Shown here: in pieces, positions 1 through 53,349 of the stretch
Layout of the letters: each line of letters opens with the position of its first letter
How positions within the stretch are numbered: position 1 is the stretch's first letter
Assembly: GCA_003021905.1 (NCBI GenBank)
Contig: PXPI01000039.1
Location: 1 to 53,349 of the forward strand
DNA length: 53,349 nt
Direction: 5' to 3'
DNA from: Cyanobacteria bacterium SW_9_44_58
GTDB lineage: Bacteria > Cyanobacteriota > Cyanobacteriia > Cyanobacteriales > Rubidibacteraceae
Notes under the pieces: generated by a model
Databases searched by the model: none
The model's input: the letters and a program-made list of their open reading frames with translations, nothing else
Told to the model about the DNA's origin: nothing
Position numbers and translations under genes: made by a program

Positions 1-30
1 TTTCCGAAAATCAATTGAATAAGGTTGCAT
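1..30 (-). CDS. IS630-family transposase, N-terminal 10 residues only (partial)
   Basis: Ten codons are visible: MQPYSIDFRK. Cyanobacterial IS630 transposases typically begin this way (Met, one or two residues, then YS-[IL]-DFR-[KQ]) before a helix-turn-helix that would lie outside the window. The product would cut and paste the IS at TA dinucleotides with a DDE-type nuclease domain, none of which is visible here. The call rests on the N-terminal signature alone. Confidence 0.6.
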   Translation of the reverse strand, partial: MQPYSIDFRK

Positions 31-72
31 GGACACGCTTATTTTAATCTACTGTCTTTCCTTCTCAGTGTA
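1..72 (-). mobile_element. Partial IS630-family insertion sequence, cut by the window edge
   Basis: The minus strand carries the start of a transposase (30 down to 1) preceded by about 40 bases of non-coding end sequence. A TA dinucleotide at 71-72 followed inward by CACTGAGAAGG looks like a Tc1/mariner-IS630 style end at a TA target; this boundary is inferred. The element appears to have landed inside the small gene at 49..222, whose frame runs into it and stops. The rest of the element is outside the window, so the inverted repeat cannot be confirmed. Confidence 0.55.
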
Positions 73-222
73 CCTTATTGGTCTGAGAATTGCTATAAAC
101 AGTGCTTTGCTTACCCCAATGGCAATAACAAATAAAGCTAGCAACTGACAAAAGCTGGTCAAAATACTATTGAGTAAAACAACCAGTTCCGAAATTTCTG
201 CCCCGACAACCTCTAGCGCCAT
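49..222 (-). pseudogene. Small DUF1622-like membrane protein, truncated at the IS630 end
   Basis: A 57-codon frame begins at ATG 222 behind a good ribosome-binding site (GAGGAA, 5 bases before the start). It encodes a hydrophobic stretch at about residues 24-47 (CQLLALFVIAIGVSKALFIA) resembling the first membrane segment of DUF1622 proteins, which are usually about 100 residues or more. The frame ends with YTEKERQ and a TAG inside sequence that looks like the IS end, so the C-terminal half is missing. It may be a disrupted gene or a still-translated short protein. The family call is by resemblance only. Confidence 0.5.
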
Positions 223-409
223 AGCATTTCCTCAATGAATTTTAGCTTTCTATTGTTTAATCCTTTGTGGTTAGTTGTTTCCCTTAAATTTGCAATGGGA
301 TTGCTATGAAAATTCTTCACATTTTTTGTAGAAACGAAGTATTGGCTTAGAAAAAGTAAAATTAAACAACAACCTATCAAGTATTCTAACCTAAATTTAA
401 TTTAGTCCT

Positions 410-440
410 AAAAAACGCACCTGATACGAAACCAGGTGCG
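410..440 (-). terminator. Intrinsic terminator of gltB
   Basis: Read on the minus strand just after the gltB stop: a perfect 8-bp stem (CGCACCTG/CAGGTGCG) with a 9-base loop, followed directly by six T. This is a textbook Rho-independent terminator. Between it and the small gene at 222 (223-409) I see no gene. Confidence 0.9.
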
Positions 441-471
441 CTGTTTGGTTTAAACCGAAACCAAATTGAGA

Positions 472-3400
472 TTATTTAACACTGGTCAGTGTCTTCTCTT
501 GTTCCGAGGCTTCGGGATTCGCCACTGCCGTTTCCGCTTCTGATGGGGGAACAATTTGCCAGAATTTGGGAAGATACGTTTCCCAATTGTCTAAAATCAT
601 TTGCGCTTTTTTGCTGCCGGTGCGTTGGGCATGGGTTTCAATTAATTGTTTTAATTGCGCTTCCCCATCTTGGGTTGCAATGCGCTGATAGCTAACAATT
701 TCGGTGTTGACTTTAACTGGGAAATTGTCTTCTTCATCTAAGAAATAGGCAATACCGCCAGTCATTCCAGCGCCAGCGTTGCGTCCAGTTTTGCCTAAAA
801 CAACCACGACACCGCCGGTCATATATTCACAGCAATGGTCCCCCGCGCCCATGATCACCGCGTAGCCAAAGGAGTTGCGCACAGCAAACCGTTCGCCGGC
901 TTGGCCATTGGCATAAAGGTAACCGCCGGTTGCGCCATACAAGCAGGTATTGCCGATAATGGCATTGTCTTCAGGCACATAGTTGGCTTCTTGCGGGGGA
1001 ACAATGACAATTTCGCCGCCGTGCATGCCTTTACCCACATAGTCGTTGGCTTCTCCGGTTAAACTCAGGTTCATGCCGGGAACGTTAAAGGCCCCAAAGC
1101 TTTGTCCCGCCGCGCCTTGGAACTTAAAGCTGAGTTGCCCTTTAAAGCCGGTGTCACTGTATTGTTTAGCAATGTGGCCTGCAATCCTGGCGCCAACTGC
1201 GCGATCAGTGTTCGCAATTTTCAGGGGTTTGGTGAGGCAACGGTGATTTTGAATAGCATCCGCAATTTCGGGGTCATTCAACAATTCATCATCGAGAACC
1301 GGCCCATTGCTATGAACTTCTTCATGTTGCAGCCAATCGCGATTTTCCCGTACATCAGGCAGGTTAATCAGACAATCTAAGTTGAGGGAGCCGGTTTTGG
1401 TTAAATTAACATTGTCACGGGGGGTGAGTAAGTCGGACCGACCAATGACCTCATCTAGGCGACGATAGCCTAACCGAGCTAACAGCATCCGGACTTCTTC
1501 CGCAATAAAATAGAAGAAGTTCACCACGTGACCGGGCGTGCCGCTAAACCGTTGCCGCAGTTTTTCTTGCTGGGTTGCAACCCCAACCGGGCAGTTATTG
1601 GTATGGCAAATGCGTGCCATAATACAACCTTCGGCAATCATGGAAACGGAACCAAAGCCGTATTCCTCAGCGCCCATTAAGGCACCCATGACAACATCCC
1701 AGCCGGTTTTGAAGCCGCCGTCCGCGCGAACTGTGACGCGATCGCGCAGTTCGTTTTCCAGCAACGTGCGATGGACTTCGGTGACGCCTAATTCCCAGGG
1801 CGTTCCGGCATGTTTAATGGAAGATAAGGGAGAGGCGCCGGTTCCGCCATCATGCCCCGAGACTTGAATCACATCGGCATTGGCTTTTGCCACCCCTGCT
1901 GCAATGGTGCCGATGCCCACTTCTGCAACCAATTTGACTGAGACTTTCCCTTTGGGATGAACTTGGTGCAGGTCAAAAATTAACTGGGCTAAGTCTTCAA
2001 TGGAATAAATATCATGGTGGGGCGGCGGCGAAATCAAGGGAACGCCGGGCTTAGATCGGCGTAACATGGCAATATAGGGGCTCACTTTTTTTCCGGGCAG
2101 TTGTCCCCCTTCACCGGGTTTTGCCCCTTGGGCAACCTTAATTTCAATTTGTTCCCCGCTGGTCAGGTATTCTGGAGTAACGCCAAACCGGCCGGAGGCA
2201 ACCTGTTTAATCGCCGAACTGGCAGTGTCGCCATTTTTCAAGCCTTGGAGATGGGGGAAGGTTTCGGAGTTGCCTTCCTCATCCACATCATCCATGACAA
2301 TGAAGCGGGTAGGATCTTCTCCGCCTTCTCCGGAATTGGATTTCCCGCCAATGCGGTTCATAGCAACAGCTAACGTTTCGTGGGCTTCCCGGGATAATGC
2401 CCCTAACGACATGGCGCCGGTACAGAAGCGTTTGACAATGTTTTCCACCGGTTCTACTTCGTCAATGGAAATAGGAGCGCGATCGCTTTGGAAGTCTAAT
2501 AAGTCCCGAAGCGCTGTTGGCGGACGTTCTTCCAAATACTGTTTATAAACCTCATAATGGTCATAGTTTTTGCCAGCCACTGCTTGATGCAAGGCTTTCG
2601 CCATATCGGGGCTATTCATATGATATTCCCCGCGGGGACGATAGTTAATGAATCCGTAGTTCTCCAGTTTTTTGCTTTGCAATTCTGGGAAGGCCCGATG
2701 ATGGAAATTGATAATTTCTTGGGCTAATTCTTGCAGGTTTAAGCCGCCAACCCGAGAGGTGGTTCCGGCAAAGGCTAAGTCAATAACTTCCGGTCCTAAA
2801 CCAATGGCCTCAAAGATTTGCGCCCCGTTGTAACTGGATAAGAGGGAAATCCCCATTTTGGAGAGGATTTTCAGCAACCCCATTTCAATGGCATGGCGAT
2901 ACTGTTGTTGGGCTTGGAGACAGGAAATTTTCTCTAATCGCCCTTTCTTCATCATTTTTTGGGTTTTACTGTCAGCCCACCATTGACGAATGGTTTCAAA
3001 CGTTAAATAGGGGCAGACCGCAGAAGCGCCATAGCCGATTAAACAAGCAAAATGATGGGTGCTCCAGCATTGGGCCGTATCGACCACTAAGGAGGCTTTC
3101 ATCCTGAGTCCTTGGCGAATGAGATGATGGTGAACCGTGCCCACAGCTAACAGCGGCGGAATATAGCTCTCGTTTTCCGTGATGCCGTCACCGGCACGGT
3201 CCGATAGCACTAAAATTTTACTCCCGGCTTGGACCGCTTCTTCCGCTTCTCTTTGCAGGCGTTTCAGGTCATTTTCTAAGCCTTGGGGGCCATCGGCAAC
3301 GGAAAACAGCGTGGAAAGTTCAGTACTGGCAAACCCAGAATTTTTCACTGCGTCTAACTCCCCAACATTGAGAACGGGGGTTTTAATTTGCAACATTTGG

Positions 3401-5112
3401 GCTTGTTCAGGCGTAGCTTCCAACAAGTTTCCCCGTTCCCCCAGCGACATCTGCAATGACATCACGAGACTTTCCCGCAAGGGGTCAATGGCAGGGTTAG
3501 TGACCTGGGCAAAGCGTTGCTTAAAGTAATCAAACAGCAAGCGCGGTTTATCCGAAAGGGCCGCTAAGGGAATATCATCCCCCATACAAAAGACAGCTTC
3601 TTTGCCCTGAGTTGCCATGGGCTGAATAATCATTTCCACATCTTCAGCAGTGTACCCAAAGGCCGATTGTTTGCGCAAAACATCGGTACTGTCCATTTGG
3701 GGAGAATCAGGGAAATTTTGCAATTCCACTGTTTTCCGGCCTTGCCGCAGCCATTCCCCATAAGGATATTGTTGCGCCACTTGTTGCTTAATGTCCCAAT
3801 TTTTTAGGATTTGCCCGCGTTCTAAGTCCACTGCAAACATTTGTCCAGGACCTAAGCGGCCCTTTTCCGTAATTTTGGTTTCGGAAATCGGCAGAACTCC
3901 TGCTTCTGACCCAACAAAGACATACCCGTCATTGGTGATACAGTAGCGAGCAGGCCGCAGCCCATTCCGGTCTAAGTTAGCGCCAACGGTTTTGCCGTCG
4001 CTAAAGACAATTAGGGCAGGGCCATCCCAGGGTTCTTGAATGCCGCTATAGTATTCGTAGAAGTCAACAATTTCTTGATGGTTGGCTAAGTCCGGCTGAT
4101 CTTGGTATGCCTCCGGAATCAGAATCATTAGTGCTTCGGTGGGACTGCGCCCAGCCTGGACTAAAAGCTCCATGGCATTGTCCAAGTTAGCGGAATCGCT
4201 TTTCTCTTGACTGACAAACGGAATTGCATTTAATTCTTCGCGCGTCCAATGATGGGCGGCTAAATCAGCTTTTCGAGCTTCCATCCAGTTAATATTGCCC
4301 AGTAGGGTATTAATTTCCCCATTATGCCCCAGCAATCGCATAGGTTGGGCTAAGCGCCATTTCGGCATGGTATTGGTACTGAAGCGCCGGTGATAAATGG
4401 CAAAGGGACTGGTAAAGTCTGGGTTTTGAAAATCCTCGTAAAATTCTCCTAAGACCACTGAGCGCACCATGCCTTTGTAAACAATGGTACGGTTGGAGAA
4501 TGAGCAAACATAAAATTGTTCGGGATTATCAATCGCGCCGGAAGAAACCACTTCTTGGTTAATTTCAGCACTGGCAATATAAAGGGTTTTTTCTAGTTCA
4601 TCCCCTTGTTGGTTGGGAGAAGCGAGGATAACTTGTTCGACTCGGGGCTGATTTTCTTTCGCCTTTTCTCCTAAAACCTCTGGCTTGGTTGGAACAGCCC
4701 GCCAGCCTAACAGTTCTAAATTTCTTCGGCTTAGAATTTTTTCAACACAGGCTCTTACCTTAGTTGCAGCTTGTTCTTCTAAGGGCAAAAATAACATGCC
4801 CACTGCTAAATGTTGGCGAGAGCGAACGGGAAGATTATTTTCCTGCAACCAATTTTCGAACAACTGCCAGGGAATGGCACTCATAATGCCGGCCCCATCA
4901 CCGGAGTCACGGTCAGCACTGCACGCTCCCCGGTGTTCTAAGCAACCCAGGGCACTAATGGCTTGTTGGACTAACTCATGGCTAGCATGACCCTGTTGCG
5001 AGGCGATAAAACCAACACCGCAAGCATCTCGTTCTTCCACTAGCCAAGGTTGTCCTTGGTAAGGGGCGACATTATTTAAGGGTTGTTGTTGCTGCATACT
5101 ATTGTCATTCAT
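472..5112 (-). CDS. gltB: Ferredoxin-dependent glutamate synthase (Fd-GOGAT)
   Basis: Converts glutamine plus 2-oxoglutarate to two glutamates with electrons from ferredoxin, the second step of ammonium assimilation after glutamine synthetase. The 1546 residues match the usual full length. Order: short propeptide; class-II glutaminase starting at Cys31 (DACGVGFIA), expected to become the N-terminal nucleophile after cleavage; central domain; FMN-binding synthase barrel; three cysteines of the 3Fe-4S cluster near residues 1160-1175 ([16 protein letters not shown]); and a C-terminal beta-helix ([11 protein letters not shown]). No NADPH small subunit (gltD) is adjacent, supporting the ferredoxin form (also named glsF). 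The ATG at 5112 fits the family; an alternative Met is five codons in. Confidence 0.97.
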
Positions 5113-5131
5113 ATTTCAGTTTGATGTTTGA

Positions 5132-5265
5132 TTGGCAATTACGTTAGTTCAGCAGTCATTCCACCGTTGCCATTGATGATTAAATTGGTAAAAATTTTAA
5201 ACAATAGCCGTTATTGCCAAATTCGGTTCTTGATTTACGGCCCGGTTGCGCCTGTGGGTGGAACG
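5132..5265 (-). promoter_or_regulatory. Possible structured 5' leader of gltB
   Basis: Upstream of gltB on its own strand, two long-range complementary pairs interleave. Arm 5265-5257 pairs with 5165-5157 (9 pairs, one G-U). Arm 5220-5213 (UUGGCAAU) pairs perfectly with 5139-5132 (AUUGCCAA), 20 bases before the start codon. The order A-B-A'-B' is a pseudoknot topology. The glutamine-riboswitch core (GGACGGAAGUAGG-type) is not present. It could be chance pairing; transcription of this stretch is assumed. Confidence 0.3.
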
Positions 5266-5382
5266 TGCTTGTTGCTCAACTTTAAAACATCTTGTTAGGT
5301 TAATCTAGTATAGTGGGTTCTTCTATATTAAACAGTGTATCCAGAAACGTTCAAGAAACGGGGAAAAATTTTTTGCCATAAC

Positions 5383-5412
5383 TTGACAATTTTGAAATTG
5401 GGATGAGAAAAT
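5383..5412 (+). promoter_or_regulatory. Candidate promoter for tRNA-Leu
   Basis: TTGACA at 5383-5388, 18-base spacer, then GAAAAT (4 of 6 matches to the -10 consensus) at 5407-5412, about 29 bases before the tRNA. The -35 box is perfect and the -10 weak, so the start site is approximate. The gap 5113-5440 otherwise holds the gltB leader region and no gene. Confidence 0.4.
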
Positions 5413-5440
5413 TTCCATTTGGGCTATTGATATAAGGTGA

Positions 5441-5524
5441 GCGGAACTGGCGGAATTGGTAGACGCGCTAGATTCAGGTTCTAGTGTTCGTAAGAACTTC
5501 CGGGTTCAAGTCCCGGGTTCCGCA
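5441..5524 (+). tRNA. tRNA-Leu (anticodon CAG)
   Basis: 84 bases fold as a class-II tRNA. The acceptor stem is GCGGAAC/GTTCCGC with discriminator A. The D-arm contains AATTGGTAGACGC. The anticodon stem CTAGA/TCTAG encloses the loop TTCAGGT with anticodon CAG. A leucine-type variable arm follows (TGTTCGTAAGAACT), then a T-arm with GGTTCAAGTCC. The 3' CCA is not encoded, so it must be added post-transcriptionally, as is usual in cyanobacteria. It reads leucine codon CUG. Confidence 0.95.
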
Positions 5525-5555
5525 TTATTTTTAAAAGATAGCTGGTGCAGAAACG

Positions 5556-6800
5556 ATGACATTTTACCTGGGGATTGATTTTGGCACATCAGGGGCAAGA
5601 GCAGTAGCGATTGATGAAAATAGAACCATTCAAGCCCAACAAGAATGTCCCTTTACAACACAGAAAAATTGGGTTCAACAATGGCGCGAGGCGCTATTTT
5701 TTCTCCTTAATCAAATTCCCGTGCCGGTAAAACAGCAAGTGGGGCAGATTGCGATTAATGGTACTTCTTCCACGGTTTTACGCTGCGATCGCGCTGGGGT
5801 TCCGCTATCTCCGCCGCTGTTATATCGCGATTGCGCTTCTCAATCAATTCTAGAACAAATTCAACAGATTGCCCCGGCAGACCATGTCGTGCAAAGCGCG
5901 TCTTCCAGCTTAGCCAAATTGCTGTACTGGCAACAGCAAGAGGGGCTTTCCCGGAATGAATATTTTCTTCACCAAGCGGACTGGTTAGCATGTTTATTGC
6001 ATGGCCGTCTCGGGATTAGCGATTATCACAATGCATTAAAATTGGGGTATGATGTCAAGGCATTATCTTATCCGCAGTGGCTAAAAGAGTTAAGCTGTTT
6101 CCCAATTCTGCCAAAAGTGCTTCCACCGGGAACTCCCGTTGCTTCGGTGACATCCGAGATTGCAAAACAATTTTGTTTCCCCCCTGAGTGTCAAGTATGC
6201 ACTGGTACCACCGATAGCATTGCCGCTTTTATCGCCAGTGGGGCAAGGCAACCGGGAGAAGCGGTTACTTCCCTCGGTTCCACCTTAGCTTTAAAGCTTC
6301 TTAGTAAAACACCAGTGCAAGCAACGCAATATGGGGTTTACAGTCATCGCTTTGGGAACTTTTGGTTAACCGGCGGTGCTTCCAATACTGGTGGGGCGGT
6401 ATTAAAGCAATTTTTCAGCGATCAGCAGCTGCAAGACCTGTCAGCGCAAATCAATCCAGCGCAACCGACTTCCCTAGACTATTATCCCTTAACAGAACCC
6501 GGTGAACGTTTTCCCATCAATGATCCGAATTTATTGCCAAAATTGAGGCCTCGTCCTGAAGATAATGCTGCTTTTTTGCAGGGCTTATTGGAAAGTATGG
6601 CCCGTATTGAAACGCAAGGATATCAGAAACTTCAGGAATTAGGGGCAACGCCTTTATCTCGGGTTTACACGGCAGGAGGCGGGGCAAAAAATGAAACTTG
6701 GCAAACCATTCGAGAACAATATTTAAAGGTTGCGGTGCATCCTTCTCCCCATACCGATGCGGCTTACGGAAGCGCCCTGTTAGCCCAAGGCGATATCTAG
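5556..6800 (+). CDS. FGGY-family sugar kinase (D-ribulose/xylulose kinase-like)
   Basis: ATP-dependent pentulose kinase of the FGGY/actin-like fold. At 414 residues it is shorter than classical xylulokinase (about 490) and matches the cyanobacterial/plant XK-1 group, in which the Synechococcus elongatus enzyme was described as a D-ribulose kinase. Asp8 and Thr11 of the first phosphate motif (GIDFGTSGARA) and the catalytic-type Asp220 (CTGTTDS) are present, as is the C-terminal adenosine motif GGGAKNETW. It begins 31 bases after the tRNA and overlaps the convergent DUF4335 gene by 4 bases. The exact substrate is inferred. Confidence 0.85.
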   Translation: MTFYLGIDFGTSGARAVAIDENRTIQAQQECPFTTQKNWVQQWREALFFLLNQIPVPVKQQVGQIAINGTSSTVLRCDRAGVPLSPPLLYRDCASQSILEQIQQIAPADHVVQSASSSLAKLLYWQQQEGLSRNEYFLHQADWLACLLHGRLGISDYHNALKLGYDVKALSYPQWLKELSCFPILPKVLPPGTPVASVTSEIAKQFCFPPECQVCTGTTDSIAAFIASGARQPGEAVTSLGSTLALKLLSKTPVQATQYGVYSHRFGNFWLTGGASNTGGAVLKQFFSDQQLQDLSAQINPAQPTSLDYYPLTEPGERFPINDPNLLPKLRPRPEDNAAFLQGLLESMARIETQGYQKLQELGATPLSRVYTAGGGAKNETWQTIREQYLKVAVHPSPHTDAAYGSALLAQGDI

Positions 6801-7924
6801 TTTGAAGTAGCCGAACGAGACCGGTTGGCAATCAGAAACGTTTTTACTTGTCCGTTGGGAGAAAAGACAAGTCGAATTTTCTGCTGGGTTTCATTGGTAG
6901 AAGGAGAAACAAAGGGCTGATTTTTGCTGGGAAAAGGAAGACTTGGCAAATGGTTTTGCGCAGCATTGCCCAAGGGAACAATATTTTGCAGGAAACCGTT
7001 TTGATCAATAATCAGTTGATATTCTAAATGTTGGGTTAATGGCTTTGATTGATTCCATTGTTGTTGGAAATAGCGTCTAACTTCAGCAACTTGAGAAGAT
7101 TGGTCAAATAAGGTGTCCGGTTGCACAGGGGGAGTTGGTTTAGATTCAGATGGCGAGGGGAAGGAAGGAAATTCGGGAACCGCTAGAGAAGGGGGATCAT
7201 TGGCTGGTTTTGGCGGGCGTAGCGAGGTTGGTTTCTGGTTGTTTTCTTGGCCCGGGAGTGGCTTGTTAGCCGTCAAATCAGGGAAAGAAGGGGGGTCGAT
7301 TGAGGTGGGAGGAGAGAGTTTATCAAGGGGTTTGAGGGATTCAGACAGTTGCAGGTTGCCTGTTTTAGCAATTTCAGGAAGAGAAGGAGAAGCGTTGCTT
7401 TCCCTTAAAGATGAGGAAGAAGAAGGAGGATTGGGCAGCAGCGATTTTGTTGTCCCAGTAGCAGTTTGGGGGGAGGAGGAAGCATCCCACTTCCATCGGG
7501 TTATGAGGCCGCCAATAAAGAGTAAGAGAAGTAGCGAACAGATTCCCCAGAAACGTCGTTGATTGCGACCAACAAATAGATTATTATTGGCAACGTCAGT
7601 TTGATATTGATCGAGAATTTTATTTAAATCCGAGAGTTGCTGCCAACTGAGGTGAGCGGTTGCGGATTGGTTGTTATTAGGCAGGGTAACAGGATAAAGC
7701 GTTTGCTTGGCTTGTTGCGGCGTGGCTGGTTCGCTGAGGGCAGGAAGTTGTTGTTTTAGCGTGTTGATGAGTTCGGTTAGTTGAGCGCGATCGCTGTTTA
7801 GTTTAACAGAAGATTCATTCGTAGAATCTAAATTTTCGATCAATAAACAAAAGCGATTATTGGCAAAAATTTCTAATGTACAATAAGGCAACTCATAGCA
7901 CTTAATAACTTGAGAATGAAACAT
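6797..7924 (-). CDS. DUF4335 domain protein, single-pass membrane
   Basis: A 375-residue cyanobacterial protein of unknown function. Residues about 8-110 resemble the DUF4335 start (YELPYCTLEIF). One transmembrane helix is at about 125-143 (CSLLLLLFIGGLITRWKW), followed by a low-complexity Pro/Ser linker (about 150-270) and a C-terminal globular domain (about 280-370). The topology suggests an N-terminal cytoplasmic domain and an exported C-terminal domain. It lies 9 bases after the antiporter stop on the same strand, so the two are probably co-transcribed. No enzymatic motif is visible. Confidence 0.6.
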   Translation of the reverse strand: MFHSQVIKCYELPYCTLEIFANNRFCLLIENLDSTNESSVKLNSDRAQLTELINTLKQQLPALSEPATPQQAKQTLYPVTLPNNNQSATAHLSWQQLSDLNKILDQYQTDVANNNLFVGRNQRRFWGICSLLLLLFIGGLITRWKWDASSSPQTATGTTKSLLPNPPSSSSSLRESNASPSLPEIAKTGNLQLSESLKPLDKLSPPTSIDPPSFPDLTANKPLPGQENNQKPTSLRPPKPANDPPSLAVPEFPSFPSPSESKPTPPVQPDTLFDQSSQVAEVRRYFQQQWNQSKPLTQHLEYQLIIDQNGFLQNIVPLGNAAQNHLPSLPFPSKNQPFVSPSTNETQQKIRLVFSPNGQVKTFLIANRSRSATSN

Positions 7925-7933
7925 TTTTGGATC

Positions 7934-9496
7934 TCACTCTTGCTTGGAAAGAACATCTTGTAACAGGGGAGACAAATTTTTGTTCAGTTTTCCGGACCGA
8001 ATTAAGTCTGCGTAAGTTTCTGCTTCGATATCTAACAGTTGTTCTTGCAGTTGTTCTTGTTCTAGGGATTGCAATTGCGGGTAAGACTTTTGCAACGTCG
8101 CGATTTCTTGGTTAACCTCGTCTAGTTTTCCCTGCACTAGTCCCTGCTGATGCTGTTTGAAGTCTTCGTCAATACTGGGAGAAAGTTCAACGGAACTGAT
8201 ATGTTGCAATACCCTTTCTAAAGCATTGCGACGGGCAAGCAATTCCCTGTAAGTTTGGCGTTGGGCGCGATCGCCAACTAGTCCCAGTTTCTCAATTACG
8301 GTCTGCATCGTCAACCCTTGTACTAATAAGGTAAATAAAACCACCCCAAACACCGTTTCAATAATATCCTGTCTGCCGTCTAACATGACTGGTACACTCA
8401 ATGCCAAGGCAATGGAAACCGAACCTCTTAATCCGCCCCACCAGAGAACGGTTTCTTCCTGCCAAGTAATATCTTGTTTTGTAATTAAATTGCTTAGCGT
8501 TCCCAACCCATAAATACTGATCGCGCGAATCGCAACTAAACCAATAATAGCGACCAAAATTAATTTCCAATTATCCGCTAAACTGGAAATATTAATTTGA
8601 TCGCCAATCAAGAGAAAGATGATTGAGTTAACAAAAAAGGCAATAAATTCCCAAAACTCGGAAACCGATAAACGGGTGCGGGCATTCATGCCAATGCGCG
8701 ATCCAAAGTTACCTAAAATAATCCCAGCGGTGACAACGCCAATGACACCGGAACCGCCTAATTCTTCCGTTAATAAATAAGCGCCATAAGCAGAAAGCAA
8801 CGTTAACGATTGTTCTACTAACGGCAGATCAAAGCGTTGGGTTAAATAAGAAATGCCAAAGCCAATTAAGCTGCCAATGCCAATGCCAATGCCGCTTACA
8901 GCAACAAACTGCACTAGACTATTGGTGATAGAAAATTCTTGGACGCCCAACGGAATGCCCACTAAAATGCTAAAGGCAACCACTGCCGCGCCATCATTAA
9001 ATAAACTTTCTCCTTCTGTTAAAACAGTTAAGCGTTCTCCAACGCCTAATTCTCGAAAAAGGGCAATTACAGCGACTGGATCAGTCGCGGCTAAACTAGC
9101 GCCCACTAGCAGGGCAATGGGCAAGGGTAATCCTGTAAAATAGTTGAGACTGAAACCAATCCCAACCACAGAAATAACTACCCCCACAATGGCTAATAAG
9201 GTAACCGGAACCAGATTCTTTTTTAAATTTCGCCAACGAATGTTCCAAGCAGCTTCAAATAGAAGCGGCGGTAAAAAGATTTCTAAAATTAATTCCGGTG
9301 AAAGATTGACAAGACGAATATCAACAAAAGCGAGTCCTAATCCGACAATGACTAACAGTAAAGTATAGGGAATTTGTCGAAAAAAATCAGAAATTTGCGA
9401 TAGCGTTGCTACCCCTAAAGAAACAGAAAGAACAATTAAAAACTGTTCTAAATTCTCCTTGATGAGTTCCTCTCCCACTGTTGCTTCCATACTCAT
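7934..9496 (-). CDS. Na+/H+ antiporter, CPA1 (NhaP) family
   Basis: Exchanges cytoplasmic Na+ (or Li+/Ca2+) for protons in the plasma membrane. The 520 residues contain about 10-12 hydrophobic segments up to residue 400. The ion-binding Asp139 sits in LAATDPVAVIALF, equivalent to the essential Asp138 of SynNhaP/ApNhaP, and FNDGAA follows at about 166-171. A charged 115-residue C-terminal tail rich in Gln and Glu resembles that of Aphanothece halophytica NhaP, where the tail affects ion specificity. It fits a salt-tolerant host. It is first gene of a probable two-gene operon with the DUF4335 gene. Met1 or Met3 could be the start. Confidence 0.9.
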   Translation of the reverse strand: MSMEATVGEELIKENLEQFLIVLSVSLGVATLSQISDFFRQIPYTLLLVIVGLGLAFVDIRLVNLSPELILEIFLPPLLFEAAWNIRWRNLKKNLVPVTLLAIVGVVISVVGIGFSLNYFTGLPLPIALLVGASLAATDPVAVIALFRELGVGERLTVLTEGESLFNDGAAVVAFSILVGIPLGVQEFSITNSLVQFVAVSGIGIGIGSLIGFGISYLTQRFDLPLVEQSLTLLSAYGAYLLTEELGGSGVIGVVTAGIILGNFGSRIGMNARTRLSVSEFWEFIAFFVNSIIFLLIGDQINISSLADNWKLILVAIIGLVAIRAISIYGLGTLSNLITKQDITWQEETVLWWGGLRGSVSIALALSVPVMLDGRQDIIETVFGVVLFTLLVQGLTMQTVIEKLGLVGDRAQRQTYRELLARRNALERVLQHISSVELSPSIDEDFKQHQQGLVQGKLDEVNQEIATLQKSYPQLQSLEQEQLQEQLLDIEAETYADLIRSGKLNKNLSPLLQDVLSKQE

Positions 9497-9613
9497 TTGA
9501 TTGTTATCTGCGAGGTTTTGCTCCCCAAATCGGCTATTTCATCCTTAACTCCCTAGAAGCGCGATCCCTAGGCCATGAATTAATAACCCATTCCCCATTA
9601 CCAATAACACATT

Positions 9614-11293
9614 TCACTCATTAACGAAACTATAAATCGTTTGCAGGGTGAGATGATTCGAGACAGCAGAGGGTTTGATGCCTCGTTGATGCGGTTCGCG
9701 ATTGAGTTTTACTTGCAATCCCGTCATGGGATCGTTGCCGGAAGAAATTAAAAATTCTACCCGTTTTACTTCTTCCCAACTGGCAATTTCATCGAGAATT
9801 TTGCTAATGGCAATAACATAGGGATGATTGGGATTGGTATACCAATCGGGTTTAGCGACATGGGGTTGATCCAAGCCAAAATGAACCGCAATATCGGGAG
9901 TGCCAAACAGCGCGATCGCGACGGGACGGGCTTCTTCTTGCACTAAGAGATGATAGTCATTGGCCAATTCTCGCAAGCGTTCCAACCGTTGATAGCGGTC
10001 AGTTACCGATTGCACACTGTCTCGCCAATCAATGGCCACACTGGCTAAATACGTTTGCAACAGCATGTGGCCCAATTTTTTCGCCTTGGTAGCCAAATAA
10101 ACGGAATTGTAGGCAGTGGCTTCAATTAGTAGCGGCACCCGTTCTACAATTTCCAAACCATATCCTTTTAAACCGGCAATTTTGCGCGGATTATTCGTAA
10201 TCAGGCGAATTTGCCGAATGCCCAAATCATTGAGCATTTGTGCGCCCATCCCATAATCTCTTAAATCTGCCGGGAATCCCAATTTTTCATTGGCTTCTAC
10301 CGTATCCAAGCCCATATCTTGCAGAGAATAGGCTTTCAACTTGTTTACCAATCCAATGCCGCGCCCTTCTTGCCGCAGATAGACCACGACCCCTTTACCG
10401 GCATTTTCAATCATTTTCAGGGCCGCTTGCAGCTGCATGCGACAGTCGCAGCGCATGGAACCCAACGCATCTCCAGTAAGGCATTCCGAATGCATGCGAA
10501 CCATCACCGGTTCTTCGGCAAAGGTGCTGGGATCGCCTTTGACAATAGCGAGATGTTCCGTGTCATCTAGCTGATTGCGGTAAGCGTAAAGTTGAAATTC
10601 GCCAAACTGCGTCGGTAACTGACAAATGGTTTCTTGATACACAAAGCGATCGTGTTCTAAACGGTAACTAATTAAATCCGCAATACTAATTAGGGTGAGA
10701 TTATGTTTTTTGGCATATTCCGATAACTCGGGCAAACGGGCCATTGACCCGTCGGGGTTTTGAATTTCACAGATGACCCCGGCAGGGGTTAATCCTGACA
10801 ATCGACATAAATCCACTGCCGCTTCGGTGTGCCCGGCGCGTTTTAAGACGCCCCCTTCTTTAGCGCGAATGGGAAAAACATGACCTGGGCGGGCTAAGTC
10901 TTCTGGGCTGGAGGTGGGGTTAATAGCAATCTGAATGGTGCGAGCGCGATCTTCGGCAGAAATGCCAGTGGTGGTCCCCAAATGTTTAGCGGCATCAATA
11001 CTAACTGTAAAGGCGGTTTGATTGCTATCAGTATTTTCGCCCACCATTAACGGCAAATTGAGCGTGTCTAGCCGTTCTCCGGTCATGGCCAGACAAATCA
11101 GTCCTCGCGCTTCCACCGCCATAAAATTAATCATGGCTGGGGTGGCAAATTGGGCGGAACAAATAATGTCCCCTTCATTTTCACGATTTTCGTCATCAAC
11201 TACAACAACGGGGCGACCCGCCCGAAAATCTTCGAGCGCCTGTTCAATGGAATCAAATTCTATGGGATAGGTTGCTTGCGAATCCACTATCAA
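9614..11293 (-). CDS. ribBA: Bifunctional riboflavin enzyme: DHBP synthase / GTP cyclohydrolase II
   Basis: Catalyses both entry reactions of riboflavin synthesis: ribulose-5-phosphate to 3,4-dihydroxy-2-butanone-4-phosphate (RibB, about residues 10-210) and GTP to the diaminopyrimidine (RibA, about 215-410). RibB shows the acidic loop [10 protein letters not shown] (33-42) and [10 protein letters not shown] (152-161). RibA shows zinc ligands Cys271, Cys282 and Cys284 ([16 protein letters not shown]) and RQEGRGIGL. The last 150 residues form an extra domain usual in cyanobacterial and plant RibBA. The start codon is TTG at 11293 or GTG two codons later; neither has a strong ribosome-binding site. 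Confidence 0.95.
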
Positions 11294-11366
11294 GAGTTAA
11301 ACGCGTCTGTGTAAACTTTGTTTACAGTTTTCAGTTTTGATTGTATCCTGTTTAGCAGCGCGATCG

Positions 11367-12155
11367 CTATTTGTTTTTGGGGCGAAACTGCTGGGCCACT
11401 GCTTTGACTAAAGTCTCTCTGGGCAAAAAACGCGGAAGGTTGGCAATCAGTTGATTCGGGAATCCTCCGGGAACAATATGGGCTCGCTTTTGCTGGAAGG
11501 CATTCAGTGTCGCTTTGACCACCTCCTCGGGAGAAGTATAGTTTTGCTGACTGGATTCGGTTATGGAATTGGGAAAATTGGCTTTAACAAAAAACTCTGT
11601 TTCCTTGGGACCAGGACACACACAAGTGACTGTAACTCCAGCATCTTGATTTTCTTCCCACAGGGCTTCACTAAAATTCAGAACAAAGGCTTTGGTGGCC
11701 GCGTAAATTGACATATACGGAATTGGTTGAAACCCGGCAATGGAGGAAACATTGATAATGCCTCCTTCTCCTTGCTGACGCATGGGGGTTAGGAAAAGAT
11801 GGGTTAAGGCCACGAGCGCGCTAATATTCAATTGAATCATTTCCAGTTGCCTCGTTAGAGAACTGTTGGCAAACAGCCCATAGTCGCCAAAGCCTGCATT
11901 GTTGATGAGCAAGTCAATGTTGATTCCTTTAGCAGTGATAGTCTCAAAGAGGGTTTGCGGGGCATTCGGTTCTGTTAAATTTTGGGAAAGGACCTCAGTC
12001 TGAATTTGATAGTCTTTTTCCAGTTGTTGGGCAAGTTGTTGCAATTTGTCCTGAGAACGGGCAACTAAAACCAGATTGTATTGACAGTTGGCTAATTCCT
12101 GGGCAAAGGTCGCCCCGATGCCGGATGAGGCGCCAGTAACAAGGGCAGTTTTCAT
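11367..12155 (-). CDS. Short-chain dehydrogenase/reductase (SDR), classical
   Basis: NAD(P)-dependent oxidoreductase of unknown substrate, with a Rossmann fold across the chain. The cofactor motif is GASSGIG near the N-terminus, NNAG near residue 87, a serine in INVSSIAG, and the catalytic YAATK. The N-terminus resembles bacterial SDRs that begin MKTALVTGASSG, so I place the start at ATG 12155; the frame also extends to a TTG-ATG at 12221-12216, which would add a 22-residue polar tail. It is divergent from the sensor kinase gene. The C-terminal part resembles the acyl/fatty-acid-associated SDR branch, but that is weak. Confidence 0.8.
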   Translation of the reverse strand: MKTALVTGASSGIGATFAQELANCQYNLVLVARSQDKLQQLAQQLEKDYQIQTEVLSQNLTEPNAPQTLFETITAKGINIDLLINNAGFGDYGLFANSSLTRQLEMIQLNISALVALTHLFLTPMRQQGEGGIINVSSIAGFQPIPYMSIYAATKAFVLNFSEALWEENQDAGVTVTCVCPGPKETEFFVKANFPNSITESSQQNYTSPEEVVKATLNAFQQKRAHIVPGGFPNQLIANLPRFLPRETLVKAVAQQFRPKNK

Positions 12156-12310
12156 GATGGGGTTAATTTGTAAATTTTCTTTAAGTTTATCGTTTTTAGC
12201 TGGGGGATTACTACTCATCAAGGGAGTTATTAGCCCTTCTGGGAAGATAGATTATAGGGCATCCCCATGGGATGAACCCAAGCGATGCTTATAGAGACTC
12301 AACTCAAACC

Positions 12311-13624
12311 ATGTTTCAAACTACACGCAGACGATTAGCATTATGGTATGCAACGGTTACGGCAATTTTATTGCTGTTGTTTGCCACAGGGGTCTATTTT
12401 TATGTGCGAAGCACCCTCATTGAACGGATTGATGATACTCTAAAGCATGTTGTAGAAGTCGTAGAACGATCGCTGATTGTTCAACCCATTGCAACCCAAG
12501 ATAATGGCTATCGTCTCAACATTGAAGCCAGCTTTCGCAACGACACGGGAACGGTGGAAGATGACCATATTGATTTAGAATGGTTTAACCAGCAAGAGGA
12601 GTTAGTGTGGTCAACCTTTTCCGAACCTTTAAATCATCCGCTACACAAAAATCGTCCAGTGGAAACCGTCTATCTTTCCTCGGGATATCTGCTTCGGCAA
12701 GTGACCGAACCGATTACTTTGGGAAAACAAACCTTGGGTTATCTTCGCGTTAGTCATCCCTGGTTTGAAGTAACTAAACCCATTCAACAATTACTGGTTG
12801 ATTTAGCCATTGGCATTAGCAGCATGGTGATATTGGTTACTGCTATTAGTTGGTGGCTGTCGGGAATTGCGATCCAACCAGTGAAGGAATCCTATCAAAG
12901 TCTCAAGCAATTTACCGCTGATGCTTCTCATGAATTGCGCAATCCTATTGCCATGATTCAAACCAATGTGCAGATGGCGTTGGCTTATCCCGATGGAGAA
13001 TCGCAGCAGCAACAGCTACAAGTTATTGAACGGTTGACGCAACGCTTGGGAAGATTAGTGAATGATTTATTGTTCCTGGCGCGGTCTGATAGTGGGATGA
13101 TTGAGACGAAACAGCAGTCTGTTCCTGTGGATGCATTGTTAATGGAAGTCATTGAAGAACAGAACGCGATCGCGCAGCAAAAAGGGATTAAACTGTCCTT
13201 AGACTTTCCTGAATCAGACAGCGATCAAGCCTTGACTCTCACAGGAGACTGGCATCAGTTAGCCCGACTGTTTACCAATTTAATCAGCAACGCGATCGAA
13301 CATTCCCTGCCGAATGAAACCAGTACTTCCCCCACAGTGACAGTTCAGCTTCAGCCGATCAAACGCAATAATCATCAATATCTGCAAGTGCAAGTGACCG
13401 ATACCGGAAAGGGGATTTCCGAAACAGCGCTGCCCCATTTATTCGATCGCTTTTATCGGGTGTCTCCCTATCCCAAAGATAGCGAAACCAAAGGGGCGAC
13501 GGGGGCAGGCTTAGGACTCGCGATCGCGCAAGCCATTGTTGATAATCATCAGGGATCGATTAAGGTGGATAGCACACCGGGACAAGGAACCACGTTTACA
13601 GTGATGCTTCCTGTGACAGATTGA
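12311..13624 (+). CDS. Membrane sensor histidine kinase, orphan
   Basis: Two-component kinase of 437 residues. TM1 is at about 13-32, a periplasmic sensor loop of about 130 residues follows, and TM2 is at about 162-184. A short linker leads to the dimerisation domain with phospho-acceptor His207 (DASHELRNP), then a HATPase domain with NLISNAIEHS (N box), DTGKGIS (G1), LFDRFYR (F) and GAGLGLAIA (G2). No response regulator lies nearby. The N-terminus resembles the ManS/NrsS-like cyanobacterial metal sensors, but the signal cannot be read from sequence. The start is taken as ATG 12311; an in-frame ATG exists at 12272. Confidence 0.85.
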   Translation: MFQTTRRRLALWYATVTAILLLLFATGVYFYVRSTLIERIDDTLKHVVEVVERSLIVQPIATQDNGYRLNIEASFRNDTGTVEDDHIDLEWFNQQEELVWSTFSEPLNHPLHKNRPVETVYLSSGYLLRQVTEPITLGKQTLGYLRVSHPWFEVTKPIQQLLVDLAIGISSMVILVTAISWWLSGIAIQPVKESYQSLKQFTADASHELRNPIAMIQTNVQMALAYPDGESQQQQLQVIERLTQRLGRLVNDLLFLARSDSGMIETKQQSVPVDALLMEVIEEQNAIAQQKGIKLSLDFPESDSDQALTLTGDWHQLARLFTNLISNAIEHSLPNETSTSPTVTVQLQPIKRNNHQYLQVQVTDTGKGISETALPHLFDRFYRVSPYPKDSETKGATGAGLGLAIAQAIVDNHQGSIKVDSTPGQGTTFTVMLPVTD

Positions 13625-13665
13625 TTAGATGAACTACAAAGACACAAAGAACACAGAGAAGATTG

Positions 13666-14712
13666 CTATTCAGTTAAAGCCGAAAAAACATTTTCCCCAG
13701 GAAAACGAACTAAATCATTACACGGCAACCCTGTTTGTTCAGATACCTTTTCGATTTCTCGCTTAGCACTCTCTTCATCAAGATGAAACGTATTTAAAGC
13801 AATTCCGGCAACCTTAATATTGCCAAAAGCCCCCACACCGCTTGCCAGCATCTCATATAATTTAACAGCTTCGACTAACGGGGGAATTTTGATCTCTGGA
13901 AAGTTTCGAATTTCAGTTTGTCCGGCACGATGGACTAAAATCAAATCAGTGGGTTGGCTGCCTCGCAATAGTGGCAATACTGCCGTTGAACCGGGATGGA
14001 ATAGAGAACCTTGCCCTTCCACAAACAAAAAATCATAATGATCTCCTGCCTCTAATACCATTTTTTCCACGGCACCCGCAGCAAAATCCACACGTATAGC
14101 ATCTAAGGGAATGCCGTCCCCGCTAATCATCTTTCCCCCTTGTCCGGTAGCCAGAAACTTAGCGCGATATCCCTGTTGTTCTGTCCGTTTGACAAGTTCC
14201 AAACTGGTAGACATTTTGCCAATGGAAAAGTCGGTTCCCACCGTTAGCACTCTTTTGCAAGATAAAAAGCGCGCTTTTCCCCCACTAATGCCTAACTCGG
14301 GTGGTTCTTCTCTTACATCCCATAATTGTTGTCCCGATTGCAAGATAAGATCTTCGTTGCCGAAAAGAGAACGAATGGGAGTATGCAATCCATTCACCAC
14401 AGATAATCCGGCTTTCACTGCTTGTTTAATTTCTTGTTTCCAAGCCGGAGGCAACTGTCCACCAGAGGGGGCAATTCCAATTAACAACACGTCGGGATGA
14501 TAGTTTAAGGCTGCGGCAAGATCGCCAACAATGGGAACATTGCGATGAATTCCTCGAAAAGCGGCTAATGATTCGCCGGCACACTGCTTATCAATCACAG
14601 CCACAACCGTTGCTTCACTGTAGCGCAAAAAGGTTAATCCGGTTTTGCCATGATCCCCGCGAATGCCTTCATGAAGTAAAATTGCTACCCGATGTTGCGC
14701 CGTTAACTGCAT
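13666..14712 (-). CDS. DUF1611 protein, DgcN-like (D-glutamate N-acetyltransferase family)
   Basis: A 348-residue DUF1611 protein: N-terminal Rossmann-like domain (about 8-125) and a C-terminal P-loop-like domain with GTDFSIGKMST near residue 170 and FVEGQGSLFHPG near 235. DUF1611 proteins called DgcN, described from marine Proteobacteria and haloarchaea, N-acetylate D-glutamate; the partner DgcA then epimerises N-acetyl-D-Glu. The upstream gene here is exactly such an epimerase-type enzyme, and the two overlap by 44 bases on the same strand, implying translational coupling. Function is inferred from family plus neighbour. Many DUF1611 genes are simply annotated as unknown. Confidence 0.75.
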   Translation of the reverse strand: MQLTAQHRVAILLHEGIRGDHGKTGLTFLRYSEATVVAVIDKQCAGESLAAFRGIHRNVPIVGDLAAALNYHPDVLLIGIAPSGGQLPPAWKQEIKQAVKAGLSVVNGLHTPIRSLFGNEDLILQSGQQLWDVREEPPELGISGGKARFLSCKRVLTVGTDFSIGKMSTSLELVKRTEQQGYRAKFLATGQGGKMISGDGIPLDAIRVDFAAGAVEKMVLEAGDHYDFLFVEGQGSLFHPGSTAVLPLLRGSQPTDLILVHRAGQTEIRNFPEIKIPPLVEAVKLYEMLASGVGAFGNIKVAGIALNTFHLDEESAKREIEKVSEQTGLPCNDLVRFPGENVFSALTE

Positions 14713-15754
14713 GATAAGTGATTCCTAGTCCTGGTGAAGAGTTGGGTTGTAAATATCCATTATTTAACACAGCACCGCGAAATGGATCATCGATTAAGTT
14801 GAGATGGCTATCAAGATCAAGATAATCCGCTAATGGCGATAAATGGGCCATTGCAGTATTGGCAAGGCTACTATCGGAATAACAGCCGTACATTACTTGT
14901 AACCCACAAGCTTGAGCCGTGTAAACCATTCGCAAGACTTCTGTCAGGCTTCCTGCTTTCATCAATTTGATATTAATGCCGTCAATCTCTAAACTCGCCA
15001 GTCGCGGAATATCTTGGCTGGTAAAACAGCTTTCATCGGCAAAAATAGGCAACGGTGAATTTTTGGAGAGAGTGGGAAGTTTTTTGTCTTCTGCAACGGC
15101 AAGGGGTTGTTCAAGATAAGCCACGTTGTAGTTTGCTAGCCAGTGACTCATAGCAATGGCATCTTCTAATGTCCACCCGCCATTGGCATCAATTGTAAAT
15201 TGGGCATGGGGCGCTTTTTCGTATAGGGCTTGGAAAAGATTTTTATCGGCTTCTAGTCCTTGAGAACTGCCTAATTTCACTTTAATTCGCTTGCCACCGG
15301 TAATGGTTTTCCAGTTTTCCAACCGCTTTTTGCCATCATCTGGGGAACTAATGCCAATGGTGACAGAAATGGGAACAATTTTAGTTATATCTAAGCCCAG
15401 AATTTCCCAAACAGGGAGTCCAGCCCATTTGCCCAACCAGTCGTAACAAGCAACATCAATGGCAGCACGTACTGCAGAAGACACTTGTGCGGTTTTTAAA
15501 TAATCTTGAAGGCGCGATCGCGCTAATGGCGTAAAATTCCTTAACGCTGGTGCAATTTTTTTGAACTGTTGCTGTAATTGCTCACTGTTATCTCCGACCC
15601 CCCCACCAATGGAAAAGGGAACTGCTTCTCCCCAGCCTTCCATCCTTTGGTGTTGAAGTTTGATCCAGAGATTCGTGGTTTGACTGGTGGTTCCCCGAGA
15701 AATCGTTAAGGGAAAACGTTTTGAAGCGCTAAATCTTATCATATTAAGTTCCAT
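14669..15754 (-). CDS. Enolase-superfamily epimerase (dipeptide or N-acyl-Glu epimerase, DgcA/YcjG-like)
   Basis: 361 residues with a capping domain (about 1-120) and a (beta/alpha)8 barrel carrying the complete racemase set: Lys158/Lys160 (KVKLG), metal ligands Asp189 (DANGG), Glu215 (EQPL) and Asp240 (DES), and Lys263 (IKLMKAG) on the opposite face. This two-lysine arrangement belongs to the muconate-lactonising subgroup that includes L-Ala-D/L-Glu epimerases. The natural substrate may be a murein dipeptide or N-acetyl-D-glutamate given the downstream DUF1611 partner. It is first gene of the two-gene unit and divergent from the hli gene. Confidence 0.85.
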   Translation of the reverse strand: MELNMIRFSASKRFPLTISRGTTSQTTNLWIKLQHQRMEGWGEAVPFSIGGGVGDNSEQLQQQFKKIAPALRNFTPLARSRLQDYLKTAQVSSAVRAAIDVACYDWLGKWAGLPVWEILGLDITKIVPISVTIGISSPDDGKKRLENWKTITGGKRIKVKLGSSQGLEADKNLFQALYEKAPHAQFTIDANGGWTLEDAIAMSHWLANYNVAYLEQPLAVAEDKKLPTLSKNSPLPIFADESCFTSQDIPRLASLEIDGINIKLMKAGSLTEVLRMVYTAQACGLQVMYGCYSDSSLANTAMAHLSPLADYLDLDSHLNLIDDPFRGAVLNNGYLQPNSSPGLGITYHAVNGATSGSNFTS

Positions 15755-15777
15755 AAGTAAATCTTTCTCTCCATCTA

Positions 15778-15807
15778 TTTACATTTTTTAATTAAGATTG
15801 TTATACT
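15778..15807 (+). promoter_or_regulatory. Candidate hli promoter with an HLR1-like half-site
   Basis: TTTACATT at 15778-15785 matches the (G/T)TTACA(T/A)(T/A) half-site bound by RpaB at high-light genes; the expected second half-site is degenerate. A TATACT -10 box is at 15802-15807, 16 bases downstream, which would place the half-site over the -35. The placement before a high-light-inducible gene makes it plausible; it is not proof. Confidence 0.4.
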
Positions 15808-15843
15808 TTCGTTAAGTAGATGTTAAAGATAAGGATTAAACAA

Positions 15844-16050
15844 ATGACGACAGCAAAAGGTTCTATCGTTGATGACCAGGGCAAAATGAACAACTTTGCC
15901 GTTGAACCCAAAGTTTACGTGCAACAAGAATCCCGCGCTGGTTTTACGCGCTACGCTGAACGCCTTAATGGCCGTCTAGCGATGATTGGCTTTGTCTCGC
16001 TGCTGGCTTTGGAACTGCTAACTGGACACGGATTATTCAATCAATTTTAA
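15844..16050 (+). CDS. High-light-inducible protein (Hlip, one-helix CAB-like)
   Basis: A 68-residue single-helix chlorophyll-binding protein of the thylakoid membrane that protects photosystem II assembly and pigments under excess light. The chlorophyll-binding signature ERLNGRLAMIGF is at 39-50, followed by the rest of the hydrophobic helix (VSLLALELLTGHGLF). The N-terminal 30 residues are polar and would face the stroma. I chose ATG 15844 because AAGGA lies about 9 bases upstream; the frame also opens at an ATG eight codons earlier, without a better site. Which of the four or so Hli paralogues this is cannot be decided. Confidence 0.92.
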   Translation: MTTAKGSIVDDQGKMNNFAVEPKVYVQQESRAGFTRYAERLNGRLAMIGFVSLLALELLTGHGLFNQF

Positions 16051-16080
16051 TCAATTCTAAAAACTATTTTTAACTAGCCG

Positions 16081-16275
16081 TTCTCAGAAGTCTCCCACCA
16101 TAATCTCTGATTTGGTGGTGAGACGGGGCGTTCCTTTGGTTCGGGTCTCTTACATTCGGAGGAAATCCTCACTCTCCTCACTTCCTCACTTCGTTGCGTC
16201 GCTACGGTCGTCGCTTTGCTCCTGCGTCGCTGCGGTCCGAATTAGATCTTCACAAGGTGCGGAATGCGATTCCGC
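16081..16275 (-). mobile_element. Palindromic remnant resembling an IS200/IS605 end
   Basis: The gap between hli and the TM2 gene (16051-16451) holds no gene. It contains an imperfect palindrome at 16090-16124: GTCTC-CCACC pairs with GGTGG-t-GAGAC, with one bulged T and an inner AATC/GATT stem, the bulged type found at IS200/IS605 ends. Next to it are a GAGG/CCTC hairpin, a 14-base direct repeat with one mismatch (GCGTCGCTACGGTC / GCGTCGCTGCGGTC), and a 7-bp hairpin GCGGAAT/ATTCCGC at 16259-16275. No transposase remains. Orientation is inferred from the palindrome position. I see nothing recognisable at 16276-16451. Confidence 0.4.
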
Positions 16276-16451
16276 GTTGCGGTGTTGCGGTTTTTATGCA
16301 AATTACCTTTTAATCGCCAATAGAAAAACTAGCAGCATATTGGATTTGCGTTCTGCCCTGCAGCAAAATTTTCAATCCGCAAGAGTCTTTGGAATTAACT
16401 CTAAAAGTAAGAAATTTCGCTGGCAACCCCAATCATTCTCGCTAAAGGCTA

Positions 16452-16984
16452 CTAATTCAATTTATAAATAACAGCACCATCATCAGCACGATTGTCAATG
16501 ACAAGCAAGTTTTTCTTCATTAAGTCTTCAATGCGTTGTTCGACTTTTTCAAATTCTTCATCAACTTCTAGAAAAATTTCCGCCATCGTTGCACCTTGAT
16601 TTTCTTTACACACTTTTAAAATTTCGCGATCAATATCTTTTTGTTGTTTGGATTTTTTAGACGTTGACTCAGCGGTTATTGGCGGCGGTTGATTTTGGGG
16701 TAAATTGACAACAATACTTTCCGGTGTCTGGTAAAACTGGCTTGATTGGGTTGATAACCGTAGAGGGCTTTAAGTTTTAAGTTTTCCTCATCTATCATAT
16801 TAGGAATTAGGAACAGATCAATAAAATGACCTAATCCAAAGAAACCAAATGTTAGAAAATAGAGAATCCCTGAAAAATAACGTCTTGCATAGATTCGGTG
16901 AATACCGCAAACTGAAAAAATACCAAACAACCATAAGGCATAAGCGGTTCCCTTATTTCTTTGGTGAACGATTGGATTGGACAT
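16452..16984 (-). pseudogene. TM2-domain protein with a C-terminal helical domain, broken by a one-base frameshift
   Basis: Frame 1 starts at ATG 16984 (GGGGAG ribosome-binding site about 10 bases upstream) and encodes a TM2 domain: GTAYALWLFGIFSVCGIHR, then a second helix and LFLIPNMIDEENLKLKALYG. It then stops at 16676. From about 16733 the next frame continues for some 90 codons to a TAG at 16452: FYQTPESIVVNLP, a charged DIDREILKVCKENQG region and the ending GAVIYKLN, as in intact cyanobacterial TM2 proteins. Adding one base in a run of four A (plus strand, near 16732-16736) restores one frame of about 175 residues. It is either a real pseudogene, programmed slippage or a sequencing error. 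Confidence 0.75.
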
Positions 16985-17132
16985 GCTTGATAACTCCCCA
17001 GCTTTCAAGTTGTTTTCATCTGGCTATCTCAACAAAGATTGAGTGATAAGTGATATCTGAACAATAGCAATTAAGTTCTTCTCCTCTCCTTGATTTTAGC
17101 GTAAAGTTATTATAGGGAGCGCGCCTTCGAAG

Positions 17133-17612
17133 CTACTTTTCTAGGATATTATTGGGAAAAGTCTCTAAAATAGCAGAGATTTGCTGCATTCCTTTTGGGG
17201 TATATATTGTAATATTTCCCTCATCATCACATAGCCAAACTTCCTTTGCTCCTTTGGCTAAATAAAGATCAATCTTTTCGTTCATTTCTACTGTTGAATT
17301 AGAAGGAGACACAATTTCGACACAAATTTCTGGTGCAACCGGTAACGGTGTTGTTTCTCCATATTCGGCAAAAAATTCCGGAGAACTCCAAGCAACATCG
17401 GCTACTTTTACGCCCTTTCTTGTCTCAATGGAACATTCTAAATAAAGTTCTCCTGCTGAACCATGTTCTGCTAAGAGTAAACTAAGTTTCGCTTGCAGTC
17501 TTCCGTGGCGATTAGAAGCAGGACTCATTTCAATTTTGCCATATTCATTGAGCTCAATTTTAAATGGCAAATCTTGTAAACTGGGATGCTTAATGACGTC
17601 TTGCCATTTCAT
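17133..17612 (-). CDS. Uma2-family (DUF820) putative restriction-like endonuclease
   Basis: A 159-residue PD-(D/E)XK-fold protein of the family greatly expanded in cyanobacteria; biological role unknown. Visible motifs: DVAWSSPEFF (catalytic Asp strand), ICVEIVSPSNSTVEMNEKIDLY (the Glu strand, with a Lys in the following helix) and a terminal EVWLCDDEG. It is slightly shorter than the usual 180-200 residues, with a short N-terminus (MKWQDVIKHP). It stands alone, with 83 bases to the DUF4870 gene upstream. Confidence 0.8.
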   Translation of the reverse strand: MKWQDVIKHPSLQDLPFKIELNEYGKIEMSPASNRHGRLQAKLSLLLAEHGSAGELYLECSIETRKGVKVADVAWSSPEFFAEYGETTPLPVAPEICVEIVSPSNSTVEMNEKIDLYLAKGAKEVWLCDDEGNITIYTPKGMQQISAILETFPNNILEK

Positions 17613-17695
17613 ATCATTTTTAGAATGAAAATTATCATGATTATAAGTTGCGTTAAATCAATTTCAAACGCAACTTTGTTAGTTATTTTTTTGCT

Positions 17696-18034
17696 TTAAA
17701 GCAATCGGAAAATAAAAGGATAGCGGTAAGCTTTATCAGGATTATTTAATACTTGCACAATAGCAATAATCGGCATAATAATAACAACAATTCCTAAAAT
17801 TCCTAGTAAAATAGCGCCAATGACTATCAACGTTAGAATGCCAAAAATAATGCCATATAGCCACACATTAAAGTGGAAATTTAGTGCTTCTCTGGCATTT
17901 TCCTTGGTCACTTCATCTTCTGTGATAAAGAGAATGACAATGGGGACCCCAACCGAAAAAACTAAAGCACTAAAAAAAATAGATCCATGGGCAAGGGCAG
18001 AGAGGAGTTTGCGCTTATCAATATCGTCAGTCAT
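17696..18034 (-). CDS. DUF4870 small membrane protein (Tic20-like fold family)
   Basis: 112 residues with three to four hydrophobic segments (about 14-33, 54-75 and 76-100) and the family sequence TKENAREALNFHFN between the first two. DUF4870 proteins are short integral membrane proteins of unknown role. The ATG overlaps the end of the upstream DUF1537 kinase gene (ATGACTGA, 8 bases shared), so it is probably co-translated with it. Confidence 0.8.
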   Translation of the reverse strand: MTDDIDKRKLLSALAHGSIFFSALVFSVGVPIVILFITEDEVTKENAREALNFHFNVWLYGIIFGILTLIVIGAILLGILGIVVIIMPIIAIVQVLNNPDKAYRYPFIFRLL

Positions 18035-19352
18035 AATGTTTATTTAAACGACGGTAAACAGTAACTAATCCTTGATTATCTCCTACATTGCCAGGAAATA
18101 ATACAACCGGTAGACTCGGAAATTGCGGATGTGTCTCTGGCGTGCGAACCAAGGAACAACCGGGAAGAATTTGTCCAAGGAGTCGTGCTGATTGTAATTG
18201 TAAACCAACACTCAAAACATCATTGGAAGTAATGCCACCTTTACTGATGAGAAAGCTAATCTCGTTGGGCAATCTTTTCACAATATCCATTAAAAAGGAA
18301 GAAACTTGGAAACCGAAATTGAGACGTTGTTGGGTATTGCTAAATTGCAGTTCCTCCCGACTAGTATAAATAACAGGGGTTTGTTGTTTTTGGTAAGCAG
18401 TGTTAATTTGATTGAGGATTTGAGTTAATTGTTGGTCTTTTTGATTAGGAGAATCTCGCAGCGTTTTAACATCTACTTCGATTCCCGTAACGCTTTCTTC
18501 TTCTAAGAGGGTATAGAGTTGCGCGGTTGATTTTTGAACATGAGATCCTACTAACACCACTCCTGGATTTGAGGTGGCATCATATTTGCCCATTTCTTCT
18601 GCTGGGATGGGTTGTTTGCCAAGTTGGGCAAGAGAGGTTAATAAACTGGCAGCACTGCGGAATAAAAAGCGTTTTCCTTCTTGCGTGGCAGCTAGCACAT
18701 CATTGGCAAAGGCATCTAAGTCGCTTTGCATCTCCCCATCTACTGCGGCACATTGATTATTTTTCAGTTGCAGGAGACGGTTTTTGGTTCCTTGACGAAT
18801 GTCATTTAAAGTAAAGCGTTCCACCGCATCGGCTTTAATGCCACGGTGGGTTTTTTCTTCCACATAGTCAGGAAGATAGCTATGAGAGTAACCAAATACA
18901 GAGTCTTTCGCAAATTCTGTTTGATGAACCGGCGTTTCTCCTTCCTCAGAGACGATATAGTGAATGCTATCCCGGGTAATCCGTCCCCCTTCAAAGAAAG
19001 CAGGTACTAGAAAATGGGCATCGAAGGGACCGAGTTCTTCTGCAATGATATCGGTTTCAATGGGATAATGACCGCGTAGGGTAGAGTCGGAACGACTCAC
19101 GACTAAAAAATCTGTAATGTTTTCCTGCGCGATCGCGCTTTTTAAATTTTGACAAACCTCTCGGGTTCGCTGCGATGCTTCTTCTGCGGATAATGCCCGC
19201 GTATTGGTTAAAACAAAGAAAATGGAAACCTCATCCTGCAATCCCAGGCGTAATGTTTCCACATCCCACTGCATTAACAATAAACAACTGTGGACAGTTT
19301 GGGAACCAGTGGGGTCATCATCAAGGGCAATAATTTTGGGTCGAGTGGTCAT
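18027..19352 (-). CDS. Four-carbon acid sugar kinase family protein (DUF1537)
   Basis: 441 residues: N-terminal substrate domain starting with the signature ALDDDPTGSQT and SRSDSTLRGHYP, and a C-terminal nucleotide-binding domain with LISKGGITSNDV and GCSLVRTP. Characterised relatives (DtnK, OtnK) phosphorylate threonate, erythronate or oxo-tetronate. No aldolase, isomerase or dehydrogenase of those pathways is nearby, so the substrate here is unknown. The gene lies 74 bases after trpD on the same strand and overlaps the DUF4870 start by 8 bases. Confidence 0.85.
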   Translation of the reverse strand: MTTRPKIIALDDDPTGSQTVHSCLLLMQWDVETLRLGLQDEVSIFFVLTNTRALSAEEASQRTREVCQNLKSAIAQENITDFLVVSRSDSTLRGHYPIETDIIAEELGPFDAHFLVPAFFEGGRITRDSIHYIVSEEGETPVHQTEFAKDSVFGYSHSYLPDYVEEKTHRGIKADAVERFTLNDIRQGTKNRLLQLKNNQCAAVDGEMQSDLDAFANDVLAATQEGKRFLFRSAASLLTSLAQLGKQPIPAEEMGKYDATSNPGVVLVGSHVQKSTAQLYTLLEEESVTGIEVDVKTLRDSPNQKDQQLTQILNQINTAYQKQQTPVIYTSREELQFSNTQQRLNFGFQVSSFLMDIVKRLPNEISFLISKGGITSNDVLSVGLQLQSARLLGQILPGCSLVRTPETHPQFPSLPVVLFPGNVGDNQGLVTVYRRLNKHYD

Positions 19353-19426
19353 TGCTTCTAACCTATGGAGGTACCACTACCAGACTAACTTGTCACATAA
19401 CGCTGATAAAGTTTCTGAATTGCCCT

Positions 19427-20470
19427 CTATTTTGTTTCTAAAAACTGCACCAATGCTTCTAATTTGTCCCAAGCTGCCCCACTGCTGAGAATCTCTTTTG
19501 CTTGATTAATGCCTTGTTCATGAGCATTGAGAGGAACTGCCCCTGCCACTTGCAATGCTAAAGAAGCATTCAAAGCAACTACCTCCTGTTGGGCAATACT
19601 CCCTTTTCCTTGTAACACGTTTTGCAGGATACGTTTATTTTCCTCTAATTCTCCGCCTCTTAATGCCTCTGTTCCCATTGAATTTAACCCCAAGGCTTCT
19701 GGTTCAACACTGGTCATTTCTATGTTGTCTTCATTTAGAATAGCAAGATCTGTGGGAGCGGCTAATCCGGCTTCATCTAGTTGTTCGCGCCCATGCAAAA
19801 CAATTGCGCGTTTCATCCCCAACAGTTGAAATGCCTGGGCAACGGTATCAATCAATTTGCCGTCAAATACTCCCATTACTTGCGCTGTAGGGCGCAACGG
19901 GTTCACCAAAGGACCCAGTAGATTAAATACCGTTCGCACCTTGAGAGTTTGTCGCAGGGGAACTACACTTTTCATTGCAGGATGCCAGCCTGGGGCAAAT
20001 AAAAAGGTAATGCCCACTTGGTCGAGGGCGGCTTGGGTTTGTTCAATGCCGGTGTTCAGGTTGATGCCCAGCGCTTCTAAGACATCAGCCGATCCCACTT
20101 TACTGGAGGCGGAACGGTTGCCGTGCTTGGCTACTTTCACTCCCGCTGCTGCTACCACAAATGCCACTGCTGTGGAAATATTAAAGGTCGAGGAACCATC
20201 GCCGCCAGTGCCGCAGGTATCAATAAGGGGTTGGGAATGATTGAAAAGCGGTTGTTGCAGCGATTGTTGCTGCAGAACTTGTGCCATGCCTGCCAGTTCC
20301 CCAGCAGATACGCCTTTGGCTTGAATCGCCGCTAAGATGGCACCAGACAGGGCAGGGGGAATTTCCTCATTGAGCCAACCTTGCATTAAGGCAGCGGATT
20401 GCTGTTGGGAGAGGGATTGCTGATCCAGCAGTTGTTGCAGTAACGTTGACCAGGCAGTCGTGGAAGTCAT
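19427..20470 (-). CDS. trpD: Anthranilate phosphoribosyltransferase
   Basis: Transfers the phosphoribosyl group of PRPP to anthranilate, the second step of tryptophan synthesis. The 347 residues have the family layout: helical N-terminal domain, then the PRPP-binding [14 protein letters not shown] (87-100) and the anthranilate/PRPP loop [15 protein letters not shown] (115-129). No other trp genes are adjacent, as is common in cyanobacteria. The ATG at 20470 gives the expected length. Confidence 0.95.
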
Positions 20471-20598
20471 GGACAGTTGAATAGCGCGTTGAGTCTTAGT
20501 TCCTAACCGTACAGCAATTTGGCTCCTGTCTCTTTCGCAAATCGTAAAGAAATATTAACATGAAAGGTGAAGATGAAAGTCGCAATTGGGAATTTAAA

Positions 20599-21096
20599 AT
20601 GCCAAGACTTGTAAAATTCAGTGCAATTGTGAGCGCGATCGCGCTATTTTTCCTTTCCTCGCCGGTGTTTGCCGCTACGCCGCGGGCAGTTCGTTCTTTT
20701 AATGAAGCGGTGCAAACAAAAACGAAAGACTTTTCGGAACAAACCCTGATTGAAGCAGAATTTTATGATGAAAACTTAAAAGGGGCTGATTTCCACAACG
20801 CCAATTTAGAAGGTGCTGTGTTCAATGGGTCTAAGTTGCTCAATGCCAATTGGCAAGGAGTAAACTTTCAAAATGGAATTGCTTATCTCACTGATTTTAC
20901 CGGTGTTGATTTAACCAATGCTATTCTCACCGAAGCCATGATGTTGCGTTCTACCTTTGATCAAGCCACCATTACCGGTGCCGACTTTACCAATGCTGTT
21001 GTCGATAGTTTACAAAAGAGAAAACTTTGTGAAAGAGCATCTGGGATTAACCCCACCACTGGCGTATCCACCAAAGAATCTCTTGCATGCCGCTAA
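20599..21096 (+). CDS. Lumenal pentapeptide-repeat protein
   Basis: 165 residues with an N-terminal signal peptide (KFSAIVSAIALFFLSSPVFA, cleavage after about residue 25-26) and about 15 consecutive pentapeptide repeats of the A(D/N)LXX type (LKGADFHNANLEGAVF). A C-terminal segment has two cysteines (LCERASG, LACR) that could form a disulphide. The layout matches the thylakoid-lumen/periplasmic pentapeptide proteins related to plant TL15/TL17. Role unknown. I start at ATG 20599, directly before the signal peptide; the frame extends 13 codons further to 20560. Confidence 0.8.
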   Translation: MPRLVKFSAIVSAIALFFLSSPVFAATPRAVRSFNEAVQTKTKDFSEQTLIEAEFYDENLKGADFHNANLEGAVFNGSKLLNANWQGVNFQNGIAYLTDFTGVDLTNAILTEAMMLRSTFDQATITGADFTNAVVDSLQKRKLCERASGINPTTGVSTKESLACR

Positions 21097-21255
21097 CCCC
21101 TGTACCCAGCCATAAGTAAGCGACAATATCAAAATAACAACGCTTGCCGTCTCCGAATCTCCCTTCTTACTAGCCTTAGAAAGCATTGCGTTAGAGTAGA
21201 AGGTTAGTGGTTTGTATCCAGATCAAAACTACGGAATAATCAACTTACATTTAAT

Positions 21256-22359
21256 ATGACTGTTACTGCCGAAGAAACTCCTGCCCTGTCTCAAAAGACG
21301 CGCCGTCGTGTCGTCTTTCCCTTTACCGCAATTATTGGCCAAGATGATATGAAATTGGCCTTGTTGCTGAATGTCATTGACCCGAAAATTGGCGGGGTCA
21401 TGATTATGGGCGATCGCGGCACGGGTAAATCCACCACCATTCGCGCGTTAGCCGATTTACTTCCTGAAATTGATGTGGTGGCTGATGATCCGTTCAATAG
21501 CCATCCTGATGATCCCGATTTAATGGGCGACGAGGTACGGGAAAAATGGGAACAGGAACTGCCGCTCAATACAACCAAACAAAAAGTTCCCATGATTGAC
21601 TTGCCTTTAGGGGCAACCGAAGATCGGGTTTGCGGCACCATTGATATTGAAAAAGCCCTCTCGGAAGGGGTAAAAGCCTTTGAACCGGGATTATTGGCAA
21701 AAGCCAACCGCGGCTTATTATATGTGGATGAGGTGAATCTGTTAGATGATCATCTGGTTGATGTGCTGCTTGACTCCGCCGCCAGCGGTTGGAATACGGT
21801 GGAACGGGAAGGCATTTCCATTCGCCACCCGGCCCGTTTTGTGTTAGTGGGTTCCGGCAATCCGGAAGAAGGAGAACTCCGTCCCCAACTGCTAGATCGC
21901 TTTGGGATGAATGTGGAAGTGAGAACAGTTAGAGATCCTGAACTGCGGGTTAAAATTGTCGAACAGCGATCGCAATTTGACCAAGATCCCCAAGGGTTTG
22001 CCCAGCATTATGAACAACAGCAAACGGAATTGCAACAGCAGATTGTCAAAGCCCAGGAATTATTGCCCCAGGTACAGATGGAATATGACTTGCGGGTACA
22101 AGTTTCCCAAGTTTGCGGCGAATTAGATGTAGATGGGCTGCGCGGCGATATTGTCACCAACCGGGCTGCCACGGCACTCGCTGCCTTAGAAGGGCGCAAA
22201 GAAGTGACTGTTGAGGATATTCGGCGAGTAATGCCGTTGTGTCTCCGTCATCGCTTGCGCAAAGATCCCTTAGAATCAGTTGATTCGGGCTATAAAGTGG
22301 AAAAAGCGATCGCGCAAGTTTTTGGTTTGGAATTAGAAGAAGAAGACGAAGAAACTTAA
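21256..22359 (+). CDS. chlI: Magnesium chelatase ATPase subunit I
   Basis: AAA+ motor of the ChlI-ChlD-ChlH complex that inserts Mg2+ into protoporphyrin IX, the committed step of chlorophyll synthesis. In 367 residues: [16 protein letters not shown], Walker [10 protein letters not shown] (52-60), Walker [11 protein letters not shown] (154-163), sensor-1 [19 protein letters not shown] and a C-terminal helical lid. Monocistronic here, with 159 bases upstream. A sensor-kinase-type regulatory element is not obvious in the leader. Confidence 0.97.
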
Positions 22360-22368
22360 ACCAGCGAC

Positions 22369-22410
22369 CAGTAACCAGTGACCCGTGCTTTTGCTGGGAA
22401 CTGGTTACTG
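22369..22410. terminator. Long hairpin between convergent chlI and HAD genes
   Basis: A perfect 11-bp stem (CAGTAACCAGT/ACTGGTTACTG) with a 20-base loop containing a further CCC/GGG pairing. It sits between two converging genes and could end transcription from both sides, though no clear T-run follows it on either strand. Confidence 0.45.
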
Positions 22411-22451
22411 CTTGGAAAACTGAAACCGAAATTGGCTTCCCTTAAAAAGGG

Positions 22452-23099
22452 TTAACATTGCGCAATTTGAGAAACAAGAGAACAAACAACTTCACTGGGA
22501 TGAAAAATTAAAACATCAGGTTGGCAATTTGCCAAAGCCGTAGCAGTATTAAATCCCCAACCCACTGCTACTGCTGTAACGCCGCTTTTTCGGGCTGCTT
22601 CAATATCGCGGGTTTCATCTCCCACATAAATTGTTGCTTGGGGAGAAATCTTTTTTTCCCGCAGCAAGCGTTTAATTGCCTTATCTTTACCAAACAAATA
22701 GAAACTGCTTTCAACAAAATTAAAGCAATGGAGCAATCCATGTTGTCGTAAAAATTGGGTTGCATTTTCCTGAGAATTGGAAGTAATAATGCCTAACTGA
22801 AAATTGTTTTGTTTTAGTTCTTCTAAAGCAGTTTCTATGCCTGCAAAGGGCTTAATGTTTAAAATTTCTTTTTTCAATTCTTCCTTAACCCGTTTCATTA
22901 AAAAAGGAATTTGCCACCAACAAACACGAGATTGTTGAATAATTTCTTTTGCTGTTAACTGTTGATAATAAGCAATATCTTCCTCATTTAAAGGGGGAAA
23001 ACCAAATTCAGGCGCTAAACGGTTGGTAATAGCAATCACGGCTTCTTGCGTATCCGCGATCGTGCCATCAAAATCAAAAACAATCAGTTTTGTATCCAT
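22452..23099 (-). CDS. HAD-superfamily phosphatase (phosphoglycolate phosphatase-like)
   Basis: 215 residues with the haloacid-dehalogenase motifs: nucleophile Asp9 and Asp11 (FDFDGTIAD), Ser in ITSNSQ, Lys in FGKDKAI and acidic GDETRDIEAA. A small helical cap lies at about 16-90. HAD proteins of this subfamily remove phosphate from small metabolites; relatives are often labelled Gph. Substrate unknown. It begins 6 bases after queG on the same strand, so the two are an operon. Confidence 0.85.
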   Translation of the reverse strand: MDTKLIVFDFDGTIADTQEAVIAITNRLAPEFGFPPLNEEDIAYYQQLTAKEIIQQSRVCWWQIPFLMKRVKEELKKEILNIKPFAGIETALEELKQNNFQLGIITSNSQENATQFLRQHGLLHCFNFVESSFYLFGKDKAIKRLLREKKISPQATIYVGDETRDIEAARKSGVTAVAVGWGFNTATALANCQPDVLIFHPSEVVCSLVSQIAQC

Positions 23100-23105
23100 T
23101 TTATA

Positions 23106-24056
23106 TTATTGATTAGAGGAATTTTTATTCCTATTTGTTTCTAGATTAGCACGGGCATTCCGTCGCCACATAGCCGGTTTAATCCGTCGCAAGGCTGATC
23201 CCCGCGTTCTTTCTTCCCAAGATTCCTGAGAAAGATGGGCTAATTCTGTTAAGTTGGGAGCAATATTTTCAGGACGGGGTTGAAAGTCATCACAGTCTGT
23301 TTCTTTTGCAAAGCGTTGATTCCAAGGACAAACATCTTGACAAATGTCACAGCCAGCAACCCAACCATGAAGATCCATGTCTTCGGGTAAAGAGTCAGAA
23401 CGATTTTCAATGGTATGGTAGGCAATGCAACGATTGGCATCCACCACAAACGGTTGGGGAAAAGCATTAGTGGGACAAGCTTCCAAGCAACGGGTACAAC
23501 TGCCGCAATGTTCGGTATGGGGTTTATCCGGGGTTAACGCTAAGGTAGTTAACACTTCCCCTAAAAAGACCCAACTGCCATAGTCGCGAGTAATGACATT
23601 GCTATTTTTGGCAATCCACCCCAATCCGGCTTGTTGCGCCCAAAACTTATCTTGAACCGGCCCGGTGTCAGAATAATATCGCGCTTGGATATTCGGATCC
23701 TGCTCTTGCAGCCAACGAGCTAGGGCTTTGAGTTTTTTTTGCATCACTTTATGGTAGTCTTTCCCCCAGACATAACGGGACACTTTTCCTTGTTCGGGAT
23801 TATCCGGTTGTTCATGAGGGGTATAATAATTAAGCGCAACAGCGATGACCGATTGCACACCCGGAAGACATTTTTGCAAATCAAACCGTTTGGGATTATT
23901 CATCCAATTCATGTCAGCATGATATCCTGAGGCCAACCAATTTTGGAGGCGAGTTTGGGCTTGGATTTGTTCATCGTTTTGGGCTGAGGCAATCCCAACA
24001 AGATGAAAACCGATAGATTTTGCTTTTGCTTTAATTTGTTCTTTCGTTAAAACCAT
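23106..24056 (-). CDS. queG: Epoxyqueuosine reductase
   Basis: Cobalamin- and iron-sulfur-dependent enzyme that reduces epoxyqueuosine to queuosine in tRNA GUN anticodons. 316 residues with an N-terminal cobalamin-binding domain (YSDTGPVQDKFWAQQAGLGW) and two 4Fe-4S motifs, CGSCTRCLEACP and CDICQDVCPWN. It lacks the C-terminal HEAT-repeat extension of some relatives, as is usual for short forms. First gene of a two-gene unit with the HAD phosphatase. Confidence 0.93.
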   Translation of the reverse strand: MVLTKEQIKAKAKSIGFHLVGIASAQNDEQIQAQTRLQNWLASGYHADMNWMNNPKRFDLQKCLPGVQSVIAVALNYYTPHEQPDNPEQGKVSRYVWGKDYHKVMQKKLKALARWLQEQDPNIQARYYSDTGPVQDKFWAQQAGLGWIAKNSNVITRDYGSWVFLGEVLTTLALTPDKPHTEHCGSCTRCLEACPTNAFPQPFVVDANRCIAYHTIENRSDSLPEDMDLHGWVAGCDICQDVCPWNQRFAKETDCDDFQPRPENIAPNLTELAHLSQESWEERTRGSALRRIKPAMWRRNARANLETNRNKNSSNQ

Positions 24057-24200
24057 TTTTCAACTGGGATCAAGAATCGATATCTTAGACAAAACGATAT
24101 GCTATATTGAGCAATTAAGAAAAGGATGGCTATCTAATCCTCACTCGACCTTCCAACCTTCTAAGAAAAAAGAAAATTACCTGTAACGACGCCGCCATAA

Positions 24201-26249
<2,049 letters not shown>

Positions 26250-26284
26250 TCCATCTTTTTTTAGTTTTCTGAGTTTGCCCAAAA

Positions 26285-26803
26285 TTAATGATATTCTCTT
26301 AAGTGGGTGACTGTTTTTAGGTCAGGCAACCGATCCAGGAACACATTTCCTTCCAAGTGATCCACTTCATGCTGAATGACCCGGGCAAAAAACCCTTCCG
26401 CATCGATTTCTAAAGGTTCCCCATAGCGGTCTAATCCTGATACTTGCACAGCGGATGATCGAGGAACTTGCGCTCGTAGATCGGGAACGCTTAAACACCC
26501 TTCCCAGCCCGTTTCGTATGTTTGTGATTTTGACTGGATAACCGGATTAATGATTACTGTCAAGGGAACTGCTTTGCGATTGGGATAGCGCGGATTGTCA
26601 GCAGACACTTCAATGACAATAATCCGCTTAGAAACGTGGACTTGCGGGGCGGCAATGCCCACACCATTGGCATCTCGCATGGTTTCAACCATGGAATCGA
26701 TCAGCGTTTGCAGCGGCTGTATGTTTAATTCTTCCTTGGAAACTGATTGGGCTGTTTCCCGAATGATGGGATGGCCCAGCCGAGCAATTTTCAAAAGAAA
26801 CAT
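26285..26803 (-). CDS. def: Peptide deformylase
   Basis: Metalloenzyme that removes the formyl group from nascent protein N-termini. The 172 residues contain all three motifs: GVGIAAPQ (47-54), EGCLS (101-105; Cys103 is a metal ligand) and HEVDH (145-149). I use ATG 26803; a TTG two codons upstream extends the frame to 26809. Convergent with ligA, 35 bases apart. Confidence 0.95.
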   Translation of the reverse strand: MFLLKIARLGHPIIRETAQSVSKEELNIQPLQTLIDSMVETMRDANGVGIAAPQVHVSKRIIVIEVSADNPRYPNRKAVPLTVIINPVIQSKSQTYETGWEGCLSVPDLRAQVPRSSAVQVSGLDRYGEPLEIDAEGFFARVIQHEVDHLEGNVFLDRLPDLKTVTHLREYH

Positions 26804-26901
26804 GGGCAAAACAGTTGAAAATCGTAATCCGACAAATTTATAGAAGGCGTTTCATTGACAACTATCAATTCTTCCTGAGAGGGAATACGCTAACATACAA
26901 T

Positions 26902-26925
26902 AGCAGGCAATTGTCTGCTTTTTTT
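26902..26925 (+). terminator. Terminator-like hairpin in the leader of miaB
   Basis: A 7-bp stem (AGCAGGC/GTCTGCT, one G-U) with an AATT loop, followed by six T, 32 bases before the miaB ATG on the same strand. There is no upstream gene on this strand to terminate (def is divergent), so it may be an attenuator of miaB or the end of a short transcript. Confidence 0.55.
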
Positions 26926-26957
26926 CGTTGTGTTATCCAGCAAGCAAGTTTTTAATC

Positions 26958-28304
26958 ATGACTGCAACAACTACTCCCCGCCGTTACAACATTACAACTT
27001 TTGGCTGTCAGATGAATAAAGCTGACTCGGAACGCATGGCAGGTATTTTGGATGCAATGGGTTATGAAGCGGAAGATGATCCCAACCTCGCTGATGTCGT
27101 GGTTTACAATACTTGCACCATTCGTGATAATGCAGAACAAAAAGTTTATTCTTATTTAGGCCGACAAGCGAAACGAAAACAAAAATCCGCTGATGTCACC
27201 CTAATTGTGGCTGGGTGTGTGGCACAACAGGAAGGCGAAAAGTTACTGCGGCGCGTTCCCGAATTGGACTTAGTTATGGGACCGCAACATGCCAACCGGC
27301 TGGGCGACCTTCTCGAACAGGTTTGGGAAGGCAATCAAGTGGTGGCAACCGAACCCATCCATATTATGGAGGATATTACCAAACCGCGCCGGGATAGCAG
27401 CATTAGCGCTTGGGTGAATGTCATTTACGGCTGTAATGAACGTTGCAGCTACTGTGTCGTGCCCAATGTGCGAGGAACTGAACAATCGCGCACCCCGGAA
27501 GCGATTCGGGAAGAAATGGAAAATTTAGGGCAACAAGGGTATAAAGAAGTGACCCTATTAGGGCAAAATATTGATGCTTATGGGCGAGATTTGCCTGGTT
27601 CCACGCCAGAGGGACGCAATAAATATAATTTGACCAATTTGCTGTATTATGTCCATGATGTTCCCGGAATTGAGCGCATTCGCTTTGCCACCAGCCATCC
27701 CCGTTACTTTACCGAACGCTTGATTCGCGCTTGTGCCGAACTGCCCAAGGTTTGCGAGCATTTTCATATTCCCTTTCAATCAGGGGATAATGACATTCTC
27801 AAGGCCATGGCGCGGGGATACACCCATGAGAAATATCGCCGCATTGTGGACAAAATCCGTTATTATATTCCCGATGCTGCCATTAGTGCTGATGCCATTG
27901 TGGGCTTTCCTGGAGAAACCGAGGAACAGTTTCAGAATACCTTGCAGTTAGTGGAAGATATTGAGTTCGATCAGTTGAATACCGCGGCCTATTCTCCACG
28001 TCCGGCCACCCCAGCAGCGAATTGGGAAAATCAACTCAGTGAGGAAGTCAAAAGCGATCGCCTGCAACGCTTAAATCATTTGGTTTCCACAAAAGCGGCG
28101 GCGCGATCGCAACGGTATCTCCATCGTACCGAACAAGTCTTAGTCGAAGGACAGAATCCCAAAGACAGTTCTCAGGTTATGGGGCGCACGCGGACCAACC
28201 GCTTAACATTCTTTGCCGGAGACATTGAACAACTCCAAGGCAAACAGGTGCCAGTAACAATCACCGAAGCGAGAGCATTCAGTCTCACCGGTGAAATGGT
28301 TTAG
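26958..28304 (+). CDS. miaB: tRNA-2-methylthio-N6-dimethylallyladenosine synthase
   Basis: Radical-SAM methylthiotransferase that adds the 2-methylthio group to i6A37 in tRNAs. 448 residues from ATG 26958. The UPF0004 domain holds auxiliary-cluster cysteines Cys17 ([11 protein letters not shown]), Cys53 ([10 protein letters not shown]) and Cys87 (GCVAQ). The radical-SAM cluster is Cys159, Cys163, Cys166 (CNERCSYC). A C-terminal TRAM domain ends in [13 protein letters not shown]. An upstream TTG at 26928 is in frame but falls just after the hairpin and is less likely. Confidence 0.96.
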
Positions 28305-28319
28305 CGGGGCCAAACTCCT

Positions 28320-29267
28320 CTACCTTTTAAGACTCGCTGGGGGAGTTGCTTCTTCTTGGAGAAAGGTCATTACCTTGTTTTCAATTTGTTTCGAGGCACA
28401 AGCCATGGCGTCATGGCCGCAGTTTTCCAGGATTTCCAACCGAGAATTGGGTAAATTTTGCTGCAGCCGATGTCCATGATGGAGAGGAAACCAGCGATCG
28501 CAGTCTCCCCATAAAATCAAGCTGGGGCAAACAATCTCATGAAGGTGCTGTTGAACATAACTGATTAAGTTTGGTTCCTGTTTTTCCAAACAGTCGATTT
28601 CCCTGGCGGCTTGTTGCAGGGTTTGGGTGAAATGCGCGATCGCGCCCGGATTTTCAATAAAGGGATAAGTAAGGGCATAAACATCCTCATAGGTTATCAT
28701 GCCGGGATGGGCAACCACATCGCGACGGGCAAACCGAACAATTTCCCGCACCAGCGGCGCTAGGGGTTTGACTAATCGGGCGTCGTCGATTTCTTTAACA
28801 ATCCTCAAAGGGACATTGGCAAGAAAACGCATGCCCAAGCTTGGCAATTGTTCGGGAAAAATGGCAGCATTGATTAACACCAACCGATCAAAATATTCCG
28901 GATAATCCAGGGCAGACGATAAAGTTACCAATCCCCCCAATGATTGCGCGATCGCAATAACGGGTTCATCACATAACGCTTCAATCACTTGCGGCAACTC
29001 TTGTTGCAGTTGGGTAATTTTCCACTGATAGGGTTTATCGGAAAATCCATGGCCAGTGGCATCAAAGGCAATGACGCGAAACCGTTCTGCTAAAACCGGA
29101 ATAAGTTGTCGCCAGCTATAACTCCAACTGCCAATTCCATGTAAGAAAATCAGGGGTTGCCCTTGGCCCCTTTCTCCATAAGCAAGGTGATGAACTTCAC
29201 CCTGGGGACTGCGAACAGGTAAGGTTTTTTGTCCTTCTGGAAAGGTAATTTGCCACCAGTTTTTCAT
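28320..29267 (-). CDS. Alpha/beta hydrolase
   Basis: 315-residue alpha/beta-hydrolase-fold enzyme, substrate unknown. Oxyanion motif FLHGIGSWSYSW (about 41-52), nucleophile Ser near residue 109 in IAQSLGG (Ala-x-Ser-x-Gly rather than the usual Gly-x-Ser), Asp in WGDCDRWFP and His in ENCGHDA complete the triad. No signal peptide, so cytoplasmic. The start is taken as ATG 29267, with GAGG 5 bases upstream; the frame can begin at a GTG at 29276. Convergent with miaB, 15 bases apart. Confidence 0.85.
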   Translation of the reverse strand: MKNWWQITFPEGQKTLPVRSPQGEVHHLAYGERGQGQPLIFLHGIGSWSYSWRQLIPVLAERFRVIAFDATGHGFSDKPYQWKITQLQQELPQVIEALCDEPVIAIAQSLGGLVTLSSALDYPEYFDRLVLINAAIFPEQLPSLGMRFLANVPLRIVKEIDDARLVKPLAPLVREIVRFARRDVVAHPGMITYEDVYALTYPFIENPGAIAHFTQTLQQAAREIDCLEKQEPNLISYVQQHLHEIVCPSLILWGDCDRWFPLHHGHRLQQNLPNSRLEILENCGHDAMACASKQIENKVMTFLQEEATPPASLKR

Positions 29268-29479
29268 CAGCCTCACGCATCCTAAAATCGTCTAACAGTT
29301 GGTCAAAAATTGCTCGTTTAATAATAAAAACTTACAATTGGTCGTAAATTAAATATAACAAAAAGCAGTTCCCCAGAAAATTACTTTAACCTTTTCATAG
29401 ACAAAATATAACTTTCTCATAATATTTCCATTACCTGAATAACTTGCTATTCTATTTAAAGTTCTTACCATAATTAACA

Positions 29480-30229
29480 ATGAATAACGTTCTATTTATT
29501 AGTGATCTTGATAATACCTTAATTGGGAATGACCAAGCGCTAGAAAAACTTAATCACATTTTAAACGAACATCGAGAAAAATTCGGGACAAAAATTGTTT
29601 ATGCCACTGGACGATCGCTATTTTTGTATCAAAAACTGACGCAAGAACAATCCTTACTTTTGCCAGATGCCCTCATTGCTTCAGTAGGAACAGAAGTTTA
29701 TCTTGATATTGAAAATGAAAAGATGGACCCGGATTGGGCAAATTTTTTGTCTCAATATTGGCAACGGGATAAAATTTTAGAAATAACCCATCAGTTTTCG
29801 GAGTTAACACCACAACCGGAGTCAGAACAAGGAGCATTTAAAATTAGTTTTTATTTAGCCCAGCCAAAAGCTGAAGCCATCATTAAACAACTAGAGTCTC
29901 GCTTTAAACAAACTAAATTGGATGTAAAAATGATTTATAGCGGCAGTAAAAATTTAGATATTTTACCCAAGCCAGCAGATAAAGGCTTAGCAGTCCAATT
30001 TCTCCAAACCAAATGGGAAATGAGCGATGCCAACACAATAGTTTGCGGTGATTCCGGCAATGATATTGCCCTGTTTAATACCGGAAAACCAAGAGGAATC
30101 TTAGTCGGGAATGCTCAAACTGAACTGAGAGAATGGTATCAAAACAATCGAACCCATTATCGTTATTTGGCAACTCAGAATTATGCTCAGGGAATTATCG
30201 AGGGATTACATCATTTCCAGTTTATTTAA
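29480..30229 (+). CDS. Sucrose-phosphate phosphatase
   Basis: Hydrolyses sucrose-6-phosphate to sucrose, the last step of synthesis of this compatible solute. 249 residues, the size of the single-domain Synechocystis enzyme, with HAD motifs Asp9/Asp11 (SDLDNTLIG), YATGRS, a central Lys region and GDSGNDIALF near residue 190. The cap domain fits the Cof-type (IIB) subclass. No sucrose-phosphate synthase is adjacent. In cyanobacteria sucrose is mostly an osmotic or transport sugar, which fits the antiporter elsewhere in the window. Confidence 0.85.
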   Translation: MNNVLFISDLDNTLIGNDQALEKLNHILNEHREKFGTKIVYATGRSLFLYQKLTQEQSLLLPDALIASVGTEVYLDIENEKMDPDWANFLSQYWQRDKILEITHQFSELTPQPESEQGAFKISFYLAQPKAEAIIKQLESRFKQTKLDVKMIYSGSKNLDILPKPADKGLAVQFLQTKWEMSDANTIVCGDSGNDIALFNTGKPRGILVGNAQTELREWYQNNRTHYRYLATQNYAQGIIEGLHHFQFI

Positions 30230-30530
30230 ATATCATGAAGGCTCCTAAAATAATATGAAATTGATCAACAGTTGCTACCGATAGATTGGGGACAGGATTG
30301 GTTAATGGTTCCCCATTGATGTTTGTTAAATTAATAACTAAGCATTGTTGATGATCAGTTATGAACATTATAAGATGCCTAAGTCGGAGATTATGCTGCT
30401 TAAAACAGCAGGAATCTTCTACAGGTGAAACGCTATCTAATTGTTCCACCCTATCCCCTAGAAATGTGTCCATGAACTCTCCCTTAATTGAACTAAAAGG
30501 AATTTCGAAAAAATTTGATGAAACGCCCAT
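30222..30530 (-). pseudogene. Possible decayed small protein, antisense to the mlaF start
   Basis: The 242-base gap between the sucrose phosphatase and the ABC gene contains a minus-strand frame encoding HLIMFITDHQQCLVINLTN, which recalls small cyanobacterial proteins of the type HLFVVITDP-VVLVNVT. The frame runs antisense into the ABC gene start, with no ribosome-binding site that I can identify, and the expected N-terminal part is not recognisable. It may be a remnant or chance. Confidence 0.25.
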
Positions 30531-31257
30531 TCTCGATGAAATCGATTTAACTGTTTATGATGGAGAAGCTTTAGTCATTATTGGTCCTTCCGGCACTGGA
30601 AAATCAACGATTCTTAGAATTATTGCCGGGTTGCTTGCGCCAGACAGCGGCGACATTTATATCAAAGGAGAACACAGAAAAGGGTTAATCGAAGAACATA
30701 AAAATGCCATGAATATTAGCATGGTTTTCCAGCAAGCCGCATTATTTGATTCCTTAACCGTTGATGAAAATGTTGGCTTTTATCTGTATCAAAACTCTCG
30801 ATTATCCCAGGAAAAAATTCGCCAATTAGTGGAAGAGAAGCTGGAAATGGTCGGATTGCCAGGAACAGCAGATTTATCGCCAGCTCAATTATCAGGGGGC
30901 ATGAAAAAACGAGTCAGTTTTGCCCGTGCCATTATGTCCAATCCCGAGGATTCCCAAAGTTGCCCTGCTGCCATTCTCTATGACGAACCCACTGCCGGGT
31001 TAGATCCCATCGCCTCAACGGTTATTGAAGATTTGGTACGAGACTTGCAAGGGACAAACACCGGATGCGGCACCTACGTTATGGTCAGTCACCAAGAGAG
31101 TACAATTCGTCGGACTGCCGATCGCGTTATTTTTCTTTACGGTGGTAAGGTACAGTGGCAGGGAAGTGTCGAGGAAATTGACACCACCGATCACCCCATG
31201 GTACGACAATTCTTTAGTGCCAGTGTTGAAGGGCCAATTCGTGTCATTGGCGGTTAA
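30472..31257 (+). CDS. ABC transporter ATP-binding protein, MlaF-like
   Basis: ATPase of an MCE-type lipid transporter (Mla in proteobacteria, TGD in plastids) that moves phospholipids between membranes. 261 residues from ATG 30472: Walker A GPSGTGKS (38-45), Q-loop VFQQAALF, signature LSGGMKKR, Walker B ILYDEPTAGLD and His switch VSHQ. LSGGMKKRV is typical of MlaF. The next gene, 25 bases on, is the MCE substrate-binding protein; a permease (MlaE) gene is not in the window. An upstream in-frame ATG at 30361 adds 37 non-conserved residues and is rejected. Confidence 0.9.
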   Translation: MNSPLIELKGISKKFDETPILDEIDLTVYDGEALVIIGPSGTGKSTILRIIAGLLAPDSGDIYIKGEHRKGLIEEHKNAMNISMVFQQAALFDSLTVDENVGFYLYQNSRLSQEKIRQLVEEKLEMVGLPGTADLSPAQLSGGMKKRVSFARAIMSNPEDSQSCPAAILYDEPTAGLDPIASTVIEDLVRDLQGTNTGCGTYVMVSHQESTIRRTADRVIFLYGGKVQWQGSVEEIDTTDHPMVRQFFSASVEGPIRVIGG

Positions 31258-31282
31258 ATCAAATTAAGTTAAGGATATTGAT

Positions 31283-32566
31283 ATGCGATCGCGTACAATT
31301 CGAGAAGGATCTGTGGGCCTGCTGATTGTTTTTAGTTTCCTCTTATTTGGGGGCATTATTATTTGGTTAAAGGGATTTCGATTGGGACAAGAAAGTTACA
31401 AAATGACCATTACGTTTGATAATGCCAACCGAGTCATTGCTGGATCACCGGTTCGATATCGGGGCGTTAACGTTGGAGAAGTAGTAAGTATTAATCCCAA
31501 TGCCAATGGCGTTGCCGTGGAAGTAAAAATTAATCGCGTTGACTTGAGGATTCCTCGGGAAAATTTATTAGTGGAAGCGAATCAATCGGGATTAATTGGC
31601 GAAACATCAATTGATATTTATCCGCGAGCCAAACTTGCTAGCGCAAAACCAGTCACCAATCCCATTAGCGAGGAATGCAATTCCAATATCGTCGTTTGTG
31701 AAAATGATAAAGTGCCAGGGAAAGTGGGTGCCAGCATAGATCAGTTAATTCGCAATACATCCCAGGCCGCGGAATTAGTTAGTGACCCGGAACTATTTAA
31801 TAATCTCAAAGAAGTGGCAAAAAGTGCTCAAGAGGCTGCCGATGGCATTGCCGAAGTCAGTCGTGAATTATCGGCAATTTCGGGAACCGTGACGAAACAA
31901 TTGGAAGTGTTAACCAAAACCACAGAAGAAACCGGCAAACAAGTGGCAGCTACCGCCAATCAAACGGAAGAATTAATTCGCAACATTAATCGGGTTGTTG
32001 TAACAAATCAAGATAATATTGAAACCACGCTAACTCAAACGGAAGAATTAGTTCGCAATATTAATCAGGTTGTGGTCGCCAATCAAGATAATATTGAAGC
32101 CACGCTTTCTGAAATTAGCCAAACCAGTCAACAATTAAATCGTAGTTTTAAAACACTTGCCCCAACCTTAGAAAAAGTGAATAGCAGTTTAGAACAAGCG
32201 GATCTGGCAAAAATTACTCAAAACTTAGAAACCTTAAGCACCAATGCAGTGAAAACGTCTGAAAACTTACAGCAAGCGTCTAAAACTTTAAGCAGTTCGG
32301 AAAACTTGCTATTGCTACAACAAACCCTAGACTCAGCAAGAGCCACCTTTAAAAATACCCAAAAAATAACCTCTGATCTAGATCAATTAACAGGAAACCC
32401 CGAATTTAGAAATAATCTGAAAGACTTAGTAGAGGGGTTAAGTGAGTTGCTCTCTTCTACGCAACAATTAGAACAACAGGTCATTGCCATTGAAAAACAA
32501 AAAAAGCAAGACGAAACCAAAACAGATCAAAAAGAAAGCAAGTCTCCAGTTAAAAATCGTCAGTAA
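31283..32566 (+). CDS. MCE-domain (MlaD-like) lipid transport protein
   Basis: 427 residues: one N-terminal membrane anchor (about 11-29), an MCE domain (about 39-117; FDNANRVIAGSPVRYRGVNV), then a long helical region predicted as coiled coil. Residues 227-251 and 252-276 are a tandem 25-residue repeat, 20 identical (QTEELIRNIN.../QTEELVRNIN...). A Lys/Gln-rich C-terminus follows. It would form a hexameric ring that bridges membranes. The start codon sits inside a HIP1-like GCGATCGC and has AAGGAT upstream. It overlaps the convergent ArgS-like gene by 17 bases. Confidence 0.88.
   Translation: MRSRTIREGSVGLLIVFSFLLFGGIIIWLKGFRLGQESYKMTITFDNANRVIAGSPVRYRGVNVGEVVSINPNANGVAVEVKINRVDLRIPRENLLVEANQSGLIGETSIDIYPRAKLASAKPVTNPISEECNSNIVVCENDKVPGKVGASIDQLIRNTSQAAELVSDPELFNNLKEVAKSAQEAADGIAEVSRELSAISGTVTKQLEVLTKTTEETGKQVAATANQTEELIRNINRVVVTNQDNIETTLTQTEELVRNINQVVVANQDNIEATLSEISQTSQQLNRSFKTLAPTLEKVNSSLEQADLAKITQNLETLSTNAVKTSENLQQASKTLSSSENLLLLQQTLDSARATFKNTQKITSDLDQLTGNPEFRNNLKDLVEGLSELLSSTQQLEQQVIAIEKQKKQDETKTDQKESKSPVKNRQ
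31961..32110 (+). repeat. Two tandem 75-base repeats inside the MCE gene
   Basis: Copies at 31961-32035 and 32036-32110 encode 25-residue units differing at five positions. Each keeps the reading frame, so the coiled-coil arm is lengthened by one unit. It looks like a recent in-frame duplication. Confidence 0.9.
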
Positions 32567-33356
32567 GATATTGTAGAACTCCTTGAGCGATTGCAATTAA
32601 ATTTAAGCGCATCATGGCAATTTGAGGAAAGTGGGTTTGTTGACGATCAAAAATTCGGCAGCAGCGATGAAACCGAATAAAGGCTTCACTTAGATGATTC
32701 GCAAGTTTAGAAGTTCTCTGAGAACGATAAGAATTTTGTAGGTGATCAATTGTCATGATTAATTGATAAATAAACTGCCAATCTTCAGGTTGCAATAAAT
32801 TTTGTTTACCCAAGGAACAATTTGTGTCGTTGCCAGTATTATCAGTGAGAGAAATCAGATTTGCTTCTGCCCCTAGTTGTAGCAGTCGGCAACAGCGATG
32901 ATGGGTATATTGGGAAAAAGACAGAGGAGTCTCTATTAACGGAAATGAGACAGGAAGTGCTGGAAATGGCGTTAAACATTGTTGCAGCCATGATTGAATC
33001 GTCCCTTCTGTTAACGTAAATTGAATCCAACCGGAACCAATATTTTGAATGGGAATCAAGTGTTGATGCAGTGCTGGTTGTAAATAAATCGCTAATTGTT
33101 GAGCGATTTCAGTCGCCTCAATAGATGCTTGAGTAGCCAAAGCGATCGCGATCGCGCTACGATAATGAATTAAATTTCCTTTTTGTCTAATTGTAAAGGG
33201 GATGGCAGACTCCTTTACTTGTATGTTCCTGGTTGGCAAGGGAACTTGCCTTAAAGCACATTGAATCTCTTTTCTCAGCAAAGCCTTAAAAGAGATAAAT
33301 GTTACGAATCCCCTTGACGAATTTCGCAATTTCAATGTATAGTTTGATACTTGCAT
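32550..33356 (-). CDS. ArgS-like protein lacking the catalytic domain (N-terminal plus DALR domains)
   Basis: About 268 residues from ATG 33356. The first about 130 resemble the ArgS N-terminal tRNA-elbow domain (RSAIAIALATQASIEATEIAQQL...GSGWIQFTL). The last about 110 resemble the DALR anticodon-binding domain (SEAFIRFHRCCRIF...RLNLIAIAQGVLQYL). The Rossmann catalytic core with HIGH and KMSK-type motifs is absent, so it cannot charge tRNA but may bind tRNA-Arg. Its ATG could also be at 33407, one base from the divergent regulator start; that longer form would translate through the regulator's promoter. Confidence 0.75.
   Translation of the reverse strand: MQVSNYTLKLRNSSRGFVTFISFKALLRKEIQCALRQVPLPTRNIQVKESAIPFTIRQKGNLIHYRSAIAIALATQASIEATEIAQQLAIYLQPALHQHLIPIQNIGSGWIQFTLTEGTIQSWLQQCLTPFPALPVSFPLIETPLSFSQYTHHRCCRLLQLGAEANLISLTDNTGNDTNCSLGKQNLLQPEDWQFIYQLIMTIDHLQNSYRSQRTSKLANHLSEAFIRFHRCCRIFDRQQTHFPQIAMMRLNLIAIAQGVLQYLTDDF
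33314..33350 (+). promoter_or_regulatory. Promoter of the Crp-family gene with an NtcA-type palindrome on the -10 box
   Basis: TTGACG at 33314-33319, 18-base spacer, TATAGT at 33338-33343: a good sigma-70 promoter reading toward the regulator at 33406. GTA-N8-TAC, the NtcA consensus, covers 33337-33350 and therefore overlaps the -10. Bound there, a regulator should repress rather than activate. The site also lies inside or just upstream of the ArgS-like gene start on the other strand. Confidence 0.6.
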
Positions 33357-33405
33357 AAGCGCTTTCTTCCAAGAATCAACAACAGCACGAGCCTTACGGA
33401 AACTC

Positions 33406-34107
33406 ATGTATCCCTCTTCTTCTGCCGAGACCAGTCGTCCCTTTCTTATTTGGCAAAAAGTGATCAACTGGGCGCAAAATCATTATCGGGAACGCACCTT
33501 CAATAAAGATGAACGAATTCCTGCTCACCCAGGATTGTTATATCTCGTTCAACAAGGGGTCATTCGGTTAGCCGGAGTTTCTGAACAATCCGCCTCTAAG
33601 GAAGAATCGGAAGAAGGAGAAACCTTCCTAGGATTTATTGCCGCCGGTCAACCCTTTGAAATTGTTGCTCAATCCCCTTATGCCTTACAAGCCTATGCCC
33701 ATGTTGATGGAACCTCTGTGATTTGGCTTTATTGGCAAGACTTGGATAACTGGCCTCATTTTCATTGGGAAGTGTTAGAAGCATTCCGTGCCCAACATCA
33801 GCGGAAATTAATTTGGTTAAGCACCTTGGGGCAACGACAAACCATTGAGCGGTTGCTGGGATTTCTTACCTTACTTATCGAAGAACATGGCAAACCTGTC
33901 AAAGAAGGCTATTGTCTCCCCTTTTCCCTAACCCATGCTCAAATTGGCAGTGCCATTGGTTCCACTCGGGTAACAGTGACGCGCCTCATGGGAAAGTTGC
34001 GAGAAAAAGGCATGATTACCATTATCGGCGATAATTTAATTTGTTTGCCAAGTTATCCGGAACCGATTACTGGTGCCGAAGAAGAGACGATTATTTCAAA
34101 ACGCTAA
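33406..34107 (+). CDS. Crp/Fnr-family regulator with an NtcA-like helix-turn-helix
   Basis: 233 residues. The N-terminal effector domain (about 25-115) is diverged and Trp-rich, without the NtcA 2-oxoglutarate residues that I can recognise. After a dimer helix (about 120-160) comes a Crp-type winged helix (about 174-208) whose LTHAQIGSAIGSTRVTVTRL is almost identical to NtcA, including GSTRVTVTRL in the recognition helix. It should read a GTA-N8-TAC site, and one lies 56 bases upstream of its own start. It is not NtcA itself. The divergent neighbour is the ArgS-like gene. Confidence 0.85.
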   Translation: MYPSSSAETSRPFLIWQKVINWAQNHYRERTFNKDERIPAHPGLLYLVQQGVIRLAGVSEQSASKEESEEGETFLGFIAAGQPFEIVAQSPYALQAYAHVDGTSVIWLYWQDLDNWPHFHWEVLEAFRAQHQRKLIWLSTLGQRQTIERLLGFLTLLIEEHGKPVKEGYCLPFSLTHAQIGSAIGSTRVTVTRLMGKLREKGMITIIGDNLICLPSYPEPITGAEEETIISKR

Positions 34108-34150
34108 GATAAACTTGTTTACCAGTAGCAAGTTAATCATTAATCCTTCG

Positions 34151-35263
34151 ATGAATTTTCATTTCCGCTTCGGAATCGTCAGCGATCTCCATATTGCTGT
34201 GGAAAAAACGATTTTCAATCATCCCAAACGCTTTCACCTAGTGGAAGTGAGTATTCCTAGTTTTCAAAAAGCCGCTGAACACCTCAAAAGCCTCGATATT
34301 GATTTTCTCTTACTTCCCGGAGACTTAACCCAAGATGGAGAACCCGAAAATCACCAGTGGTTATCAACATATCTGCAAAACCTTCCCTTTCCAGTGTATG
34401 TCATTCCCGGGAACCATGATATTCCCACCCCCTCAGGCCATAATCCGGGAAAAAATCCCGCAATTCCCTATCAAGAATTTCCAGCCTACTACACTCGCTA
34501 CGGCTATCAAAATACCCATCAACTTTATTACACCTGTGAGTTGCACCCAGGAGTGCAATTAGTTGCCCTCAACTCCAATATTTTTGATGAAACCGGCAAC
34601 CAACTGGGCTGTCTCGATGAAGAACAATTGCAGTGGCTAGAAAACTTATTGCCAACTATTCAAAACAAGTTGGTTCTAGTCATGATCCACCATAATGTCA
34701 TTGAACATTTTCCAGGGCAAGCCCATCATGACTTGTCCAACCGGTATATGTTAGATAATGCAGACCGTCTCAAGCAACTTCTCAATCGCTACGGGGTGCG
34801 TTTAATTTTCACCGGTCATCTTCATATCCAAGACATTGCCAAAGAGGGAGACTTATACGAAGTGACAACCGGGTCTTTAGTCAGTTATCCCCATGCCTAT
34901 CGCGTAGTTGATGTTAGCGGCAACTCTCCCGATAACCTACAGTTGAATATTGAATCCCATTGGGTAAAAGCTGTTCCAGGCTGGGAGAATTTGTTGCACT
35001 TTTCTCGGGAATGGATGGGCGATCGCGCCGATCCGTTTATGATGAAACTCCTCACTAGGCCGCCGCTTAATCTCCCCTCCGAGGAGGCAGCGAAATTTGT
35101 TCCCGAGTTGCGGTATTTTTGGGCCGATATTGCCCAAGGAGATGCCGTGTTTTCCTTCCCCCATTTTCCGCCGCAAGTCAGGGACTTTTTTGAACAGTTT
35201 AGTGAACAGGAAAAATTGACCTACCACCGGATTAGTGATAATCACACCTGCCTCCAGTTATGA
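34151..35263 (+). CDS. Calcineurin-like metallophosphoesterase
   Basis: 370 residues with the binuclear-metal motifs in order: DLH (Asp12, His14), GDLTQDGEPENH (about 60-71), GNHD (about 90), HHN in MIHHNVIEH and GHLH. Family members cleave cyclic nucleotides, phosphodiesters or phosphoproteins; the substrate here is unknown. The start is ATG 34151, immediately before MNFHFRFGIVSDLH; the frame upstream runs into the regulator gene. Convergent with the DUF2973 gene. Confidence 0.85.
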   Translation: MNFHFRFGIVSDLHIAVEKTIFNHPKRFHLVEVSIPSFQKAAEHLKSLDIDFLLLPGDLTQDGEPENHQWLSTYLQNLPFPVYVIPGNHDIPTPSGHNPGKNPAIPYQEFPAYYTRYGYQNTHQLYYTCELHPGVQLVALNSNIFDETGNQLGCLDEEQLQWLENLLPTIQNKLVLVMIHHNVIEHFPGQAHHDLSNRYMLDNADRLKQLLNRYGVRLIFTGHLHIQDIAKEGDLYEVTTGSLVSYPHAYRVVDVSGNSPDNLQLNIESHWVKAVPGWENLLHFSREWMGDRADPFMMKLLTRPPLNLPSEEAAKFVPELRYFWADIAQGDAVFSFPHFPPQVRDFFEQFSEQEKLTYHRISDNHTCLQL

Positions 35264-35305
35264 AAGAAGGCATTGCTTTAGGAGGGAGAAGGAAACATCA
35301 TTCAG

Positions 35306-35632
35306 TTACTGCTTATCTTCTTCCTGATTGCTGCCAGGGGAGTTGTTATACAAAGCATCCAGTTTTTCTCTGGCATCATCCACATTAACAGAACGCATGA
35401 CTAACAACGGTTCATTGACCGGATTGCCTTGTTCATCCAATAATTCCGGATGAGAGGGGGCTTGGGAAGAGGCGTAACCGTTGCGATTCACCTCTTTTCT
35501 AGCGTTGCGGGAATTCCAACTGTTGCCGATGCGTTGGGTTTCGGTTCCAATATTGATAAGACTGCGAATTAAGTTGCTAACGGCGAAAAATGCAATAACC
35601 GTAAAAGCAATGATGTATAGTAGGTGTAACAT
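35306..35632 (-). CDS. DUF2973 protein
   Basis: A 108-residue protein found in cyanobacteria: one N-terminal membrane helix (LLYIIAFTVIAFFAVSNLIR, 4-23) and a polar tail containing PELLDEQGNPVNEPLLVMRS, the recognisable DUF2973 core. Function unknown. The DUF2605 gene lies 165 bases upstream on the same strand, an arrangement often seen for these two families. Confidence 0.85.
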   Translation of the reverse strand: MLHLLYIIAFTVIAFFAVSNLIRSLINIGTETQRIGNSWNSRNARKEVNRNGYASSQAPSHPELLDEQGNPVNEPLLVMRSVNVDDAREKLDALYNNSPGSNQEEDKQ

Positions 35633-35797
35633 GATTTTCCTCTTAAACCAATCGAAATCGTTTTTATTTTCGGAATGCAGATGTTAAGAAAAGCAAGGGA
35701 TTTATAATCTTGTTATATCCAACATTTTAACCTGTTTCGCTGCTCCCCAAGCGAGCTTGGTACTGTCGATTCTGCATTGCCGCCTGCCGGCATTCCG

Positions 35798-36058
35798 TTA
35801 CCAGTTTATGCCAGGGGTGGTGGACATTTCCACACCGACATTGCCATCAGTCGCTTGCAATAAACTCTGAGCGGCCGCGACTTCTTCTTGAGCCGACTTT
35901 ACCCGATGCAATAAATCCGCTTGCTCCCGGGGAGATAGCACTGCCATCTCTTGGAATTCCAATAAATTGCGAGAGCGGGAAAACCAATACTGGAAGTCTT
36001 CCAATAAAGGCTCTAAAATTGCTTTTAATAGCGCTTGCCAATCCAATTCCGAAGCCAT
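35798..36058 (-). CDS. DUF2605 protein
   Basis: An 86-residue soluble, largely helical protein from a cyanobacterial family of unknown function. Recognisable features: LLKAILEPLLEDFQYWFSRS near the N-terminus and a MAVLSPREQADLLHRV helix. Next to DUF2973, whose gene follows on the same strand. Confidence 0.85.
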   Translation of the reverse strand: MASELDWQALLKAILEPLLEDFQYWFSRSRNLLEFQEMAVLSPREQADLLHRVKSAQEEVAAAQSLLQATDGNVGVEMSTTPGINW

Positions 36059-36200
36059 AGGGTGAGTGGGGTAATCGTTAATTTCATCTGACTTAATTTA
36101 AATCTTAACTTTCTTTACAAAAATTAACGTCTAACGGAAAGAGGAGTCGCTAACTTCGAGCATCAGCCTTGATTCTAGAGATCAAGTTACAGATTGGGAG

Positions 36201-37541
36201 CTAGGCTGATTCCGGTTTCGGCAAAGAAGAAGGATGAAGCAACAGTTCAGCCGTAGAGCGTTTTTCTACCATTTCCTTAGTAATTTCACAACGGCGAATG
36301 TCCTCCCGGGAGGGTAAATCATACATAACATCCAGCATAATTTCTTCAATGATGCCGCGTAGCGCTCTTGCCCCAGTTTTGCGCCGATTTGCTTCTTGCG
36401 CGATCGCGTGCAGGGCTTCGGTGGTAAACGCCAGTTCAATATTATCCATCCCCAGCAATTTCTGATACTGCTTAACTAGAGCATTGCGCGGCTGCGTCAA
36501 AATGGAGATTAACGCTTCCTCATCCAACGGTTCAATGACGGCTGAGACAGGAATCCGCCCCACAAATTCGGGAATCATGCCAAACTTAATAAAGTCATCC
36601 GGTTGCAAATGCTTCAAGATATCGGCAGTTCGTTTTTCCTTGGTCATGGCTTCTCCTTCTTCGCCATGAATAAAACCGATGGATTTCCGACCAATGCGCT
36701 GTTCCACGACTTTCTCCAAGCCGACAAAGGCCCCGCCGCAGATAAATAAAATATTGCTGGTATCAATCTGGATACAATCTTGGTAAGGATGTTTCCGTCC
36801 CCCTTGCGGCGGCACATTGGCCACAGTTCCTTCCAGCATCTTCAACAGCGCCTGTTGAACGCCTTCCCCGGATACATCGCGGGTAATGGAAGTGTTTTCG
36901 CTTTTACGGGCTACTTTATCGATTTCGTCAATATAGATAATGCCCCGTTGTGCCTGCGCTACATCCGAGTCCGCCACTTGGAGCAAGCGCAGCAGAATAT
37001 TTTCCACATCTTCCCCGACGTAACCGGATTCCGTGAGCGTTGTCGCATCGGCCACTGCAAAGGGCACTTCTAAAATTTCAGCAAGGGTTTGGGCAAGCAG
37101 GGTTTTGCCGCAACCGGTGGGGCCAATGAGCAGAATGTTGGACTTTTGCAACTGAACATTGGAATCGCCGGCCTCAGACCCTTTGTTGTCCTCCAGAAGA
37201 CTCAGACGTTTATAGTGGTTATAAACGGCCACTGACAAGACTTTTTTGGCTTCTTCCTGACCAATGACATAGTCATCGAGATGACGTTTAATCTGTTTGG
37301 GTTTGGGAAGCTGGCTCAAGGAGAGCTGACCGGCGCTGTGAGATTTTTCTTGTTCTTGTTCGGCAGCAGACACCGCCTCCGAGCGCGATGACGGTTCAAT
37401 CAACTCATCGTCGAGAATTTCATTGCACAATTCCACACATTCATCGCAAATATACACCCCAGGACCTGCGATCAACTTGCGGACTTGCTCTTGCGATTTA
37501 CCGCAAAAAGAACATTTTAAGTGAGAGTCGAATTTTGACAT
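36201..37541 (-). CDS. clpX: ATP-dependent Clp protease, ATPase subunit ClpX
   Basis: AAA+ unfoldase that feeds tagged proteins into ClpP. 446 residues: N-terminal zinc finger (Cys10, Cys13, Cys32, Cys35), Walker A GPTGCGKT, Walker [10 protein letters not shown], pore loop [27 protein letters not shown] (near the ClpP-binding IGF loop) and a C-terminal sensor-2 region. It follows clpP by 27 bases in the tig-clpP-clpX operon. Confidence 0.97.
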
Positions 37542-37568
37542 AGTTTCCTGAGCCTGCGTTTTCAGTTT

Positions 37569-38252
37569 TTAAGTGGTCACCATTTCCTTAACTGAGCGAG
37601 TTTGCGGGGAAATGACTTCGTCAATTAAACCGTACTCTTTAGCTTGCTGAGCGGACATATAAAAATCGCGATCCGTATCTTCCGCAATTCGCTCTAAAGG
37701 TTGTCCGGTGTGGCCTGCGAGGAGTTCGTTAATGGTATTTTTAATATACAACAGCTCCCGGGCTTGAATTTCAATATCGGCAGCCTGCCCTTGAGCGCCT
37801 CCCAGGGGTTGGTGAATGAGTATCCGGGAGTTGGCCAGAGACATGCGTTTGCCAGGGGCCCCGCCGGCTAACAGAAACGCGCCCATGCTCGCGGCTGCCC
37901 CATAACAAATAGTGGCGACATCAGGCTGAATTTGCTGCATGGTGTCATAAATGGCCATTCCCGCATAAACAGAACCGCCTGGGGAATTGATATAGAGTTG
38001 GATATCGGTATCCGGGTCTTCTGCTTCTAAAAAGAGCATCTGGGCGGCTACCGAATCCGCCAATTTGTCATCAACAGGTATGCCTAAAAAGATAATGCGC
38101 TCCCGAAGCAGACGGGAATAGAGATCAAAGGCTCGTTCTCCCATTCCTGAGTCTTCAATGACCATGGGCACTACCGCCCCTTGGGCTTGAGAGGGAATCG
38201 AATCGGAAGCGCCGCTAGTGAGCTCGGGATCGGGCATTTGGGAATAAATCAT
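37569..38252 (-). CDS. clpP: ATP-dependent Clp protease proteolytic subunit
   Basis: Serine protease forming the chamber for ClpX substrates. 227 residues from ATG 38252, the size of the Synechocystis ClpX partner (ClpP2). Catalytic triad: Ser122 (GAAASMGAF), His147 (ILIHQPLGG) and Asp196 (DTDRDFYMS). A TTG at 38264 would add four residues. It is between tig (56 bases upstream) and clpX. Confidence 0.95.
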
Positions 38253-38308
38253 AAATGAATCCAAATTTCTGTAATAACAACTGCAATGCGTCCTGTCCTT
38301 ATTATGGC

Positions 38309-39721
38309 TTATTCGCCTTGATTGCTTGGAGAGCTAGCGGTTGCTTGTTCCGAGGTTTGTTGTTCTGCTTCCTCATCGCTATCGGAATCGGAATCGGACT
38401 GGAGGGTGCCTTCCGGAACTAATTCCACTTCCGCTTGTTCCCGCAGCCAAGCCAGGGCTTTCTCTTGGCGCAGATCTTCTTCCACATAGTCTTGCAAGCG
38501 GTCTTCGTCGTACTCTTGCTCTTGTTCTTGGAGTTGTTGTCTAACTTCTTCAGCTTTATTGTTCAGTTCCTCTTCAGTGGGATCTAGGGATTCTTGTTTG
38601 GCAATTTCCACTAAGGTTAAATTTTGTTTCAGACGAGCAATGGCATCAGGGCGCGATCGCTGTTTCATTTGCTCAACGGCGTCTTCCGTTAGCATTTGCT
38701 GCACATCAATCCCATATTGGGCCATTTGCATGGCAGTCTGAGTAATGATGGTTTTGAGCTCCTGCTCAATCATTGTCTCGGGCAATTCAATGTCCGTTTG
38801 TTCTAATAAGGCATCCACAATTGCCTGTTCAATATTGTTTTTGGTTTGCTCTTCGGCTTGCTCTTCATATTGGTTCTGGAGTGCCTCGCGCCACTCTGCC
38901 AGGGTGGAATGTTCCCCTACATCTTCGGCAAACTCATCATCGAGTTCCGGCAATTCTTTGGCTTTTAATTCTTTGAGGGTAACACTGAATTTAGCGGTTT
39001 TCCCGGCTAAATCTTCCCGGGAATAGTTTTCGGGAAAAGTGACGGAAATTTCTTTAGTTTCCCCAGGACTCATCCCAACAATGCCTTCAACAATGCCCTC
39101 AATAAATTTGCCTTCCGCCAGTTCCAGCTCAAAGTCGCTGGCTTGCGCTCCTTCAATGGGTTTATCCCCCTCTTCTCCGGGCAACCGTCCTTCATAATCA
39201 ATAACCGTCGTCTCTCCCATTTGGGCGGGACGATCTTCAACTGGGACCAGTGTCGCTTCCTCTTCCCGCTTTTGCTGCAAATAGTCTTCCACTTGTTGCG
39301 GATCCGCTTTGACTTGTTCCGCTTTTATCTGTAAGTTTTTGTAGTCTCCCAGGTTCACTTCTGGGGGAACATCCACTGAGGCGCTGAAGGTAAATGCTTC
39401 ACCGGGCTGATATTGCTGAGTGAGTTCCTCAAAGGAGGACCGCAGTTGATAATTCCCTAAAGCATCAATTTCTTCTTGTTGAATGGCTTCATCAATGGAG
39501 GGCTGTAAAATTTCCTCTACAGCCGCCGCTTTTAACCGTTCTTTCCCAAACCGTTGCACTAATACCTGGCGAGGGACTTTCCCTTTCCGAAACCCAGGAA
39601 TATTGGCAGATTGGGTTAAATCTTTAATCACTTTCTCGTAGGCTTTTTTCGTTTCTTCCGGGGGAAGTTCAATTTCCAGACCAATTTGACTGTCGGGGAG
39701 TTTCTCCTGGGTGACTTTCAT
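38309..39721 (-). CDS. tig: Trigger factor (ribosome-associated chaperone)
   Basis: Binds at the ribosome exit tunnel and folds nascent chains; has peptidyl-prolyl isomerase activity. 470 residues: ribosome-binding domain with [11 protein letters not shown] (43-53), FKBP-like domain (about 160-250), long helical C-terminal arms, and an acidic Ser/Asp/Glu-rich tail ([18 protein letters not shown]) longer than in E. coli. First gene of the tig-clpP-clpX operon. Confidence 0.97.
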
Positions 39722-40034
39722 ATATCGCGTTACTCTCTAAAACTAAACTTGCTAACTCTGGTTTACTACCTGTAACTGACAGGTTGCTTCCCTGCAATAG
39801 GAGGCAAGCTATTTGCTAATCTAACGATTTCGAGAATGAGACGTCAGACAAAGTCCAAATCGTTATTGTAGCATTGCCCAAGACAGTGTACATTGAAATA
39901 AAGAGACCATAAGATAAAGTTGCGATAATCCTTATTATTTTCTCTGATTATAAAATAAATTAGATAACACAATTATTATTTAGAAACCAGAAACTTAGCT
40001 GAACATTCAGACGCAATTATTGGAGGGAAAACAT
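39722..40034. other. Divergent leader region between tig and asd
   Basis: No gene. On the tig side, 39784-39807 forms an 8-bp hairpin with one G-U (TTGCTTCC/GGAGGCAA, loop of 8) that would lie in the tig 5' leader. On the asd side the sequence is AT-rich (39926-40010) with several TATAA-like stretches but no promoter I would assign with confidence. GGAGG at 40022-40026 is the asd ribosome-binding site. Confidence 0.5.
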
Positions 40035-41084
40035 TTGTCAGAAGGAATTCGTGTCGCTGTTTTAGGTGCAACTGGCGCTGTGGGAAAGGAGTTAATTCAA
40101 CTGTTAGAAGAACGCGCTTTCCCTATTAGTCACCTCAAATTGCTCGCCTCTGCTCGTTCTGCCGGTGAAACTGTTTCGTTTCGCGGCGAATCCCTAACGG
40201 TGGAACAAGTGAGCGCCGAAGCGTTTCGCGATGTGGATTTAGTCTTAGCCTCAGCAGGGGGATCTGCCAGTAAAGCCTGGGCGCAAACCATTGTGGAGTC
40301 GGGAGCCGTGTTAGTGGATAATTCCAGTGCTTTTCGCATGGCCGAAAACGTCCCGTTGGTGGTTCCTGAAATTAATCCTCAAGCGGCGGCGCAACACCAA
40401 GGGATTCTTGCCAATCCCAATTGCACTACCATTTTAATGGGATTAGCGGTGTTTCCTTTGCATCAATATCGACCCATTCAACGCTTGCTTGTGGCTACCT
40501 ACCAATCTGCCTCTGGGGCAGGGGCAAAAGCCATGGAAGAAGTCAAAGCGCAAGCCCGAGCGATTTTAAATGATGAAACCCCGCCAACGGAGGCATTTCC
40601 TTATCCCTTAGCGTTTAATGTCTTTCCCCATAATTCCCCGCTAAACGAACAGGGATATTGTCAAGAAGAAATGAAAATGGTAAAAGAAACTCGGAAAATT
40701 TTTGCCAGTCCCGAGTTGCGCATTAGTGCTACCTGCGTCCGGGTTCCTGTTTTGCGGGCGCACTCAGAAGCCATTAATCTAGAGTTTGCTGAACCATTTC
40801 CTGTGGGGAAAGCAAAAGAAATTTTATCCCAATCCCCCGGCTTAACATTGCAAGAAGATTGGGAAAACAATTACTTCCCCATGCCCAACGAAACCACCGG
40901 CAAAGATGATGTATTTGTGGGGCGGATTCGCCAAGATATTTCTCATCCTTGCGGATTAGAGTTATGGTTAAGCGGGGATCAAATTCGCAAAGGCGCTGCT
41001 TTAAATGCCGTACAAATTGCTGAATTGTTGGTGAAAGACAATTTATTAACCCCGACAACCCAATCATCAGCAGTGTCGGTTTGA
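40035..41084 (+). CDS. asd: Aspartate-semialdehyde dehydrogenase
   Basis: Reduces aspartyl phosphate to aspartate semialdehyde, shared by lysine, threonine and methionine synthesis. 349 residues with NADP motif GATGAVG (11-17) and active-site Cys130 in NPNCTT; His in VPVLRAHSEA. The start is TTG 40035: GGAGGG lies 8 bases upstream, which also rules out the in-frame TTG at 40020 inside the ribosome-binding site. dapA follows 27 bases later. Confidence 0.95.
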   Translation: MSEGIRVAVLGATGAVGKELIQLLEERAFPISHLKLLASARSAGETVSFRGESLTVEQVSAEAFRDVDLVLASAGGSASKAWAQTIVESGAVLVDNSSAFRMAENVPLVVPEINPQAAAQHQGILANPNCTTILMGLAVFPLHQYRPIQRLLVATYQSASGAGAKAMEEVKAQARAILNDETPPTEAFPYPLAFNVFPHNSPLNEQGYCQEEMKMVKETRKIFASPELRISATCVRVPVLRAHSEAINLEFAEPFPVGKAKEILSQSPGLTLQEDWENNYFPMPNETTGKDDVFVGRIRQDISHPCGLELWLSGDQIRKGAALNAVQIAELLVKDNLLTPTTQSSAVSV

Positions 41085-41111
41085 GAACAAGCAAAAGATA
41101 AAACAACAACA

Positions 41112-42002
41112 ATGACAAGTCTGGAATTTGGACAAGTGTTAACGGCAATGGTTACGCCGTTTACCGAACAAGGAGAAGTAAATTATCCCATTGCCGAACA
41201 GTTAGCGGATTATTTAGTGAATAACGGCACAGACACCGTCGTTGTCTGCGGCACCACAGGAGAGTCGCCGACGTTAACTTGGGAAGAAGAGTATGAATTA
41301 TTCCAAGTTGTCCAAAAAGCAGTGGGCAACCGCGGGAAAGTCATGGCAGGAACGGGATCCAATTCCACCCAGGAAGCGATCGCGGCCACGACAAAAGCAG
41401 CGCAATTGGGCTTAGATGGCAGTTTGCAAGTGGTTCCCTACTACAGCAAACCGCCGCAAGAGGGGCTGTATCACCACTTCAGCGCGATCGCGCAAGCCAG
41501 TCCCGATCTGCCCATAATGCTTTATAATATTCCTGGGCGAACCGGGCGCAACTTAGAAGCAGAGACTGTCGAAAAATTAGCTAAACTGGAAAATATCGTT
41601 GCCATCAAAGAAGCCAGCGGCGACTTCGACCAGGTTTCTCAAATTCGGGCTTCGACACCAACTCATTTTGGGATTTATTCGGGAGACGATTCCTCGACGC
41701 TACCGTTATTATCCGTTGGCGGAACTGGCGTGGTCAGTGTTGCCAGCCATTTGGTGGGATTACAACTGCAACAGATGGCGGCAGCGTTTAAAAAAGGTCA
41801 ATTAACAACCGCCCAGCAAACGCATTTGGAATTATTGCCTCTATTTCAAGGCTTATTTTTATCCACGAACCCCATTCCCATTAAAACGGCGTTGCAGTTA
41901 CAAGGTTGGAATGTGGGCGCATTGCGATCTCCTTTAGCCCCACTTTCTCCAGAACTGGAAACGCAATTAAAAGATATACTAACCCATTTATCGCTGCTTT
42001 AA
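41112..42002 (+). CDS. dapA: 4-hydroxy-tetrahydrodipicolinate synthase
   Basis: Condenses pyruvate with aspartate semialdehyde, the first step of the lysine branch. 296 residues forming a TIM barrel, with CGTTGE (46-51), Tyr138 (LYNIPGRTG) and Schiff-base Lys166 (AIKEASGD). It uses the product of asd, encoded directly upstream in the same operon. rnj follows after 200 bases with no gene between. Confidence 0.96.
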
Positions 42003-42202
42003 TTTCCAGTATTGAAGCATTGTTTAAGCGAGAGACATCTTAAGAATTAGGGCAAAGGTAACGCTGGCGCTTTCTCACACAAAACATCGCTTCTTACCTT
42101 CGCGCTAGTAACGATTAATCAATGTTTTATCCCATCACCCCTATCTTGTTGATATTAATTAAGCAATTATTAAACCGTCATTAACCAAGGAAAACGAAAC
42201 TC

Positions 42203-44065
42203 ATGAGTAACAATGGATCGCAACCCAATCTCAAAATTATTCCCCTAGGGGGATTGCACGAAATTGGCAAAAACACCTGCATCTTTGAATACGAAGATGA
42301 GATAATGCTGCTCGATGCCGGCGTTGGTTTTCCCAGCCAAGAGATGCACGGCATTAACATTGTCCTGCCGGACATGAGCTATTTACGGGAAAATCAACAT
42401 AAAATTAAAGGGATGATTGTCACCCATGGTCATGAAGACCATATTGGCGGCATTGTCTATCATCTCAAACAGTTTGATATTCCCGTAATTTATGGGCCCC
42501 GTCTGGCGCTCGCCTTACTGCAGAATAAATTGGAAGAGGCGGGCATTGCCGACCGGACTGAGCTCAAACCGATGCTTCCTCGGGAAACGGCGAAAATTAG
42601 CCGTTCCTTCTCGGTTGAGTTTATTCGCAACACCCACTCCATTGCCGATAGCTGTTGTGTGGCCATTGAAACGCCCCTGGGCGTCATCATTCATACCGGA
42701 GACTTTAAGGTGGATCATACTCCCGTCGATGGGGAACATTTCGACTTCCATCGCCTAGCTGAATATGGCGAAAAAGGAGTTTTGTGCTTACTCAGCGACT
42801 CCACCAACGCGGAAGCGCCCGGCCATACGCCTTCGGAAAATGCCGTCCGACCCAATCTGGATCGCGTGTTCGCAGAAGCAGAAGGGCGATTGTTGCTCAC
42901 CACCTTTGCTTCCTCAGTGCATCGGGTGAGAATTATCTTAGAGTTGGCGCAAAAATATAATCGGGTCGTTGGCGTTGTGGGACGCTCCATGTTAAAGGTG
43001 ATTAATCACGCGCGCAATTTAGGCTACATCCAATGTCCCGACAATTTATTTATTCCCCTTAAAGAGTTAAACAAAACCCCCGATGAAAAAGTCGTCATTC
43101 TCACTACGGGATCGCAAGGGGAACCCCTAGCGGCGCTGACTCGCATTTCTCAAGGAGCACACCGCCAGATTCAAATTCGGGAAAATGATACAGTTGTCTT
43201 TTCGGCGAATCCCATTCCCGGCAATACCATTGCAGTCGTCAATAGCATCGATCGCTTGATGATGATGGGCGCCAAAGTCGTCTATGGCCGCCATCAAGGC
43301 ATTCATGTCTCCGGCCATGGTTCCCAGGAAGATCATAAATTAATGTTGGCCCTGACCAAACCAAAATTCTTTGTTCCGTTCCACGGTGAACATCGGATGC
43401 TGGTGAAACATGCAGAAATGGCCCAAAACATGGGAATCCCCCGAGAAAATATGGTCATTATCAATAATGGGGATGTGGTGGAATTATCCCGCGATCGGAT
43501 TGCCGCAACCGATCGCGTTCAGTCTGGCATTGAGTTAGTGGATCATGCCGGAGTCGTTCATAAAGATATTATGAGCGAGCGTCAACAATTAGCCTTAGAT
43601 GGGTTGATTACGGTGGCCGTTGCTGTTAGTGCTGAGGGGCAGCTGTTAGCGCAACCGGAAGTTAATTTGCGGGGCGTGGTTACTTCTTTAGAACCAAGCC
43701 AGATCAATCGGTTAATTGTTCGCAATGTAGAAAAAACCATTGAAAAATATTGGAATAATCTACCGACCAATGCCAATGGCAAACCCATTGAAGAAGAAAT
43801 TGACTGGACAGGGTTAAAGGTAGAAATTGAAAGCCAACTGCAACGGTTAATTCGACGTGAATTAAACAGTCAACCCGCTACCGTTTGCTTGTTGCAAGCG
43901 CCTAAAGACAGTAATGTTGCTGTGAAAAGCAATGGGAAACCACCCGCTCCGGTTGCCGGCAACCAGAATGGGAACAAAACTCAAACGGATAAAACCGATA
44001 AGAAGCGGGATTTTCGAGGTCGCCGCCGCCGTCGCCGTTCCGCAACCACCATGTCTTCTCAGTAG
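42203..44065 (+). CDS. rnj: Ribonuclease J
   Basis: Metallo-beta-lactamase/beta-CASP nuclease with 5'-exonuclease and endonuclease activity in mRNA decay. 620 residues: HGHEDHIGG (75-83) holds the metal ligands, HTGDFKVD follows, and FHGEHRML belongs to the beta-CASP part. A C-terminal extension of about 60 residues ends in the basic RGRRRRRRSATTMSSQ, longer than in Bacillus RNase J and likely RNA-binding. The order asd-dapA-rnj is common in cyanobacteria. Confidence 0.95.
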   Translation: MSNNGSQPNLKIIPLGGLHEIGKNTCIFEYEDEIMLLDAGVGFPSQEMHGINIVLPDMSYLRENQHKIKGMIVTHGHEDHIGGIVYHLKQFDIPVIYGPRLALALLQNKLEEAGIADRTELKPMLPRETAKISRSFSVEFIRNTHSIADSCCVAIETPLGVIIHTGDFKVDHTPVDGEHFDFHRLAEYGEKGVLCLLSDSTNAEAPGHTPSENAVRPNLDRVFAEAEGRLLLTTFASSVHRVRIILELAQKYNRVVGVVGRSMLKVINHARNLGYIQCPDNLFIPLKELNKTPDEKVVILTTGSQGEPLAALTRISQGAHRQIQIRENDTVVFSANPIPGNTIAVVNSIDRLMMMGAKVVYGRHQGIHVSGHGSQEDHKLMLALTKPKFFVPFHGEHRMLVKHAEMAQNMGIPRENMVIINNGDVVELSRDRIAATDRVQSGIELVDHAGVVHKDIMSERQQLALDGLITVAVAVSAEGQLLAQPEVNLRGVVTSLEPSQINRLIVRNVEKTIEKYWNNLPTNANGKPIEEEIDWTGLKVEIESQLQRLIRRELNSQPATVCLLQAPKDSNVAVKSNGKPPAPVAGNQNGNKTQTDKTDKKRDFRGRRRRRRSATTMSSQ

Positions 44066-44085
44066 CGATTAGCCTGCCTTAAGCT

Positions 44086-44107
44086 GGGACGTTCTTGGCA
44101 ACGTCCC
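44086..44107 (+). terminator. Hairpin after rnj, probable terminator
   Basis: Perfect 8-bp stem GGGACGTT/AACGTCCC with a 6-base loop, 20 bases after the stop codon. The T-run is weak. A second 8-bp hairpin (CATTTTGT/ACAAAATG, loop CAA) follows at 44124-44142. Confidence 0.55.
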
Positions 44108-44171
44108 AATACTACTTTAGGTACATTTTGTCAAACAAAATGCAACAAAAAATTGCGAAATATGAAAAAGT

Positions 44172-44190
44172 TGTTACATTATAAGTAACA
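44172..44190. promoter_or_regulatory. Inverted-repeat operator candidate before the rhodanese-like gene
   Basis: TGTTAC-N7-GTAACA, a perfect 6-bp inverted repeat, covers a plausible -10 (CATTAT at 44177-44182; -35 TTGCGA at 44153-44158, 18-base spacer). A dimeric regulator bound here would block the promoter. The regulator is unknown. Confidence 0.4.
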
Positions 44191-44214
44191 GTTATTCAGA
44201 AAGGACTTAGCGTT

Positions 44215-44583
44215 ATGAATTCCGGATTATTTCCACAACCCGCTTCCTTTAAAGAAAAATCCCGCGTTTATGATCTCAAAAGCCGCATTGACTGGGGAGA
44301 ACCTGCTTTGACGATCATTGATGTGCGCGATCGCGCCTCCTTTAATGAAGCCCACATTATGGGCGCCATTTCTTTTCCCCGCGAAGAATTGGTTGAACGC
44401 GCCAATGCCAGTTTAGAGTCGGAACGGGATATCTATGTTTATTCCGATACTGATGAAGAAGCCGCAGATGCCGCTGCCCGTTTGAGAGAAGCCGGTTTCC
44501 AGCGTGTTGCCGAATTAACGGGTGGGCTAGGCGCCTGGAGAGCAGCTGAGTACCCGGTAGAATCCAGCTCCGTAGTCGCCTAA
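44215..44583 (+). CDS. Rhodanese-like domain protein without the catalytic cysteine
   Basis: 122 residues, single rhodanese fold: IDVRDRASFNEAHIMGAISFP is typical, and LTGGLGAWRAAEYPVE ends the domain. Where active enzymes have a Cys-containing loop after the YVYC-type strand, this protein reads IYVYSDTDEEAADAA, with Ser instead of Cys and an acidic loop. It should therefore not transfer sulfur and may bind a partner or ligand. AAAGGA lies 10 bases before the ATG. A strong terminator follows. Confidence 0.85.
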   Translation: MNSGLFPQPASFKEKSRVYDLKSRIDWGEPALTIIDVRDRASFNEAHIMGAISFPREELVERANASLESERDIYVYSDTDEEAADAAARLREAGFQRVAELTGGLGAWRAAEYPVESSSVVA

Positions 44584-44630
44584 CCTCCCACAACTTAACG
44601 AAACTCTCTGAAAATTTCAAGATGCTCTTT

Positions 44631-44657
44631 CTCCCGCCGCATTAGGTGGGAGTTTTT
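44631..44657 (+). terminator. Intrinsic terminator of the rhodanese-like gene
   Basis: An 8-bp stem (CTCCCGCC/GGTGGGAG, one G-U) with loop GCATTA, followed by TTTTT. Separates the gene from the hairpin element further downstream. Confidence 0.85.
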
Positions 44658-44708
44658 ACAGAAAGCGCTGTAAAGCCAACGTGCTGGCTTCCGTTGGATA
44701 TAAGGCGG

Positions 44709-44962
44709 GTTAACTGAGAGATTCGATATCTCGAAGTTAACAAAATACAATTCTTATGCTACAATACTCACATCTTCAATTTCGCGAGAGGTAAAATTCC
44801 GGTTTTTGAAGATATTGAGTTGGGACGCCATCTCAGGTGGTAGAAAGAGTAAGACGGGACTTGTCCCGCGTCTTTTGTTTGATCGAATCTTCGATTCGGT
44901 GAGCCTCCGGCTCAATCGCCGAATCCCAGCGTCTTTAAGACGTGGGAGTGCGTCAAAATTGA
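44709..44962 (+). mobile_element. Gene-free multi-hairpin element, IS200/IS605-like ends without transposase
   Basis: Consecutive hairpins fill this gap (44584-45040 has no gene). 44709-44741: imperfect palindrome GTTAACT...AGTTAAC with inner GAGAT/ATCTC. 44772-44813: ATCTTCAA/TTGAAGAT. 44851-44874: AAGAC-GGGAC/GTCCC-GC-GTCTT followed by TT. 44893-44925: GATTCGG-TGAGCC/GGCTCA-ATCG-CCGAATC. 44925-44946: CCCA-g-CGTCT/AGACG-TGGG with one bulged G, then AGTGCGTCAA. Bulged end palindromes and a terminal hairpin just before the edge resemble a TnpB element's right end, which templates the omega RNA. The likeliest reading is a deletion derivative; a free-standing small RNA is possible. Boundaries are approximate. 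Confidence 0.5.
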
Positions 44963-45040
44963 TTAATCCAGACGTGAAGTATCTTAACCATTAAATAAAT
45001 GGTATCCGAAGCGTTAGTTGATGACTAACGAGCAATTTTA

Positions 45041-45865
45041 ATGGAAGTTGTTGCAAACCTAGTCATTGCCGGTTTAATCTTTATTTTCGGCGCTGCCATT
45101 GGCAGCTTCTTAAATGTTGTTATCTATCGCATTCCAGCTAACATTTCGTTGCTTTATCCCCCTTCTCGGTGTCCGGTTTGCCGCCATCAATTAGGAAAAA
45201 CGGAGAATGTTCCCATTGTCGGTTGGCTGTGGCTACGCGGCAAATGCCGTCACTGTAAAACACCCATTTCTCCTCGTTATCCCCTTATTGAAACCGTAAC
45301 GGCAATTGTCTTTATGGCAGTTTATCTTCAGTTTGGATTGGGGGCAACCACAGTTGCCTATTGGGGATTGTTAAGTTGGCTTTTGGCGCTATCTTTAATT
45401 GATTATGACACCATGACCTTGCCCAATTCCCTAACCCAATCCGGATTAATCCTGGGCTTAGGCTATCAAGTCTTTCAAGGCTGGAATCAGGGAGGGGGGT
45501 TATCCGCAACTATTCCTGAACAGCTAATGACAGGCATTATTGGTGCCGTGTTAGGAATTTGGCTGTTTGACATCATTACTTTGCTTGCCTCTAGCGTTTT
45601 GGGGCAAACTGCTATGGGAGGCGGCGATGCCAAATTGGCAGCAATGATCGGGGCATGGTTAGGTTGGAAATTATTGTTAGTGGGATGTTTTCTGGCTTGT
45701 GCAGCGGGGGCATTTGCAGGAGGAGGCGCGATCGCGCTAGGACTCCTCAGTAGGCGCGATCCCATGCCGTTTGGTCCCTTTTTGGCCTTAGGAGGCGCGA
45801 TCGCAGTTTTTTACGGAGAAAGGCTAATTTCCGCTTATGTTGCTCTCTTTTTTCCTTCCCTTTAG
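45041..45865 (+). CDS. Prepilin peptidase (A24 family, PilD-like)
   Basis: Inner-membrane aspartyl protease that cleaves and N-methylates type IV prepilins. 274 residues: N-terminal membrane segment, cytoplasmic zinc site with Cys44, Cys47, Cys69 and Cys72 (CPVC...CRHC), then several membrane helices. The two catalytic aspartates lie in LIDYDTMTLPN and in GGGDAKLAAMIG. Methylase activity is suggested by the N-terminal domain with paired cysteines. No pilin genes are nearby. Confidence 0.93.
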   Translation: MEVVANLVIAGLIFIFGAAIGSFLNVVIYRIPANISLLYPPSRCPVCRHQLGKTENVPIVGWLWLRGKCRHCKTPISPRYPLIETVTAIVFMAVYLQFGLGATTVAYWGLLSWLLALSLIDYDTMTLPNSLTQSGLILGLGYQVFQGWNQGGGLSATIPEQLMTGIIGAVLGIWLFDIITLLASSVLGQTAMGGGDAKLAAMIGAWLGWKLLLVGCFLACAAGAFAGGGAIALGLLSRRDPMPFGPFLALGGAIAVFYGERLISAYVALFFPSL

Positions 45866-45932
45866 CAAAATCGCTTCTGAAGACATTGCTTATGAGATAG
45901 CGTTGTAAGTGTAGCACTTATCCAAGACTTAA

Positions 45933-46265
45933 ATGATGAACGAATCGAAACAATACGGCGTCGTTTTTGTTACCGCAGAATCGGAAGAACAAGCCCGCGC
46001 GATCGCGTCTGCTTTAGTGAAAGAAAAATATGCCGCTTGTGTGAGTTTAATGCCGGTCCATTCAGTTTATACTTGGCAAGAAGAAGTCCACAGCGATCCG
46101 GAATGGCAACTGATTATTAAAACGGATCTGAACCGATACTCGCAATTGGAAACGCGCCTTAGCCAACTTCACTCCTATGATGTGCCTGAAATTATTGCTC
46201 TGCCGATTCAAGCCGGATTAGCTCCTTACCTCCATTGGATTGGCGAAAATGTCTCTCCTCAATAA
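45933..46265 (+). CDS. cutA: CutA-family divalent-cation tolerance protein
   Basis: 110 residues with the trimer-forming CutA fold (ferredoxin-like): VFVTAESEEQARAIASALV, EKYAACVSLMPVHSVYTWQ and SYDVPEIIALPI. Named from copper tolerance in E. coli, but its molecular role is uncertain. Met1 or Met2 (both ATG, adjacent) may be the start. pyrG follows 50 bases later. Confidence 0.93.
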   Translation: MMNESKQYGVVFVTAESEEQARAIASALVKEKYAACVSLMPVHSVYTWQEEVHSDPEWQLIIKTDLNRYSQLETRLSQLHSYDVPEIIALPIQAGLAPYLHWIGENVSPQ

Positions 46266-46300
46266 AGATTCCCTATGGCACAATAAGACAGATAAGTTGA

Positions 46301-48004
<1,704 letters not shown>

Positions 48005-48018
48005 ACTACCGGATTAGC

Positions 48019-48066
48019 TTTGGGAGCGCGATCTCCCAAATTTCAATCCTTCGGAAGGGATTTTTT
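48019..48066 (+). terminator. Double hairpin terminator of pyrG
   Basis: 48019-48040 is an 8-bp perfect stem (TTTGGGAG/CTCCCAAA, 6-base loop). 48045-48062 is a 7-bp stem (AATCCTT/AGGGATT, one G-U) followed by TTTTTT at 48061-48066. The second carries the T-run and is the likely terminator. Confidence 0.8.
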
Positions 48067-48241
48067 AAATTGAAACACTAAAATCCAATGATATAGTAAG
48101 TTCCAAGGAGAGTCGCGGCAAGTCATTCGCAGATTGTTTAATCTCTTTTGGTTTTTTGAGACATTGCTAAAAAGTGGGCGCGATCGCGTTTCTGAAAAAA
48201 TCAGGCAACTTGCCGAACTTTACAAGTGAAAACTAATAAAA

Positions 48242-50146
48242 ATGATACAGTTAAAGCCTTGGCAATGGATTGTTTTAGCAATTCCCTTTGCTTTAATTAT
48301 TCTGTTTGTGTTAGCCGCAGCGGGATGGCAAATTCAAGAATGGGGAATTAGTTGGATTTGGGGCATTTTAATTTTTGTTTTCCTGGGTTGGCGCTGGCTA
48401 TTAGTAAGGTGGACAAAACCGGTTTTTGAGGATGTGGAAACGATCGCTGAACAAGTCAATCAAGAATTGGAAACTGCCACGGTTGATACCGCAGACGATG
48501 AGGCAGTTAAGCAGCAAGTGGAAAAAGCCCTGCAAGACATTTTAACTGAAGCCCAAAACGATCCTCCGATTTGGGAAGATTGGCAATTGTTTTGGCATCG
48601 CTGTCAGGAAGTTGTCAGCGCGATCGCGCAGATTTATAATCCAGAGATTAAGTATCCTCTTTTGAATATCTACATCCCCCAAGTCTATGGTTTGATCCGA
48701 GGCACGATAGACGATTTGGATCAGTGGATGGAAAGGCTTTCTCCGGCCCTCAACCGGGTAACCGTGGGGCAAGCTTACCGCGCCTATCAAACCTATCAAC
48801 ACGTACAACCCTCGGCGCAAAGAGCCTTGAAAGTTTGGAGTTGGGCACAATGGGTTATTAATCCGGCAGCCGCCTTAGCCAAACAAGTGAGTCAAGGTTC
48901 CGCGCAACAAGCCAATCAAGAATTGCTAGGCAATCTCTCGCAAGTCTTGCGTCAAGCAGCATTAAGGCAGTTAGCGCAACGGGCGATTCAGCTTTACAGC
49001 GGCAAACAAGATACCACCGCAATCTTGCCGGAAACCGAATCATCGCAACCAGAGTTTTCCCAGGCTAAAACCCAAACGATCCAAGAAATCCTCGAACAAG
49101 CCCAACCCCAAACCGAAGTGGAACAAAAACCGGTCAATTTGCTTCTCATTGGGCGTACAGGGGCAGGCAAAAGCAGTGTCATTAATACCCTGTTTCAGTC
49201 GCAACAAGCAGAAGTGGATGTGTTGCCCAGTACCGACAAAATTGAGAGTTACCATTGGAAAAGTATCAGCGGCGACAGCTTAACACTATGGGATACGCCA
49301 GGCTATGAACAGGTGATGGGAGGAGAGTTGCGGGAACTGGTATTAGACTATGCCGCTACCGCAGATTTGCTTGTGTTAGTCACACCTGCTTTAGATCCGG
49401 CTTTAGCCATGGATTATCAATTTTTATCGGAAATTCAATCGCAAATTAAGGAGTTACCGACAATTATCGTCGTGACACAAGTTGATCGATTGCGTCCGGT
49501 TAAAGAATGGAATCCTCCCTATGATTGGGCACAGGGCAATCAACCCAAAGAAAAAAGTATCCGCGAAGCAACTCAGTATCGACGGGAACAGTTGGGAGAG
49601 TTCTCTCAGCAGGTGTATCCCTTAGTCACTTGGGAAGCCCAAACCAACCGTCAAAATTGGAATGGGGAACAATTGTCGTTAGCGTTAATTAACAATATTG
49701 CCCCGGCCAAACAACTGCGGTTAGGAAGATTTTTGCGCGATCGCGAAGCCCGTAGCGTAACCGCCGCCAAAATTATCGACCGCTACACGAAACAGATGAC
49801 CACCACTCAAGGGGTTACTGCCCTCCTTAAGAATCCGATTTTAGAATATCTTTCCACCTTTTCCACCGGATCTCCTGCCCTCGGCAAACTGCTGATGGAA
49901 CAAATTCCAGTGGAAGAACTGCCTCTGGTGATCGGTAAACTGCAGATGGCTTATGAATTATTTAATCTGTTTCATAGCGACAGTAAACCGTATGAATTTG
50001 ATCTGCGATCGCTGTGGTCGTTATTATTAGATAACTCTGAGTCTCCCGAGAAAAATGCCTTTGCCTTTGGTCATGCCTTAATTGCCTATTGGACACAAAA
50101 TTTGAGTCTCAATCAATTGCGGGAGAAATTTGAAGAATATTTATAG
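48242..50146 (+). CDS. Membrane-anchored P-loop GTPase
   Basis: 634 residues. Two N-terminal membrane segments (about 10-30 and 35-52) are followed by about 240 residues of helical sequence. The GTPase domain has G1 GRTGAGKSS (about 303-311), G3 DTPGYE and G4 TQVDR (about 411). A C-terminal about 180-residue helical domain follows. The YcjX/Era/HflX-like G domain suggests the dynamin-like or 50S-binding GTPase class, but the helical regions do not identify a known family. It may act at the inner or thylakoid membrane. Monocistronic. Function unknown. Confidence 0.75.
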   Translation: MIQLKPWQWIVLAIPFALIILFVLAAAGWQIQEWGISWIWGILIFVFLGWRWLLVRWTKPVFEDVETIAEQVNQELETATVDTADDEAVKQQVEKALQDILTEAQNDPPIWEDWQLFWHRCQEVVSAIAQIYNPEIKYPLLNIYIPQVYGLIRGTIDDLDQWMERLSPALNRVTVGQAYRAYQTYQHVQPSAQRALKVWSWAQWVINPAAALAKQVSQGSAQQANQELLGNLSQVLRQAALRQLAQRAIQLYSGKQDTTAILPETESSQPEFSQAKTQTIQEILEQAQPQTEVEQKPVNLLLIGRTGAGKSSVINTLFQSQQAEVDVLPSTDKIESYHWKSISGDSLTLWDTPGYEQVMGGELRELVLDYAATADLLVLVTPALDPALAMDYQFLSEIQSQIKELPTIIVVTQVDRLRPVKEWNPPYDWAQGNQPKEKSIREATQYRREQLGEFSQQVYPLVTWEAQTNRQNWNGEQLSLALINNIAPAKQLRLGRFLRDREARSVTAAKIIDRYTKQMTTTQGVTALLKNPILEYLSTFSTGSPALGKLLMEQIPVEELPLVIGKLQMAYELFNLFHSDSKPYEFDLRSLWSLLLDNSESPEKNAFAFGHALIAYWTQNLSLNQLREKFEEYL

Positions 50147-50188
50147 ATTAGATCTAACGAAAAACAACTCCATCATCCCAAATCAACT

Positions 50189-50872
50189 ATGAGTAAATTA
50201 GTTTTAGTTACCGGCATTAGCAAAGGGTTAGGCCGTGCGATGGCCGAAAACTTTATTGCAGAAGGCTGTACTGTCCTTGGTTGTGCCCGCAATGAAAATG
50301 CGATTCAGGAACTTAATCAAACCTATGGCAAGCCTCATCATTTTAGTGCCATTGATGTCTCCCAAGAAGACCAAGTTAAGCAATGGCGAGATAGCATTTT
50401 ATCAGAATATGATCCGCCGGAATTGTTAGTGAATAATGCCGGATTAATCAATCAATCTACGGAATTTTGGAATGTTCCCACAGCAGAATTTGACCAGATT
50501 ATTGATGTCAATATCAAAGGCGCAGCTAATGTTATGCGTCAATTTATCCCCGCAATGATGGAAAAACAACGGGGAATTATTGTTAATTTCAGTTCCGGTT
50601 GGGGACGCTCGACTTCCCCTCATGTTGCACCCTATTGTACTACCAAATGGGCCATTGAAGGGTTAACCCGCGCGATCGCGCAAGAATTGCCCTCAACCAT
50701 GGCAGCGATTCCCCTAAATCCCGGTATTATCCACACTGAAATGTTAGAAACCTGTTTTGGCAGCAGTGCCGCAAACTTTACCCCCATTGATACTTGGGTC
50801 AAAAAAGCAGTTCCTTTCTTATTAAGTATTAAGGCAAGTCAAAATGGCCAGGCGTTAACGGTTCCTGCTTAA
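50189..50872 (+). CDS. Short-chain dehydrogenase/reductase, classical
   Basis: 227 residues with cofactor motif TGISKGLG, NNAG near residue 87, Ser in VNFSSGWG and the catalytic YCTTK. Substrate unknown; the family spans sugar, lipid and quinone reduction. It ends in NGQALTVPA, near the usual SDR C-terminus. The start at ATG 50189 is 42 bases after the GTPase stop. The downstream SnoaL-like gene follows 50 bases later on the same strand, so a small operon is possible. Confidence 0.85.
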   Translation: MSKLVLVTGISKGLGRAMAENFIAEGCTVLGCARNENAIQELNQTYGKPHHFSAIDVSQEDQVKQWRDSILSEYDPPELLVNNAGLINQSTEFWNVPTAEFDQIIDVNIKGAANVMRQFIPAMMEKQRGIIVNFSSGWGRSTSPHVAPYCTTKWAIEGLTRAIAQELPSTMAAIPLNPGIIHTEMLETCFGSSAANFTPIDTWVKKAVPFLLSIKASQNGQALTVPA

Positions 50873-50922
50873 ATTAGGTAGAAAATTCTCCAACAATTGA
50901 TAAGAATAAGGACTTCTCTAAA

Positions 50923-51312
50923 ATGAATGAAGAAAGACAAAACGTTCTCGATGTTAATGATACGTTTTATCGTGCCTTTGAGAAACAAGATATAACCTTA
51001 ATGAATCAAACTTGGTGGCAAGGGGAAGGAAGCATTTGTATTCATCCCGGCAGCAATATTATTAAGGGATGGGATGAGATTCGTGCTTCTTGGGAGAAAA
51101 TATTTAAAAATACTGAGTATATTGAAATTAATACCGAGATTGTGGCTTCAGAAGTGGATTATGCCGTTGCCTATGTCATTGTGATTGAAAATGTCATGCA
51201 AGTTCGCAAAAAACGAAAGTTAGAAGCAAAATCGCTAGCTACTAATAGTTTTCGGAAAATGGCTCAACAATGGTATCTGGTTCATCATCACGGCAGTCCC
51301 ATTATGTCGTAA
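50923..51312 (+). CDS. SnoaL-like (NTF2-fold) small protein
   Basis: 129 residues with a cone-shaped NTF2 fold of the SnoaL_3/DUF4440 type: N-terminal helix (NVLDVNDTFYRAFEKQD), GWDEIRASWEKIF and a terminal WYLVHHHGSPIM. Such proteins are isomerases, hydratases or binding proteins; activity here is unknown. The His pair near the end is shared by many relatives. Directly after it comes a truncated Uma2 fragment on the other strand. Confidence 0.85.
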   Translation: MNEERQNVLDVNDTFYRAFEKQDITLMNQTWWQGEGSICIHPGSNIIKGWDEIRASWEKIFKNTEYIEINTEIVASEVDYAVAYVIVIENVMQVRKKRKLEAKSLATNSFRKMAQQWYLVHHHGSPIMS

Positions 51313-51325
51313 AAAAAAGATGATA

Positions 51326-51412
51326 TAAATTTTGATTGGCTTGACAGAGGGGTAAAAATTGTTCATCGCTAAACTGGACTTGTTTAGGAATTTGGAGCGT
51401 GATCGCGTTCAT
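51326..51412 (-). pseudogene. N-terminal fragment of a Uma2-family gene
   Basis: On the minus strand, ATG 51412 opens MNAITLQIPKQVQFSDEQF followed by LPLCQANQNL. This is the characteristic start of many cyanobacterial Uma2/DUF820 proteins (MN-ITL-IPK-V-F-D-QF--LCQAN--L). Homology ends after about 29 codons, near 51326, and the frame then runs antisense into the SnoaL-like gene. The rest of the Uma2 gene has been lost, apparently by rearrangement at this junction. Confidence 0.65.
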
Positions 51413-51498
51413 GATAATTTACTTTTTGAAACCGATGATATATAATTTAGATTGAGGTTGCTTTTTTAAATGAGTAGCAAACCAAGTGAAAAATTACT

Positions 51499-52224
51499 TT
51501 AAAAAGTTAACTGTTTGGCGAGAAAATTGAGTAAGCTGGTTTGGGCAGAATGGAGAAAGAAATGATTGCCAGGAAAACTTTTTTTGCGAAACTTAGCAGC
51601 AGTATGTTCTTGCCATCCTTTTAAGCCCCCATTGCGCGTTGCTGGATCGCACCAACCCCCCAAAGCAATAATCGGACACGGAAGCGGCGGCTGTGGAGTG
51701 TATTGATAGGTTTCACAGACGGCAAAATCAGCTCGTAAAATCGGCAACATCAATTGCCTCATTTCTGGGTCATCGAGAACTGTAGCGGAGGTTCCTTTTA
51801 GCCAGCGCAATTTCTTAATCAGTTCCTCATCTGGTAAGTTATAGCTTGTCGGCTCGTCTTCTTCTAGTTGAGGAGCACGACGAGCGGAAACAATGAGATG
51901 CGTTGGAAGAGGCTGATTATTATCTCGTAGTCTGCGAGTGAGTTCAAAAGCGATTAAAGCCCCCATACTGTGACCGAAAAAAGCAAAGGGTTTATCGAGA
52001 CGAGGGGTAATGATAGGAATAATGGTGTTGACCAGTTCCTTTAAATTGGTAAAGGGGCTTTCTTTCATGCGTTTTCCATGACCTGGCAATTCTGCTGGAC
52101 AAACTTCGATGGTGTTGGGGAAATGGTTTGACCAACTGCGAAAAATTTGGGCGCTTCCCCCCGCATACGGGAAACAAAATAAACGGATCTCAGCATCTGG
52201 ATTAGAAGGGAGAGGCTTAAACAT
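51499..52224 (-). CDS. Type II thioesterase (alpha/beta hydrolase)
   Basis: 241 residues of the TesA/GrsT/TycF kind, which hydrolyses mis-primed acyl groups from polyketide or non-ribosomal peptide carrier domains. Motifs: FCFPYAGGSAQIFRSW (15-30), AELPGHGKR (44-52), nucleophile Ser86 in GHSMG, Asp in GWCDPATRNG and His in GNHFFLH. No NRPS/PKS gene is in the window, so it may act on a cluster elsewhere or be a relic of one. Confidence 0.88.
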   Translation of the reverse strand: MFKPLPSNPDAEIRLFCFPYAGGSAQIFRSWSNHFPNTIEVCPAELPGHGKRMKESPFTNLKELVNTIIPIITPRLDKPFAFFGHSMGALIAFELTRRLRDNNQPLPTHLIVSARRAPQLEEDEPTSYNLPDEELIKKLRWLKGTSATVLDDPEMRQLMLPILRADFAVCETYQYTPQPPLPCPIIALGGWCDPATRNGGLKGWQEHTAAKFRKKSFPGNHFFLHSAQTSLLNFLAKQLTF

Positions 52225-52302
52225 AATAACTGATAGAACTGCACCAATTATTATAATTAGCTACTAAATGCTCTTTTGCTAAGTTAAAAAGCAAACTAAC
52301 CG

Positions 52303-52869
52303 ATGAACCCAATTACCAATCCTATCCGATGGACCATCCATGACCTAGACGCGCTTCCTGAAAATGAGGAACTTTGCCGTGAAATTATTAATGGAGAATT
52401 ATTCGTGACTCGCGCTCCCCATTGGAGACATCAACAGATAATTCTAGCTATTGGCGGAGCACTTTATCAGTGGTCAAAACAAACCAAAGCAGGGGTTGTT
52501 GCTACCTCTCCTGGTATTATTTCTTCCCAAGAGAATAGTGTCATACCTGATCTGGTGTGGGTTAGTAAGGAGCGAATAGCTGAAATTGAAGATCAAGCGG
52601 GACATTTGACGGAATTTCCGGAATTAGTGATAGAAGTCCTTTCCCCAGGAGAAAGAAATATTTACCGTGACAAACAAGCAAAGTTAAAACTCTACTCTCA
52701 AGGAGGGGTTCAAGAGTATTGGATTGTGGATCGCTTTAATCAACAAATTGAAGTTTATCGTCAAAACAATGGAAAACTCACGCTTCAATCAAACCTGACA
52801 AAAGCAGATGATTTAACCTCACCTTTATTACCTCATTTTAGGTTACCTCTTGAGGAAGTTTTCGCCTAA
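52303..52869 (+). CDS. Uma2-family (DUF820) putative endonuclease
   Basis: 188 residues, full length for the family. Motifs: VIPDLVWVSKERI (Asp strand), ELVIEVLSPGERNIYRDKQAKLKLY (Glu with downstream Lys) and VQEYWIVDRFNQQIEVYR. Second complete Uma2 gene of the window; it differs in N-terminus (IRWTIHDLDALPENEELCR) from the fragment at 51326-51412, so it is not its displaced remainder. Function unknown. Confidence 0.88.
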   Translation: MNPITNPIRWTIHDLDALPENEELCREIINGELFVTRAPHWRHQQIILAIGGALYQWSKQTKAGVVATSPGIISSQENSVIPDLVWVSKERIAEIEDQAGHLTEFPELVIEVLSPGERNIYRDKQAKLKLYSQGGVQEYWIVDRFNQQIEVYRQNNGKLTLQSNLTKADDLTSPLLPHFRLPLEEVFA

Positions 52870-52978
52870 CTTCCAATAAACTAGTATTAAAGGCTCTGAA
52901 TTAGAATACTACTTTACTAATGAACCAAATTATAAGTCTCCTCCGATAGACAATTTATCTTAATGTAACGAGAAGACT

Positions 52979-53002
52979 CCCGTTATACCGAAGGTTAACG
53001 GG
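52979..53002 (+). repeat. Left-end palindrome of the IS200/IS605 element
   Basis: CCCGTTA-t-ACC pairs with GGT-TAACGGG, a 10-bp stem with a single bulged T and GAA loop. IS200/IS605 transposases recognise such bulged hairpins at their ends. It lies about 290 bases before tnpB, with the ribbon-helix-helix gene between. Further minus-strand hairpins at about 53037-53094 (TTCGAC/GTCGAA, CTGAG/CTCAG) follow the end of that gene. Confidence 0.55.
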
Positions 53003-53107
53003 ATGATTAATCGAAACCCAGACCAATAAAAAGCGCGGTAGCGCATCCTTCGACAAGACTTCGGCTGAGCTCACCCTCGAAGCCTCAGTCGAACGCTCAG
53101 GAACACC

Positions 53108-53242
53108 TTAGACAGAGGATTTCAAAGAACGGATAAACTCTCTAAGAATATCTGTTTTAGTCCTACCTGTCTTAAGCGCGTACTTATCTAGAATTTTCAT
53201 TTCCAACTCTTCAATTCTTGCACTTAATTGAATTTTTGCCAT
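53108..53242 (-). CDS. Ribbon-helix-helix (CopG-like) small protein associated with tnpB
   Basis: 44 residues: MAKIQLSARIEELEMKILDK followed by YALKTGRTKTDILREFIR. A beta strand and two helices fit the ribbon-helix-helix DNA-binding fold, and TGRTKTDILREF is its typical second-helix start. Divergent from tnpB, with 47 bases between, so it may control it. The gene is shorter than most and has no ribosome-binding site that I can see clearly. Confidence 0.7.
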   Translation of the reverse strand: MAKIQLSARIEELEMKILDKYALKTGRTKTDILREFIRSLKSSV

Positions 53243-53289
53243 TGTGTATATCAATATGCTATACTAACAACCGTTTAACTTAATTTGCG

Positions 53290-53349
53290 ATGTTAATCTC
53301 ATATCAGTTCAAGTTAAAGCCAAAACTCTCTCAAGTTGCTGCAATGGAG
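53290..53349 (+). CDS. tnpB: TnpB, IS200/IS605 RNA-guided nuclease (partial, first 20 residues)
   Basis: Only 20 codons fall inside the window: MLISYQFKLKPKLSQVAAME. This start (MLISYQFKLKP-x-SQ) is typical of cyanobacterial TnpB/OrfB proteins, ancestors of Cas12 that cut DNA with an omega RNA made from the element's right end. No catalytic residue is within view. The remainder lies past the right edge. Confidence 0.75.
   Translation, partial: MLISYQFKLKPKLSQVAAME

Follow-up and report, generated by a model that had tools for sequence, protein, structure and literature searches.

Location and borders of the element

The stretch of DNA analysed (the window) comprises 53,349 nt of the draft genome of Cyanobacteria bacterium SW_9_44_58 (G000; 2.94 Mb in 136 contigs). 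Between a gene for a rhodanese-domain protein and pilD, which codes for a prepilin peptidase, it holds an insertion that starts 7 bases past the terminator stem of the rhodanese gene (Table 1). Genomes of the same genus are labelled G001, G002 and G005; C or L followed by a number denotes a contig or a locus. The only tRNA in the window, and its only Rfam match, is a tRNA-Leu (CAG) at 5441-5524.

The borders of the insertion were set by alignment with three tnpB-less copies in G001 (G001a, G001b and G001c), each at another site, and with element-free spacers of relatives. An earlier note on this DNA had described a compact chain of five hairpins without a gene at 44709-44962; these borders were corrected to 44660-44956, and a left-end hairpin at 44676-44697 that had been missed was thereby included. 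The rhodanese-pilD neighbour pair and the terminator occur without the element in G001, G002 and G005, where the spacer measures about 163, 94 and 186 nt, respectively, versus 457 nt in the window. These spacers are strongly diverged, and the exact empty site or a target duplication is not legible from them. G003, in which the two genes are far apart, and G004, in which only pilD was found, were left out of this comparison.

No gene is present in the element, as had been noted before: a Pfam search at E 0.1 gave nothing for the plus-strand frame of 62 aa at 44806-44994. Neither a tnpA nor a tnpB match was obtained in L001, L060, L070 and L077.

Table 1. Features of the insertion and of its surroundings, in window coordinates
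Feature	Position	Strand	Basis
Upstream neighbour, rhodanese-domain gene	44215-44583	+	ORF; PF00581 Rhodanese, E 9.7e-16
Intrinsic terminator of the rhodanese gene	44631-44652	+	Stem and T run; same in orthologous spacers of G001, G002 and G005
TTAC, putative TnpA target and putative TnpB TAM	44656-44659	+	Also precedes 3 of 3 G001 copies
Whole element, 297 bp, without tnpA and tnpB	44660-44956	+	Alignment with three G001 copies; element-free spacers in G001, G002 and G005
Left guide GL, AAAG	44672-44675	+	Sequence; same as IS608 GL
Left-end hairpin CCAACG...CGTTGG	44676-44697	+	Sequence; position common to other left ends
Second left-end palindrome	44709-44741	+	Similar left ends directly before tnpB frames in L007 and L008
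Sigma70-like promoter, TTAACA-17-TACAAT, TG before -10	44737-44765	+	10/12
Predicted omega-RNA scaffold	44772-44956	+	Start placed from the promoter; homology to tnpB 3' ends
5' hairpin ATCTTCAA...TTGAAGAT	44772-44813	+	Alignments A2 and A3
Hairpin GAGTTGG-GACG-CCATCTC	44816-44835	+	Corresponds to (A)GTTGGGGCATCAAC(T) of the tnpB-linked RNAs
Core stem, enclosing the hairpin CGGGAC...GTCCCG	44844-44876	+	A3 helices 3-4
Small dispersed repeat, 33 nt, inserted in RNA hinge	44886-44918	+	Found in C9, lacking in G001a and G001b
Right guide GR, GAAT	44921-44924	+	Sequence; same as IS608 GR
Right-end hairpin CCCA..TGGG	44925-44946	+	A3 helices 5-6, 94.2% and 78.6% of cells paired
TCAA, right cleavage site, element end	44953-44956	+	TCAA in 26 of 28 rows of A3; same as IS608 CR
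Flank, would-be guide (first 16-20 nt)	44957-44976	+	Position only
Downstream neighbour, prepilin peptidase pilD	45041-45865	+	PF06750, PF01478

Transposon ends

The motifs given for IS608 are TTAC (CL), TCAA (CR), AAAG (GL) and GAAT (GR) (PMC5934647). The window copy has all four at matching places, together with subterminal hairpins of the IS605 type. The earlier suggestion of a tnpB-less IS605 derivative was supported, with tnpA missing as well. In contrast to IS608, other left ends compared here pair TTAT with AAAA, and a left guide of the GCACGC type also occurs. This type replaces AAAG in 3/3 of the G001 copies, and the right guide is GCAT instead of GAAT in C9 (the own-genome copy described below) and in G001c; these guides count against present mobility of the G001 copies and of C9.

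The loci compared contain GATATAAGG in 37 different stretches, and in 29 of these both the target and the left guide could be scored. The fourth guide base matched the fourth target base in 28 of the 29 (T-A in 17, C-G in 11), a figure to be taken as support and not as a clean test, since the list of guide words was chosen by eye and the sequences are related. The sole mismatch was in L077, a G001 copy. Eight of the 37 stretches were not scored; L063, L072 and L158 among these resemble left ends.

Copies of the element and their left ends

Further copies, for which the earlier note had proposed a search of the host genome, were found at C9:16959-17171 in the own genome and at the three G001 sites. 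The C9 copy matches window 44773-44965 at 85% and has lost its left end and some bases in one helix. The same ends were found at different sites, namely in the window and at the three G001 sites.

The RNA part of the G001 copies is 96-97% identical among themselves and 83-90% identical to the window, and the left-end part adjoining it is only 64-67% identical to that of the window. For G001a the values are 89.5% (136/152) in the RNA part and 65.6% (40/61) in the adjoining left-end part, and the shift in identity falls at the predicted RNA start. The left-end part of the window is closer to those of L062 (81%) and L003 (79%), both from other elements. Since the RNA part is conserved and the left-end parts differ, the conserved unit starts at the predicted RNA start. 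To judge from these identities, left ends seem to have been exchanged between elements.

Other tnpB-less families were also seen. A second one, roughly 400-440 bp long and with similar ends, consists of L003 (C87:6168-6607) and L004 (C135:13923-14322), whose interiors are 93% identical to each other and 81% identical to G005:C194. A third (L011, L013, L016 and L017 in the own genome, L220 in G001 and L071 in G005) has a left end, a TATAAT-like site and a right end, with interiors 83-89% identical to L013; it gave no tnpB-linked match among the loci compared. When the other tnpB-less families of the own genome were set against the tnpB loci of the set compared here, only right-end hairpins were shared, and all other matches were to tnpB-less copies.

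Promoter-like site and anatomy of the predicted RNA

Scanning of the window copy gave 2 promoter-like sites in 501 bases versus 0.7 +/- 0.9 in shuffles, which is not significant alone. A -10-like hexamer (TACAAT or TATAAT) was located 6 nt ahead of ATCTTCAA in 4/4 copies with a left end. The site in the window is directed at pilD, whose start codon lies 84 nt past the element end, and the insertion could accordingly be read as a promoter and structured leader for pilD in which TnpB is not involved. Three relatives, however, keep pilD beside the same gene without the element, the G001 copies stand at other loci, and the RNA is homologous to tnpB 3' ends (see below), all of which render a role as pilD leader improbable.

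The five stems reported earlier are all present. The first corresponds to the second left-end palindrome, the second to the 5' hairpin of the RNA, the third (44855-44868) to the omega-RNA core within the core stem, and the fifth to the right-end hairpin before TCAA. The fourth is mostly the dispersed repeat inserted in the RNA hinge. The 5' hairpin is present in the RNA-only copies and absent from the aligned tnpB-linked RNAs.

The inserted repeat could harm the RNA and counts against a working element. Its one match in a plasmid collection, of 39 bases, is in NZ_CP042327.1 of Euhalothece natronophila; the coordinates are identical to those of the match on G002:C2, from which the genus was assigned to the Halothece/Euhalothece group. 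The repeat is palindromic, and similar stretches lie at 16 places in G001-G005 and, in the own genome, on C128 and C86. C9 and G001c have a further small insert, distinct from this repeat, in that hinge.

Folding and covariation

The stretch 44709-44962 folded at -83.5 kcal/mol on the plus strand (z -3.95) and at -76.6 kcal/mol on the minus strand (z -4.24); on either strand 0 of 200 shuffles folded as well. The hairpin chain is real. For the RNA part (44773-44956) z was -2.54, with 1 of 200 shuffles as stable, and the RNA core alone (44813-44882) was of ordinary stability (z -0.48). Given these two values, the case for structure is comparative and not based on energy.

For the comparison, six tnpB-less copies were aligned (A2: the window, C9, three of G001 and one of G006). 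In the A2 consensus of 44 pairs, 94.6% of cells were paired versus 91.2 +/- 0.7 in shuffled alignments, 7 pairs were changed on both sides versus 2.0 +/- 1.1, and covariation was 0.183 versus 0.121 +/- 0.014; further pair types were not unusually numerous (157 of 500 shuffles). Between the G001 copies and the window, 9-11 of 87 paired positions differ, and the pairs still form in 43-44 of 44 cases (G001) and 40 of 43 (window).

A covariance model (R1) was built from A2, that is, from the six tnpB-less copies only, and run over 60 genomes at E <= 0.05. A second alignment (A3) was assembled from the six A2 copies and 22 of the 26 further R1 matches, without the rows of L267, L270, L282 and L283. 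The structure that RNAalifold gave for A3 comprises 22 pairs, of which 18 are changed on both sides, with 94.9% of cells paired versus 71.7 +/- 1.3 in shuffled alignments, a figure that is biased in its favour by derivation of the structure from the same rows. Covariation was 0.698, against 0.262 +/- 0.018 in shuffled alignments and 0.108-0.135 with partners slid. In helices 1-2 (the hairpin at 44816-44835) 94.0% and 96.4% of cells were paired and 6 of 8 pairs changed on both sides; in helices 3-4 (the core stem) the values were 98.2% and 97.3%, with 8 of 10 pairs changed on both sides. The scaffold is conserved and covarying, as in TnpB omega-RNA. Folding by chance was rejected by the comparison with relatives, the energy alone not being decisive.

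Relationship to TnpB

R1 gave 32 matches in 16 genomes, 6 of which were the training copies. Among the 26 others, 17 overlap the 3' end of a gene for a TnpB homologous to that of G005, 2 are cut by a contig end, and 7 have no homologous TnpB and are remnant-like; C134, one of these 7, keeps the last 22 residues only. In other families of the order, the RNA model matched L263, L266, L273, L282 and L283, none of which has a homologous tnpB.

A broader model (R2) was built from A3 and run over 291 genomes of the order at E 1e-4, where it matched 156. A sample of 40 was taken from the top-scoring matches listed, with training rows excluded, a choice biased to high scores; 39 of the 40 end a tnpB whose product is homologous to the G005 TnpB. 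The remaining one, L333, gave no tblastn match and reads as a short remnant. The scaffold of the window scored 153.7 bits with R1 and 103.2 bits with R2, being a training row of both models. From the position of R1 and R2 matches at tnpB 3' ends and from the strong covariation, the predicted RNA was assigned to a single TnpB subfamily as its omega-RNA scaffold. The earlier note had suspected a similarity to TnpB right ends, and this similarity is strong. Both of its alternatives, an IS605 derivative and a structured RNA, apply together, the RNA being a self-contained homologue of the scaffolds in TnpB omega-RNAs.

A regulatory RNA that stands alone and has no relation to TnpB would likewise be structured and lack an open frame of detectable homology. 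This account was already disfavoured by the homology, 39 of the 40 sampled model matches being tnpB 3' ends, and no Rfam family reached its gathering score in this stretch of the window (the one weak match, 15.2 bits versus a gathering score of 48, is not credible); we give it hardly any weight. No match at gathering score was found in Rfam at four tnpB-linked loci either. That the stretch is a coding remnant only was also considered and rejected: the last tnpB codons can be traced in the G001 copies (frame ending in ERVRQACPASLV and a stop), and the frame is shifted in the window.

A full element was found at G005:C26, with TTAC, a left end, divergent tnpA and tnpB, and a right end up to TCAA. 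Its TnpB, of 374 aa, scores above the cut-offs for PF01385, PF07282 and NCBIfam guided_TnpB, and its tnpA frame above those for PF01797 and NF033573. The small element resembles it in the type of left and right ends and in the omega-RNA core; unlike the small element, G005:C26 encodes tnpA and tnpB and has neither the 5' hairpin nor the promoter arrangement of the small left end. A decayed IS605 locus was seen at L068 (G006:C166), with divergent tnpB and tnpA remnants and an RNA copy behind tnpA.

In the own genome eight R2 matches exceed 68 bits: the window, C9, C134 and C25, all without tnpB, and C31, C62, C77 and C98, at contig ends. The last four agree in the tnpB 3' end and in the right end, and each has a flank of its own, which indicates at least four insertions of a full or once-full element; that all four break in one tnpB 3' end is an assembly collapse at a multi-copy IS605 element. 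The TnpB matching the RNA belongs to the IS605 subfamily with its 3' end at these four contig ends, and of its gene the draft holds only a piece for 72 C-terminal residues, at a contig end. The own genome has 33 PF07282 (TnpB) matches and 8 rows for Y1 transposase. A plainly intact tnpA is not among these 8 rows of the draft: one has an internal stop, four represent two genes split over two frames, and the rest are partial.

The start of another tnpB lies at the end of the window (53290-53349), where the contig stops as well, so that the right end of this tnpB is cut off. The earlier note had pointed to it as a possible resident partner of the RNA, which was rejected: its first 20 residues, the only ones available for comparison, are 50% identical to other TnpBs of the own genome.

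Proposed explanation and comparison with known systems

As read from the DNA, the element has IS608-type ends, has lost tnpA and tnpB, occurs in dispersed copies and carries an RNA that is homologous to, and covaries with, omega-RNAs of tnpB 3' ends. On balance it is probably a non-autonomous IS605 derivative that contains an omega-RNA only and borrows TnpA to move and TnpB to stay. The RNA would be transcribed from the left-end promoter, starting near 44772, and would run through the right end into the flank. TnpB from a full element elsewhere in the genome would bind and trim it, the flank becoming the guide. TnpA acting in trans would peel the element out, TnpB would cut the resealed site of TTAC plus flank, and repair from a sister copy would restore the element. 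The small element would in this way be mobile and retained while encoding no protein. It is plausible that a resident TnpB uses the flank as guide; within the window the flank is matched exactly only at its own site, and three other places match with 3 mismatches.

In ISDra2, TnpB associates with an RNA some 150 nt long that derives from the 3' end of tnpB and the right end and closes with about 16 nt of flank as guide. It has been proposed that this TnpB cleaves the donor site after resealing, and that repair then restores the element (PMC8612924). Here, as in ISDra2, the guide would come from the flank and the target motif would be that of TnpA; in ISDra2, by contrast, RNA and tnpB lie in one element and the motif is TTGAT, whereas here tnpB is absent and the putative motif is TTAC (PMC8612924). 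According to a preprint, TnpB is able to act as a gene drive in plasmids (PMC11870625).

The element could instead be an inert PATE or MITE, in which an internal deletion left two ends and, by chance, the 3' end of tnpB, so that TnpA may move it and the RNA is a passenger without function. PATEs arising by deletion of the IS605 core are described in Haloquadratum (PMC3119063). Seven of the 26 further R1 matches are likewise remnant-like and without tnpB, the C9 copy is damaged at its left end and in one helix, inserts have accumulated in the RNA hinge of three copies, and a relic would also agree with the insert of 33 nt, with a core that folds weakly and with the want of an intact tnpA in the own genome. 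Against an inert element stand a conserved block whose beginning coincides with the predicted transcription start instead of the left end, pairing maintained despite base changes, and a promoter-like site kept, with its spacing to the RNA, in four copies whose left ends differ. On this evidence we consider an inert relic, the main rival, the less likely reading, and prefer the derivative that borrows TnpA and TnpB.

A more far-reaching form of the preferred reading, which we offer tentatively as a possibility, is that of a minimal, 297-bp RNA-guided selfish element that encodes nothing but a guide RNA. By borrowing TnpA for its movement and TnpB for cutting its own empty sites, it would live as a parasite on the homing nuclease that other transposons provide, and its RNA module could be combined with various left ends and promoters.

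Stand-alone omega-RNAs without an adjoining nuclease gene occur in IscB systems, with a different nuclease family. Transposase-free IS605 derivatives are already known (PATEs; PMC3119063), as are omega-RNAs. The Haloquadratum PATEs share with the present element the lack of a transposase gene, near-terminal palindromes related to IS605, the lack of inverted terminal repeats and the occurrence in many copies; they differ in being terminal-only or short, and a guide-RNA module with its own promoter is not described in the accessible part of that report (PMC3119063). Titles and abstract openings, in which the key TnpB literature is partly covered, name no IS605 element with an omega-RNA only. An element that combines transposon ends with a promoter and an entire guide-RNA scaffold, and has no protein genes, may be new.

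The covariance model provides a handle on an omega-RNA family that is found in 156 of the 291 genomes searched in the order and gave no Rfam match in the window stretch or at the four tnpB-linked loci. Should the RNA be produced and act in trans, non-autonomous IS605 elements would not have to be dead relics, and a homing nuclease might serve them as a shared resource. This would explain the retention of the tnpB 3' end in cut-down elements, and the omega-RNA and its nuclease would be separable for testing in a natural setting.
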